Positions 1 through 45,898 of a stretch of 45,898 bases of DNA are shown here, piece by piece. The notes beneath the pieces are model-generated. The model worked only from the letters and a program-made list of their open reading frames with translations. It was not told where the DNA came from and did not search any database. The stretch spans positions 1 to 45,898 of the forward strand of contig CAIXCY010000152.1 in assembly GCA_903918045.1 (NCBI GenBank), written 5' to 3'. The translations under genes and the position numbers were made by a program. The DNA comes from an uncultured Bacteroidia bacterium. GTDB lineage: Bacteria; Bacteroidota; Bacteroidia; Bacteroidales; Prolixibacteraceae. How positions within the stretch are numbered: the first letter of the stretch is position 1; each line of letters begins with the position of its first letter.

Positions 1-1529
1 GCAAATGCTCCGCCCCAGTCACGGTTCTCTTCACCATAGGCCACAAGGGTTGGATCTTTATAGAACCGGTCAACTATCGCATCGAAAATTCCATCGCGCA
101 ACTGGTATTGTTTCATCTTTGAGAATGGCTTTCCATCCGCATCAAAGGCAAAACGCTCTTTTTTCGAAATTTGAATAACCCGTGGATTTTCTGCCATTGG
201 GTGATTCACCTCCGGAATGCGGTCTTCCATTTTGTCAACCGACTGATTGGAGAAAATCATCTCTCCAATCTGCTCTGGCCGTTGGCGGATATCCATCCTT
301 GGTGAAACCTCATCATTGATCGAGAGCTTCAGCATTTCAACCATGATTTGCTTAATGTCAGCCCAGACTGAATCAAGCTTCTCCTGATTGGTAACCTTTG
401 CATCAATAAGGCTTTTACCGAAAGAGGCAATGCTGTCCTGTGCCTGCCATGCTTCGATCTCCTCTTTTGAACGATAGGAGGAGGCATCTGACGGCGAGTG
501 ACCACTGTAACGATAGGTTAAAATTTCAAGAAGTATTGGTCCTTTTTTCTCTTCGATTAGCTGACGTTTGCGACGATAGGCATCGATAACAGCCAGCGGA
601 TTATAACCGTCGACACGTTCGGCATGCATCTGATCCGGATTTACTCCGGCTCCGATACGGGCAACTTTACCGTAACCCATCGTTTCGCCACAGGTCTGGC
701 CTCCCATGCCATATTGGTTGTTCATCACGTTGAAGATCACAGGCAATCCGCCTTTCATGTCGCCTTCCCAAAGTTCATTGAACTGATCCATGGAGGCAAA
801 GGAGAGTCCTTCCCACACCGGTCCGCAAGCCATTGAGGCATCACCAATATTGGCAACCACCAACCCCGGTTTACGGTTGATTTTCTTGTATAAAGCTGCA
901 CCTACCGAGATATCCCCACTACCACCAACGATGGCGTTGTTTGGATAAACTCCGAAAGGTGTAAAGAACGCATGCATACTTCCGCCAAGTCCTTTATTAA
1001 AGCCAGTTTCGCGGGCGAAAATTTCAGCCAGTGTTCCGTAAATCAGGAATCTGCGACCGAGTTCTTTGGTTGTTCCCTTAAAGTCTTTTTTAACGACACT
1101 CAGAACCGTTCCATTGAAGAACGACTCCATGATCGCCAAAAGATCAGCATCGCTGAGTTTCTGAATTGCACTCAATCCCTTGGCCAGAATTTCGCCGTGG
1201 CTTCGGTGTGAACCAAAAATAAAATCATCAACAGTCAGTGTATAGGCCATTCCTACCGCAGCAGCTTCCTGTCCCGCAGAGAGGTGGGCAGGACCGGGAT
1301 GATCGTAAGGAACTCCACTGTATTCACCTGTCGTTTTGATCAGGTTTAACATCGTTTCGAATTCACGGATCACTACCATATCGTGGTAGATGCGAAGGAA
1401 GTCGTCGTTTGAAAAATTAGCTTTCTCTTCGGCAACTGATTTTGCATATTGATTTACCGGAATTGGCTTGAAGGTAATTTCTCCGGCTTGTCTGGCCACA
1501 CTTGGGTCAATAAACTGAACTTTAGGCAT
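1..1529 (-). CDS. 2-oxoacid dehydrogenase E1 component, fused alpha/beta subunits (3' part outside window)
   Basis: Thiamine-diphosphate enzyme that decarboxylates a 2-oxoacid (branched-chain 2-oxoacid or pyruvate) and passes the acyl group to the E2 lipoyl arm, in the cytoplasm. The protein starts MPKVQFIDPS at the ATG at 1529 and stays open to the window edge, about 509 residues. The alpha part shows the dehydrogenase core, the thiamine-diphosphate motif beginning GDAS near residue 229 and the paired Asn at 270-271. From about residue 475 the sequence (YGEENRDWGGAFA near the edge) reads as the start of a beta subunit, so alpha and beta are fused, as is common in Bacteroidota. It is the last gene of an E2-E3-E1 operon, 43 bp after lpdA. 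Substrate cannot be settled from sequence; branched-chain 2-oxoacids are my first guess. Confidence 0.9.
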   Translation of the reverse strand, partial: MPKVQFIDPSVARQAGEITFKPIPVNQYAKSVAEEKANFSNDDFLRIYHDMVVIREFETMLNLIKTTGEYSGVPYDHPGPAHLSAGQEAAAVGMAYTLTVDDFIFGSHRSHGEILAKGLSAIQKLSDADLLAIMESFFNGTVLSVVKKDFKGTTKELGRRFLIYGTLAEIFARETGFNKGLGGSMHAFFTPFGVYPNNAIVGGSGDISVGAALYKKINRKPGLVVANIGDASMACGPVWEGLSFASMDQFNELWEGDMKGGLPVIFNVMNNQYGMGGQTCGETMGYGKVARIGAGVNPDQMHAERVDGYNPLAVIDAYRRKRQLIEEKKGPILLEILTYRYSGHSPSDASSYRSKEEIEAWQAQDSIASFGKSLIDAKVTNQEKLDSVWADIKQIMVEMLKLSINDEVSPRMDIRQRPEQIGEMIFSNQSVDKMEDRIPEVNHPMAENPRVIQISKKERFAFDADGKPFSKMKQYQLRDGIFDAIVDRFYKDPTLVAYGEENRDWGGAF

Positions 1530-1572
1530 AAGACTTTTTAATTGATGTTGAGAAGATTTTTGGTCCTCTTAT

Positions 1573-2937
1573 TTAAAATGAGAAAATTGTCTCTTTGAAA
1601 ATTTCTGAAATAGTTGGATGAGGGAAGATTACCTCCTCCATCTCTTTGATTGTCATCTCCATTTCGATTGCCATTGAGGCTCCGTAAATAATTTCGCCTG
1701 AAGGGTTTCCAAGAATATGAACTCCAAGAACTTCTCCGTATTTGGCACCGATTAATACCTTGCAAAGTCCGACGCCACCTTCATTTTCGGCAATAAAACG
1801 GCCTGCAAAAGCCAACGGCAATTTCGCAACCTTATACTCAATATTCTGAGCTTTTGCGCTCTCTTCGGTTAATCCAACGCCTGAGAACTCCGGATTTGTA
1901 TAGACCACTCCCGGAATAGCATTGTAACGCATCTGATCGTTGCGACCGGTAAGGTTGTTCACAACCACTTCGCCTTCGCGGCTTGCGGTGTGAGCCAACA
2001 ATGAAAATCCTGTTACGTCGCCTGCTGCGAAAACATTGGGCACATTGGTGCGCATCTTCTCGTCAACCTTGATTCCGCCGCGGTTAAGTTCAACACCGAT
2101 ATTTTCAAGACCGAAGCCCACAGTATTTGGTTTACGTCCCACGCTTACGAGGATTTTTTCTCCTTTAATTGAGGCGGTCTTTCCACCTTTTTCAAAGAAT
2201 ACTTCATTTCCTTTGACTTCGGTAACCTTGGCTGAAAGATTAAAGGTGATTCCTTTTTTGGTATATTCCTTACGTAACATTGCACTCATTTCGCTATCCA
2301 TTCCGGTGAGGATCTCATCGAGCATCTCAATGATTGTAACTTTGGTTCCGAGAGAGTTGTAGAAACTTGCAAACTCGAGGCCGATAACACCACCACCGAT
2401 AATGACCAGAGATTCAGGTTTTTCCTTGAGTTGAAGGATCTCACGGTTGGTGAGGATTAAATCTCCTGGTGCACCAAGACCAGGAATTGGTGGAAGAAAT
2501 GCCTCTGATCCTGTGCAGATCAGTAAATTAGTTGCTACGATTTCATTTCCGCCAACCGTAATTGCTATTCCGTCAGCAGAACGCCCTTTTATGTATGCTG
2601 AATCCTTGATCACCTCAACATGATTTTCTTTCATTTTCATCCCAACACCGCCAACGAGTTTTTTAACTACTTTTTGTTTGCGGTCCATCATTTTGGCAAA
2701 GTCGAAGGAGACCTCTTTGGCTTCTACACCATATTTTGAAGCTCCGACAGCATTGTCATAAAGTTTGGCGCTGTAAAGTAATGTTTTGGTCGGGATGCAA
2801 CCTTCGTTGAGGCAGACGCCACCCAGTTCACCTTTTTCAATTAAAACGACCTTAAGTCCTTTTTTGCCTGCTCTTTCAGCGGCTACATATCCCGCGGGTC
2901 CACCGCCAATTATGGCTAAATCGAATGTTGTACTCAT
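1573..2937 (-). CDS. lpdA: dihydrolipoyl dehydrogenase (E3)
   Basis: FAD flavoenzyme that reoxidises the dihydrolipoyl group of E2 with NAD+. It is 454 residues, normal for the family. An N-terminal FAD Rossmann motif (GGGPAG, residues 11-16) is followed by the redox-active disulfide in GGVCLNEGCIPTK (Cys42 and Cys47). A second nucleotide-binding motif, IIGGGVIGLEFAS, lies near residue 180, and the dimerisation domain carries the active-site HPT motif near residue 443. The ATG at 2937 lies 16 bp after the E2 stop codon, so the two genes are cotranscribed. Its place between E2 and E1 makes it the dedicated E3 of this complex, although E3 proteins are often shared between complexes. Confidence 0.96.
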   Translation of the reverse strand: MSTTFDLAIIGGGPAGYVAAERAGKKGLKVVLIEKGELGGVCLNEGCIPTKTLLYSAKLYDNAVGASKYGVEAKEVSFDFAKMMDRKQKVVKKLVGGVGMKMKENHVEVIKDSAYIKGRSADGIAITVGGNEIVATNLLICTGSEAFLPPIPGLGAPGDLILTNREILQLKEKPESLVIIGGGVIGLEFASFYNSLGTKVTIIEMLDEILTGMDSEMSAMLRKEYTKKGITFNLSAKVTEVKGNEVFFEKGGKTASIKGEKILVSVGRKPNTVGFGLENIGVELNRGGIKVDEKMRTNVPNVFAAGDVTGFSLLAHTASREGEVVVNNLTGRNDQMRYNAIPGVVYTNPEFSGVGLTEESAKAQNIEYKVAKLPLAFAGRFIAENEGGVGLCKVLIGAKYGEVLGVHILGNPSGEIIYGASMAIEMEMTIKEMEEVIFPHPTISEIFKETIFSF

Positions 2938-2953
2938 TTTGTCTATTTATTTA

Positions 2954-4279
2954 TTAAAGTTCAAATTCAAGGTTTTCAATTTCTGTGGCGATTTGTTTGA
3001 GGAAGCGGGTTGCCTCACCTCCGTCGAGTGCCTGGTGATCGTAGGTCAGGCTTAGTCCGATATAAGGGACAAATCCGTAAGCCCCATCACCCAAATCTTT
3101 AGGACGCGGAACGATGGTGTTAACGCCGAGGATTCCTACTTGTGGAAGGTTAATTACCGGTGTAAACATTTCAACACCGTAGTTTCCAAGATTCGAAACG
3201 GTAAAGGAGGCCGCTTCAGAGGAGAGCAGTTCCGGATTGATTGCACCCTTGCGGCACGAAGCTGCAATCTCACGCATCTGATTGGAGAGCCCCTGTATCG
3301 AAAGGTCGTCTGCATTGCGGATTGCCGGAACCATCAGCCCGCGGTCTGTATCAACTGCAATTCCAAGGTGTATTTTACTGAAATATTTCACACTGTCGCC
3401 AAGAAAATGGGCATTCGCCTGCGGAAATTTCCGTAGCGCCTTTACCACTGCAAAACAAACCATATCATTGAGGGTAATGTTCACAGGATAACCGTTATCA
3501 TTTGCTTTTTTAACTTTTCTGCGTAATTCGAGCATTCTGCGGGCATCCGCTCCAAGGTGGTGGGTTAATTGTGCTGAATTCTGCAACGATTGATGCATTG
3601 CCTTTGCAATCAACTTACGCATGTTCGATAATTTCTTAATTTCGAAATCGTTGGCATAAATTGGGTTCGGAGCTGTCAGGTCTTTTGCTTTAACTGAACC
3701 TCCCAGGCCGCTGCCTGTAGAGGCCGGTTGTAGTTGTTCCTCGCCGGCGATCATTTTTGCGAGTGGGGTCGTCTTAGGGTGGCTGTCGATAACTGCCTTC
3801 ACATCCTGCTCAATAATCCTTCCGCCTGGTCCGCTACCGGTTAGTCCGTCTAATTGAATCCCCTCCTTTTCAGCAAGATTTTTTGCCCTTGGGGAAATTG
3901 CCCCCGATCCCGAAGACTGACTGATTGGGGAAGTTCCTTTAGTTTCTATAGATCCACCAGGTTCTATAATTTCTATTGTTTCTTTTATTCCAATTATTTC
4001 TGCTTTTGCGCCACCTGGACGGAAGGCATCCGTCGGCTCTCCCGGAATACCAATCACACAGACATTGGTCAGTACAGGAACTTCATCGCCGGTTTCGTAA
4101 AAAAGGTCCAAAAGTGTTCCGTCAACGGCCGCCTCTTCTTCAAAGGAAGCTTTATCGGTTTCATAGGCAAAAAGGATCTCCCCTTTCTTAACCGGGTCCC
4201 CCTTTTTCTTATTCCATTCGGTAATTATACAACTTTCAACAGATTGCCCCTGTTTAGGCATTATAACAACAAAAGCCAT
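2954..4279 (-). CDS. dihydrolipoamide acyltransferase (E2 component)
   Basis: Core acyltransferase of the 2-oxoacid dehydrogenase complex. The first 80 residues form a lipoyl domain with lipoyl-lysine Lys43 in ETDKA. A Gly/Ser/Thr-rich linker leads to a peripheral-subunit-binding domain (about 128-165, ISPRAKNLAEKEG ... GPGGRIIEQDV). The C-terminal catalytic domain carries the HxxxDG motif (DHQALDGG, His415 and Asp419). I place the start at the ATG at 4279 (MAFVVIMPKQGQS, 441 residues). A TTG seven codons upstream lies inside a -7 box (TATCTTTG, 4305-4298), so it cannot be the start of a transcript made from that promoter. First gene of the operon, divergent from gntR. Only one lipoyl domain is present, which fits branched-chain or Bacteroidota-type complexes. 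Confidence 0.94.
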   Translation of the reverse strand: MAFVVIMPKQGQSVESCIITEWNKKKGDPVKKGEILFAYETDKASFEEEAAVDGTLLDLFYETGDEVPVLTNVCVIGIPGEPTDAFRPGGAKAEIIGIKETIEIIEPGGSIETKGTSPISQSSGSGAISPRAKNLAEKEGIQLDGLTGSGPGGRIIEQDVKAVIDSHPKTTPLAKMIAGEEQLQPASTGSGLGGSVKAKDLTAPNPIYANDFEIKKLSNMRKLIAKAMHQSLQNSAQLTHHLGADARRMLELRRKVKKANDNGYPVNITLNDMVCFAVVKALRKFPQANAHFLGDSVKYFSKIHLGIAVDTDRGLMVPAIRNADDLSIQGLSNQMREIAASCRKGAINPELLSSEAASFTVSNLGNYGVEMFTPVINLPQVGILGVNTIVPRPKDLGDGAYGFVPYIGLSLTYDHQALDGGEATRFLKQIATEIENLEFEL

Positions 4280-4297
4280 AGTTTGAGATATTTTTTG

Positions 4298-4324
4298 CAA
4301 AGATATTTGATTCGACTTGTATTT
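4298..4324 (-). promoter_or_regulatory. sigma-A promoter of the dehydrogenase operon
   Basis: On the minus strand a perfect Bacteroidota -7 box, TATCTTTG, occupies 4305-4298. A CTTG serving as the -33 element lies 20 bp upstream, inside the palindromic operator at 4315-4330. Transcription would begin about 10-15 bp before the ATG at 4279. Overlap of operator and -33 box predicts direct repression. Confidence 0.65.
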
Positions 4325-4330
4325 ACAAGT
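4315..4330. promoter_or_regulatory. Probable GntR/HutC-type operator, site 1
   Basis: ACTTGTATTTACAAGT is an inverted repeat with 7-bp arms and a 2-bp centre. Length and layout match operators of HutC/DasR-type GntR regulators (16 bp, GT...AC core). The site covers the -33 region of the dehydrogenase promoter. The core TGTATTTACAA recurs with one change at site 2 (TGTAATTACAA). Confidence 0.65.
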
Positions 4331-4417
4331 AATTTATGTTTTTATTTCTTTTAAAAATTTAAATTCGTTTAAAATTAAGATAATCAATAGGATAATATTG
4401 AATTCAAATTTTAAACC

Positions 4418-4427
4418 TGTAATTACA
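4418..4427. promoter_or_regulatory. Probable GntR/HutC-type operator, site 2
   Basis: TGTAATTACA is a perfect 10-bp palindrome. It lies 4 bp upstream of the TTTG (4432-4435) that would be the -33 element of the gntR promoter. It differs from the core of site 1 at one base, which suggests the regulator binds both and also controls its own gene. Confidence 0.5.
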
Positions 4428-4431
4428 ACTA

Positions 4432-4461
4432 TTTGTTTTAAAGAAAAATATACTATTTTTG
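4432..4461 (+). promoter_or_regulatory. sigma-A promoter of the gntR gene
   Basis: TTTG (4432-4435) and TATTTTTG (4454-4461) are separated by 18 bp and match the Bacteroidota -33/-7 pattern. The predicted leader before the ATG at 4494 is about 25 nt. Confidence 0.6.
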
Positions 4462-4493
4462 TGGTTCTTTAATTTCAAATCATTTAGGTAAAA

Positions 4494-5210
4494 ATGCATC
4501 AGGAGACTTCAATTCCGCAACATCGAAAAGTGTATGAGATCTTACGGTCGCATATCACTGATGGTGTTTTTGGTGAAGGGGATTTGCTGCCGTCAGAAAA
4601 TGAGCTCTGTACGGTTCATAAGGTGACACGGCCAACGATTCGGAAAGCGCTTGACCGGCTGGTGAACGAGGGTTATATTGTAAGGCACCAGGGGAAGGGG
4701 AGTATCGTGAAAGGTATTCCCAAAGGGGTAGGTATTCTCTCGATGACCGGCACCACCTCTGCAATTGGGGAGGATAATCTCACAACACACATTATAATAA
4801 AACCGGAGGTGCGTAACTGGAGTGAAGCATTTACGTTTCCGTTAAGCCGGCTGGAGCTTGAATCGGGATGCATTTATATGGAACGGCTCAGACTGGTTAA
4901 TGGGAAACCTGTATTTTATGATATTACAATGATTCCGAACATCAACCTTCCACGTTTTACATCCCGTAATTTTGAAAATAAGTCGTTGTTTGATATGCTG
5001 CGCAAGTATTATCATATTGAAGTAAGGGGAGGGGAGCAGAAATTATTGGCTATCGTGGCTGATGAGCGTCTCAAGGGTTTTTTCAAGGTTGGGGCTGGGC
5101 ACCCGGTACTTCAGCTAAACCGCAAAATCGAAACCAACCGTTCCGGATTTTATATTTACAGTCAGGTGTTCTGCAATACAGACGAATATGCCTTGTATGG
5201 ATCATTTTAA
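4494..5210 (+). CDS. GntR-family regulator, HutC/UTRA subfamily
   Basis: DNA-binding regulator of 238 residues. Residues 1-75 form the winged helix typical of GntR proteins (GDLLPSENELCTVHKVTRPT, then LVNEGYIVRHQGKGSIV). The rest, about 90-235, fits the UTRA ligand-binding fold of HutC-type members (YMERLRLVNGKPVFYDITMI, HPVLQLNRKIETNRSGFYIY). It is divergent from the E2-E3-E1 operon, and two palindromes of the HutC type lie between the genes. I infer that it represses the dehydrogenase operon and itself, and that a substrate or an acyl-CoA-linked metabolite is the inducer; the ligand cannot be read from the sequence. The ATG at 4494 is the only sensible start because the promoter lies just before it. 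Confidence 0.93.
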   Translation: MHQETSIPQHRKVYEILRSHITDGVFGEGDLLPSENELCTVHKVTRPTIRKALDRLVNEGYIVRHQGKGSIVKGIPKGVGILSMTGTTSAIGEDNLTTHIIIKPEVRNWSEAFTFPLSRLELESGCIYMERLRLVNGKPVFYDITMIPNINLPRFTSRNFENKSLFDMLRKYYHIEVRGGEQKLLAIVADERLKGFFKVGAGHPVLQLNRKIETNRSGFYIYSQVFCNTDEYALYGSF

Positions 5211-5222
5211 AAGGCATCAAAA

Positions 5223-5241
5223 AACCCGGCAATACCGGGTT
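5223..5241. terminator. Hairpin terminator after gntR
   Basis: AACCCGG (5223-5229) pairs with CCGGGTT (5235-5241) across a 5-nt loop, 13 bp after the gntR stop. A-rich sequence on the left and T/A-rich sequence on the right would let it act in both directions between the convergent genes. Confidence 0.65.
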
Positions 5242-5307
5242 ATATCATCAGAAATCTACTGGGCCTTTAACTTCTTCGTTAAACCAATTTCAGCGAAGTT
5301 TTAAAAA

Positions 5308-5811
5308 TTAATTGTTTGCCAGTTCATTGCCTGTGTGGCTAAGCTCTTCTGTTCCATTCCAGAAAGCGCTTTCAGTTATCCACGATTTGATTTGCACTGC
5401 AAGTTCATGATCGTTATTCTCTGATTCGGATCCCCAATAATTAGAATTACCGATCCATGATTTCATCCTCGATGAAAGATCCTCTTGAACATTGACCGTT
5501 TCATTACTCCATGTAGTATTGTCACTGATCCATGCTTCAATCTCCGTTGAAAGTTCCTTGTTGTCAGTTTCCCGGGGGAGAGTAAAATCCGATGCCAAAG
5601 TAGTTTCAACCTGAATATTGTCAGATTCACTCCATGTAGTATTGTCACTGATCCACGATTTTAGCTGGACTGTCAGCTCAGTGGTATTGATTTGAGTCGC
5701 TTCCTTACCTAAACTTGCCCCTTTGGAAACTCCCGAGAGCGAAACCAGAATAATTAAGGATGCTGCGATTGTTCTGATCACTTTTGCTGTTTTATAAGTT
5801 ATTGTTTTCAT
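5308..5811 (-). CDS. Unrecognised exported protein with four 17-residue repeats (paralogue of 6050-6631)
   Basis: I do not recognise the family. The protein has 167 residues. A short basic N-terminus (MKTITYKTAKVIR) precedes a hydrophobic stretch (about 14-28) that reads as a signal peptide or anchor. Four 17-residue repeats follow at 45-61, 86-102, 111-127 and 136-152, for example ELTVQLKSWISDNTTWS and ELAVQIKSWITESAFWN. The pattern is acidic-[LI]-x3-[LIM]-x2-W-I-x4-[TYF]-W, joined by Ser/Asn/Glu-rich linkers. The first two repeats share an identical 27-nt DNA stretch (5629-5655 and 5506-5532), so that duplication is recent or conserved by conversion. The next gene upstream is a diverged paralogue with the same N-terminus and the same upstream control element. 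The repeat may be an amphipathic helix, but that is inference. Confidence 0.85.
   Translation of the reverse strand: MKTITYKTAKVIRTIAASLIILVSLSGVSKGASLGKEATQINTTELTVQLKSWISDNTTWSESDNIQVETTLASDFTLPRETDNKELSTEIEAWISDNTTWSNETVNVQEDLSSRMKSWIGNSNYWGSESENNDHELAVQIKSWITESAFWNGTEELSHTGNELANN
5506..5655. repeat. 27-nt direct DNA repeat inside the 17-residue-repeat gene
   Basis: The 27 nt at 5506-5532 are identical to those at 5629-5655. They encode the shared second half of protein repeats 1 and 2 (WISDNTTWS). Repeats 3 and 4 do not share this DNA identity. Confidence 0.9.
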
Positions 5812-5861
5812 CTTGTTTGAATTTTAACAGTTAAACTTGTTTTCTGATTTGATTTCTAGAA

Positions 5862-5877
5862 TACACTAATCGTGCCA
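5862..5877 (-). promoter_or_regulatory. sigma-54-like -24/-12 element before the 5308-5811 gene
   Basis: On the minus strand TGGCAC-N5-GTGTA has the -24 half of the sigma-54 consensus (GG at 5876/5875) and a G where the -12 GC dinucleotide begins (5864). The second base of the invariant GC is T, so the match is imperfect. It lies about 60 bp before the ATG at 5811. The companion gene has a similar element at the same distance from its upstream site. Confidence 0.4.
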
Positions 5878-5942
5878 ATAAATATAAATAATAGATAATC
5901 AGATCTATATACTAATTAATCAAAAATAAAACCGACGGAATA

Positions 5943-5981
5943 TGTCCGCTTTCCATTGTATTAGTTGTCCGAAAATGGACA
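5943..5981 (-). promoter_or_regulatory. Conserved upstream element A (TGTCC-N6-GGACA plus a third half-site)
   Basis: TGTCCGAAAATGGACA (5966-5981) is an inverted repeat with 5-bp arms. A further TGTCCG lies at 5943-5948, exactly 23 bp away. The same arrangement, with the same 16-bp core and the same 23-bp offset, occurs before the paralogous gene. The centre of the inverted repeat is about 98 bp upstream of the GG of the -24-like element. This looks like an activator-binding site. Confidence 0.6.
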
Positions 5982-5987
5982 GTTATC

Positions 5988-6023
5988 AAAAAGAAGGCCC
6001 GGTTGTTTCCGGGCCTTCTTTTT
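5988..6023. terminator. Strong hairpin terminator after the 6050-6631 gene
   Basis: Perfect 15-bp arms (5988-6002 and 6009-6023) enclose a 6-nt loop. The GC-rich stem is flanked by A and T runs, so it works in both directions. It ends the minus-strand gene at 6050-6631 and insulates it from the control element of the next gene. Confidence 0.88.
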
Positions 6024-6049
6024 GATTCTAAGGGATCTATTTGAATGAC

Positions 6050-6631
6050 CTAATTCTTTTCGCCGCTCCAGAAGTTTCCACTGGCCAGGGATAATTTCAA
6101 CTGAGTGGCAAGTTCAGGTTGATTTGAAGCCGGAACCTCTGCATCTGTTTTATCGCTAAAATACTTTCCGTTCCTGAGGCTGGAGGTGATTAACCTGGTC
6201 ACTTCTGAAGTAGCATCTGACTGATTCTCGTAATCGATTTCGTCCTTAAAATAGGTTCCGTTCCTCAGGTTATTGGTCATTTGGAGAACCAGTTCCTTTT
6301 CGTTTGCTGCCTCCTCGTCATTCCAGTATGAATTAGTGGTCATCCATGTTTTCATTTTGACAGCAATTTCATTCCCGGATACAACCTTTGAATCGGTAGG
6401 AGTCTCAAAGGCCTTTGCGGGTTCTTCAATTAATTTTGCATCTGCAACAGGAAATGCAGCGAAATTATTGGTTGGCATCTCAATACGTGCAGCTCTGAGC
6501 GCCTCGGTGCTCTTTAAATCGTTTAACTGGAGTTCCTTGACCTTAAAGGTTGTGAAGATAACTGTAGCAAAGACTAAGATCATAATTCCATTCCTGATCT
6601 CTTTTTCTGTATTGTAGGATAATGTTTTCAT
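6050..6631 (-). CDS. Unrecognised membrane-targeted protein with four 17-residue repeats (paralogue of 5308-5811)
   Basis: Family not recognised. It has 193 residues and starts MKTLSYNTEKEIR, matching the N-terminus of its neighbour (MKTITYKTAKVIR). One hydrophobic segment (about 14-28) has no clear cleavage site, so a signal anchor is likely. After a linker, four 17-residue repeats lie at 88-104, 113-129, 143-159 and 173-189, for example EIAVKMKTWMTTNSYWN and ELATQLKLSLASGNFWS. They follow the pattern of the neighbour: acidic-[LIV], a hydrophobic residue at position 6, and an aromatic pair near the end. Repeats 2 and 3 carry LRNG[TK]YF in place of the W-I...W form. The two proteins differ strongly outside the repeats, so the duplication is old, while the upstream control element has stayed nearly identical. 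Confidence 0.85.
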   Translation of the reverse strand: MKTLSYNTEKEIRNGIMILVFATVIFTTFKVKELQLNDLKSTEALRAARIEMPTNNFAAFPVADAKLIEEPAKAFETPTDSKVVSGNEIAVKMKTWMTTNSYWNDEEAANEKELVLQMTNNLRNGTYFKDEIDYENQSDATSEVTRLITSSLRNGKYFSDKTDAEVPASNQPELATQLKLSLASGNFWSGEKN

Positions 6632-6677
6632 GGCGTTGAATTTTTAATTGTTGTTCTGATGTGTTCGCATTAGCTCT

Positions 6678-6693
6678 ATCAGTTATTATGCCA
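6678..6693 (-). promoter_or_regulatory. sigma-54-like -24/-12 element before the 6050-6631 gene
   Basis: On the minus strand TGGCAT-N5-CTGAT has GG at 6692/6691 and a G at 6680, where the -12 GC should begin. As in the paralogue, the following C is missing. Spacing to the ATG (about 60 bp) and to the upstream inverted repeat (about 98 bp) matches the paralogue. Confidence 0.38.
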
Positions 6694-6758
6694 AAGCAGA
6701 TAATCAATTGAAGTACATTGAAATAGGAAATAAATAAAAAGATAGAACAAGGAATTAA

Positions 6759-6797
6759 TGTCCGTTTTTTGTAGGTAAATATGTCCGAAAATGGACA
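6759..6797 (-). promoter_or_regulatory. Conserved upstream element B (TGTCC-N6-GGACA plus a third half-site)
   Basis: TGTCCGAAAATGGACA at 6782-6797 is identical to the core of element A, and a third half-site TGTCCG lies at 6759-6764, again 23 bp away. The element is 128-166 bp before the ATG at 6631. It also lies about 70 bp upstream of the mutS2 promoter, so an effect on mutS2 is possible but not suggested by the layout. Confidence 0.6.
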
Positions 6798-6867
6798 AAC
6801 AGGGTGAAATTTGCTTCATTGCAAATCGAATCCTCAGGCTCCCGATTTACATCCCGAAATTCTTGGC

Positions 6868-6875
6868 TATTTTTG
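6868..6875 (+). promoter_or_regulatory. -7 box of the mutS2 promoter
   Basis: TATTTTTG matches TAnnTTTG and lies 21 bp before the ATG at 6897. It would be inside the coding region if an upstream in-frame start were used, so it decides the start. I see no good -33 element. Confidence 0.55.
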
Positions 6876-6896
6876 CACAATAATTTAAAAGCATCT

Positions 6897-9380
6897 ATGG
6901 ATATTTATCCTGTTAATTTTGAGAGTAAGATTGGATTTGATAAGATACGCGAAATTCTTCAGGGGCGTTGTCTGAGTACCCTTGGGAAGGAGCAGGTTGA
7001 TGAATGCCAGTTTTCATACCGGAGAGGCGAGGTTGAACGTCAGTTGGATGAGACGATTGAATTTGTGAAGATTATCACCGAGGGGATGAATTTTCCAAAC
7101 GGTTATTTTATAGATATGAGGCCCGCTTTACAGCGGTCAAAAATCGCAGGGACTTTTTTGGATGTATTCGAAATATTTGACCTGCGTCGTTCACTCGAAA
7201 CGGTGCGGGCTATTGTCGCATTCTTTCGGAACACAGAAGAGGGTACTTTTTTACGGTTAAAAGATGTGGTGAAAAATGTACAGGTTTTCCCGTTTATCTA
7301 TGAGCGTATCGATCAGATCTTAAATAAGCATGGTCAGATTAAGGATAATGCCTCTCCTGAACTGGCTCAAATCCGAAGAGATATCTTTTCGTTGCAGTCA
7401 AGTGTCTCCAAGATTATGAGCACCATTCTGCGGAAAATGCAGGCTGAGGGAGTTGTAGAAAAAGATATCTCCGTTTCGATGCGTGACGGCCGGGCAGTTA
7501 TTCCTGTTGGCGCCGCCAATAAACGAAAGATCAAAGGAATCATCCATGATGAATCGGCTACAGGAAAAACAGCTTTTGTGGAACCCGAAGAGATTGTCGA
7601 GACAAATAACCGCATCAGGGAGCTGGAATCTGCTGAACGGAGGGAGATCGTAAAGATTCTCACACGATTCACCGACGATATCCGACCCTATGCCGATGAC
7701 ATTGCCTATTCTTATCAGGTTATGGCAATGCTCGATTTCATCAGGGCCAAGGCTATCTGGGCTGTCGAGAGCAAGTCTGTAAAACCGGTAATTGCACGTG
7801 AACTGGAACTTGACTGGATTGCAGCGCGTCACCCGCTTTTGGAGATTAACCTAACCCGCGAACAACGTAAAATTGTCCCGCTCGATATCCACCTGGATAA
7901 AACCGAACGCATATTACTGATATCCGGCCCGAATGCAGGAGGAAAATCTGTCTGCCTCAAAACAGTCGGACTGTTACAATATATGCTCCAATGCGGGATT
8001 CCTATTCCCGTTCAGGTGGATAGCCGTACGGGATTATTCAGGGCTATTTACATGGATATTGGAGATGACCAGTCCCTGGATAATGATTTAAGCACCTATA
8101 GTTCACATCTTTACAACATGAAGTTTTTTGTAAAGAATTGCTCTCCCGATTCACTGGTGCTAATTGATGAGTTCGGTACGGGAACTGAGCCGATGCTTGG
8201 AGGGGCTATCGCTGAATCGATACTGAATAAAATTAATCAGCTTGGTTCATTTGGTGTGATCACCACCCATTATACGAATCTGAAACATTTTGCCTCCTCG
8301 GCTCCCGGAATTGCCAATGGCGCGATGATGTACGATTCGCATAGGATGGAACCGCTCTTTCAGCTTCAAAGCGGTGAACCAGGGAGCTCCTTTGCATTTG
8401 AAATTGCACGAAAGATTGGTCTTCCGGAAGAGATTCTGCAGGATGCGACCAATAAAATCGGGGTCGATCACATTGATTTTGATAAGCATCTGCGAGATAT
8501 TGTGCGCGATAAACGGTACTGGGAGAGTAAGCGGCAGAAGATCAGGCAGGAGGAGAAAAGATTGGATGAATTGTCTGCCACCTATGAAACGGGTCTTGCC
8601 GAGACGAAAAAATTACGCAAAGAGATTCTCGATAAGGCGAAGCGAGACGCCGAAGAGATTGTCTCAGGTGCTAATAAAATTATCGAGCGGACCATCCGCG
8701 ACATCAAAGAGGCCGATGCAGAGAAGGAAAGAACCCAGGAGGCACGTCAGAGATTGGAAGAGTTTAAGGCTGAGATTTCCAAGAAAGAGGAGGATGATGA
8801 CCGGATTCTGCGTAAGATGGAGAAGCTAAAACGGCAGAAGGTTTTACGCAGTGAGCAGCCCCCAAAAGTTGAAGAGAAGAAAAAGGAGGTTGTCATTCCC
8901 AAAAAGGCTCCAGCCGAAATTGCAATCGGCGGATGGGTTCGATTACTGGGACAGGATACGATTGGTGAAGTCCTTGAGATTAAATTAAATAAAATTACTG
9001 TTGCATTTGGACACCTTCGTTCGGTAGTTGACCGAAATAAACTGGAGTCTGTTTCACACACCGAGGCTAAACGGACGAAGGTCGTAAACAACACCATTGG
9101 GCGTATCAATCAGGAGATTGGCGAGCGAAAACTCGTCTTTAAACCCAATATCGATGTTCGCGGAATGCGTGCAGAGGAGGCGCTTCAGAAGATCAGAGAG
9201 TTTGTGGATGAGGCAATTATGGTTGACGTTAGTGAGCTGCGCATTCTCCACGGGAAAGGAAATGGGATCTTGCGCGAACTGATCCAAAACTATCTGAGGA
9301 CAGAGCCGGCCGTAAAAAATTGCAGGGATGAGCATGTTCAGTTTGGCGGTTCAGGGATTACAATTGTGGAACTTGGGTGA
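6897..9380 (+). CDS. mutS2: MutS2-family ATPase/endonuclease
   Basis: Cytoplasmic MutS-related ATPase of 827 residues. In characterised members it acts against recombination intermediates or splits collided ribosomes. The N-terminal core is followed by a Walker A motif, GPNAGGKS (344-351), and a Walker B motif, LVLIDEFGTGTEP. A long charged coiled coil (about 540-660) and a C-terminal Smr domain follow (DVRGMRAEEAL, then LHGKGNGILR near residue 785). The start MDIYPVNFESK at 6897 fits the family N-terminus and lies just after a -7 box. A longer reading frame from 6804 adds 31 residues unlike MutS2 and would include the promoter. Single gene, divergent from the 17-residue-repeat proteins. Confidence 0.95.
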   Translation: MDIYPVNFESKIGFDKIREILQGRCLSTLGKEQVDECQFSYRRGEVERQLDETIEFVKIITEGMNFPNGYFIDMRPALQRSKIAGTFLDVFEIFDLRRSLETVRAIVAFFRNTEEGTFLRLKDVVKNVQVFPFIYERIDQILNKHGQIKDNASPELAQIRRDIFSLQSSVSKIMSTILRKMQAEGVVEKDISVSMRDGRAVIPVGAANKRKIKGIIHDESATGKTAFVEPEEIVETNNRIRELESAERREIVKILTRFTDDIRPYADDIAYSYQVMAMLDFIRAKAIWAVESKSVKPVIARELELDWIAARHPLLEINLTREQRKIVPLDIHLDKTERILLISGPNAGGKSVCLKTVGLLQYMLQCGIPIPVQVDSRTGLFRAIYMDIGDDQSLDNDLSTYSSHLYNMKFFVKNCSPDSLVLIDEFGTGTEPMLGGAIAESILNKINQLGSFGVITTHYTNLKHFASSAPGIANGAMMYDSHRMEPLFQLQSGEPGSSFAFEIARKIGLPEEILQDATNKIGVDHIDFDKHLRDIVRDKRYWESKRQKIRQEEKRLDELSATYETGLAETKKLRKEILDKAKRDAEEIVSGANKIIERTIRDIKEADAEKERTQEARQRLEEFKAEISKKEEDDDRILRKMEKLKRQKVLRSEQPPKVEEKKKEVVIPKKAPAEIAIGGWVRLLGQDTIGEVLEIKLNKITVAFGHLRSVVDRNKLESVSHTEAKRTKVVNNTIGRINQEIGERKLVFKPNIDVRGMRAEEALQKIREFVDEAIMVDVSELRILHGKGNGILRELIQNYLRTEPAVKNCRDEHVQFGGSGITIVELG

Positions 9381-9646
9381 GAAGTTTCGAGGAAGCGAAG
9401 GAGAGAAGAGGCGAGGGGCACGACTCACGACTGCAAAGGGAGCAGTTGCAAACCCGGTCAGATGCCAGTTCTCATGCGTTAATCATATCCGGCATCCGTC
9501 GTTGTGGAAAGAGTAACCTGCTATTTCCAATGCTATGTAAACATTACAAGGAGATTTTTTACTATTCAGGCAAAGGAGAATATGATTTTCTGATAATGGA
9601 CAAGGTATTAAAGTTATCCCTTTTTATCACTTTAGCCTTCAGGTGA
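9377..9646 (+). pseudogene. Remnant of an AAA ATPase gene (ATP-binding protein of the AAA_14/DUF4143 type)
   Basis: The reading frame from about 9431 contains ALIISGIRRCGKSNLL (9476-9523), with an intact P-loop GIRRCGKS. It is followed by a stretch resembling the region after the P-loop in AAA_14/DUF4143 ATPases (KHYKEIFYYS, DFLIMDKVLK). The frame ends at 9646 after about 70 recognisable residues, whereas family members have about 380-450. The Walker B region and the C-terminal domain are missing, and the N-terminal codons run through purine-rich repeat DNA. I read it as a decayed fragment rather than a working small gene. Confidence 0.6.
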
Positions 9647-9783
9647 AATTTTACAATACGACTAAATAGGTTATCTGGTCTGCTACAATAAAATAACCCT
9701 TTTTGGATTTTAAAATAAAATTAATTTCTTCGCAGCTCAACATTTGCATAATTAAATATGTTTAATGGAAAAAGATTTGAAGA
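9381..9783. other. Spacer between mutS2 and the sensor kinase
   Basis: This 403-bp stretch begins with a purine-rich repeat-like tract (about 9381-9430), then holds the AAA ATPase remnant to 9646, then about 137 bp of AT-rich sequence where the kinase promoter must lie. TATGTTTA near 9760 is one base from the -7 consensus, but I see no convincing -33 element. Confidence 0.5.
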
Positions 9784-11718
9784 ATGAAGATTTATGTCGT
9801 TTTTATCTTTCTGTTTATCCTTATTTTTAAGGATTCGATGGCTGCCGATGGGACAAGAGAACATCTTCAGCAAATACAGTTCTCTAAACCGGACACCAAT
9901 AAAGTCATTTTATTAAGTAATCTATGCTGGGAATACCGGACTGTTTCCTCAGATTCTGCCTTTTTGTTTGGCACAGAGGCATTGCAGTTATCCAGGAATA
10001 TTGGTTACCCCAAAGGTATTGCTCAGGCCTATAATGACCTGGGAATATTGTATATCGATAAATCTGATTATAAGAAGGCAGCCGGCTATTTAAAAGAAGC
10101 GATGAAGATTCGTGAAAAGATGAACGATCTGCAAGGTATGGCCTCGCTGTTTAATAAACTCGGAATAATAGATCAGAAGCAAGGGCGGCTCAAGGAGGCA
10201 CTTGAAAATCAAATCTCCGCATTGACAATCTACCGGAACCTTGGCCAGGACAAATGGATTGGTTATAGTCTTAATAATATTGCTATTATACATCAAAATC
10301 TGGGCAATCTCGACAAGGCTCTTGAGTACCATAAAATGGGGCTAGAGTACCGACTCAAAATGAAGGATGCTGTTGGTGAAGCAAATTCATACAGTAATAT
10401 GGCAAATCTGTATGCAAAAATGCGTGATACAACGCAGTCGCTTGTATATTATGAGAAGGCAATTTCCCTTGCCAGATTACTGAAAAATGAAGAACTTATT
10501 AGCGGTAATCTGGGAAATATGGCCAATATCTATATGGGTAAAAGGGAGTTTCAAAGAGCAATCAGCCTATTTTACGAATCCCTTGAAATACGGGAGCGGT
10601 TGGGAGATCTGAAAGGGATATCCTCCACCCTTTCCAGAATGGGAACTGTTTATACAGAGACCGGAAGATACCGGCAGGCACAGAGCGCTTTAACCCGTGC
10701 GTTAGCGATTGCAGGGAAAATTTCTGTTATCGATGAGAAGTTGAGCGCTCTGCTCGCTCTGGCTAAGCTAAAAGCGTTAACGAATCAGCCTGACAGTGCA
10801 TTCGTTCTAATGAAAATTTATAGTGCCACTAAAGATTCGGCCTATGATGAACGGTTACATCAACAAATTCTCGATGTTCAGACCAAATATGAAAACCAAA
10901 AACTGGAGCAGGACCTTCAATTGATCAAAAAGGAGAAGGAATTTGATGAAGTCACACTGAAACAGCAAAAAACTCAACTTTGGTTACTGGTCTTTGTACT
11001 CATTTCTGTGTCTGGTGCCGGGATATTTCTTTTTTATCGCCATCAGCAGCGTCAGAAAGCTGTTGTTGATGCTGAGAAAATCCTCCAGCAGGAGGCACGG
11101 ATGAGTGCGGTACTTCAGGTACAGGAGGATGAGAGGCGTCGTATCGCCAAAGAATTACACGATGGTTTAGGCCAGACGCTGAGTGCAATAAAGCTGAATT
11201 TTCAAAGTTTGTCTTATGAGGCAATCCCCCCCGATTATAAGCCCGATTTTAACAAAATTGAAAAGATGCTGGATAATGCAAATGTTGAAGTACGGTCGAT
11301 TTCACATCAGATGATGCCCAAAGAGCTGGAACAATTCGGACTGGTGGCCGCGGTGGATGAGATGTTACGAATTAACCTCGAAAATACCCGGCTCAAATAT
11401 AGCTTTGAACATAATGGATTTACGGAGCGAATCGGGAACCAGACTGAACTTGCCCTTTTCCGCGTTCTGCAGGAGCTTGTTAACAATGTTATCAAGCATT
11501 CGAAAGCCGACATGTTGAATGTACAGATTATCAGGCATGCAAACCATGTGGTACTCAATGTCTCAGATAATGGAATAGGATTTGATGTGGACAGGTATGA
11601 AAAGAAAGGGATTGGACTCCTGAATATTGCCAGCCGGATTGACGGAATAAAAGGTCATCTTCATTATGAATCTGCCCCAGGGGAAGGTACCACAGTAATA
11701 ATAAGAGCATCGGCATGA
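9784..11718 (+). CDS. TPR-containing sensor histidine kinase (HisKA_3 type)
   Basis: Membrane sensor kinase of 644 residues. A signal peptide (first 20 residues) leads to a periplasmic region with about six to seven TPR units (about 50-330; signatures such as AYNDLGILYIDKSDYKKAAG and SNMANLYAKMRD). A coiled coil, a transmembrane helix (about 399-418, LWLLVFVLISVSGAGIFLFY) and a second short coil follow. The HisKA_3 dimerisation domain has phosphoacceptor His459 in RRIAKELHDGLGQ. The HATPase domain shows the N-box (ELVNNVIKHSKA, near 564) and the DNGIGFD motif near 595. The stop overlaps the ATG of the response regulator by 4 bp, so the two are translationally coupled. The signal sensed is unknown. 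Confidence 0.94.
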   Translation: MKIYVVFIFLFILIFKDSMAADGTREHLQQIQFSKPDTNKVILLSNLCWEYRTVSSDSAFLFGTEALQLSRNIGYPKGIAQAYNDLGILYIDKSDYKKAAGYLKEAMKIREKMNDLQGMASLFNKLGIIDQKQGRLKEALENQISALTIYRNLGQDKWIGYSLNNIAIIHQNLGNLDKALEYHKMGLEYRLKMKDAVGEANSYSNMANLYAKMRDTTQSLVYYEKAISLARLLKNEELISGNLGNMANIYMGKREFQRAISLFYESLEIRERLGDLKGISSTLSRMGTVYTETGRYRQAQSALTRALAIAGKISVIDEKLSALLALAKLKALTNQPDSAFVLMKIYSATKDSAYDERLHQQILDVQTKYENQKLEQDLQLIKKEKEFDEVTLKQQKTQLWLLVFVLISVSGAGIFLFYRHQQRQKAVVDAEKILQQEARMSAVLQVQEDERRRIAKELHDGLGQTLSAIKLNFQSLSYEAIPPDYKPDFNKIEKMLDNANVEVRSISHQMMPKELEQFGLVAAVDEMLRINLENTRLKYSFEHNGFTERIGNQTELALFRVLQELVNNVIKHSKADMLNVQIIRHANHVVLNVSDNGIGFDVDRYEKKGIGLLNIASRIDGIKGHLHYESAPGEGTTVIIRASA

Positions 11719-12359
11719 GAAGAGCGATAAATGTTTTGCTGGTCGATGATCACCAACTGATTCTTGACGGATTAAAATCATTGTTAAAACATACAGATAA
11801 TCTTGTTGTTGCTGGTGAAGCAAATAATGGTCGTGATGCAATCCGGTTACTCGATATTTTGAACATCGATGTCGTTCTGATGGATATCGATATGCCGGTC
11901 ATGAACGGTATTGATGCCCTTAAGGAGATCAAAAGAATTAAACCCCTGATGAAGGTGATCATCCTGTCGATACATAACGAGTCGGGAATGATCAAAAATC
12001 TGTTAGGTATTGGCGCTGATGGATACCTGCTTAAAAGCACTTCGCAGGATGAGCTGATCCGTGCAATCCTCAAAGTAGCAGAAGGGGATAAATATTTCTC
12101 AACCGAAATCACACTCTCTCTCTTAAATCCTTCTCAAAGTAATTTTCAGACCTCAAAACAACTATCCGAGACTCTCACAATTCGTGAAGAGGAGATTCTC
12201 AAACTTATTGCTGAAGGTTTTTCAAATAAGGAAATTGGAGCCAGACTGTTTATCAGTCACCGCACTGTCGATACGCATCGGACCAACCTGATGAATAAAT
12301 TAAATGTAAGTAATATCGCCGGTCTTATCAGCTACGCAATTAAAAGCGGGCTGATCTGA
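11715..12359 (+). CDS. NarL/LuxR-type response regulator
   Basis: Cytoplasmic DNA-binding regulator of 214 residues, partner of the upstream kinase. The receiver domain (1-120) has the acidic pair Asp11-Asp12, phosphoacceptor Asp57 in VLMDIDMP, and a conserved Lys in LLKSTS. A C-terminal LuxR-type helix-turn-helix (about 150-212) contains LTIREEEILKLIAEGFSNKE and ARLFISHRTVDTHR. It overlaps the kinase gene by ATGA. Targets are unknown. The 333-bp dyad-rich spacer just downstream and the exported-protein genes beyond it are the obvious candidates, but that is inference from position. Confidence 0.95.
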   Translation: MRRAINVLLVDDHQLILDGLKSLLKHTDNLVVAGEANNGRDAIRLLDILNIDVVLMDIDMPVMNGIDALKEIKRIKPLMKVIILSIHNESGMIKNLLGIGADGYLLKSTSQDELIRAILKVAEGDKYFSTEITLSLLNPSQSNFQTSKQLSETLTIREEEILKLIAEGFSNKEIGARLFISHRTVDTHRTNLMNKLNVSNIAGLISYAIKSGLI

Positions 12360-12740
12360 ATTATTTTACATATCTGTTTAATAAATAGATAATCAGACTA
12401 CAAGATGACAATATTCAAAATTGGCATTGAGCTGTTGCTTTTTTCATAACCCATCCGCTTGTTTTAAAATACGGTAAACGTCGTAGGTAAATTACGACGA
12501 TTACTCTATTTACCCGCTACTGCTCCACGATTAGCTTTGCCCTTGTAATTGCTTATTCTTTAAGACATATTTTCACTCTGAAACCCCGATGAAATTTTCA
12601 CAGAGTTTCCATGCAGGTCTCAAACACGGAAGTGTCTTGAGGTAATAAGCAATTACACTGCAAGGAACTCTGTGATTTTAGTTTAAAAAGTATTGAAAGT
12701 GGAAATGCAAAGTGGAATCTTGAACTTAATCAATAAAACT
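12360..12740. other. Spacer with nested inverted repeats downstream of the response regulator
   Basis: No convincing gene is seen in this stretch. It holds three dyads: CGTCGTA/TACGACG (12479-12485 and 12493-12499, 7-bp spacer); TGTAATTGCTTATT (12544-12557) with its exact complement at 12644-12657; and TCACAGAGTT (12598-12607) with its exact complement at 12666-12675. The second and third interlock, so they cannot both form at once in one RNA strand. The homology around the 14-bp arms continues imperfectly (TTTAAGACA at the left, TGTCTTGAGG at the right). This could be a structured leader RNA for the next gene, a small RNA, or a decayed inverted-repeat element. Confidence 0.55.
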
Positions 12741-13106
12741 ATGAAACTATTGTTAATCATAGTTATGGTTGTGTCAGCAAACATCACGCTACACGCAAAG
12801 GAGCATATTCTTCTCGAATCAAAAACAGAAATTATTTCGCAAGCGATAAATGAGCTTGAACGTGCTATGAAATCACCCGAAGGTGAACTTTACCTGATGG
12901 GTCAAAAATTCAGGATAAAGGGTGAATATAATTTTCATTTAACCATCCGGGATAAGGATAACGTGTCTTCAGTATTTGTGGTTGATCAAAAGAATGGAGA
13001 TATCCCTTCGCAAAACAGACTGAAGGACGCGGTTTTTGCCTTCCGTTTAAGCTTCAAAATGCCTAAAAATAAGGATTATAAATTCAATTATAGTTTTAAA
13101 TTTTAA
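12741..13106 (+). CDS. Small exported hypothetical protein
   Basis: Family not recognised. From the ATG at 12741 it has 121 residues: a signal peptide (MKLLLIIVMVVSANITLHA) and a mature region rich in charged residues and beta-prone segments (FRIKGEYNFHLTIRDKDNVS ... FVVDQK). An upstream in-frame ATG at 12693 would add 16 residues before the signal peptide and looks less likely. It lies 11 bp before the beta-propeller gene, so the two are probably cotranscribed. Nothing in the sequence indicates an enzyme; a periplasmic accessory or binding protein is a guess. Confidence 0.75.
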   Translation: MKLLLIIVMVVSANITLHAKEHILLESKTEIISQAINELERAMKSPEGELYLMGQKFRIKGEYNFHLTIRDKDNVSSVFVVDQKNGDIPSQNRLKDAVFAFRLSFKMPKNKDYKFNYSFKF

Positions 13107-13117
13107 AAATTCCGATT

Positions 13118-14755
13118 ATGAGAAAACTAATGACTTTTGCAGCTTTGCTTTTTACGTTCCTGGGAGCATTCGCCCAGGGGGATATGCCGGTAGTTTGGGA
13201 GACTAAACTTTCGCACCATATTCAATATACCGGAACTTCGCTTGAAGGAGAGCACAGCTATGCGGCATCCGACAAGGAAATAACCGTATTTGATAATAAC
13301 ACAGGAAAAACGATCTGGACGAAATATTTTAGTGATATCGCGCCTAAAATCCGAAAGATCGATGAATTGATCCCCTTTTGGGAGTCAAGTACGATTTTTC
13401 TTTTCGACCGGAAAATAGGAAAAGACCAGATCGCCTGTTTTGATCTTGAAACGGGCAAAACGCTCTGGACTTCAGATAAATACCAGGATCTCGATGAGGG
13501 GGCAATCACCTATATCAAAGAGGATGATTGCTTTGCGATTTCCCTGAAAAAGGAGCTTGTCTATATCAGGGCAAGAACCGGTGAAGAGTTGTGGAGTACA
13601 CAGAAATTCAAGGGTGTAGTTGGTAAGTATAGTTATAATGCTGCTGACCACACTCTTGTAATGGTAAACTTTGTCCCCAGCTGGCTGGGTTCACTTTTTT
13701 CCGGATTTAAGAACCAGATTGTCCGGATTAACCTTAAGAACGGCGAAATTTTATGGGAAAGTAATTATATCGGACGTGCCGAGAGAAAGGTCATTTCCAA
13801 AAAATTCTTGTTTGATCTCAATGTCTCAGACAATAAGGTCTTCCTGAGGCTTAACGGAATGCAGGTTTATGACTATAATACAGGAGCATCTCTCTGGTCA
13901 GCAGCATTCGACTATACTCCGGACAATTTGGTTAGAAAACCTTTAGGTTGCCGGGTGTTTGGCGTTTATGGCGCAGTTGCTGAACCCGTAATTGATGGCA
14001 GCGATATCTATATCCTTGATATGGTTAACAAAAGAAATCAATACGTTAAAAAATACGATATCAATACCGGTAAATTACTCTGGACTTCACGTGAGATCAA
14101 AGATGCCCGAGTCATTCCGGGAATGAACATCATTGACGGGAAAGTGCTGCTTCAGATTGGAGGGGTTGTCGAAAAACAATTCCTCAGGGTTAAGCATGTT
14201 GGAGACCAGACTATCACTGAAAGTGTAATCGAATTTGAAAATGTAAATCCTTGCGGTATTCAGGCCTTTAACACTAGTGATGGTGCATTAGTCTGGGAAT
14301 CTGAAAGGTTTAAGAAAGGGATTACCAATGCAATTAACTTTAAAGGGGATTATATTGTGTGTAGCGGAAAGGAACTCTACTCGCTCGATATCGCTACCGG
14401 TAAAGAGAAGTATGAAGTTCCGGTTTCAAAAGGTGGAGTTGGTTATGCCCAGAAAATACTTCCGTATAAAGACAATATAATCGTTGTGATTGGCGAAAAG
14501 GGGGTCTCAACCTTTGGAGCCCAGAATGGCGAACTCATCAATTCAGGGAAATACAGAACCTCCTCCTTTGAAGATCATGTAGACAATATCCTGGTGATGA
14601 AAACCGATAAGGCGGATATTGGAACATTTGATCTGAATACCTGTAAATACAAGGATTTTAATGCCAGAACGGGGGCAATTACAACCTTGTCCAGAGACGG
14701 TAACTTCGTATATGTTTACGAGAAGAAGATCGTAACCAAGCTGGGGACCCATTAA
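13118..14755 (+). CDS. Exported PQQ-like beta-propeller protein
   Basis: Protein of 545 residues with a signal peptide (MRKLMTFAALLFTFLGAFAQ). It contains at least seven PQQ-enzyme-like repeat blades recognisable by G-[KE]-x-[LI]-W (TGKTIWTKYF, TGKTLWTSDK, TGEELWSTQK, NGEILWESNY, TGASLWSAAF, TGKLLWTSRE, DGALVWESER). Such propellers in Bacteroidota are mostly non-enzymatic binding or scaffold proteins; I see no cofactor-binding site that would make it a quinoprotein dehydrogenase. It follows a small exported protein by 11 bp and ends before a strong terminator, so those two genes form a unit. Confidence 0.88.
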   Translation: MRKLMTFAALLFTFLGAFAQGDMPVVWETKLSHHIQYTGTSLEGEHSYAASDKEITVFDNNTGKTIWTKYFSDIAPKIRKIDELIPFWESSTIFLFDRKIGKDQIACFDLETGKTLWTSDKYQDLDEGAITYIKEDDCFAISLKKELVYIRARTGEELWSTQKFKGVVGKYSYNAADHTLVMVNFVPSWLGSLFSGFKNQIVRINLKNGEILWESNYIGRAERKVISKKFLFDLNVSDNKVFLRLNGMQVYDYNTGASLWSAAFDYTPDNLVRKPLGCRVFGVYGAVAEPVIDGSDIYILDMVNKRNQYVKKYDINTGKLLWTSREIKDARVIPGMNIIDGKVLLQIGGVVEKQFLRVKHVGDQTITESVIEFENVNPCGIQAFNTSDGALVWESERFKKGITNAINFKGDYIVCSGKELYSLDIATGKEKYEVPVSKGGVGYAQKILPYKDNIIVVIGEKGVSTFGAQNGELINSGKYRTSSFEDHVDNILVMKTDKADIGTFDLNTCKYKDFNARTGAITTLSRDGNFVYVYEKKIVTKLGTH

Positions 14756-14815
14756 TACCTTGGTTGTACAGGTTGCTTTTATCAAAATTCCTGACAACAC
14801 TTGCTCTACCAACCA

Positions 14816-14849
14816 AAGAGGTCCTGGCAAATAGTTACCAGGACCTCTT
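14816..14849. terminator. Hairpin terminator after the beta-propeller gene
   Basis: Perfect 12-bp arms (14816-14827 and 14838-14849) enclose a 10-nt loop, 60 bp after the stop codon. The tail is only weakly T-rich (CTAAAACC). Confidence 0.7.
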
Positions 14850-14927
14850 CTAAAACCAGATCATTCCGGAAATTTCCATTTTATGTTCAATGTTTTATTG
14901 CAGAATTTGATATCAAATAACTTAGCT

Positions 14928-15533
14928 ATGAAATCAATATTCTTTATCTCTGTTTTGTTGGCCTTTTGTATATCGTGTCAGCAATCTGCCGTTAAAAATG
15001 AAAAACGCGATGCGGGTCAATTTATAATTCATGAAACTGAAAAATGGAAGAAGGAATTACTTCTGAATGGCGAAATCGGGACTCCTTGCGAAGCGGATTA
15101 TATGAAATGGAACGCTAAAAATCCGGAAAGTTATTATGGCCAGCCTTCGGAAATAAGTTCCAGGATCTTTGATATCAATGGCGATGGGAAGGACGATCTT
15201 ATGTTGTTTTTCCAGGCAGGGGAATCGTGCACGGGTGGTCATGAAGAGGGATCTGATTTTGTTGCCCTTATTTATTCGAATGGCGCAGAATACCTCAGCA
15301 ATAAAAATCTAAGGGCGAAAATTGAAAATAAAATAATGGAAGCGTTTAAGATTCAAACGGATACATTCGCCCGGCGGGCTATTTTTTCAATCACTGATTT
15401 TAAACAACAGATCTTGGGAACATTTCAGCTATGGAGAGATGAAGATCCCGATTGTTGCGCCGGTTACGAAGGGATGTTTACATACAATCCCTTCACCTGG
15501 AAGATTGAACTTAAGAAACATGTCAAACAATAA
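14928..15533 (+). CDS. Lipoprotein of unknown function
   Basis: Family not recognised. From the ATG at 14928 it has 201 residues. The N-terminus MKSIFFISVLLAFCISC ends in a lipobox with the lipidated Cys at residue 17. The mature part holds RIFDINGDGKDDLMLFF, an EF-hand/FG-GAP-like acidic loop that may bind calcium, and several Cys (SCTGG, DPDCCAGYEG) that could form disulfides. An in-frame ATG at 14883 would put 15 extra residues before the signal sequence, which would spoil it, so I prefer 14928. It stands alone, after a terminator. An envelope protein is all that can be said. Confidence 0.75.
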   Translation: MKSIFFISVLLAFCISCQQSAVKNEKRDAGQFIIHETEKWKKELLLNGEIGTPCEADYMKWNAKNPESYYGQPSEISSRIFDINGDGKDDLMLFFQAGESCTGGHEEGSDFVALIYSNGAEYLSNKNLRAKIENKIMEAFKIQTDTFARRAIFSITDFKQQILGTFQLWRDEDPDCCAGYEGMFTYNPFTWKIELKKHVKQ

Positions 15534-15642
15534 TTTATATGCAAATGTATGGAACTCCGCTGGTTCTTTCATCAAATACCTTACAGATAAATAATTTTAA
15601 CGAATTCGAGAATATCCTTCAGATACAACTCAAAAAACATCC

Positions 15643-16431
15643 ATGATCATGATTAAGAAACACACAACATACTCTGCCATTGTCAGTAATATGTTGATAA
15701 TATTATTGTTATATTCAGTTAATTCTGAAGCGCAAGTAGAGATTGGAATTAAAAAATTAAATATCTGGACTGAATTTGGATTTGCATCACCAAAACAAGA
15801 ATTAAAGAACAGTTACTCATTAGGCGATCCAATGAAATTGTACCTCGGCGCTGATTTACCCTTTGCATTCCTGAGATACAGCAAGAAGCACAACACTGGT
15901 ATAAGTCTTGCTGCTGTTCTTGATCACGAAAAAGCAAACTTTGAAAATAACTCAAATGGTTCTCTGGATGCAAAAATCACTTCAGTAGGCCTAAGGGTTA
16001 GGCCGTTTGGCAATATGGCTGTATATCAACCAAAAGGGCCGGTAACGAATGGCGAAATGACTACTGTTACAATTCACAAAGATTACGGAAGAGACGAATT
16101 TGGAGCGCCCACCTATCATGAATATACCACTACCGAAAGTACCCCTGTTTGGTCGGAGGAGGGTGCGAAACTTTTGGTAAGTATGGTTTTGTCGGGTTTT
16201 TATTGCGATTTCGGAACTTCCCATATTGCATTGATTGAACCTCCGGCACCAACTGTAAACCGAACTGCATTTATGTATTACATCGGATGCGCACCCGCAA
16301 TCGCAATTGGCAGAAAGGTAACCTTCTTCGTCGACTTATCTGTCAGAAACTATAAGTGGACGAACAAAATGAACACAACATCAGCGATTAGTTCTCTTCA
16401 TACCGGATTTGGTATTGGCCTTATTTTGTAA
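15643..16431 (+). CDS. Exported hypothetical protein, possibly an outer-membrane beta-barrel
   Basis: Family not recognised. It has 262 residues with a signal peptide ending near SVNSEAQ (residue 30). The start could be the ATG at 15643 or the one at 15649 (MIKKHTTYS). The mature protein is rich in alternating aromatic/hydrophobic strands (LKLYLGADLPFAFLRYSKKH-like, TSVGLRVRPFGNMAVY, YYIGCAPAIAIGRKVTFFVD) and ends with FGIGLIL, which resembles the terminal strand of porin-like barrels. It is followed 19 bp later by a small lipoprotein gene, probably in the same transcript. Confidence 0.7.
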   Translation: MIMIKKHTTYSAIVSNMLIILLLYSVNSEAQVEIGIKKLNIWTEFGFASPKQELKNSYSLGDPMKLYLGADLPFAFLRYSKKHNTGISLAAVLDHEKANFENNSNGSLDAKITSVGLRVRPFGNMAVYQPKGPVTNGEMTTVTIHKDYGRDEFGAPTYHEYTTTESTPVWSEEGAKLLVSMVLSGFYCDFGTSHIALIEPPAPTVNRTAFMYYIGCAPAIAIGRKVTFFVDLSVRNYKWTNKMNTTSAISSLHTGFGIGLIL

Positions 16432-16450
16432 TATTTAGAAACACCATTCA

Positions 16451-16807
16451 ATGAAAAACATAATTCTCACCATTATTTCAGGTTTGATTTTAATTGCGGC
16501 CTGCAAGAAAACCGATATTAATTCCAGTACGGCGATAAATGCAAAAATACCAAAGCTAATTCAGGAAAAGAGTGGCTGGCATGTTTTAGGTGGACAGGTC
16601 ATTCCATTAACTGTCGGAGCAACGCCTGTTCAGGTTCAATTCGAGAACGGACATTTCAGCCAGACTTACAAAACGATGTTTAGTGTCGATCCAAACATCA
16701 CCTCTATGGCCTATTCGCGGTGCAATGCAAATGGCGACTCCATATACATCCGCAGCACAGACAGTCCTATTGAATATAATCCATTTTATGCTTGTCAAAT
16801 GAAATAA
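16451..16807 (+). CDS. Small lipoprotein of unknown function
   Basis: A 118-residue protein with a clear lipobox: MKNIILTIISGLILIAAC, lipidated Cys at 18. The mature part has no recognised domain. It may share a transcript with the upstream exported protein (19-bp gap). Its last 41 bp overlap, tail to tail, the end of the minus-strand gene at 16767-17198, so at least one of the two transcripts reads into the other gene's antisense. Confidence 0.72.
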   Translation: MKNIILTIISGLILIAACKKTDINSSTAINAKIPKLIQEKSGWHVLGGQVIPLTVGATPVQVQFENGHFSQTYKTMFSVDPNITSMAYSRCNANGDSIYIRSTDSPIEYNPFYACQMK

Positions 16808-17198
16808 ACATAAGTGGCAATCTGTCCTTTTTCAGATTTAAGCTGTCGATTACCAGGTTCCTGAAAATCTTTCCCGCGAAAAGCCGATCAATGGATTTGC
16901 TTTTTACAGCTGCTTTTAGTTTTAAAAAGTCCTCGGGAGATAAAAAATCGTTGAGTGATTGCTGATTTTTGAAGATTGAATCGGAGAAGAAAGACACCCT
17001 TTCCATCCAGGTTTCAGAAGGCAACTTTCCGATACTGTCCAGGAAATATTCAAGCTGGTTATCTGAAAATCGAATTTCTTTAATCTTTTGATTTTGAGTG
17101 GAATCTAACCTTTTTTGTTGTGAGTCAAAATGTTTTGTTTGTCGCGGGTGACAGCTAATAAATAAGATTATCAGGAATGGGAGCAGAAAGTTTCTCAT
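16767..17198 (-). CDS. Small lipoprotein of unknown function, convergent with its neighbour
   Basis: A 143-residue protein, family not recognised. MRNFLLPFLIILFISC is a lipoprotein signal with the lipidated Cys at 16. The mature part is helical and charged (FDSQQKRLDSTQNQKIKEI, LSPEDFLKLKAAVKSKSIDR), without Cys pairs or catalytic motifs. It overlaps the 3' end of the plus-strand lipoprotein gene by 41 bp. There is no terminator between the two. Confidence 0.68.
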   Translation of the reverse strand: MRNFLLPFLIILFISCHPRQTKHFDSQQKRLDSTQNQKIKEIRFSDNQLEYFLDSIGKLPSETWMERVSFFSDSIFKNQQSLNDFLSPEDFLKLKAAVKSKSIDRLFAGKIFRNLVIDSLNLKKDRLPLMFISFDKHKMDYIQ

Positions 17199-17292
17199 CG
17201 GTAAAAAGGATGGGTTTAAATAAAAAACAAGATACTGTCAAACCATAGTTATAAACTTCGGGGGACCTCTGTATATGCATGAATTATTATTG

Positions 17293-17310
17293 TAAAACTA
17301 CAAAGTTTTA
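17293..17310. promoter_or_regulatory. Inverted repeat upstream of the papain/caspase unit
   Basis: TAAAACT (17293-17299) and AGTTTTA (17304-17310) are separated by ACAA, about 85 bp before the papain gene. Such an AT-rich dyad can arise by chance; I record it as a possible operator only. Confidence 0.25.
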
Positions 17311-17392
17311 TAAAACATCCTACTTCTTACAGTTGCTGGCTGAAGCGTTTAATTCTATTGATTTAAATTTTATGAGTAATTTATAACAGGCT

Positions 17393-18991
17393 ATGAGAAG
17401 ATCATTTATTCTAACAACGATCCTGGTTCCGATACTTCTTTTCACCCTTTCAGGTCAGGATAGACACGGTATGGGGGCCAATTTTAGTATGGAAACTATT
17501 GCAAAGACTCCGCGCAAGGTGCAGATGTCGTTCCAGAGTTTTCGGGGAATGCCCGAACAGGCCACCCTTGAACCCTATTGCCCGACTCCAGGTGATCAGG
17601 GGAATCATGGTACGTGTGTCGCTTTTGCAAATGGATACGGAATTGCTACACTTTTGTATGCTAAAGCGCATAATATCACAGATAAATCAGTTATCAATAA
17701 ATACATTTTCTCGCCTACTTTTCTGTATGAACTGATCAAAGATCCATCCGACCAGGAATGTCAGATGGGAACCGATCCGATAAAAGCAATCTTATCGTTG
17801 ATCAGTCAGGGAAACGCCTTAATCAGGACCGTTCCCTATAATTGTGGTTTTGCAATCAGCAATGAAGCAAAAAATGAGGCGATAAACTACAAGATATCGG
17901 ATGGCTCGGTCTTATTCGGACCTGAGGAATATAAAAAGCCGGTCGCAGATATGATCCAGTTGACGAAGAAGGCGATTCTTGAAGGGTCACCTGTTTCGGG
18001 AGGATTTCACCTTCCCGAAAGCTTCTTTAAAATAAACAGTGCTGTATGGATTTCAGATCCAAACGAAGTGGACAAGGACTGGAAGCACAATGGACATGCG
18101 ATGGCTGTGATTGGCTTTGATGACAATAAAGCAGGAGGTGCTTTCAGGATATTGAATAGCTGGGGGACCAATTGGGCAGACCACGGCTTTTTATGGATGC
18201 GTTATGAAGATTATACCCGATATTGTATCCTGGGTCTGCAGATCTTCGGAAATCCCTTAACTCCGGATCCTGCAGAAAATGTAAAACCTGAGCCGAAACC
18301 ACAGCCCAAACCTGATCCGACCCCTGATCCAAAACCACAACCTAAGCCAGCTCCGGTTGTAAATTCGATGAGTCTGAGCGGAAGTGTGGAGTTTAAGCTG
18401 AACACCGGAGAGGAGATGCCGGTGAACAAAATTTCATCCCGAAACCTTATGGTCGAAGAGGATGTTGCCGCAAAGGAGGACCTGGTGGCCTACACCATGA
18501 TGAACAGCTATTCCAGCGGGACAAAATTCCGGTTTTATATGAATATTGACAAAGAGGCCTATATTTACGCCTTTGCCACCGACCTCACAGGTAAGATCAA
18601 CCGGATACTCCCTTTCGATGATCTCACATCAACCCACGTTGGAAGTAATAGTATTGTCGCCTTCCCATCCGATACCAAGATCATTAAAATGGACGAAAAC
18701 AAGGGAACCGATTACCTGCTGATCCTTTATTCGAAATCACCCCTCGATATGAATGAGATGTTGGAGCGTATGAATAAAACAAAAGGTGGTCTTTCAGCAA
18801 AGATTGTGGCTGCGCTGGGTGATAAGCTGATTGCTAAGGAGAAAATCAAATATGATCCTGCCAAAGTTGGTTTCCAGGTCAATGTCACCTATGGTAGTTC
18901 ACGTAACCTTACGGTTGAGGATGACCGGCAAAATTCTGAGGTGGCCAACGGCACGGTGGTTCCACTAATGATAGAGATTAAACATAACTAA
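17393..18991 (+). CDS. Exported papain-like (C1) cysteine protease with C-terminal DUF4384-like domain
   Basis: Protein of 532 residues with a signal peptide (MRRSFILTTILVPILLFTLS). Residues about 60-285 form a C1-type peptidase: Gln69 of the oxyanion hole in DQGNHGTC, nucleophile Cys75, His235 in HNGHAMAVIGFDD and Asn255 in ILNSWGTNWADHG. No typical propeptide is seen between signal and catalytic core, where C1 enzymes often carry one. A Pro/Lys linker (about 300-325, PEPKPQPKPDPTPDPKPQPK) joins a C-terminal domain (about 345-530) that I read as DUF4384-like (SGTKFRFYMNIDKEAYIYAF). It ends only 7 bp before the WD40-caspase gene, so both are made from one mRNA. Substrate unknown; a role in processing the caspase is inference. 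Confidence 0.88.
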   Translation: MRRSFILTTILVPILLFTLSGQDRHGMGANFSMETIAKTPRKVQMSFQSFRGMPEQATLEPYCPTPGDQGNHGTCVAFANGYGIATLLYAKAHNITDKSVINKYIFSPTFLYELIKDPSDQECQMGTDPIKAILSLISQGNALIRTVPYNCGFAISNEAKNEAINYKISDGSVLFGPEEYKKPVADMIQLTKKAILEGSPVSGGFHLPESFFKINSAVWISDPNEVDKDWKHNGHAMAVIGFDDNKAGGAFRILNSWGTNWADHGFLWMRYEDYTRYCILGLQIFGNPLTPDPAENVKPEPKPQPKPDPTPDPKPQPKPAPVVNSMSLSGSVEFKLNTGEEMPVNKISSRNLMVEEDVAAKEDLVAYTMMNSYSSGTKFRFYMNIDKEAYIYAFATDLTGKINRILPFDDLTSTHVGSNSIVAFPSDTKIIKMDENKGTDYLLILYSKSPLDMNEMLERMNKTKGGLSAKIVAALGDKLIAKEKIKYDPAKVGFQVNVTYGSSRNLTVEDDRQNSEVANGTVVPLMIEIKHN

Positions 18992-18998
18992 ACTACTG

Positions 18999-21900
18999 AT
19001 GAAAAAAAGAGTCAGCTTTCTCTTAGTACTTCTGGTCGCCACATTAACAGGGTTTTCACAGGGTTTAAAATTGATCATTCCACGAGGACATGCCTCTGCC
19101 GTGAAAAGAATAACCACCGACCCTCAGGGTAGATTCCTATATTCTGCTGAAGAGAATCAGGTGATCATGTGGGACCTGCAGCGGAAAAAGCAGCTCCACT
19201 CCTTCGTTTGTACCAAAGATGTCCGGGGACTGTCGCTGAACAAAGATGCGACGCTGTTATTGATCACCTGTGGAAGTTCGGTGAATTGTTACAATACTGT
19301 TTCAGGCGCACTTATTTACCACCTTTCCAAAGGAGGAGGGGTTACAGGTGGAATTTTTTCCTCTGACGAAAGCAAAATTATTGTAGGAAGTTTTGAAAAA
19401 TTTGAACTGATTGATTTATCCTCAGGTAAGTCTATCGGCACCTATGGTTCAGCTAATTATGGCAATGATATTGTCGACATGGCGTTAATCGACAACGGGA
19501 CTAAACTGGCAACTACCGGAGAAAAGATGTGGAATATTTACGATTTGTCTACAATGAGGGAGGTTTTCAAAATGACATTCGAAGATCATGGGAAAGCCAT
19601 TATTATCCCTTCCCAAAACAGGATTGTTGTTGGGGGAATCTTCACCTTTTGCTACGATTTGCTAACCGGACAAAAGATTGCAAATTTTCCCCACGTGGTA
19701 GTGAACAGGTTCATCATGTCATCCGGCGGAAAATTTATGGCGATTTATGGAGACAATTCAGGTTCTTCAAATATGCAGAATGGGGAAAGCTATTTGCAAA
19801 TTTATAATACAGCTACGTTTAAGCTCGAAAAATCGTACGATCATCTTAAATTTCCTTCCATCGAGCCGGCCTTTTTTCCGGAGGGAACCAATAATTTATA
19901 CCTCAGCAATAACAACGAAATTACCACTTTCAATTATATCACGGGGAAGAAAGAATCCGTTTACACCGGGCTCATTGCCAACTGGATGCTTGATGGTAAG
20001 GGAAGTGTGATGCTCGACAATCTATGGAATAATGGTCAGAAAAAGTATAATCAGAAGGATGAACTGCTTCACATCATAACAGAAGGAAGCATTCTTAAGA
20101 CGCTCGATTTTAAAAGAATGGCTGCATCCAGGCACACCGCCCTGGATGGAAAACAAATCGGAGATGTCTCAGAATCGGGAGATACAATAACAATTTCTGA
20201 AGGGTTAAAAGTTAAAAGTTATGATGTCCGCTACGGATTAAAATTGCTTACAACCAAAGATAAGCCTTTCAGAATGCCCGATAATGAGGTTGTTATGCAA
20301 TTTTCGGGCAAGGATGGTAAAACGATCTATTATCTGAAAGAGACTCCGGAGGGTGATGTGATGTTCAGAATGAATATCCAGACAAAGCAGAAAGAAAAAT
20401 TGTTTGCATTTAATAGCAGACTTGGTTCATATCAAATTCTTCCGGATAAAGACTTTTTGACCGGATTCGAAACCGGCTACCAGAAAAAGATTGCCGGTGT
20501 TTGGGATCTCGCATCGGGTAAAAGATTGTTTTCAAAAGAAATGGTATCGGATAAACCAGATAAAACTTTTGGAAACAACTATGCTATTGCCATGTCGGGC
20601 GATAAAAAAAGAGCAATGTTGTATCACAACCATTTGTTTGATCTCTATGATCTTTCGACGGGAAACCTCCTCTCAAGTGCAGTTCAGGCTCCCGATTCAT
20701 ACTTTCCTGCCGGGGTACCGTTTGAAACTGCCAGTGATGACCTGAGCTTGCTTGCAGTTTGTGGGCCATTGGGCTATGGATTCAGGGTTTACGATTTAAC
20801 AGGTAAGTTGCTTTTAAGCCAGAAAACAGCAGTTCAGACAGCTTATTTCTCCGGTAATAAGCAACTGGTTTATGCCCTGACGGAGGATCAGACTGTAAAA
20901 GTTTGGGAGATCTCTTCAGGAAAACTTTTGGGTACACTCTATCTTTTCAAGGATGCAAACGATTATGTTTTTCTGGAACCTTATGGGCGGTTTGACGGTT
21001 CACCTGGTGGTATGAAGCAACTTTATTACCTTAAAGCGCGGCAGATTATTACCCTTGATGCTGTGTTTGAAAAATACTACACGCCCAATCTCTACCAGCG
21101 ACTGCTGCATGGCGAACAGTTTAATCCTGTTGATATTGTATTGAATCCTGCTCCAAAGGTCAGAATATCTTATGCCGAAGCCAAACGAAATCTGGATGTT
21201 GTTGACGATGGACCGCCCGAATACCAGAATACTACAGGAGTTGCAGAGATAATAGTCAATGCGACTTCCGAAAGCGAACCTATTGATGAAATAAGGCTGT
21301 TTCACAATGGGAAAATTGTTACACTGGCTACAAGGAATTTGCTCGTTGCAGACGATAATAGTCCGAATTCAACTTCAAAAAAATACACGGTCCAATTGCT
21401 ACCCGGGGAGAATAATTTACGCGCAGTGGCGTTAAACGGGCAGCGAACAGAAAGTGACCCGGATGAGATCAGGGTGATTTATTCACAAACTGCTGCGCCA
21501 GTCACCAATAAGCCTGCAAAACCGGCCACCCAATCAGCATTGTCGGCTGTCGATAAGAATGCAACGCTCCATTTGGTTGTTATTGGAATTAATGCCTACA
21601 AAAATCCTTCTATGGTCCTGAATTATGCGCTTGCTGATGCCACTGCCTTTAAGACTGAGCTGGAGAAAGATGCCAGGAGTGTAATCATCAATATTCAAAC
21701 GTATTTCGTAACTGATGATCAGGCAGATAAAAACGGAATACTTAAAGCTCTTAGTGAAGTGCAGAAAGCGGCGAAACCTAATGATCTCTTCGTTTTTTAT
21801 TACGCCGGTCATGGTGTTATTGGAAGAGACAAAGAATTTTATCTCGTTCCAAACGATGTGACAGACCTGAAAAATGTGAACGAGGCGCTTACGCAACATG

Positions 21901-22316
21901 GCATCCAGGCAAAGGTGTTGCAACAATTCGCGATTGATATACAGGCGCAAAAGCAGCTTTTCATTTTGGATGCCTGTCAGAGTGCGGGTGCATTTGAGGC
22001 CCTTTTAACAGCAGATGCCGAAAAGCAAAAATCCATTGCCTTGGTCTCCCGAAGTACGGGTACCCATTGGATGGCCGCCAGCGGGGCACAACAATATGCT
22101 AATGAATTCTCGCAACTCGGGCATGGCGCCTTTACCTATATTCTTCTTGAGGCGCTTAAAGGGGCAGCCGCAACAAACAAGCTGGTTACGGTTAATGGAT
22201 TGAAAAATTACCTACAGGAAGAGGTGCCGTCATTGATGAGAAAATACAGCGGGACACTTCAATATCCTGCCAGTTATGGATTTGGAAACGATTTCCCGTT
22301 AGAATTGATAAGATAA
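18999..22316 (+). CDS. Exported WD40-repeat caspase-family (C14) protease
   Basis: Protein of 1105 residues with a signal peptide (MKKRVSFLLVLLVATLTGFS). A WD40-like beta-propeller fills about 25-680, beginning GHASAVKRITTDPQGRFLYS and ending in PYGRFDGSPGGMKQL, a segment typical of WD40-caspase fusions. An Ig-like region (about 730-840) and a short Pro-rich linker lead to the caspase domain (about 855-1100): VVIGINAYKNPSMVLNYALA, His938 in YYAGHGV and Cys993 in LDACQSAGA. The catalytic dyad is intact. Known bacterial caspase homologues are mostly cytoplasmic; a signal peptide here predicts periplasm or cell surface. It is the second gene of a unit with the papain-like protease. Confidence 0.92.
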   Translation: MKKRVSFLLVLLVATLTGFSQGLKLIIPRGHASAVKRITTDPQGRFLYSAEENQVIMWDLQRKKQLHSFVCTKDVRGLSLNKDATLLLITCGSSVNCYNTVSGALIYHLSKGGGVTGGIFSSDESKIIVGSFEKFELIDLSSGKSIGTYGSANYGNDIVDMALIDNGTKLATTGEKMWNIYDLSTMREVFKMTFEDHGKAIIIPSQNRIVVGGIFTFCYDLLTGQKIANFPHVVVNRFIMSSGGKFMAIYGDNSGSSNMQNGESYLQIYNTATFKLEKSYDHLKFPSIEPAFFPEGTNNLYLSNNNEITTFNYITGKKESVYTGLIANWMLDGKGSVMLDNLWNNGQKKYNQKDELLHIITEGSILKTLDFKRMAASRHTALDGKQIGDVSESGDTITISEGLKVKSYDVRYGLKLLTTKDKPFRMPDNEVVMQFSGKDGKTIYYLKETPEGDVMFRMNIQTKQKEKLFAFNSRLGSYQILPDKDFLTGFETGYQKKIAGVWDLASGKRLFSKEMVSDKPDKTFGNNYAIAMSGDKKRAMLYHNHLFDLYDLSTGNLLSSAVQAPDSYFPAGVPFETASDDLSLLAVCGPLGYGFRVYDLTGKLLLSQKTAVQTAYFSGNKQLVYALTEDQTVKVWEISSGKLLGTLYLFKDANDYVFLEPYGRFDGSPGGMKQLYYLKARQIITLDAVFEKYYTPNLYQRLLHGEQFNPVDIVLNPAPKVRISYAEAKRNLDVVDDGPPEYQNTTGVAEIIVNATSESEPIDEIRLFHNGKIVTLATRNLLVADDNSPNSTSKKYTVQLLPGENNLRAVALNGQRTESDPDEIRVIYSQTAAPVTNKPAKPATQSALSAVDKNATLHLVVIGINAYKNPSMVLNYALADATAFKTELEKDARSVIINIQTYFVTDDQADKNGILKALSEVQKAAKPNDLFVFYYAGHGVIGRDKEFYLVPNDVTDLKNVNEALTQHGIQAKVLQQFAIDIQAQKQLFILDACQSAGAFEALLTADAEKQKSIALVSRSTGTHWMAASGAQQYANEFSQLGHGAFTYILLEALKGAAATNKLVTVNGLKNYLQEEVPSLMRKYSGTLQYPASYGFGNDFPLELIR

Positions 22317-22381
22317 ACACTTTTACAGATAATTAACCCTTTAGAATTATCAAAATCGATAGTCTGCCTGTGAATAAATAA

Positions 22382-22774
22382 TCAGCAACCACAAAAAATC
22401 CCGGTTCCATTCTGAGATTTTGATCCTTCAGTCTGATACCCGTCCCGTTTCCACCAATCAAGACCGCCCATTAATTCTTTGACCTTAAATCCAAGTTTCG
22501 TCATATTGTAAGCCCCTTTGGTTGAGGCATTGCATCCAATCCCGTCGCAATAGGTCACATAGAGTGTTTCTTTCTCAAGGATTTGAGTTGTTTCAACAGA
22601 CATTGTCCGGTAAGGCAGATTGATTGAACCGGGAATATGTTCCAATTGGTATGCCTCACCTGACCGTGCATCGATTACCTTGATATCCAGTCCCTGGTTT
22701 ATCGAATCAAATAAATCCCAGGAATCAATCTCAAATTCCAGTTTTGCCTTGTAAAATGATAGTTGATCTTTCAT
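22382..22774 (-). CDS. Rhodanese-like domain protein
   Basis: Single-domain rhodanese of 130 residues, cytoplasmic. It has the usual KVIDARSGEAYQLEHIPGSI core and an active-site loop starting at Cys76 (YCDGIGCNAST). The loop differs from the classic CxxGxR form: no Arg is present and there is a second Cys81. The C-terminus ends GIFCGC, giving two more Cys (128 and 130) that could serve sulfur or metal handling. Persulfide transfer is the likely role. Single gene; the neighbours give no hint of the partner. Confidence 0.88.
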   Translation of the reverse strand: MKDQLSFYKAKLEFEIDSWDLFDSINQGLDIKVIDARSGEAYQLEHIPGSINLPYRTMSVETTQILEKETLYVTYCDGIGCNASTKGAYNMTKLGFKVKELMGGLDWWKRDGYQTEGSKSQNGTGIFCGC

Positions 22775-22794
22775 GAAATTAATTATTTGTATGT

Positions 22795-22931
22795 GATTAT
22801 TTACAGAACACCGATGACACGGATTATACTGATTGTCAAAGATTAAAGATAGATCAAAGAGTTATTAAAATTAGCCAAAATATTCCATAATGCGGAAAGA
22901 TCTGCCAGCCGCCAATAGCCAGCCGCCCGCT
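22795..22931. repeat. Intergenic repeat-like sequence
   Basis: The spacer contains ACACCGATGACACGGATTA and further on GCCAGCCGCCAATAGCCAGC, word-like stretches of the kind I know as dispersed intergenic repeats in genomes of this phylum. Only one copy is in the window, so the repeat nature is from memory, not seen here. Confidence 0.3.
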
Positions 22932-25076
22932 TTATTTCACCAAATTCATCTCCTTCACCAAATACCCGGCTCCGGCAAATTTATCGATAATAAAAAGTGC
23001 GTATCGAATATCGAGCGCAATATTTCGGCACTGATCGGGATCGTAAACCAGATCGCTCATCGTCCCTTCCCAGCACCGGTCGAAATTTACACCGATAAGT
23101 TCTCCCTGCGCATTTAAGACGGGGCTTCCTGAATTTCCGCCTGTTGTATGATTGGAGGCACAGAAACCAACAGGAACTTCGCCCGACTGATTCACATACG
23201 GACCAAAATTTCTGGTGCGATATAGCTCCTTCAACCGTTCTGGGATTTTATAATCAGGGAAATCAAGCCTGTCCTTCTCCAGTATTCCGCTCAGGGTTGT
23301 AAAGCATTTATAGGTAACACCATCGGCTGGTTTGTATCCTTCAATCCGTCCATAGGCGACCCTTAAGGTAAGGTTGGCATCTGCCATCATCCTTTGACCG
23401 GAGTTCATTTCCATCAAGGCTAAAGTATATTTCTTCTGAAGCGCCCCGATCGAACTGGTTAAAGATCTGAAGTTTGGTTCAACATTGGTGAGGTGACCGA
23501 GGCGGATCATTTTATAGAGGCCGTAAACCGGGTCTTTTTCCAATTTTTTAATCGACCTCTGATCGAAAACATTTAACAGCTCTTTAATTCTAAGACTATC
23601 AGTCAGCAGTGATTTCCGGTAGGTTTTTTGAGCAAATTTTTCAGATCCGATCTCTGTAATTAGCTGGCTTAATTTTGCAGGGATATATTTTGAATCAACT
23701 TTTGCAACATAAAGTTTCATCAAGGCAGACCACACTTTTTCGTCAGTTGTCTGGTCATAATCTTTAAAATAAGTCACAAGATATTCTCTTAGCTTTTTCA
23801 GTTCCGCAGCCAATTTTTCGTGATCTGTAATGGATTTAATCGCGTCCAGTTTTGCGGCGAGGGCAAAGATATCGGAGCCATATTTGATGCATTCGGTATA
23901 ATAGTCATTTGCTGCCAGATATTGTTTGAACTCGCTATAAACCTTTTCAAAGTCTGAGGGAAGGCTCCCGAATTGCTCTTTCCGGTCAGAATTTGTGGTG
24001 GTCCATTTTTCAAAATCCAGCTCCCCTTTTTTCTTTAGATTAATGGCATCGAGCCGGTTTAAACCCTTTACTTCACCCTGCCATTTCTTCCATGCATTGG
24101 CTGCTGAAACATACTTACTTGCATATTGAATTCGGATCTTAGGATCGGTTCTCATTTGTTGAGCCCAGATATCCAGCTTCACAGTCCGGATGGCCACCTT
24201 TGCCGGATCACTTTGATTCATTATCAGGTTAACAGCCTGTGAGGGAAGATATCGCTGGGTCGTTCCCGGGTAACCGAAAATCATTGTGAAATCGCCCTCT
24301 TTTAGTCCTTTAATGTTAATCGCGAAAGATTTTTTAGGATGATAGGGGATGTTATTTGGGGAAAAGGCTGCCGGTTTGTTATCCTTTCCGGCGTAAATCC
24401 GGAACAGCGAAAAGTCTCCCGTATGCCGGGGCCACATCCAGTTATCGGTATCTCCACCAAATTTTCCGATCGAAACAGGAGGGGCGCCCACTAAACGAAC
24501 ATCTTTGAATACTTCATAAACATAGATAAAATACTGATTTCCGTTGAACAGCGGTTTGATGTCTGCCGAATATCCGGTTCCTGCGAGGTATTCTTTTTTA
24601 ATCCGTTCAAGGTTTTGGGTGGTTGTATCCAATTTTGAAACCTTTCCCGAATTGTCCATCAACTTTGTGGCCATTTGACTGGTAATATCCTCCATTTTAA
24701 CTAAAAACCGCACGGTTAATCCCGGATTTGTTAATTCTTCCGATCTGTTCATAGCCCAGAAACCATTTGTAAGGTAGTCGTTTCCGACTGAACTGTGCTT
24801 CTGGATCTGGTCAAACCCACAGTGGTGATTGGTTATCAGGAGACCATCTTCCGAAATCACCTCGCCTGTACAACCTGATCCAAAGAGGACAACGGCATCT
24901 TTCAAACTGGCATGGTTGACACTGTAAATATCCTCGGCCGAGAGTTTGAATCCCATTTGAGACATCTCTTCGATATTGTATTTCTGAAGCAGTGTTGGAA
25001 TCCACATCCCTTCTTTGGCGAACAAAAGGGTTGTCGCAAAAATGAAAAGGATACTAAAGCAAAGTGAGCGTAACAT
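22932..25076 (-). CDS. dpp11: S46-family dipeptidyl peptidase, DPP11-like (Asp/Glu-specific)
   Basis: Exported serine exopeptidase of 714 residues that removes dipeptides from oligopeptides in the periplasm. A signal peptide (first 20 residues) precedes a chymotrypsin-like double barrel with a helical insert. The triad is His85 (ITNHHCGF), Asp221 (RHTGDFSLFRIY) and Ser649 (GGNSGSP). These keep a constant offset from Porphyromonas DPP11 numbering as I recall it (85, 227, 655). By the same offset the specificity residue (Gly673 in DPP7, Arg673 in DPP11) is Arg667 here (NFDRCWEG), so cleavage after Asp or Glu is predicted. Single gene; no -7 box is clear in the 219-bp spacer upstream. Confidence 0.9.
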   Translation of the reverse strand: MLRSLCFSILFIFATTLLFAKEGMWIPTLLQKYNIEEMSQMGFKLSAEDIYSVNHASLKDAVVLFGSGCTGEVISEDGLLITNHHCGFDQIQKHSSVGNDYLTNGFWAMNRSEELTNPGLTVRFLVKMEDITSQMATKLMDNSGKVSKLDTTTQNLERIKKEYLAGTGYSADIKPLFNGNQYFIYVYEVFKDVRLVGAPPVSIGKFGGDTDNWMWPRHTGDFSLFRIYAGKDNKPAAFSPNNIPYHPKKSFAINIKGLKEGDFTMIFGYPGTTQRYLPSQAVNLIMNQSDPAKVAIRTVKLDIWAQQMRTDPKIRIQYASKYVSAANAWKKWQGEVKGLNRLDAINLKKKGELDFEKWTTTNSDRKEQFGSLPSDFEKVYSEFKQYLAANDYYTECIKYGSDIFALAAKLDAIKSITDHEKLAAELKKLREYLVTYFKDYDQTTDEKVWSALMKLYVAKVDSKYIPAKLSQLITEIGSEKFAQKTYRKSLLTDSLRIKELLNVFDQRSIKKLEKDPVYGLYKMIRLGHLTNVEPNFRSLTSSIGALQKKYTLALMEMNSGQRMMADANLTLRVAYGRIEGYKPADGVTYKCFTTLSGILEKDRLDFPDYKIPERLKELYRTRNFGPYVNQSGEVPVGFCASNHTTGGNSGSPVLNAQGELIGVNFDRCWEGTMSDLVYDPDQCRNIALDIRYALFIIDKFAGAGYLVKEMNLVK

Positions 25077-25295
25077 ATTAATATATTGTTATTTGATTAG
25101 TTTTCATGTTTGATTTTGAATATTCTTATTGCTTGATAAATAAGGTAATAAGGTATGGCTTAGGGGATGATGAATAGCTACTAAAGTTTAAAAAATACAA
25201 ATAAGGTCTAATAAGTGTTACAGCAAAATCAAATAATTATAAATGCGACTTATTTTCATCACTTTATTTCCATTTGCACTTTGTAATTTTGCATT

Positions 25296-25865
25296 TTAAA
25301 ATTTATTTAGCTCTTCATAAAGCCGTTGCACGGGAAGTCCCATTACATTGAAATAGGAACCTTCTATTTTTGTAATCGCAATATAGCCAATCCATTCCTG
25401 AACACCATACGATCCCGCTTTATCGTAAGGCCTGTAGTTCTCCAAGTAAAAAGTGATCTCCTGATCCGATAGCTCCTTGAAATAGACATCCGTTGAGGCC
25501 GAAAATGTAACCTGCTTTTCCCTGGAAGTGAGACAAACGCCGGTCACAACAATATGCTTTTTACCCGATAACTGTCGCAACATTACCGCAGCATGTTCAA
25601 AATCATTTGGTTTTCCTAAAACGGTTCCATCTACCCAGACAATGGTGTCTGCGGTAATTACAAGCGCATCGTGACTCAGTTCTTCGGTAAATGGTTCGGC
25701 CTTGAGTTTGGCCAGGTAAACCGGAATTTCTTCCATAGGTAATCCTTCGGGAAACACCTCGTCAACTTCATGGATAACAACTTCGAAGGGGATGTTTAGT
25801 CCATCGAGTAGTTGGCGTCTCCGCGGAGACTTTGAAGCCAGTATTATTTTATAATCGGATAGCAT
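25296..25865 (-). CDS. maf: Maf-family nucleotide pyrophosphatase
   Basis: House-cleaning enzyme of 189 residues that hydrolyses dTTP/UTP or modified nucleotides. The N-terminal signature ASKSPRRRQLL and the ITADTIVWVDGTVLGKP motif with its catalytic Asp are intact, as is the PYDKAGSYGVQEWIG segment typical of the YhdE-type subgroup. Its ATG at 25865 shares one base with the stop codon of the preceding KdsC-like gene, so the two are translationally coupled. Third gene of the unit DUF2520 oxidoreductase - HAD phosphatase - maf, a linkage common in Bacteroidota. Confidence 0.94.
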   Translation of the reverse strand: MLSDYKIILASKSPRRRQLLDGLNIPFEVVIHEVDEVFPEGLPMEEIPVYLAKLKAEPFTEELSHDALVITADTIVWVDGTVLGKPNDFEHAAVMLRQLSGKKHIVVTGVCLTSREKQVTFSASTDVYFKELSDQEITFYLENYRPYDKAGSYGVQEWIGYIAITKIEGSYFNVMGLPVQRLYEELNKF

Positions 25866-26395
25866 TAAAACAGCTCCCAGTTCATTTTTTCACAATCAAT
25901 CCATTTCCCCTGTGACCGAAGTACCTGTTCGAGAACATCCCTAACACAACCCTGACCTCCGTCTTTATCGGAAATATAATGTGAGATTGCTTTTATCTCC
26001 TGAGCTGCATCCTTTGGGCAAACGGGAACACCAACGGCCCTCATTACCGGATAATCGGGCAGATCATCGCCCATGTACATCACCTCTTCTGATTTCAGGT
26101 TGTTTTTCTCCATAAAGTCGATCAGACAAGGCAATTTTTTTAATGATCCGGTGTATAAATCTTTGATTCCTATTTTTTCACATCGTTTTATGACGTCAAT
26201 AGTTTTTCCTCCTGTGATTACGCAAACCGGATAACCTATTCTGATCGCATACATCAGGGCAAATCCGTCTTTTAGATTTGATGTCCTGACAGTTTCGCCT
26301 TCCGGGGTAAGTGCCTGAGTGGCGGCAGATATAACCCCGTCAATATCAAATACAAATGCTTTGACTTTCGTCAGTTCTTCTTTGAAAAATCCCAT
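25865..26395 (-). CDS. kdsC: HAD-family phosphatase, KdsC-like
   Basis: Protein of 176 residues in the HAD IIIA subgroup of 3-deoxy-D-manno-octulosonate 8-phosphate phosphatases, acting in lipopolysaccharide Kdo synthesis. Motif I is VFDIDGVI (Asp17 and Asp19), motif II ITGG, motif III a Lys in GSLKK, and motif IV MGDDLPDYP. No cap domain is present, as expected for tetrameric KdsC proteins. The C-terminal GGQGCVRDVLE segment is also family-typical. It starts 6 bp after the DUF2520 gene and overlaps maf by one base. A phosphatase for a related sugar cannot be excluded. Confidence 0.88.
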   Translation of the reverse strand: MGFFKEELTKVKAFVFDIDGVISAATQALTPEGETVRTSNLKDGFALMYAIRIGYPVCVITGGKTIDVIKRCEKIGIKDLYTGSLKKLPCLIDFMEKNNLKSEEVMYMGDDLPDYPVMRAVGVPVCPKDAAQEIKAISHYISDKDGGQGCVRDVLEQVLRSQGKWIDCEKMNWELF

Positions 26396-26400
26396 TCTAA

Positions 26401-27165
26401 TTATAAATGTGTTTGAATTATACGTTGGCTGATCTGTTGATAAAGCGCCTTCAGATCAGGATAATCGGTGAGCATTGCAAGATGTTTGTCCATGACTACT
26501 TTATCATTCCGAATGGCAGGTCCTGTTTGTGAGGCAAGTGGACTTTGGGTAATTGCCTTGTTTGCTGTTTCCAGGATTAGCGGTTTGAGAATCCCGAAAT
26601 CGATCCCTTTTTGGTTAAGCAACTCCTGTCCAACTGAATAAAAGTGGTTCACAAAATTGCAAACAAAAACCGCAGCCAGGTGAATCTGTTGACGTTGGCT
26701 GGAATTAAGTTGTGTGACATTGCCGGAAATTGAATGAGCCAACTCGCTCAGGACTTCCAGATTTTTCGGCGTATTTGCTTCGATGTAAACCGGAACATTT
26801 TCAAAGTCAACATTTTTATCAATTGAGAACGTTTGAAAAGGGTAGAAAACACCATAGTTCTCACAATAAGGAGCAAGAATATCCATTGAAATGCTTCCGG
26901 CCGTATGCAGAACCAGCTTGTTTCCCCACTTAACTTCAGGTAAAAGTGAAGCAATTGCGTTATCCCTCACTGCAATAATATAAATATCAGTTTCCGAAGT
27001 AATTGAGTCTAAATTTGTCGTGAATCCGGTATTGAGTTTTGAGGCTAATCGGGCAGCATGATTTTCTGTTCGGGACCACACCTGCACAACCTGATGCCCG
27101 TTTTGAGTAAGGGCGATTCCAAGATGTGTGGCAACGTTACCTGCTCCAATCAAACAAATTCTCAT
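26401..27165 (-). CDS. Rossmann-fold/DUF2520 oxidoreductase-like protein
   Basis: Protein of 254 residues. The N-terminal NAD(P)-binding domain begins MRICLIGAGNVATHLGIALT, and the C-terminal domain (about 130-250) is DUF2520-like, resembling the helical dimerisation domain of pyrroline-5-carboxylate reductase relatives (LAAVFVCNFVNHFYSVGQEL). Substrate unknown. I choose the ATG at 27165. A TTG at 27186 would add seven residues but lies inside a perfect -7 box (TAATTTTG, 27191-27184). First gene of the unit with kdsC and maf; its coupling to them is widespread in the phylum, but no shared pathway is established. Confidence 0.88.
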   Translation of the reverse strand: MRICLIGAGNVATHLGIALTQNGHQVVQVWSRTENHAARLASKLNTGFTTNLDSITSETDIYIIAVRDNAIASLLPEVKWGNKLVLHTAGSISMDILAPYCENYGVFYPFQTFSIDKNVDFENVPVYIEANTPKNLEVLSELAHSISGNVTQLNSSQRQQIHLAAVFVCNFVNHFYSVGQELLNQKGIDFGILKPLILETANKAITQSPLASQTGPAIRNDKVVMDKHLAMLTDYPDLKALYQQISQRIIQTHL

Positions 27166-27183
27166 CTTCGCTAATATTTTTTG

Positions 27184-27191
27184 CAAAATTA
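27184..27191 (-). promoter_or_regulatory. -7 box of the DUF2520-kdsC-maf operon
   Basis: Minus-strand TAATTTTG matches TAnnTTTG. It lies about 19 bp before the ATG at 27165, so the leader is very short. It rules out the in-frame TTG at 27186 as the translation start. Confidence 0.55.
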
Positions 27192-27255
27192 TCTTTTAAT
27201 AGTTACAAAATTGAAACATCTGAAGAACATCATTCGAAGATTGGAAAAATAACCT

Positions 27256-27263
27256 TAAATTTG
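27256..27263 (+). promoter_or_regulatory. Possible -7 box of ppdK
   Basis: TAAATTTG matches TAnnTTTG and gives a leader of about 43 nt before the ATG at 27313. I see no good -33 element at the expected distance. Confidence 0.45.
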
Positions 27264-27312
27264 CTGCCCAAAATAACAATTTATTAACACTTCTAAATTA
27301 ATTACTTTAATT

Positions 27313-30021
27313 ATGACCAAGTACGTTTATACATTCGGAAATGGACAGGCTGAAGGCGGAGCAGGGATGAAGAATCTCCTCGGAGGGAAAGGTGCCAACC
27401 TCGCAGAGATGAACCTGATTGGCGTTCCGGTTCCTCCGGGATTCACAATTACCACTGAAGTTTGTACCGCTTTTGTTGAGAAAGGGCGAGACGCAGCTTT
27501 CGAAATGATCAAAAAGGAAGTACAGGATGCAGTGACACTTGTTGAGCAACTAACAAACACTAAATTTGGGTCAAAAGAAAACCCTTGTTTACTCTCTGTT
27601 CGTTCAGGGGCTCGCGCATCGATGCCAGGTATGATGGACACAATCCTTAACCTGGGATTGAATGACCTGGCTGTTGATGGAATTGCAAAAAAATCGGGCA
27701 ATGAGCGTTTTGCATGGGATTCATACCGCCGTTTTGTACAGATGTACGGAGATGTTGTATTAGGCTTAAAACCACATAGCAAAGAAGATATCGATCCTTT
27801 CGAAGAGATTATCGAGGGATTAAAAGAGGAGCGTGGTATTCACCAGGATACCGACTTTACAGTTGCTGACCTTAAATTATTGGTGCTTCGTTTTAAACAG
27901 GCTGTTTTGTTGAAAACCGGAAATGAATTTCCTTCCGATCCATGGGAACAATTATGGGGTTCTGTAGGCGCTGTTTTCGAAAGCTGGATGAACGACCGGG
28001 CAATCTACTACAGGAAACTGAATAATATTCCTGTTGAGTGGGGAACCGCTGTAAATGTTCAGGCGATGGTATTTGGAAACATGGGAAATAATTCGGCTAC
28101 CGGTGTTGCATTTACACGTGACGCATCGACAGGTGAAGATATTTTCAATGGTGAATACCTTATTAATGCACAGGGTGAAGACGTTGTTGCAGGTATCCGT
28201 ACTCCGCAGGAGATTACACTCGAAGGATCGCACCGTTGGGCGGCACTTCAGAATGTAAGCGAAGAAGAACGCGCCTCAAAATTCCCTTCACTCGAGGAGG
28301 CAATGCCGGTCGCTTATGCCGAATTGCTGGCGACTCAGCAAAAACTTGAAAATCACTATCACGATATGCAGGACATCGAGTTTACCATTCAGGATGGCAA
28401 ACTTTGGTTGTTGCAAACACGTAACGGTAAACGTACCGGTGCTGCAATGGTGAAAATGGCCGTTGATATGCTTGCCGAAGGTTTTATCGATGAGAAAACA
28501 GCTCTGATGCGTGTTGAACCAAATAAACTGGATGAATTACTTCACCCGGTATTCCATACTGAGGCACTTTTAACTGCTAAAGTTATTGCAAAAGGACTAC
28601 CTGCATCTCCGGGTGCAGCAACAGGGCAGATCGTTTTCTTTGCTGATGAGGCAGGGAAATATGAAAACTCTATCCTTGTCCGTATCGAAACATCTCCTGA
28701 GGATCTTGAAGGGATGGTTATCGCCAGAGGTATTTTGACCGCTCGTGGAGGGATGACCTCTCATGCTGCTGTCGTTGCCCGCGGAATGGGTAAATGCTGC
28801 GTTTCCGGAGCCGGATCAATGCGTATCGATTACAAAACCAGAACTTGTGAAGCCGGTGGCCTATCCTATAAAGAGGGTGACTGGATTTCATTAAACGGTT
28901 CAACAGGCGAGGTCTATGATGGTAAAGTAAAAACTCAGGAGGCTGAATTAAGCGCTGACTTTGCCAAATTGATGGATCTGTCCGATAAATTCTCCCGTAT
29001 GAAAGTTCGTACCAATGCCGACACACCTAAAGATGCTGCAATTGCACGTCAGTTTGGTGCCAAGGGTATTGGTCTTTGCCGTACAGAGCACATGTTTTTC
29101 GAAGGGGAACGGATCAAGGCGATGCGCGAAATGATCCTCTCATCTGATGAAAAGGGTCGTAAGCTGGCATTGGCTAAATTATTGCCCTACCAGCGTTCAG
29201 ACTTCGAAGGAATCTTTGAGGCGATGGCCGGTTATGGCGTTACTGTTCGTCTTTTGGATCCGCCATTGCACGAATTTGTTCCTCACCAACAAGCTACCCA
29301 AAAAGAACTTGCCGATGAGATGGGAATCTCAATCGACCAGATTCGTATCAAGGTTTCTGAACTTGAAGAGTTCAACCCAATGTTAGGGCACCGTGGTTGC
29401 CGTTTGGGAATCACCTATCCTGAGATCACCGAGATGCAGGCACGTGCAATCATCGAAGCTGCGATGAACCTCAAAGCAAAAGGTGTTGACGCCCGTCCTG
29501 AAATCATGGTTCCATTGATTGGTACTGTTGCTGAGTTCAAGAATCAGGCTGATATCATCAATAAGACTGCAGAGGCTGTATTTGCTGAGCGTGGTGACAG
29601 GATTGACTATCTTGTTGGTACAATGATCGAAGTTCCCCGTGCTGCCCTGACTGCCGAAGGTATTGCCAAGGAAGCACAGTTCTTCTCCTTTGGAACCAAT
29701 GACCTTACTCAGATGACGATGGGATTCTCGCGTGATGACGCCGGTAAATTCTTACCTGCATACCTCGATAAGGGAATTCTTAAACAAGATCCTTTCCAGA
29801 TTTTGGATCAGCATGGTGTTGGTCTGTTGATCGAGATGGCCGTTGCGAAGGGTCGTTCAACCCGTCCTGACATCAAATTGGGAATTTGCGGCGAGCATGG
29901 CGGTGAGCCAAGTTCTGTTGAATTCTGCGATGGCGTTGGCCTTGACTATGTGAGCTGTTCTCCATTCAGGGTACCAATCGCGCGTTTAGCTGCTGCTCAG
30001 GCAAATCTGAAAAAACAATAA
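27313..30021 (+). CDS. ppdK: Pyruvate, phosphate dikinase
   Basis: Interconverts pyruvate, ATP and phosphate with phosphoenolpyruvate, AMP and pyrophosphate; in anaerobic Bacteroidota it serves pyrophosphate-linked glycolysis or gluconeogenesis. The 902 residues are of usual length. The N-terminal nucleotide-binding domain (KNLLGGKGANLAEM) is followed by the swivelling phosphohistidine domain with His484 in GGMTSHAAVVARGMG. The C-terminal TIM barrel has IGLCRTEHMFF, GHRGCRLG and the active-site Cys in GICGEHGGEP. Codon use is strongly biased toward a small set of codons compared with the neighbours, suggesting high expression. Single gene, closed by a strong terminator. Confidence 0.97.
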   Translation: MTKYVYTFGNGQAEGGAGMKNLLGGKGANLAEMNLIGVPVPPGFTITTEVCTAFVEKGRDAAFEMIKKEVQDAVTLVEQLTNTKFGSKENPCLLSVRSGARASMPGMMDTILNLGLNDLAVDGIAKKSGNERFAWDSYRRFVQMYGDVVLGLKPHSKEDIDPFEEIIEGLKEERGIHQDTDFTVADLKLLVLRFKQAVLLKTGNEFPSDPWEQLWGSVGAVFESWMNDRAIYYRKLNNIPVEWGTAVNVQAMVFGNMGNNSATGVAFTRDASTGEDIFNGEYLINAQGEDVVAGIRTPQEITLEGSHRWAALQNVSEEERASKFPSLEEAMPVAYAELLATQQKLENHYHDMQDIEFTIQDGKLWLLQTRNGKRTGAAMVKMAVDMLAEGFIDEKTALMRVEPNKLDELLHPVFHTEALLTAKVIAKGLPASPGAATGQIVFFADEAGKYENSILVRIETSPEDLEGMVIARGILTARGGMTSHAAVVARGMGKCCVSGAGSMRIDYKTRTCEAGGLSYKEGDWISLNGSTGEVYDGKVKTQEAELSADFAKLMDLSDKFSRMKVRTNADTPKDAAIARQFGAKGIGLCRTEHMFFEGERIKAMREMILSSDEKGRKLALAKLLPYQRSDFEGIFEAMAGYGVTVRLLDPPLHEFVPHQQATQKELADEMGISIDQIRIKVSELEEFNPMLGHRGCRLGITYPEITEMQARAIIEAAMNLKAKGVDARPEIMVPLIGTVAEFKNQADIINKTAEAVFAERGDRIDYLVGTMIEVPRAALTAEGIAKEAQFFSFGTNDLTQMTMGFSRDDAGKFLPAYLDKGILKQDPFQILDQHGVGLLIEMAVAKGRSTRPDIKLGICGEHGGEPSSVEFCDGVGLDYVSCSPFRVPIARLAAAQANLKKQ

Positions 30022-30040
30022 GTTCATTCGGACTATAGAT

Positions 30041-30069
30041 AAAAAAGGCGCTGAGAGGCGCCTTTTTTT
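30041..30069. terminator. Intrinsic terminator of ppdK
   Basis: AAAAAAGGCGC (30041-30051) pairs with GCGCCTTTTTT (30058-30068) over a 6-nt loop, with a run of T following. It lies 20 bp after the stop. Confidence 0.9.
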
Positions 30070-30103
30070 GTATCCATCTGTTAAATTGCCAATACGAGGA
30101 GGT

Positions 30104-30240
30104 AAAACCACCGAGGCTGGGAGAGCACGGAGAAAAATTAACACGGAGGCACGGATAGCACGGAGGAGCACGGAGTTATTTTTAAATTATTCTCCGTGAA
30201 TCTTAGTGTACTCAGTGCCTCCGTGGTGATTTTTTTTAAT
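30104..30240. repeat. Imperfect inverted repeat with multiple CACGGAG units
   Basis: ACCACCGAGGC at 30107-30117 pairs with GCCTCCGTGGT at 30217-30227 with one mismatch, and AGCACGGAGAA inside pairs with TTCTCCGTG further in. CACGGAG units repeat four times in the left arm. I know such CACGGAG elements as common intergenic repeats of this phylum and others. No coding potential. Confidence 0.65.
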
Positions 30241-30276
30241 ATATACCAATCTCAAATATACGAATAAGTCCCCATC

Positions 30277-30795
30277 CTACTGATTCTTCATCACCTTATT
30301 CCGCCCTTTTCGCTTGCGGATAGTCCTGTGCTTATATTCGTTCGATATGATGCTTATATTTCCATCTATCTCTAGTACTGCCAGGTCGACCTCCCTGATT
30401 TCGGCAACCCCATGTTCCCTCACCGCTTCCAAAATCTCTTCATGGGTGATCCGTGCCTTATCCATATTCGCCTTGTTGAGCTGCCCCTTGTAAATCAGGA
30501 GCATTTCGTTTCCCTGAACGTAATTTCCAAGCTTTGGAAAACGATAGAGGAGAAATTTAAACAGATAATTGATAATAAACAGGGTTGAGGCAGCCACTAA
30601 TCCTCCGGATAGTGAGGAGTCAGAGCCTACCATTGCATTTTGAACAGCATTGCTGATCAGCAAAATGAAAACCAGGTCGATAATCGAAAGCTGCGCAAGC
30701 TCCTTCTTTCCAAATAACCGGATCGCAACAATAATAAACAGGTAAACAGCAGAGCTGCTCAATGCTATTTTCAGATAACCTTCAACTAATTCCAT
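30277..30795 (-). CDS. YetF-like (DUF421) membrane protein
   Basis: Inner-membrane protein of 172 residues. Three N-terminal transmembrane helices (about 10-30, 38-58, 65-85) contain the family motif RLFGKKELAQLSIIDLVF. A cytoplasmic alpha/beta domain (about 95-165) follows, with LLIYKGQLNKANMDKARITH and VDLAVLEIDGNISII, and a basic tail. Function of the family is not well established. It is about 105 bp downstream of the VIT1-type gene on the same strand, with repeat-like sequence between them, so cotranscription is uncertain. Confidence 0.87.
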   Translation of the reverse strand: MELVEGYLKIALSSSAVYLFIIVAIRLFGKKELAQLSIIDLVFILLISNAVQNAMVGSDSSLSGGLVAASTLFIINYLFKFLLYRFPKLGNYVQGNEMLLIYKGQLNKANMDKARITHEEILEAVREHGVAEIREVDLAVLEIDGNISIISNEYKHRTIRKRKGRNKVMKNQ

Positions 30796-30837
30796 AATTC
30801 TTGCATTTCTTCATTATTCTTTACTGCTATCTGTCAC

Positions 30838-30898
30838 ATTCCCGTGCCCTCGTGTACTCGTGTCATCGTGTACTCTCCCTTTCTCACCCTCTCACCTT
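30838..30898. repeat. Pyrimidine-rich intergenic repeat-like tract
   Basis: The stretch with CTCGTGTACTCGTGTCATCGTG and CTCCCTTTCTCACCCTCTCACC is, on the opposite strand, a purine-rich tract like those at 34196-34260 and 9381-9420. No gene is seen. The similarity is by word content (GGTGAGAAAGGGAG-type units), not a full alignment. Confidence 0.45.
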
Positions 30899-30900
30899 CA

Positions 30901-32001
30901 CTATCCCAGAACAGAGGCTCCGATGAGCCTGCCAATTCCAAAGGTAATGGCTGCCGCAGCAAGTCCGAATATAACCTGTCTAAAACCCGAATGCCAGATG
31001 CTTTTCCCTGTAAACAAGGTAATTGAAGCGCCAATCAGAAATAATCCAAATCCGCTGAAAATTGAACTCAGGATGATTGCCCTGAAACCTCCTACAAAGA
31101 AAAAAGGGATAACAGGAATTACTGCACCTACTGCAAATAGGATGAAGGATGCCACTGCAGCCTCCATGGCAGAACCTTCAAGATCTTCCTTATTGATCCC
31201 AAGTTCCTCCTTGATTAAGACCTCATGAGCCAGTTCCTTATTCGAAATTATATCTTTCGCCATTTTCTGAGCCTGCTCTTCTGGAATCCCTTTAGACTGA
31301 TAGATCAGGGCTAGTTCCCACTGTTCACCTTCGGGGTTATTTTCCAACTCCTCCAGCTCCAGCTGCATCTGATTCTCATAGAGCTCCTTTGAACTTGTCA
31401 CTGAGATCCATTCTCCCAGAGCCATGGATAACGCTCCGGCAAGTAATCCGGCCAGACCGGTAAAGAGGATCGTACTCTGACCGCTTGCTGCCCCCGCAAT
31501 CCCCATGACGAGACTAAAATTTGAAACAAGCCCGTCATTTCCTCCGAGTACAGCAGCCCTGAGAGCATTCCCGCCGACGGAGCGGTGCCGCTTCTCAAAT
31601 CGTGCAAGGTAGTTGCCTGATACGCTGGGATGGTTTGCGGCGATGTTCTGAAGGATCGTTACATGAGCCGTATCCGATAGCGAACGATCTGCATTCACGT
31701 TTTTTCGTGAATTGATAACCGAAAGGGAGATGTTTTTCTCGGTATCCATCAGTACGCCAAGTATAAAATCATATCCCAATAGCTTCCCAATTTTATTCAG
31801 CACGCGCGCTCTTACCGATGGAGGTGGCATATTGGCCGGATCAAGATTGTTGATCTTCATAAATGCAGTGGCATGTCCCTTCTCGATCTCCGACATTTGC
31901 CTGAACACATTGACAATGTTGGGATCCTCTTCGTGCTCTGCCAGAATCTGATAAAGATAACTGGCATCAATTTCTGTTTGTATATTTTTAAAGTTGATCA
32001 T
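30901..32001 (-). CDS. Ferritin-like domain fused to a VIT1/CCC1-type metal transporter (MbfA-like)
   Basis: Inner-membrane protein of 366 residues. The N-terminal 140 residues resemble a rubrerythrin-like four-helix domain, with Glu/His residues placed to bind a di-metal site (QTEIDASYLYQILAEHEED, EIEKGHATAFM). The C-terminal part (about 145-366) is a VIT1/CCC1-type transporter with AAVLGGNDGLVSNFSLVMGI, ALGEWISVTSSKELYE and four to five transmembrane helices. This layout matches MbfA, which exports iron and manganese in rhizobia; iron or manganese export or detoxification is inferred here. The ATG at 32001 follows a perfect -7 box by about 50 bp. Confidence 0.9.
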   Translation of the reverse strand: MINFKNIQTEIDASYLYQILAEHEEDPNIVNVFRQMSEIEKGHATAFMKINNLDPANMPPPSVRARVLNKIGKLLGYDFILGVLMDTEKNISLSVINSRKNVNADRSLSDTAHVTILQNIAANHPSVSGNYLARFEKRHRSVGGNALRAAVLGGNDGLVSNFSLVMGIAGAASGQSTILFTGLAGLLAGALSMALGEWISVTSSKELYENQMQLELEELENNPEGEQWELALIYQSKGIPEEQAQKMAKDIISNKELAHEVLIKEELGINKEDLEGSAMEAAVASFILFAVGAVIPVIPFFFVGGFRAIILSSIFSGFGLFLIGASITLFTGKSIWHSGFRQVIFGLAAAAITFGIGRLIGASVLG

Positions 32002-32050
32002 CTTATTTTGTTAAATGCAAAGAGGGCGGAAAACCCCCATTTTGATTTAA

Positions 32051-32058
32051 CAAATTTA
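32051..32058 (-). promoter_or_regulatory. -7 box of the ferritin-like/VIT1 gene
   Basis: Minus-strand TAAATTTG matches TAnnTTTG, giving a leader of about 43 nt. No clear -33 element. Confidence 0.45.
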
Positions 32059-32177
32059 TGATAAAAATCGTTGTTTGGATGGCTGACTCCCTTATACCCA
32101 TTCCAAATTGATGTAGGTGGGTCAAATGGCAAGGTAAAATTAGTTGCATTATTGCAGATGAATTCGAAAGATTCAAA

Positions 32178-33098
32178 TCAGTTTTTTACATCAACAGAAG
32201 CAAAGGTCCTTCTTATCCCTTTCGAATACTTAACTTTAGGATAACCAAAGATTACAAACAATCCCTCACGACTTTTGAATTTAATTCCATACTTCTCCCT
32301 GAGTTTTCTTGCTCTCCCTCCATTTTGAATAAAAGGGTGGATACCTCCGATCATACAAGTTCCCAGACCGAGCGATTCACCTGCAATCATCGCGTAAGTT
32401 GCGGCAATGATTGGGTCTGCAGGATCGGTAAATGGAGAACCATAAAAATAGATTGCAAGCGGAGCATTGTATGTGACATAATCAATCCCTTTTTCCATAC
32501 TCCCGGTATAGATCTGAATGAGTGGTTTTATGAATTCTTTGAACATCTGGTGGTTGGTTTTTCCGAGGAATGGGCGGATTAAAAATAGAAACCAGTCTGA
32601 AACAAACCATTTCATACTTTGAAGGAAAATACAAAAGTCGACAGAGAATTTCCTGACTTTTTCATGGTCTTCAAGAACCAACAGATGGACATCGGATGGC
32701 GGTATACCCATTGGAGCTGTAGAGGCTGCTGTAACAATTTTATCAAGCGTTTCCCGGTCAACTGGCTTGTCGGTAAATTCCCGTATACTTCTTCTTGACT
32801 GAAGTAAATTACATAACTGCATATAGGTTGCTGAGCTCTCTTTATCTGGTAATTTAAATAGATCGTCAACAGATAATTCCCGACCGGATATTTCAATTGC
32901 CTCAGTGGGACAAATGGCCATGCAATGCCCGCAACCAATGCAGCCAATCAAGGGATTGCCGGTTAATGCAACTTTCTTATCAATAATGTGAAAACTGAAA
33001 TCGGTGCAAACCTCAACACATAATCCGCAGCCATTGCATTTGGTTTTGTCGATGCGAATTTCAGCTTCTACTGTTGTTCTGGATGTAGGGATAGCCAT
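32178..33098 (-). CDS. Ferredoxin-nitroreductase fusion protein
   Basis: Flavin-dependent oxidoreductase of 306 residues. The N-terminus carries two 4Fe-4S motifs, CNGCGLCVEVC (residues 20-30) and CIGCGHCMAIC with the typical spaced Cys. The nitroreductase domain (about 95-300) begins LLQSRRSIREFTDKPVDRET, the FMN-binding Arg segment, and ends with IFGYPKVKYSKGIRR. The substrate is unknown; such fusions accept electrons through their own clusters. It is a single gene with a well-formed promoter, divergent from ruvX. The longer-than-usual insert (about 150-205, FLQSMKWFVSDWFLFLIRPF) is hydrophobic and may cover the active site or touch a membrane. Confidence 0.92.
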   Translation of the reverse strand: MAIPTSRTTVEAEIRIDKTKCNGCGLCVEVCTDFSFHIIDKKVALTGNPLIGCIGCGHCMAICPTEAIEISGRELSVDDLFKLPDKESSATYMQLCNLLQSRRSIREFTDKPVDRETLDKIVTAASTAPMGIPPSDVHLLVLEDHEKVRKFSVDFCIFLQSMKWFVSDWFLFLIRPFLGKTNHQMFKEFIKPLIQIYTGSMEKGIDYVTYNAPLAIYFYGSPFTDPADPIIAATYAMIAGESLGLGTCMIGGIHPFIQNGGRARKLREKYGIKFKSREGLFVIFGYPKVKYSKGIRRTFASVDVKN

Positions 33099-33130
33099 AG
33101 CTGATTCACTTTAAAGGTTCATTCTCCTAT

Positions 33131-33162
33131 CAAATATAGCGATAAAAAGTCGAATTTTCAAA
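33131..33162 (-). promoter_or_regulatory. sigma-A promoter of the ferredoxin-nitroreductase gene
   Basis: Minus-strand TTTG (33162-33159) and TATATTTG (33138-33131), 20 bp apart, match the Bacteroidota -33/-7 consensus exactly. The leader is about 25 nt. This is the clearest promoter in the window. Confidence 0.7.
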
Positions 33163-33176
33163 CCGAAAAAATCACT

Positions 33177-33184
33177 TATCTTTG
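33177..33184 (+). promoter_or_regulatory. -7 box of the ruvX-def operon
   Basis: TATCTTTG matches TAnnTTTG and lies 22 bp before the GTG start of ruvX at 33207, so the leader is only about 15 nt. Confidence 0.6.
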
Positions 33185-33206
33185 CAATTCAACATTATAA
33201 ACCATT

Positions 33207-33629
33207 GTGGGAAGGGTATTATCTATTGATTACGGGAAAAAAAGGGTTGGATTGGCAGTGACAGATCCGTTACAAATTATTGCCACAAGGTTGACCACTG
33301 TTTCAGCGGAGGAGATCTGGGGATTTTTGTCTGATTATTTCGCGCGTGAATCGGTAGAACTGGTGCTGATTGGGTATCCGATGCAACTCAATAATCAGCC
33401 TTCCGAGGCGATCAGGTATATCAACCCTTTCCTTAAAAAGTTCCAGCAGATTTATCCCGCTATGCCTATTCAGCAGATGGACGAACGGTTCACCTCCCGG
33501 ATGGCCTTTCAAACGATGATCGATGCCGGAGTAAAAAAGAAGGAGCGACAGAACAAAGAGACTATCGATGGTGTTAGTGCTACAATTATCCTTCAATCGT
33601 ACCTTGAAGGGAAGAAATTTTTAAAGTAA
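33207..33629 (+). CDS. ruvX: RuvX/YqgF-type Holliday-junction resolvase or rRNA nuclease
   Basis: RNase H-fold nuclease of 140 residues. The N-terminal strand SIDYGKKRVGLAVTDP carries catalytic Asp8. The Glu strand is VELVLIGYPM, and the C-terminal motif is QQMDERFTSRMAFQ. Family members process 16S rRNA precursor ends or resolve recombination intermediates. The start is a GTG at 33207; no ATG lies between it and the promoter, and the first residues fit the family. It precedes def by 5 bp, a gene pair common in Bacteroidota. Confidence 0.93.
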   Translation: MGRVLSIDYGKKRVGLAVTDPLQIIATRLTTVSAEEIWGFLSDYFARESVELVLIGYPMQLNNQPSEAIRYINPFLKKFQQIYPAMPIQQMDERFTSRMAFQTMIDAGVKKKERQNKETIDGVSATIILQSYLEGKKFLK

Positions 33630-33634
33630 TAAGC

Positions 33635-34189
33635 ATGATTTATCCGATTACCGTGTATGGAGATCCCGTACTTAGAAAAATAACCACTGATTTAGATGAA
33701 AATTATAAAGGGCTTAAACAACTTGTAGAAGATATGTTTGAGACCATGCATAATGCCGAAGGGGTTGGACTTGCAGCTCCACAAATCGGTCTTACCTGCC
33801 GTATTTTTGTTATCGATCTCTCTGCCCTGGGAGAAGATGAGCCGACGCTTAAAGATTTCAGAAAAGCATTTATTAATCCCCATATCATTGAAGAAACTGG
33901 CGAAAAGGTCTTAATTGAGGAGGGATGCCTCAGTATCCCAGGTTTGCGGGAAGAGGTGTTGAGATACAGTACAGTCCGGATTAAGTATCAGGATACCGAT
34001 TTAAAGGAATACGATGAGATTTTTACCGGCTTTCCTGCCCGCGTAATACAGCACGAATACGATCATCTCGAAGGGGTGATGTTTGTTGATTATTGTTCTC
34101 CACTTAAAAAAAGGATTCTCAAAGGTAAATTGACCGATATAACCAAAGGACAGGTAACCACGAGTTACAGGATTAAGGTTCCAAGGTGA
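33635..34189 (+). CDS. def: Peptide deformylase
   Basis: Removes the formyl group from the N-terminal Met of nascent proteins. All three metal motifs are intact in the 184 residues: GVGLAAPQIG (43-52), EGCLSIPG with metal ligand Cys98, and QHEYDHLEG with His140, catalytic Glu141 and His144. It shares a transcript with ruvX (5-bp gap). The C-terminal tail is slightly longer than in type 1 enzymes. No terminator is visible after it; the following spacer begins with purine-rich repeat DNA. Confidence 0.96.
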   Translation: MIYPITVYGDPVLRKITTDLDENYKGLKQLVEDMFETMHNAEGVGLAAPQIGLTCRIFVIDLSALGEDEPTLKDFRKAFINPHIIEETGEKVLIEEGCLSIPGLREEVLRYSTVRIKYQDTDLKEYDEIFTGFPARVIQHEYDHLEGVMFVDYCSPLKKRILKGKLTDITKGQVTTSYRIKVPR

Positions 34190-34195
34190 CGTATT

Positions 34196-34310
34196 AAGAG
34201 GCGAATGGGCGAGGGGCGAAAGGGAGAAGAGGCGAAGGGGTGAAAGGGAGTCAGCTAATGTGCTAATTCGGCAATGCGGCAATTTGAAAATTCATCAACT
34301 GGGAGGTAAT
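34196..34310. repeat. Purine-rich GGCGAA intergenic repeat
   Basis: Within 34196-34260 units of the type GAGGCGAA, GGGGCGAAAGGGAG and GAGGCGAAGGGG follow one another, then the words AATTCGGCAATGCGGCAATTTG. Similar purine-rich words follow mutS2 (from 9385) and, on the other strand, occupy 30838-30898. It looks like a dispersed intergenic repeat, with no coding potential. Confidence 0.5.
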
Positions 34311-34368
34311 CAGACCTTAAAGGGGTGGTGTGATTATAAAAAAGCAAATAAATTTTCAGGGTTTGTTT

Positions 34369-34376
34369 TAATTTTG
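34369..34376 (+). promoter_or_regulatory. Possible -7 box of hydE
   Basis: TAATTTTG matches TAnnTTTG, with about 90 nt of leader to the ATG at 34472. No strong -33 element. Confidence 0.35.
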
Positions 34377-34471
34377 TATTTTTCACTTTGGATATTGCAT
34401 TGATCACCATTTTCTGCAAATTATTTCTAACCTCTGATTTGTGCTATTCAATTTATTATTAATTTTTAATA

Positions 34472-35557
34472 ATGAGCAATATCGATGAAATAATAGCCCA
34501 ATCTTCCTTTTCCCTGTCCGATCTGGAACAGCTTCTTCGATGCGAAGGTGAGGACATGCTTCGCCTCCTGGAACACGGGGGAAGAATCAAAAATCTTTAT
34601 TCAGGAAATAAAGTTTATTTCAGAGGGCTCATTGAATTCTCGAATATTTGCCAAAAAGATTGTTTTTATTGCGGAATAAGACACTCCAATCGTTCCGTTC
34701 AACGGTATAACCTTACTGATCAGGAGATATTGGAAGCGGCCCGTTTTGCCGATGAATGCAATTTTGGATCGATCGTATTACAATCGGGTGAAAACAGTTC
34801 ACCAGCCTCTGCCGACCGGATCTCAAAACTTGTCGAGCAGATTAAACATCAAAGCAAAGGACGTCTTGGTATTACACTCTCCGTTGGTGAGCAGCCGGAA
34901 CCGGTTTACCGGCAGTGGTTCGAGGCGGGCGCCCACCGATATCTGTTGCGCATCGAAACCACAAATCAAACCCTTTTTCGCAAAATTCATCCTCAGAATC
35001 TTTTACACGATTTTAACCGTCGTCTCGATTGCCTCCATGCACTTCGGGCCATTGGGTACCAAACCGGTACAGGTGTTATGATCGGGCTCCCTTTCCAGAC
35101 GATGGGTGATCTGGCACAGGACCTGCTCTTTTTTCAGCAGTTCGGTATTGATATGGTAGGGATGGGACCCTACCTCGAACACTCCCAAACGCCGCTTTAT
35201 AAATTTCGGAATGAACTCCTGCCAATTCAAAAAAGATTCGAACTCTCGTTAAAGATGATCGCCACCCTGCGGATACTGATGAAAGATATCAATATTGCTG
35301 CGGCAACAGCACTTCAGGCGATCGATCCGATGGGTCGGGAAAAGGGGATCAAGGTGGGTGCCAATATTATCATGCCCAATATCACTCCGGGACTTTATCG
35401 GAATGATTACCTTCTCTATGAAAATAAACCTTGCATCGATGAGGAACCTTCACAGTGCAAAGGATGTCTCGATGCACGCATAGCAATGGCAGACGGGGAG
35501 ATTGGCTATGGTGAATGGGGGGACTCCCTTCATTTTAAAACGAGAACAAAGACGTAG
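34472..35557 (+). CDS. hydE: [FeFe]-hydrogenase maturase HydE (radical SAM)
   Basis: Radical SAM enzyme of 361 residues that helps build the H-cluster of [FeFe]-hydrogenases. The CX3CX2C cluster motif is Cys60, Cys64 and Cys67 (CQKDCFYC). A second, C-terminal CX7CX2C motif (Cys321, Cys329, Cys332) matches the extra cluster known in Thermotoga HydE. Barrel segments such as TGVMIGLPFQT and ATALQAIDPMGREKG support the call. The partners hydF and hydG and a hydrogenase are not within the window on either side. HydE-like proteins can also serve other pathways, but both cluster motifs speak for a true HydE. It implies an anaerobic or fermentative organism. Confidence 0.9.
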   Translation: MSNIDEIIAQSSFSLSDLEQLLRCEGEDMLRLLEHGGRIKNLYSGNKVYFRGLIEFSNICQKDCFYCGIRHSNRSVQRYNLTDQEILEAARFADECNFGSIVLQSGENSSPASADRISKLVEQIKHQSKGRLGITLSVGEQPEPVYRQWFEAGAHRYLLRIETTNQTLFRKIHPQNLLHDFNRRLDCLHALRAIGYQTGTGVMIGLPFQTMGDLAQDLLFFQQFGIDMVGMGPYLEHSQTPLYKFRNELLPIQKRFELSLKMIATLRILMKDINIAAATALQAIDPMGREKGIKVGANIIMPNITPGLYRNDYLLYENKPCIDEEPSQCKGCLDARIAMADGEIGYGEWGDSLHFKTRTKT

Positions 35558-35726
35558 TCCCGAAGCCTGTTTACTTACCTTTTCACCCTTATAAGATGAC
35601 ATAAAATCTGATTTTTTTCATGTTTTTAGATAAATTGAAGCGCCAATAACTTCAATAAGAATGATTATATTTATAAGAAATTAAGATCTCCTTTTTATTC
35701 AATTATTTATCCTAAAAACATTGATT

Positions 35727-36620
35727 ATGGAAGCGCTTCTCCCTATTGTCGCAGTAGTAATAGTCCTTTTCTTTTTTGCAGGAATACGGATTGTCAGACC
35801 AACTCATCGGGCGTTGGTTGAACGGTTTGGTAAATATCACCGCTTTGCAGGCTACGGTTTTAACTGGATTATCCCGGGTATCGATATTATGTACAAAATC
35901 AATATCACCGAGCAGATGATTAATGCAGAACCTCAGGAGATTATAACAAACGATAATCTGAATGCAAAGGTGGATGCCCAGGTTTATTTTAAGATCAAAT
36001 CGGATGAGCTAAGTGTGAAGAATTCACAATACAATGTCAACAGTATCGAATATCAGATTGTCAATCTTGCGCGTACCACTTTAAGGAATATTATTGGCAC
36101 CATGACTCTTAAATCGGCAAACAGTGAACGCGGGAAAATCAATAAGGAGCTTCATGGAACTCTTTTGGAGGAGACCATGAACTGGGGAATTGAAATTGTC
36201 CGAACCGAACTTAAAGAGATCGATCCGCCGAAAGATGTTCAGGAGACCATGAATAAGATCGTCAAAGCAGAAAATGAGAAAATCGCAGCGATAGACTTCG
36301 CAACCGCCACCGAAACAAAGGCTGATGGGGAAAAACGTGCAGAGATCCGTCGTGCGGAAGGGATCAAGCAGGGTGCGATTCTTCGGGCAGAGGGTGAAGC
36401 GCAGGCTATTCAGCTGGTGAATGAGGCTGCTGAGAAATATTTTGTAGGAAATGCCCAGTTATTACGTAGAATTCAGGCCATGGAGACATCACTGAAGGAT
36501 AATTCGAAAATCGTCGTTCCTACAGGTTCCGACCTCGTTAATGTGATGGGGGAAATGGGAGGTGTTCTTCCAATCAATACAAAGAAAGATAACAGTTCAG
36601 CAGGCATCCTGAAAACTTAG
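35727..36620 (+). CDS. SPFH/Band 7 (stomatin-like) membrane protein
   Basis: Membrane-anchored scaffold protein of 297 residues. An N-terminal transmembrane helix (about 3-22) is followed by the Band 7 domain (RIVRPTHRALVERFGKYHRF; ANSERGKINKELHGTLLEET) and a helical tail with Ala/Glu-rich repeats (RAEGIKQGAILRAEGEAQAI). The first in-frame codon of the longest frame, TTG at 35721, is less likely than the ATG at 35727 (MEALLPIV). Stomatin-like proteins often go with an NfeD partner; none is adjacent here. Convergent with comEC, closed by a bidirectional hairpin. Confidence 0.93.
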   Translation: MEALLPIVAVVIVLFFFAGIRIVRPTHRALVERFGKYHRFAGYGFNWIIPGIDIMYKINITEQMINAEPQEIITNDNLNAKVDAQVYFKIKSDELSVKNSQYNVNSIEYQIVNLARTTLRNIIGTMTLKSANSERGKINKELHGTLLEETMNWGIEIVRTELKEIDPPKDVQETMNKIVKAENEKIAAIDFATATETKADGEKRAEIRRAEGIKQGAILRAEGEAQAIQLVNEAAEKYFVGNAQLLRRIQAMETSLKDNSKIVVPTGSDLVNVMGEMGGVLPINTKKDNSSAGILKT

Positions 36621-36636
36621 GTCAACCGTTGTAAGC

Positions 36637-36670
36637 GGCTGCATCAAAAGTAAAGAATGTTGATACAGCC
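36637..36670. terminator. Bidirectional hairpin between Band 7 gene and comEC
   Basis: GGCTGCATCAA (36637-36647) pairs with TTGATACAGCC (36660-36670), with one mismatch that is a G-U pair in one RNA strand. The T-rich sequence TCTTTATT follows on the right. It lies between two convergent genes. Confidence 0.65.
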
Positions 36671-36673
36671 TCT

Positions 36674-38794
36674 TTATTCCGAGCTGAAATATCCGCATCG
36701 TTGGATTTTACTTGAATGGTTAGCTCCAGCTTTTAAAGCGATTCGGACTGCTCCCCCTGTGGTGGCATTAAAATATTTTGGCTCGTTTGAAGCAAAGAGC
36801 GGATAGTCACTGTTTTCAAAACCATTCCCGGATGTTCTGTTCTCAACAAGAACGGCATCCGGGAATTTTTCTTTGAATAACGGTAATTCAGCCTTGTTTT
36901 TTCCCGACAGGATGACCAGATCAGAATGAGGGAGGTAATTCAAATCGGAACTATTCCTTTTTCTCTCAACTGGAAGGTATATTGCTATACCCTTAAAATT
37001 CACGAAGTTTTGGTTATGGGCAAATGAGCCGAAAACTACAAGGGCAGAATCGGTCAGACAGATTATTTTCGATCGGTGGATACCTCTGAAACCTTCGTAC
37101 GGCTTGGTATAAGGCTTAAGCTTTTCAACAGTAACGTTTTTATCTGAAGTAAGCCAGATTGTCTCTCTTCCGTGGGTAAACGCAACAAGTAATTTTCCCG
37201 GAAGATTAAAAACTACAATCTCCCGCTGTGCCAGTTTTTTATAAGTATTTAAATTGCTTAATAACAATAGGATGATTACTGAAATCAACGATCCGAATAG
37301 TGCTATTCTGATTTTGTAAAGAAGAAAAACTGTAAGAAGAACAGCAAAGATCACAATCAGAAATAAAGTGAAGTCAGATGGATAGATCCCTTCAATTACA
37401 GAATAGGGTAGCTTTTCGACAAAACGAACGGAGAAAAGCATTCCCTGGCCTGCCCATTCAAGAACCTTAGTCATTATTACTCCCCAAAAGGGAACTATCG
37501 GTGCAACCGCAAACACGATACAAGAAAGGTAGAGAATTACAGTGACCAATGGGATGACCATCAGATTTGCCAACAGAAACCACGTTGGGAACTGGTGAAA
37601 ATAATGCAACAGAAATGGGATTGTCCCGATCTGGGCAGCCAGAGAAACGGTAATCATTATCCAGATCTGATCAGGAACCCAGTATTTAAAATACCGCAAT
37701 CTATATAAAAAAGGGTGGAAATAAACAATTGAAAATACCGCAGCATAGGAGAGCTGAAACCCTACATCATAAACCAGGGAGGGATTAAAACAGAGCAAGA
37801 CAAATGCCGAAGCAGCCAGTGAGTTGTAAATATTGGCATTCCGGCTCAGTGTTTTGCCGATCAGGATAAAAGTGAACATCGCTGCTGCCCGAAGCACGGA
37901 AGCGGACAGACCGGTAACAAAGGCATAACCCCAGACTCCGGCAAGAATAAGTAGCGTTTGGATAATGATTCCCCATTTTTTACGGTTCAGGAATCGCAGG
38001 AAAAATTCGAGAACTACAAAGATGATGGCAACGTTCATCCCCGAGACTGCCAATACATGGGTCACTCCCGTTTTTGAGAAACTTTGGGTGATTTCAGGTT
38101 CAAGTTCTTCCCGTGCACCAAGGCTAACGGATGAAACCAGATGTAAAATTTCACCTTTAAGCCCACAATCCTCAATGATTTTAATTAACCGGTCACGGAC
38201 AATCAGCGATTCTTCTGCCAGATTAGGCCTCTTTTGTCCGGCTAAAAAATGGTAATCTTTATGCTTGATAAAAATCCGGTGGCCGATCTGATTCCGGATT
38301 GCATAGGCCTGGTAGTCGAACTCAAACGGGTTTCCTGTTTTTCGAAGCTGATCCGGTCTTCCACGAAACCACACCACAAATCCTGGCTCTACAAGGGACA
38401 GGGAATCTGATTTTTCGAAATAGGCAAGCACCTTGATTTTTGGTTCGAGCAGCCGGATCACAGCCCGGTATGACTTCTCTTTTTCTATCGGATATTCATC
38501 GACCACAGCAAAATATCCCTTTTCGGGCAGAGGTTGCGGAACATAACGGAGATCAGTAGCAATAAAGAGACCCAAAAAAAGAAAAACAGGAATAAGGATA
38601 ATCCCAAATAGTGATTCCCTCTTGAAGGTTACGGTGATAAAATAGGGAAGGAGTAGGAAAAATGTAATAGATAATCCCAGAAACAACCATTTAAATTCAG
38701 GCCTGAACAGATCGCCTAAAACAATTCCTGCAATAAAAGGGACAAGAAGCCTGACAAATGGTGCGGTATGCAGCCTGTCGCTGAGATCGCTCAT
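36674..38794 (-). CDS. comEC: ComEC/Rec2-family membrane protein
   Basis: Inner-membrane DNA-uptake channel homologue of 706 residues. Hydrophobic helices near the N-terminus and a soluble DUF4131-like domain (about 90-200) lead to the competence helices (about 235-500), with TGVTHVLAVSGMNVAIIFVV and TGLSASVLRAAAMFTFILIG, both family signatures. The C-terminal 190 residues are soluble, but I see no metallo-beta-lactamase HxHxDH motif, as is usual for shorter Bacteroidota members. It is a single gene; a role in natural transformation is inferred from the family. Confidence 0.92.
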   Translation of the reverse strand: MSDLSDRLHTAPFVRLLVPFIAGIVLGDLFRPEFKWLFLGLSITFFLLLPYFITVTFKRESLFGIILIPVFLFLGLFIATDLRYVPQPLPEKGYFAVVDEYPIEKEKSYRAVIRLLEPKIKVLAYFEKSDSLSLVEPGFVVWFRGRPDQLRKTGNPFEFDYQAYAIRNQIGHRIFIKHKDYHFLAGQKRPNLAEESLIVRDRLIKIIEDCGLKGEILHLVSSVSLGAREELEPEITQSFSKTGVTHVLAVSGMNVAIIFVVLEFFLRFLNRKKWGIIIQTLLILAGVWGYAFVTGLSASVLRAAAMFTFILIGKTLSRNANIYNSLAASAFVLLCFNPSLVYDVGFQLSYAAVFSIVYFHPFLYRLRYFKYWVPDQIWIMITVSLAAQIGTIPFLLHYFHQFPTWFLLANLMVIPLVTVILYLSCIVFAVAPIVPFWGVIMTKVLEWAGQGMLFSVRFVEKLPYSVIEGIYPSDFTLFLIVIFAVLLTVFLLYKIRIALFGSLISVIILLLLSNLNTYKKLAQREIVVFNLPGKLLVAFTHGRETIWLTSDKNVTVEKLKPYTKPYEGFRGIHRSKIICLTDSALVVFGSFAHNQNFVNFKGIAIYLPVERKRNSSDLNYLPHSDLVILSGKNKAELPLFKEKFPDAVLVENRTSGNGFENSDYPLFASNEPKYFNATTGGAVRIALKAGANHSSKIQRCGYFSSE

Positions 38795-38886
38795 CCAGAG
38801 ATTTAAATTATTAATTAAAGTTACATAAATTATCCCTTTCAGTTGCTAATTTTCAAACCATTTACCAACTGATTTGTTCTACAGAT

Positions 38887-40902
38887 ATGAACAAACAAAA
38901 CAGATTATCCCGGGCAAACAGCCCCTATCTTAAGCAACATGCGGATAATCCCGTTGACTGGTATGAATGGGGTGAAGAGGCGCTCGCAAAAGCGAAGGAA
39001 AAGAATAAACCACTGATCATTAGTGTTGGCTATGCGGCATGTCATTGGTGCCATGTAATGGCTCATGAATCGTTTTCTGATGAGTCGATTGCCGAATTTA
39101 TGAATGAACATTTTGTATGCATAAAAATTGACAGGGAGGAGCGTCCCGATATCGACCGTATTTATATGGATGCCGCCCAGCTCTTGTCCGGCAGGGGAGG
39201 ATGGCCTCTGAATGCATTTGCACTTCCTGATGGCCGGCCATTTCATGCCGGGACCTATTTCCCTCCTGAGCAATGGACTGACGCTTTAAGCCAGCTCAGC
39301 CATCTTTATCAAACCAGCTATCCCCGGATTTTGCAGGCTGCCGAAGCGCTTACCCAGGGTATTCGTGCCAATGCATTGCCTGAAATTGTTAATCCTTTGC
39401 CATTCACAAGGGAGGAATATGTGGAGTCGTTTGCAAATCTGATTCAGACAATCGATTTTAAGTTAGGAGGGTATAATGGAGCCCCAAAATTTATGCTGCC
39501 CATTGGTTTTGAATTTCTGCTTCATTATCACTACCTGACGGGTGATCAGCAGGCGCTTGATGCCGTAACCATCAGCTTGGATGCAATGGCAAGGGGTGGA
39601 ATTTACGATCAGATTGGCGGAGGCTTCTCGCGCTATTCAACCGACCAGTTCTGGAAGGTCCCCCACTTCGAGAAGATGCTTTACGACAATGGACAGTTAA
39701 TTTCGCTTTATGCCCATGCTTATCAGGTCACTAAAAGATCCCGGTATGCTGAAGTTGTTGAGCAAACCATTGCTTTTGCTGAAAGGGAACTTCGCCACCC
39801 CGAAGGTGGGTTTTATGCTTCGATAGATGCCGACAGCGAATATGAGGAGGGGAAGTTTTATGTCTGGACAAGGCAGGAATTGGAATCTGTTTTGGATCCC
39901 GCAGATGCAGCCCTTATGCTGGAATTTTATCTAATGACCACGCGGGGGAATTGGGAGGATGGGAAAAACATTCTGCATTATAGTTCAGACAAAGAGTATT
40001 TTGCTGTAAAAAGTGGGATTTCCGTAAAGGATTTCAATCGAATATTGGAGCGTTCAAACAAGAAATTGCTTGAAGAAAGGAATCTGCGAATCCGTCCTGC
40101 CACCGACGACAAAATTCTGACTTGCTGGAATGCGCTGATGCTATCGGGTTATTTGAATGCCTTTAAAGCACTTGGGAAAGCAGATTATCTCGAACAGGCG
40201 CTTAAAACTGCCCGGTTCCTTGAGAAATATATGATCTCCAAAGATAGATTGCTTTACCGTGTTTTCAAGGATGGGAAAGTTAGTATTGAAGGTTTCCTTG
40301 ATGATTACACCTTGCTTGCAGAAGCATTTGTTACTCTTTACGAGGTTACGTTTGATATCCACTGGCTAAACCTGAGCCAGCACCTTACTGCCCAAATATG
40401 GAACCATTTCCGGGATGCTGAACATAACCTGTTTTTTTATACTTCAGACTTGTCCGAGCCATTGATTGCACGAAAACACGAAACGTCGGACAATGTAATT
40501 CCAGCATCGAACTCTGTATTGGCCCATCTCCTGTCTGAATTTGGAATAATAACAGGGAATACTGAATATACCGACATGGCAGTCCGAATGGCTCAGAATT
40601 TCAGAACTGAGATTATTCAGCATGGTCCCTATTATGCCAATTGGGCGATGCTGGTTGGGAAACTTACCCATCCTGATTTTGAAATTGCAATTTTAGGGGA
40701 GAATGCGTTGGCAGTTAGTCATGAAATTCAGAGCCATTATCTGCCAACAGCCACTTTTGCAGGTGGATTAACGGAGAATCTTCCCGTTTTGATGAACCGG
40801 CTAATGGAAAATCAAACGGTTATTTATGTTTGTCAGGACAAGGTGTGTAACCTTCCGGTGAGCACTGTTGATGAAGTATTAACCCTGATTTTACAACCCT
40901 GA
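38887..40902 (+). CDS. Thioredoxin-domain protein of the DUF255/YyaL family
   Basis: Protein of 671 residues. The N-terminal DUF255 thioredoxin-like domain (about 1-165) starts [20 protein letters not shown] and carries the CHWCH motif ([14 protein letters not shown]). The C-terminal part (about 170-660) is an (alpha/alpha)6 barrel of the six-hairpin glycosidase type ([33 protein letters not shown]). The molecular function of the family is unsettled; eukaryotic relatives are spermatogenesis-associated protein 20. No signal peptide is seen. It stands alone and is closed by a strong hairpin. Confidence 0.93.
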
Positions 40903-40922
40903 TTGATCAACAAAAAATCATG

Positions 40923-40966
40923 CAAAGAGACCACCCTTGATCATATTGAAAAGTGTGGTCTCTTTG
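40923..40966. terminator. Hairpin terminator after the DUF255 gene
   Basis: Perfect 12-bp arms, CAAAGAGACCAC (40923-40934) and GTGGTCTCTTTG (40955-40966), enclose a 20-nt loop. It lies between the convergent DUF255 and FMN reductase genes. Confidence 0.78.
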
Positions 40967-41004
40967 GAAATATATAAATCATCTTTACCTATTCCGCGTA
41001 AAGA

Positions 41005-41568
41005 TCAATTTGGATTTACGAGTAAGCTATCTTCCAGAATTTTCGTTTTTACGGATTGTGTCTTATTTTGCAATTCAAGTTTAAGCTTCTCATTTACAAT
41101 TCCTTTTGAAGGATCAAAATTTTCGTAGAAATTAGGTAAGACAAATGTTTCGTGTATTTCTCCTCCAAAATATGGGAATGTTCCTTTCGCTGCTTCCAGA
41201 ACTGTTGCTCCACCTCTTCCGCCCGGTGACGTTGACATCAGAAGTATCGGTTTATTACCAAAAGCTTTTCGGTTTTGAATACGTGATACCCAGTCGAAGA
41301 TATTTTTAAATGCGACGGAATAAGATCCATTATGCTCGGCAAGTGAAATGATGAGCAAATCACTTTCATCAATTTTCTGGGCAAAATCCAAGGCCATCGG
41401 ATGGATTCCGTCCACCGCCGCTCTGTCAGAGCTGAACAACGGCATTTCAAAATCATTCAAATCCAATAGCTCTACGGTATCTCCTTTAAACAAGGTTGTG
41501 GTGTAAGCCACTAAATCTTTATTGATCGATTTGGAACTGTTGCTACCTGCAAATGCTAATATTTTCAT
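41005..41568 (-). CDS. NAD(P)H-dependent FMN reductase
   Basis: Flavodoxin-like oxidoreductase of 187 residues. The N-terminal FMN-binding loop is MKILAFAGSNSSKSINKDL, and the second loop is STSPGGRGGATVLEAA. The middle segment SLAEHNGSYSVAFKNIFDWV is typical of the NADPH-dependent FMN reductase/azoreductase group. Likely role: quinone, azo or flavin reduction in the cytoplasm. It is divergent from an HxlR-family regulator, a pairing that usually means the regulator senses a reactive electrophile or quinone and controls the reductase. The promoter and operator in the shared spacer support this. Confidence 0.92.
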   Translation of the reverse strand: MKILAFAGSNSSKSINKDLVAYTTTLFKGDTVELLDLNDFEMPLFSSDRAAVDGIHPMALDFAQKIDESDLLIISLAEHNGSYSVAFKNIFDWVSRIQNRKAFGNKPILLMSTSPGGRGGATVLEAAKGTFPYFGGEIHETFVLPNFYENFDPSKGIVNEKLKLELQNKTQSVKTKILEDSLLVNPN

Positions 41569-41597
41569 TTTTCTTAATTGTAAAATTTATAATGTGA

Positions 41598-41605
41598 CAA
41601 AAATA
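41598..41605 (-). promoter_or_regulatory. -7 box of the FMN reductase gene
   Basis: Minus-strand TATTTTTG matches TAnnTTTG. The palindrome GTAACTAGTTAC (41626-41637) lies 20 bp upstream, over the expected -33 position. Confidence 0.58.
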
Positions 41606-41607
41606 AC

Positions 41608-41615
41608 TATATTTG
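41608..41615 (+). promoter_or_regulatory. -7 box of the hxlR-type gene
   Basis: TATATTTG matches TAnnTTTG. Transcription would begin near 41622, and both operator copies would lie just downstream of it, in the leader. Confidence 0.5.
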
Positions 41616-41625
41616 CTATCTATTA

Positions 41626-41657
41626 GTAACTAGTTACCTGATGGAAACTAGTTACCT
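41626..41657. promoter_or_regulatory. Probable HxlR operator (two copies)
   Basis: GTAACTAGTTAC (41626-41637) is a perfect 12-bp palindrome. AACTAGTTACCT occurs at 41628-41639 and again at 41646-41657, offset by 18 bp. AGTAACTT further on (41671-41678) may be a third half-site. The layout covers the -33 region of the reductase promoter and the leader of the regulator gene. Confidence 0.6.
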
Positions 41658-41681
41658 TTAAGTAACTTTAAAGTAAAGAAT

Positions 41682-42062
41682 ATGGAACATACATACGGGA
41701 AAGAAGCGTGCCAGGCAAAATTAAGGGCCTCGCGTGATGCGTTGGAAGTCATTCAGGGGAAATGGAGAATCCCGATAATCGTCTCCTTAACTTATGGAAA
41801 TAAACGATTTGGGGAGATCAAGAAGGATATTGAAGATATTTCCCCTAAGATGTTATCGCAGGAGTTAAAGGAGTTGGAGATGAATAAACTGATTTCAAGA
41901 ACCCTCTATGATTCTATGCCGGTAACTGTCGAATATGCCTTAACGCCTCTGGGAGCGTCGTTGAATAATTTGTTGCAGGAACTTTTGCAATGGGGAATCC
42001 ATTTTCGTTCAGAGATGACTGGAAAAGAGATGAAGGTCCCCGAATTAGCAGAACATGATTAA
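41682..42062 (+). CDS. HxlR-family transcriptional regulator
   Basis: Winged-helix regulator of 126 residues. The core is family-typical: ALEVIQGKWRIPIIVSLTYG, RFGEIKKDIEDISPKMLSQE and LTPLGASLNNLLQELLQWGI. Cys9 (GKEACQAKL) near the N-terminus sits where redox- or electrophile-sensing members carry their reactive Cys. It is divergent from an FMN reductase and probably controls both genes through the palindromic sites between them. It ends 1 bp before the stop of the convergent symporter gene, without a terminator. Confidence 0.94.
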   Translation: MEHTYGKEACQAKLRASRDALEVIQGKWRIPIIVSLTYGNKRFGEIKKDIEDISPKMLSQELKELEMNKLISRTLYDSMPVTVEYALTPLGASLNNLLQELLQWGIHFRSEMTGKEMKVPELAEHD

Positions 42063-42063
42063 T

Positions 42064-43305
42064 TCAGCCAATTAGTTCTTTTGCTTTGGTCATATCGATC
42101 TCTTTCTCCGATTTCGCGATCACGATTGTAGCGATGGCATTGCCAATGAGATTGGTAATCGCACGTGCCTCACTCATAAAGCGGTCTATTCCGAGGATCA
42201 GGGCAATAGCTGCTACGGGAATATTCCCTACGATAGGCAGCACTGCAGCCAGTGTGATAAATCCGCTTCCGGTAACCCCGGCTGCCCCTTTTGAGGCGAG
42301 CATAAGAATGACCAAAAGTGATAATTGGTGCGAAAGTTCAAGCGGACTATTCGTTGCCTGCGCCAAAAAGACGGCAGCCATAGTCAGGTAGATCGAAGTC
42401 CCGTCAAGATTAAATGAGTAACCTGTTGGTACGACCAATCCCACGACGGGTTCAGAACAACCCATCTTGCGCAGCTTATCCATTAAACTTGGGAGGGCAG
42501 CTTCCGATGACGAGGTTCCAAGTACAATTAAGATCTCTTCTTTAATATATTTGAGCAATTGCCACAGGCTAAAGCCATTATATTTAAGTATCCCACCGAG
42601 AATAAAAAATATAAAAACGATACAGGTGAGATAAAACGATCCCATTAATTGTCCAAGTGAAACCAGGGAGCCCAGGCCGTATTTGCCGATCGTAAAGCTC
42701 ATTGCTCCGAGCGCACCCAGGGGGGCAACCCGCATGATGATTTTTATGATTGCGAACAGGGAATCTTCAAACGATTTCAATACTACCAAAAGCGGTTTGG
42801 CCTTGGTCCCAATTTTAGACAGGGCAAATCCCAGCAAAATAGCGAAGAAAAGGACCTGCAGAATATTTCCATTGGAAAGTGCATTGATAATATTGTCCGG
42901 GATAATATTCATAATAAAATCCTGGACACCAACACTCTTGCTTTGAGTCATATACCCTTCAACCGCTTTCATATCCAGTGAGGCAGGATCAATATTCATC
43001 CCTACGCCCGGTTTGAGTATATTGATCACCACCAATCCGATCATCAAAGCAAAGGTGGAGACGATTTCGAAATAGATGATGGTCTTGATTCCGACAACCC
43101 CTACCTTCTTGGTATTCTCCATTCCCGCAATCCCGTTTACAATGGTACAGAAGATTACGGGGCCGATCATCATCTTGATCAGCTTGATAAAGCCATCACC
43201 CAAAGGTTTAAGCTGAACAGCAAAAGAGGGAAAGAAAGTTCCGATGAGTATTCCTGCCAAAATAGCAACAATCACCTGCAGGTAGAGACTCTTTAAATAC
43301 TTCAT
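42064..43305 (-). CDS. dctA: Dicarboxylate/amino acid:cation symporter (DAACS, DctA/GltP type)
   Basis: Inner-membrane symporter of 413 residues with eight transmembrane helices and two re-entrant loops. Family signatures are intact: the serine-rich hairpin [14 protein letters not shown], the TM7-type motif [18 protein letters not shown] and [20 protein letters not shown] in hairpin 2. Together these suggest uptake of C4-dicarboxylates (succinate, fumarate, malate) or glutamate/aspartate; the sequence alone does not decide, and the symbol is by similarity. A shorter N-terminus than E. coli DctA is usual in the family. A near-consensus -7 box, TATTTTCG, lies in the minus-strand upstream region. 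Divergent from the GH2 gene. Confidence 0.9.
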
Positions 43306-43395
43306 TGAAATTTTAGTTGCTGGAATAGTTTACGAAAATAGTGATTATTTTGATGATCCGGGAAAGTGAAATTAATTTGAATCAAGCTTTTATAA

Positions 43396-43413
43396 TTTAG
43401 TAGTTTTACTAAA
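43396..43413. promoter_or_regulatory. Inverted repeat upstream of the GH2 gene
   Basis: TTTAGTA (43396-43402) and TACTAAA (43407-43413) are separated by GTTT, about 20 bp before the ATG at 43433. It could be an operator for a sugar-responsive regulator, but AT-rich dyads also arise by chance. Confidence 0.3.
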
Positions 43414-43432
43414 ATTTTATAAAAATTAATTT

Positions 43433-45259
43433 ATGAGACCATTTCACACCTTTAGAATCGGTATGTTATTCATTATCTTGATCGCAGGAATAATTTCAAA
43501 CCAGGTTTTTGCCCAAGTGGTGCCAAGATCCGAATATCCCCGCCCTCAGTTTGAACGGGCAGAGTGGTTAAACCTGAATGGCGAATGGAGCTACACCTTC
43601 GATTTTAGTAAATCGGGACTTGAAAAGAATTTCGCTGATTCACAAGGATTTAAAGACAAAATCATTGTCCCCTTCTGTCCGGAGAGCAAATCGTCAGGAG
43701 TTGGGTATACCGACTTTATCGAGGCAATGTGGTACCAGCGAAGGTTTGAAGTTCCAAATGCATGGAATGGTAAACGAGTAATCCTTCATTTTGGCGCCGT
43801 CGACTATCAGAGTGATTTGTTCATTGACGGTAAACTGGTCGGAAGTCACTGGGGTGGTACCTCCTCATTCAGTTTCGACATCACAAAATATGTAACCTTG
43901 GGAAAGCCGCAAAACCTCGTATTATCGGTAAAGGATAATGTCCGTTCGGGTCAGCAACCCGGTGGGAAACAGTGCAATGCATTGAAGTCTGAAGGGTGCA
44001 GCTACACCAGAACCACCGGGATATGGCAAACTGTCTGGCTCGAAGCAGCAGCCAAAAATGGTCTCAAGGATTGTTTCGTTTTACCCGATCTTGACAATTC
44101 CCGGTTTGTCTTTCAACCACGGTTTTATGGTGTGGATCGGGGAATGAAGCTACGAATCAAGGTGCTCGAAGGGACTAAAGTAATTGCCCAACAGGAAATT
44201 GCTGCCGCCGATAACATTCCTTGTAGTGTAAATCTTAAAAATCCCAAAACCTGGTCCCCTGAATCTCCTTTCTTATACGATATTATTTATCAGGTTGTAG
44301 ATAAGCAAAATGCAATCACCGATGAAGTCAAAGGATATGCGGGTATGCGGAAGGTGCATATCGAAGGGAATAAATTATATTTGAACAACCAGCCCATATT
44401 CCTGAGATTTGTTCTGGATCAGGGTTTTTATCCCGATGGAATATGGACTGCTCCTACCGATGCAGCATTAAAACAGGATATTCAGTTTTCGATGGATGCC
44501 GGATTTAACGGGGCACGTCTGCATCAAAAAGTTTTTGAAGAGCGGTTTCATTACTGGGCCGATAAATTGGGGTATCTCACCTGGGGTGAATCTTCAAGCT
44601 GGGGCATTTCGAACAATGATATCGAGTCGGCCCGGAATTTCCTGAGCGAATGGAATGAAATTGTACTCAGAGACAGAAGCTACCCCTCGATCATAGGCTG
44701 GTCTCCATTCAATGAGACTGGCGGAGGTATTCAGCACAATCGGATGGTTTCTGACGCTTTTACTGCAACAAAGATGATCGATCCCACCAGACCGGTAAAC
44801 GATGCGAGTGGTTATTTTCATGTGATGCCTGACCTGTATACCGCACACAACTATGAGCAAAATCCTGAGGAATTCAAAAAACAGTTGTCGCCGTCTAACG
44901 ATTCTCCTGTTTTCAACAATAACCCAAAACAAGCTCCATACGAAGGACAACCCTATTTTCTGGATGAATATGGGGGTATTAAATGGGTCTCTGGTAAGGC
45001 ATTCGCAGAAAATACCTGGGGATACGGGGACGGGCCAAAAACCTTGGATGAGTATTACGACAGGTTGGAAAAACTGACCAATGTTATTCTAAGTATTGAT
45101 TACATTTCCGGTTATTGCTACACCCAATTAACCGATGTAGAGCAGGAACAAAACGGGATATATAACTACAACAGAACCAAAAAATTTGATATGAGCCGCA
45201 TCAAAAAGATATTGCAAAGGCAACCGGCATCCTTTTCATTACCTAAGGGGAAAAATTAA
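43433..45259 (+). CDS. Exported glycoside hydrolase family 2 protein
   Basis: Secreted or periplasmic beta-glycosidase of 608 residues, with a signal peptide (first 27 residues, ending VFAQ). A jelly-roll sugar-binding domain (about 40-195), an Ig-like domain (about 200-310) and a TIM barrel (about 315-600) follow. The acid/base Glu428 lies in GWSPFNETGG and the nucleophile Glu512 in YFLDEYGG. Without the C-terminal domains of LacZ it is far shorter than 1000-residue galactosidases. Substrate is open (galactoside, mannoside or glucuronide). It precedes another exported enzyme gene, with a repeat element between them, which suggests a carbohydrate-utilisation cluster continuing past the window. 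Confidence 0.92.
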   Translation: MRPFHTFRIGMLFIILIAGIISNQVFAQVVPRSEYPRPQFERAEWLNLNGEWSYTFDFSKSGLEKNFADSQGFKDKIIVPFCPESKSSGVGYTDFIEAMWYQRRFEVPNAWNGKRVILHFGAVDYQSDLFIDGKLVGSHWGGTSSFSFDITKYVTLGKPQNLVLSVKDNVRSGQQPGGKQCNALKSEGCSYTRTTGIWQTVWLEAAAKNGLKDCFVLPDLDNSRFVFQPRFYGVDRGMKLRIKVLEGTKVIAQQEIAAADNIPCSVNLKNPKTWSPESPFLYDIIYQVVDKQNAITDEVKGYAGMRKVHIEGNKLYLNNQPIFLRFVLDQGFYPDGIWTAPTDAALKQDIQFSMDAGFNGARLHQKVFEERFHYWADKLGYLTWGESSSWGISNNDIESARNFLSEWNEIVLRDRSYPSIIGWSPFNETGGGIQHNRMVSDAFTATKMIDPTRPVNDASGYFHVMPDLYTAHNYEQNPEEFKKQLSPSNDSPVFNNNPKQAPYEGQPYFLDEYGGIKWVSGKAFAENTWGYGDGPKTLDEYYDRLEKLTNVILSIDYISGYCYTQLTDVEQEQNGIYNYNRTKKFDMSRIKKILQRQPASFSLPKGKN

Positions 45260-45680
45260 TTAATGAGAATAATTTAATGTCGTAAAGATTGCTTCGTCCC
45301 CGATACGCTGTCGCTATCGGGGCAGGCAGTACCTCCTCGCAATGACCTGTGGCACGCGGCAAGAAGAGAGATGGGGAGGTATGGCGGCCCTGCCGCCATA
45401 CCTCCCCATCTCTCTGTTATTCAAGCATCTGTCATTGCGAGGAGCTCTGCGATAATTTTATATGAAATGATGACATACTGAGCGACGAAGCAATCTTTAC
45501 CACCAGTCTTCCTTTCTTGGTAACTTCAAGAAGCAATAATACATCTTTAATGCAACATCATTTTAATTTTGGATTTTTAAGAAAACAGTATATTTTGGAA
45601 TATGACATTATTTCCTGATTAAAACTTAAAAAATTAACAAGGAAAATTTTAATTTAGAACCTTATTAAATAATAATTTAA
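45260..45680. other. Spacer between GH2 and the next exported enzyme
   Basis: No gene is seen in these 421 bp. A nested palindromic element fills 45282-45500, and the last 180 bp are AT-rich sequence that should hold the promoter of the next gene. I see no perfect -7 box in it. Confidence 0.6.
45282..45500. repeat. Nested palindromic intergenic repeat element (about 219 bp)
   Basis: The ends form a perfect 17-bp inverted repeat (45282-45298 and 45484-45500; GTAAAGATTGCTTCGTC at the left). Inside are three further perfect dyads: CCCCGATA/TATCGGGG (45298-45305 and 45315-45322), CTCCTCGCAATGAC (45333-45346) with its complement at 45431-45444, and a central 24-bp hairpin (45365-45388 and 45392-45415) with a 3-nt loop. 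The words CATTGCGAGGAG and GACGAAGCAATCTTT are typical of dispersed repeats I know from several bacterial phyla. No open reading frame is seen. It probably moves as a non-autonomous element or folds as RNA. Confidence 0.85.
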
Positions 45681-45898
45681 ATGAAGCCAACCACTACCAT
45701 TCTATGTCTCTGTTTATTAGTAATTACACTTTTCCTGCCCGGTCTTTCCGCCCAAACCACTATTCAATCTTATGAGATCAATAAGATCAGTAAAACATAT
45801 GTGCATGTTCCTGTAAAAACCGGCGCCCCAAAAACCTGGGTAACCGTAAATGTCGACGGTGTGATGCAACATGAATTCGAGGTTGAGCTCGCACCTGA
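45681..45898 (+). CDS. Exported protein, probable GH32-type enzyme N-terminus (cut by window edge)
   Basis: Only the first 72 codons are present. A signal peptide (MKPTTTILCLCLLVITLFLP, ending LSAQ near residue 25) is followed by a beta-sandwich-like stretch: KTYVHVPVKTGAPKTWVTVN, then VDGVMQHEFEVELAPE. This resembles the DUF4980 domain found at the N-terminus of Bacteroidota GH32 enzymes (levanases, fructanases). The call rests on recall of that domain's pattern, so the family is tentative. Its place after a GH2 gene fits a polysaccharide-utilisation cluster. Confidence 0.6.
   Translation, partial: MKPTTTILCLCLLVITLFLPGLSAQTTIQSYEINKISKTYVHVPVKTGAPKTWVTVNVDGVMQHEFEVELAP

Follow-up and report, generated by a model that had tools for sequence, protein, structure and literature searches.

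A candidate sigma-54 regulon for W-repeat proteins in Bacteroidia: a shared palindromic upstream site and its probable activator

Activation from sigma-54 promoters follows a well-established scheme, in which a bEBP, once phosphorylated, occupies tandem upstream sites, oligomerises and, by looping to the sigma-54 polymerase, opens the promoter. Among the closest described systems is the PrsK-PrsR/PEP-CTERM system. Here, according to the accessible part of PMC9850573, pepA depends on RpoN1 and has a predicted enhancer upstream, and control by PrsK-PrsR is called probable. Within the Bacteroidota, groES of F. psychrophilum is listed with a sigma-54-type (SM4) promoter in Table 2A of PMC9723704. 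The available text of PMC12316311 further notes that some E. coli sigma-54 promoters deviate at -12, and it places FtsX-like permeases among the predicted sigma-54 targets in Bacteroidia.

The window, by which we mean the whole 45,898-nucleotide stretch of DNA that was analysed, contains two tandem paralogous genes (Table 1) flanked by a GntR-family gene and mutS2. The GntR-family regulator gene (4494-5210) is convergent with gene 1 in the window and is kept beside the repeat genes in the genus. The products of genes 1 and 2 have a short unit in common, built around W-[MI]-x4-[YF]-W. An alignment of 32 repeat units shows the first W in every unit and the second conserved to at least 90%. By eye, we read the hydrophobic N-termini of P0001 and P0002 as secretion signals, and no PEP-CTERM tail was seen in either product. 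Neither protein has a relative above cut-off in Pfam or NCBIfam or a match in PHROGs, and a PDB search with P0001 alone returned no relative. The predicted structure of P0001, built on a six-row alignment, is helical but has a mean pLDDT of 41.5 and is unusable. In a genome-contig scan with P0001, the sole named relative was an uncultured Bacteroidia MAG. A hairpin between gene 2 and the activator site of gene 1 likely represents the gene 2 terminator; it was recognised by eye, and the terminator scan did not list it.

Table 1. Features of the two repeat-protein genes and their upstream regions (window coordinates)
Feature	Position	Strand	Basis or remark
Gene 1, P0001: 167 aa, hydrophobic N-terminus, four W[MI]-x4-[YTF]W repeat units	5308..5811	minus	homologues in relatives
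Gene 1 sigma-54-type -24/-12 element (candidate), TTGGCACGATTAGTGTA (GG-N10-GT)	5862..5878 (reads 5878-5862)	minus	column counts in relatives
Gene 1 third half-site	5943..5948	.	23 bp from the palindrome's half-site
Gene 1 palindromic activator site (putative)	5966..5981	.	conserved geometry in relatives
G+C-rich hairpin 3' of gene 2; minus-strand side ends in a T run	5990..6021	minus	by eye
Gene 2, P0002: 193-aa paralogue, similar N-terminus, one clear unit, others decayed	6050..6631	minus	sequence reading
Gene 2 sigma-54-type -24/-12 element (candidate), TTGGCATAATAACTGATA (GG-N10-GA)	6677..6694 (reads 6694-6677)	minus	sequence reading
Gene 2 third half-site	6759..6764	.	23 bp from the palindrome's half-site
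Gene 2 palindromic activator site (putative)	6782..6797	.	also 100 bp before divergent mutS2 (ATG 6897)

The palindrome TGTCCGAAAATGGACA occurs twice in identical form, exactly where the first-pass annotation had placed it, and each copy is accompanied by an extra TGTCCG at a distance of 23 bp from the palindrome's own TGTCCG. In both promoters, 98 bp separate the GG from the centre of the palindrome (5973.5 for gene 1 and 6789.5 for gene 2). The distance from TGGCA to the ATG, initially given as about 60 bp in both cases, is 66 bp for gene 1 and 62 bp for gene 2. The shared upstream arrangement is real and far above chance. With up to three mismatches, the 16-mer has five matches in the window compared with 0.64 expected, and none of 100 shuffles reached five. 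Throughout the 5.36 Mb genome, TGTCCG-N17-TGTCCGNNNNNGGACA is found in exact form only at the two window sites; allowing up to three mismatches adds three matches, each with three mismatches, a number equalled by the reversed control (3). The constant distance, together with a half-site located 23 bp nearer the promoter, would be compatible with a platform for an oligomer.

These identical elements might simply be unselected leftovers of a duplication that gave rise to recent paralogues. Shared ancestry of this kind would sit well with the tandem arrangement of genes 1 and 2, their similar N-termini and the order GntR - repeat genes - mutS2, which recurs in relatives. An ungapped comparison of the two upstream regions speaks against it. 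The palindrome (16/16) and the half-site (6/6) are identical at all 22 positions, and the -24/-12 stretch at 11 of 17, whereas linker (6/17), spacer (27/64) and leader (10/46) have diverged to 22-42% identity. Since the sites have stayed identical amid these diverged stretches, a simple recent duplication of the whole promoter does not explain them. The spacing also holds among relatives in two genera, and we regard ancestry alone as an extremely improbable account.

Homologues of gene 1 were found in 15 of the 61 genomes searched, own genome included. For a comparison of promoters, we collected, from the loci fetched up to that point, TTGGCA-type elements located 45-82 bp before the start of a small repeat-type ORF, without using the palindrome as a selection criterion. 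With at most one mismatch, the palindrome is present in 27 of the 35 sampled promoters; 300 simulated sets averaged 0.17 such promoters and never exceeded 3. Two of the loci (L121 and L123) had been fetched via the palindrome pattern, and the count becomes 25/33 if both are excluded. The start of the palindrome precedes TTGGCA by 103 bp in 17 of the 27 promoters, by 100-105 bp in 26 and by 113 bp in the remaining one. The eight promoters without a palindrome comprise an artefact inside a gene (L032:1441) and those of seven genes adjoining orthologues of P0003, a bEBP introduced below. The relatives also widen the recognition sequence. An activator binding TGTCC had been proposed at first; TGTCC is one variant of a broader consensus, TGTNC[A/G]NNNNCGNACA.

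Both window promoters contain the -24 GG box in the form of TTGGCA. At -12 they read GT (gene 1) and GA (gene 2) instead of the canonical GC, and this was initially considered the weak point of a sigma-54 assignment. The deviation seems to be the norm of the lineage, as judged from two sets of promoters. In all 27 palindrome-bearing promoters of relatives, a T-G at the correct -12 spacing is invariant, and the base that follows is T in 19, A in seven and C in one. As a possible yardstick we used groES, which in 16 of 17 genus loci (L128-L144) is preceded by TGGCATATTTTCTG, 67-70 bp before the start codon, with T (12), A (3) or C (1) as the next base; these loci are close orthologues and amount to a single case, not sixteen, and their dependence on sigma-54 is transferred from F. 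psychrophilum. In the 17th locus (L136), the script took the start codon too early and missed the element. The -12 of this lineage therefore seems to tolerate T or A.

The genome encodes rpoN once (one PF04552 match, E 4e-53) as well as seven strong bEBP matches, a count from which three weak matches (E 1e-7 to 4e-4) were left out. The alternative of a TAnnTTTG promoter finds little support. The stretches searched contain a single exact match for gene 1, at 5928-5921 on the upstream side of its -24 box, and no exact match for gene 2. The first-pass reading of activator-dependent, sigma-54-type promoters is thus supported computationally, with the same geometry recurring before homologous genes in relatives. 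We consider the window elements best read as sigma-54-dependent promoters that form one regulon with a newly proposed site. Transcription is predicted to start near 5851 for gene 1 and near 6667 for gene 2.

The complete promoter has a narrow distribution. With a strict pattern for the whole promoter, 11 of the 18 genus genomes gave a match, whereas the 122 other family genomes and the reversed control gave none. Relaxing the pattern raised the genus count to 13 of 18 and brought in 3 of the 4 genomes belonging to a second genus (g7) and 6 of 118 others, with three matches in the reversed control. We inspected 18 relaxed-pattern loci, a set that excludes two genus matches (G003:C107 and G003:C167). 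Ten of these (L114-L118, L121-L123, L126, L127), all belonging to the genus or to g7, lie upstream of ORFs for small secreted repeat proteins, and for L119 and L058 no ORF was obtained. The matches in G027, G033, G108, G113, G135 and G157, outside the two genera, were set aside as chance occurrences, since they are without a -12 TG or a small secreted ORF and the reversed control gave three matches as well. A further match in the own genome, on C95 (L119), has neither and was likewise rejected. In a sample of 295 genomes of the class, own genome included, an HMM of the repeat unit found only the two window genes and the gene beside P0003. A literature search produced no title resembling this regulon among the matches listed.

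The proteins encoded downstream vary in content. In six loci (L027, L028, L030, L039, L114, L116), tandem YNAKEFVEAE-like units replace or accompany the W units, which means that the repeat content turns over while N-terminus and promoter stay. Three loci in G012 and G017 (L031, L035, L040) have a similar promoter before 78-aa proteins that end in GWA[VL]H and contain no W-repeats.

Which of the bEBPs could act on these promoters? P0003 (G000:C88:79310-80680) comprises receiver, sigma-54-activation and Fis-type HTH domains. Its gene is followed by a kinase gene and a DUF218/SanA-like gene (score 194.7 against a cut-off of 363). In the divergent direction lie genes for a MacB/FtsX-type ABC ATPase and permease, and then a gene with one repeat unit. 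Orthologues in 13 other genus genomes are 87-93% identical. In the divergent region before P0003, two tandem sites with a pitch of 21 bp are present in 14/14 genus and 3/3 g7 orthologues. All 17 also have a sigma-54-like element that is directed toward the ABC genes at a distance of 51-54 bp from the first site; it begins with TGGCAC in g7 and with TGGTA[TC] in the genus. By regex, an element directed toward the bEBP gene was found in 14/17 (11/14 genus, 3/3 g7). Across the seven bEBP loci of the own genome (9.5-19.3 kb each), the site pair and a repeat-unit gene occur at that of P0003 only, and simulated controls (20 per stretch, 10 stretches) contained no site pair. The survey of sites before the orthologues leaves out six of 30 bEBP loci (L083-L086, L091, L092), which were not parsed. 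In three g7 genomes, a repeat gene with its promoter is located about 5 kb from P0003.

P0003 and the promoter tend to occur in the same genomes. Orthologues of P0003 are present in 17 of 140 family genomes, namely in 14 of the 18 from the genus and in 3 of the 4 from g7, the latter being the three in which the promoter was also found. The promoter is present in 15 of the 17 genomes with P0003 and in 7 of the 123 without (Fisher p 3.8e-13, a value that ignores the kinship of genomes and hence overstates the association). Sites, geometry, conservation, linkage and co-occurrence are all read directly from the sequence. On these grounds, we think it probable that the promoters are of the sigma-54 type with P0003 as their most likely activator.

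The palindrome could instead be the operator of the adjoining GntR regulator, repressing from an ordinary promoter next to which the -24/-12 sequences are incidental. Sites of the GntR family are often TGT...ACA palindromes, and GntR matches, 85-95% identical outside the own genome, were found in 29 of the 77 fetched loci searched, several of them per genome. The same sites, however, precede P0003 in 14/14 genomes, and they also precede repeat genes in g7, around which the fetched sequence yielded no GntR match. The -12 T-G is invariant, and the sites are placed about 100 bp upstream in fixed geometry, an arrangement typical of activation. A GntR operator is therefore a very improbable reading of the palindrome.

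Alternatively, the promoters may be sigma-54-dependent but served by another bEBP, the best candidate being b2, an NtrC-type protein on C275. Within the genus, b2 co-occurs with the promoter slightly better than P0003 does (13/13 promoter genomes, p 0.002, and 12/13, p 0.044, respectively). It is missing from three small promoter-less genomes, where the bEBPs that are left are b1-, b3- and b6-like. The b2 locus itself argues against this assignment, as there is no site pair in the own genome (13.5 kb) or in three relatives (9-10 kb each). Nor do these four loci contain a repeat-unit gene, the regex match in G002 being a fragment between stops. By eye, the neighbours of b2 resemble a respiratory operon, whereas P0003 has the sites, the linkage and the g7 match. 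We hence judge b2 to be quite an unlikely activator. Two further bEBPs were considered. As a general activator, the P0003-like b4 (C128) fails, being present in only 4 of 13 promoter-bearing genus genomes. For b6, the association (p 0.047) is void, as three bEBP loci of the small genomes, which had given no ORF in that comparison, are b6-like (65-67%) and belong to genomes without the promoter.

Several observations qualify the assignment to P0003. G003 (68% complete) has the promoter but gave no P0003 match, while G002 (82% complete) and G010 (64% complete) have P0003 but not the promoter. The seven repeat-unit genes beside P0003 orthologues, that of the own genome included, have a -24/-12 element but no recognisable palindrome, and the intergenic site pair lies some 3.5 kb away from them. 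This palindrome-less promoter is of the TTGGCAC type at L094:1957-2376 and at the equivalents in L097, L098, L099, L102, L104 and L106. Five distant relatives of P0003 (63-68% identity) keep a kinase-like ORF downstream, as judged by eye. Upstream, one site-like palindrome is found in G050, G043 and G052 and none in G053 and G046. The relatives in G050 and G043 adjoin an HlyD-type gene, accompanied in G050 by an ABC ATPase and an outer-membrane efflux protein. In two loci of distant Bacteroidia (L103, L082), the gene for a P0003-like bEBP and HlyD-type exporter genes diverge from a region that contains a palindrome-like site and a TTGGCA element.

With P0003 as the probable activator, we infer the following scheme for binding, phosphorylation, sigma-54 dependence, signal and protein function. 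An envelope or extracellular signal would activate the sensor kinase, which would phosphorylate P0003 and so lead to its assembly on the tandem sites. P0003 would then loop to the sigma-54 polymerase, and the promoter would open. In this way, the two putatively secreted W-repeat proteins could be switched on together with the operon of P0003 itself and the MacB/FtsX-type ABC transporter encoded divergently from it. Between P0003 and the ABC genes lie the two site copies, along with sigma-54-like elements facing either way. Control of the ABC genes would agree with the predicted sigma-54 targeting of FtsX-like permeases in the available text of PMC12316311. The transporter and the SanA-like gene point to a possible role in envelope stress or competition. 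A more speculative, and on balance rather unlikely, extension would be that the W-repeat proteins act as clients or partners of the transporter with which they would be co-regulated. Here, one sigma-54 two-component circuit would make, at the same time, an exporter and a set of secreted multi-unit proteins that evolve rapidly and may be cut into tryptophan-rich peptides. Together they would form a self-contained module of envelope defence or competition, restricted to a few Bacteroidia genera.

Taken together, the analysis offers a proposed target site, regulator and target set for one Bacteroidia sigma-54 activator. It suggests that the canonical C at -12 is dispensable in this lineage, and scans with the classical consensus could miss such promoters. 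It also connects a narrowly distributed, putatively secreted repeat family, for which the searched libraries gave no relatives, with an ABC transporter circuit, through which the function of these proteins becomes approachable.

Of the known systems, NtrC-type sigma-54 promoters share with the locus the GG-N10-G spacing, a palindrome about 100 bp upstream and the presence of rpoN and bEBPs. They differ at -12, where NTG(T/A/C) is found here instead of the usual TTGC, and in their sites, which here take the form of a palindrome TGTNC[A/G]N4CGNACA with a half-site at 23 bp. The PrsK-PrsR/PEP-CTERM system (TIGR02916/TIGR02915), as far as its available description extends, is similar in that a kinase and a Fis-type bEBP are linked to RpoN-dependent genes for secreted proteins. 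TIGR02915 is the best NCBIfam match of P0003, with a score of 426 that is below the cut-off of 502.6, and the neighbouring kinase scores 66.7 against the PrsK family, below the cut-off of 300. The sigma-54 regulon of F. psychrophilum (SM4 promoters) likewise belongs to the Bacteroidota and covers quality control, envelope stress and exported proteins of unknown function. It comprises other target genes, and the accessible part of PMC9723704 assigns neither an activator nor an activator site. MacB_PCD and FtsX domains are present in the permease adjoining P0003, which is similar to ADOP and DarB, with scores under the curated cut-offs (ADOP 236 vs 622, DarB 89 vs 700); a further difference from the ADOP/MacB/DarB-type permeases is its linkage here to W-repeat proteins. 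The kind of switch is well known, and the novelty lies in the proposed site, the apparent tolerance at -12 and the proteins targeted.
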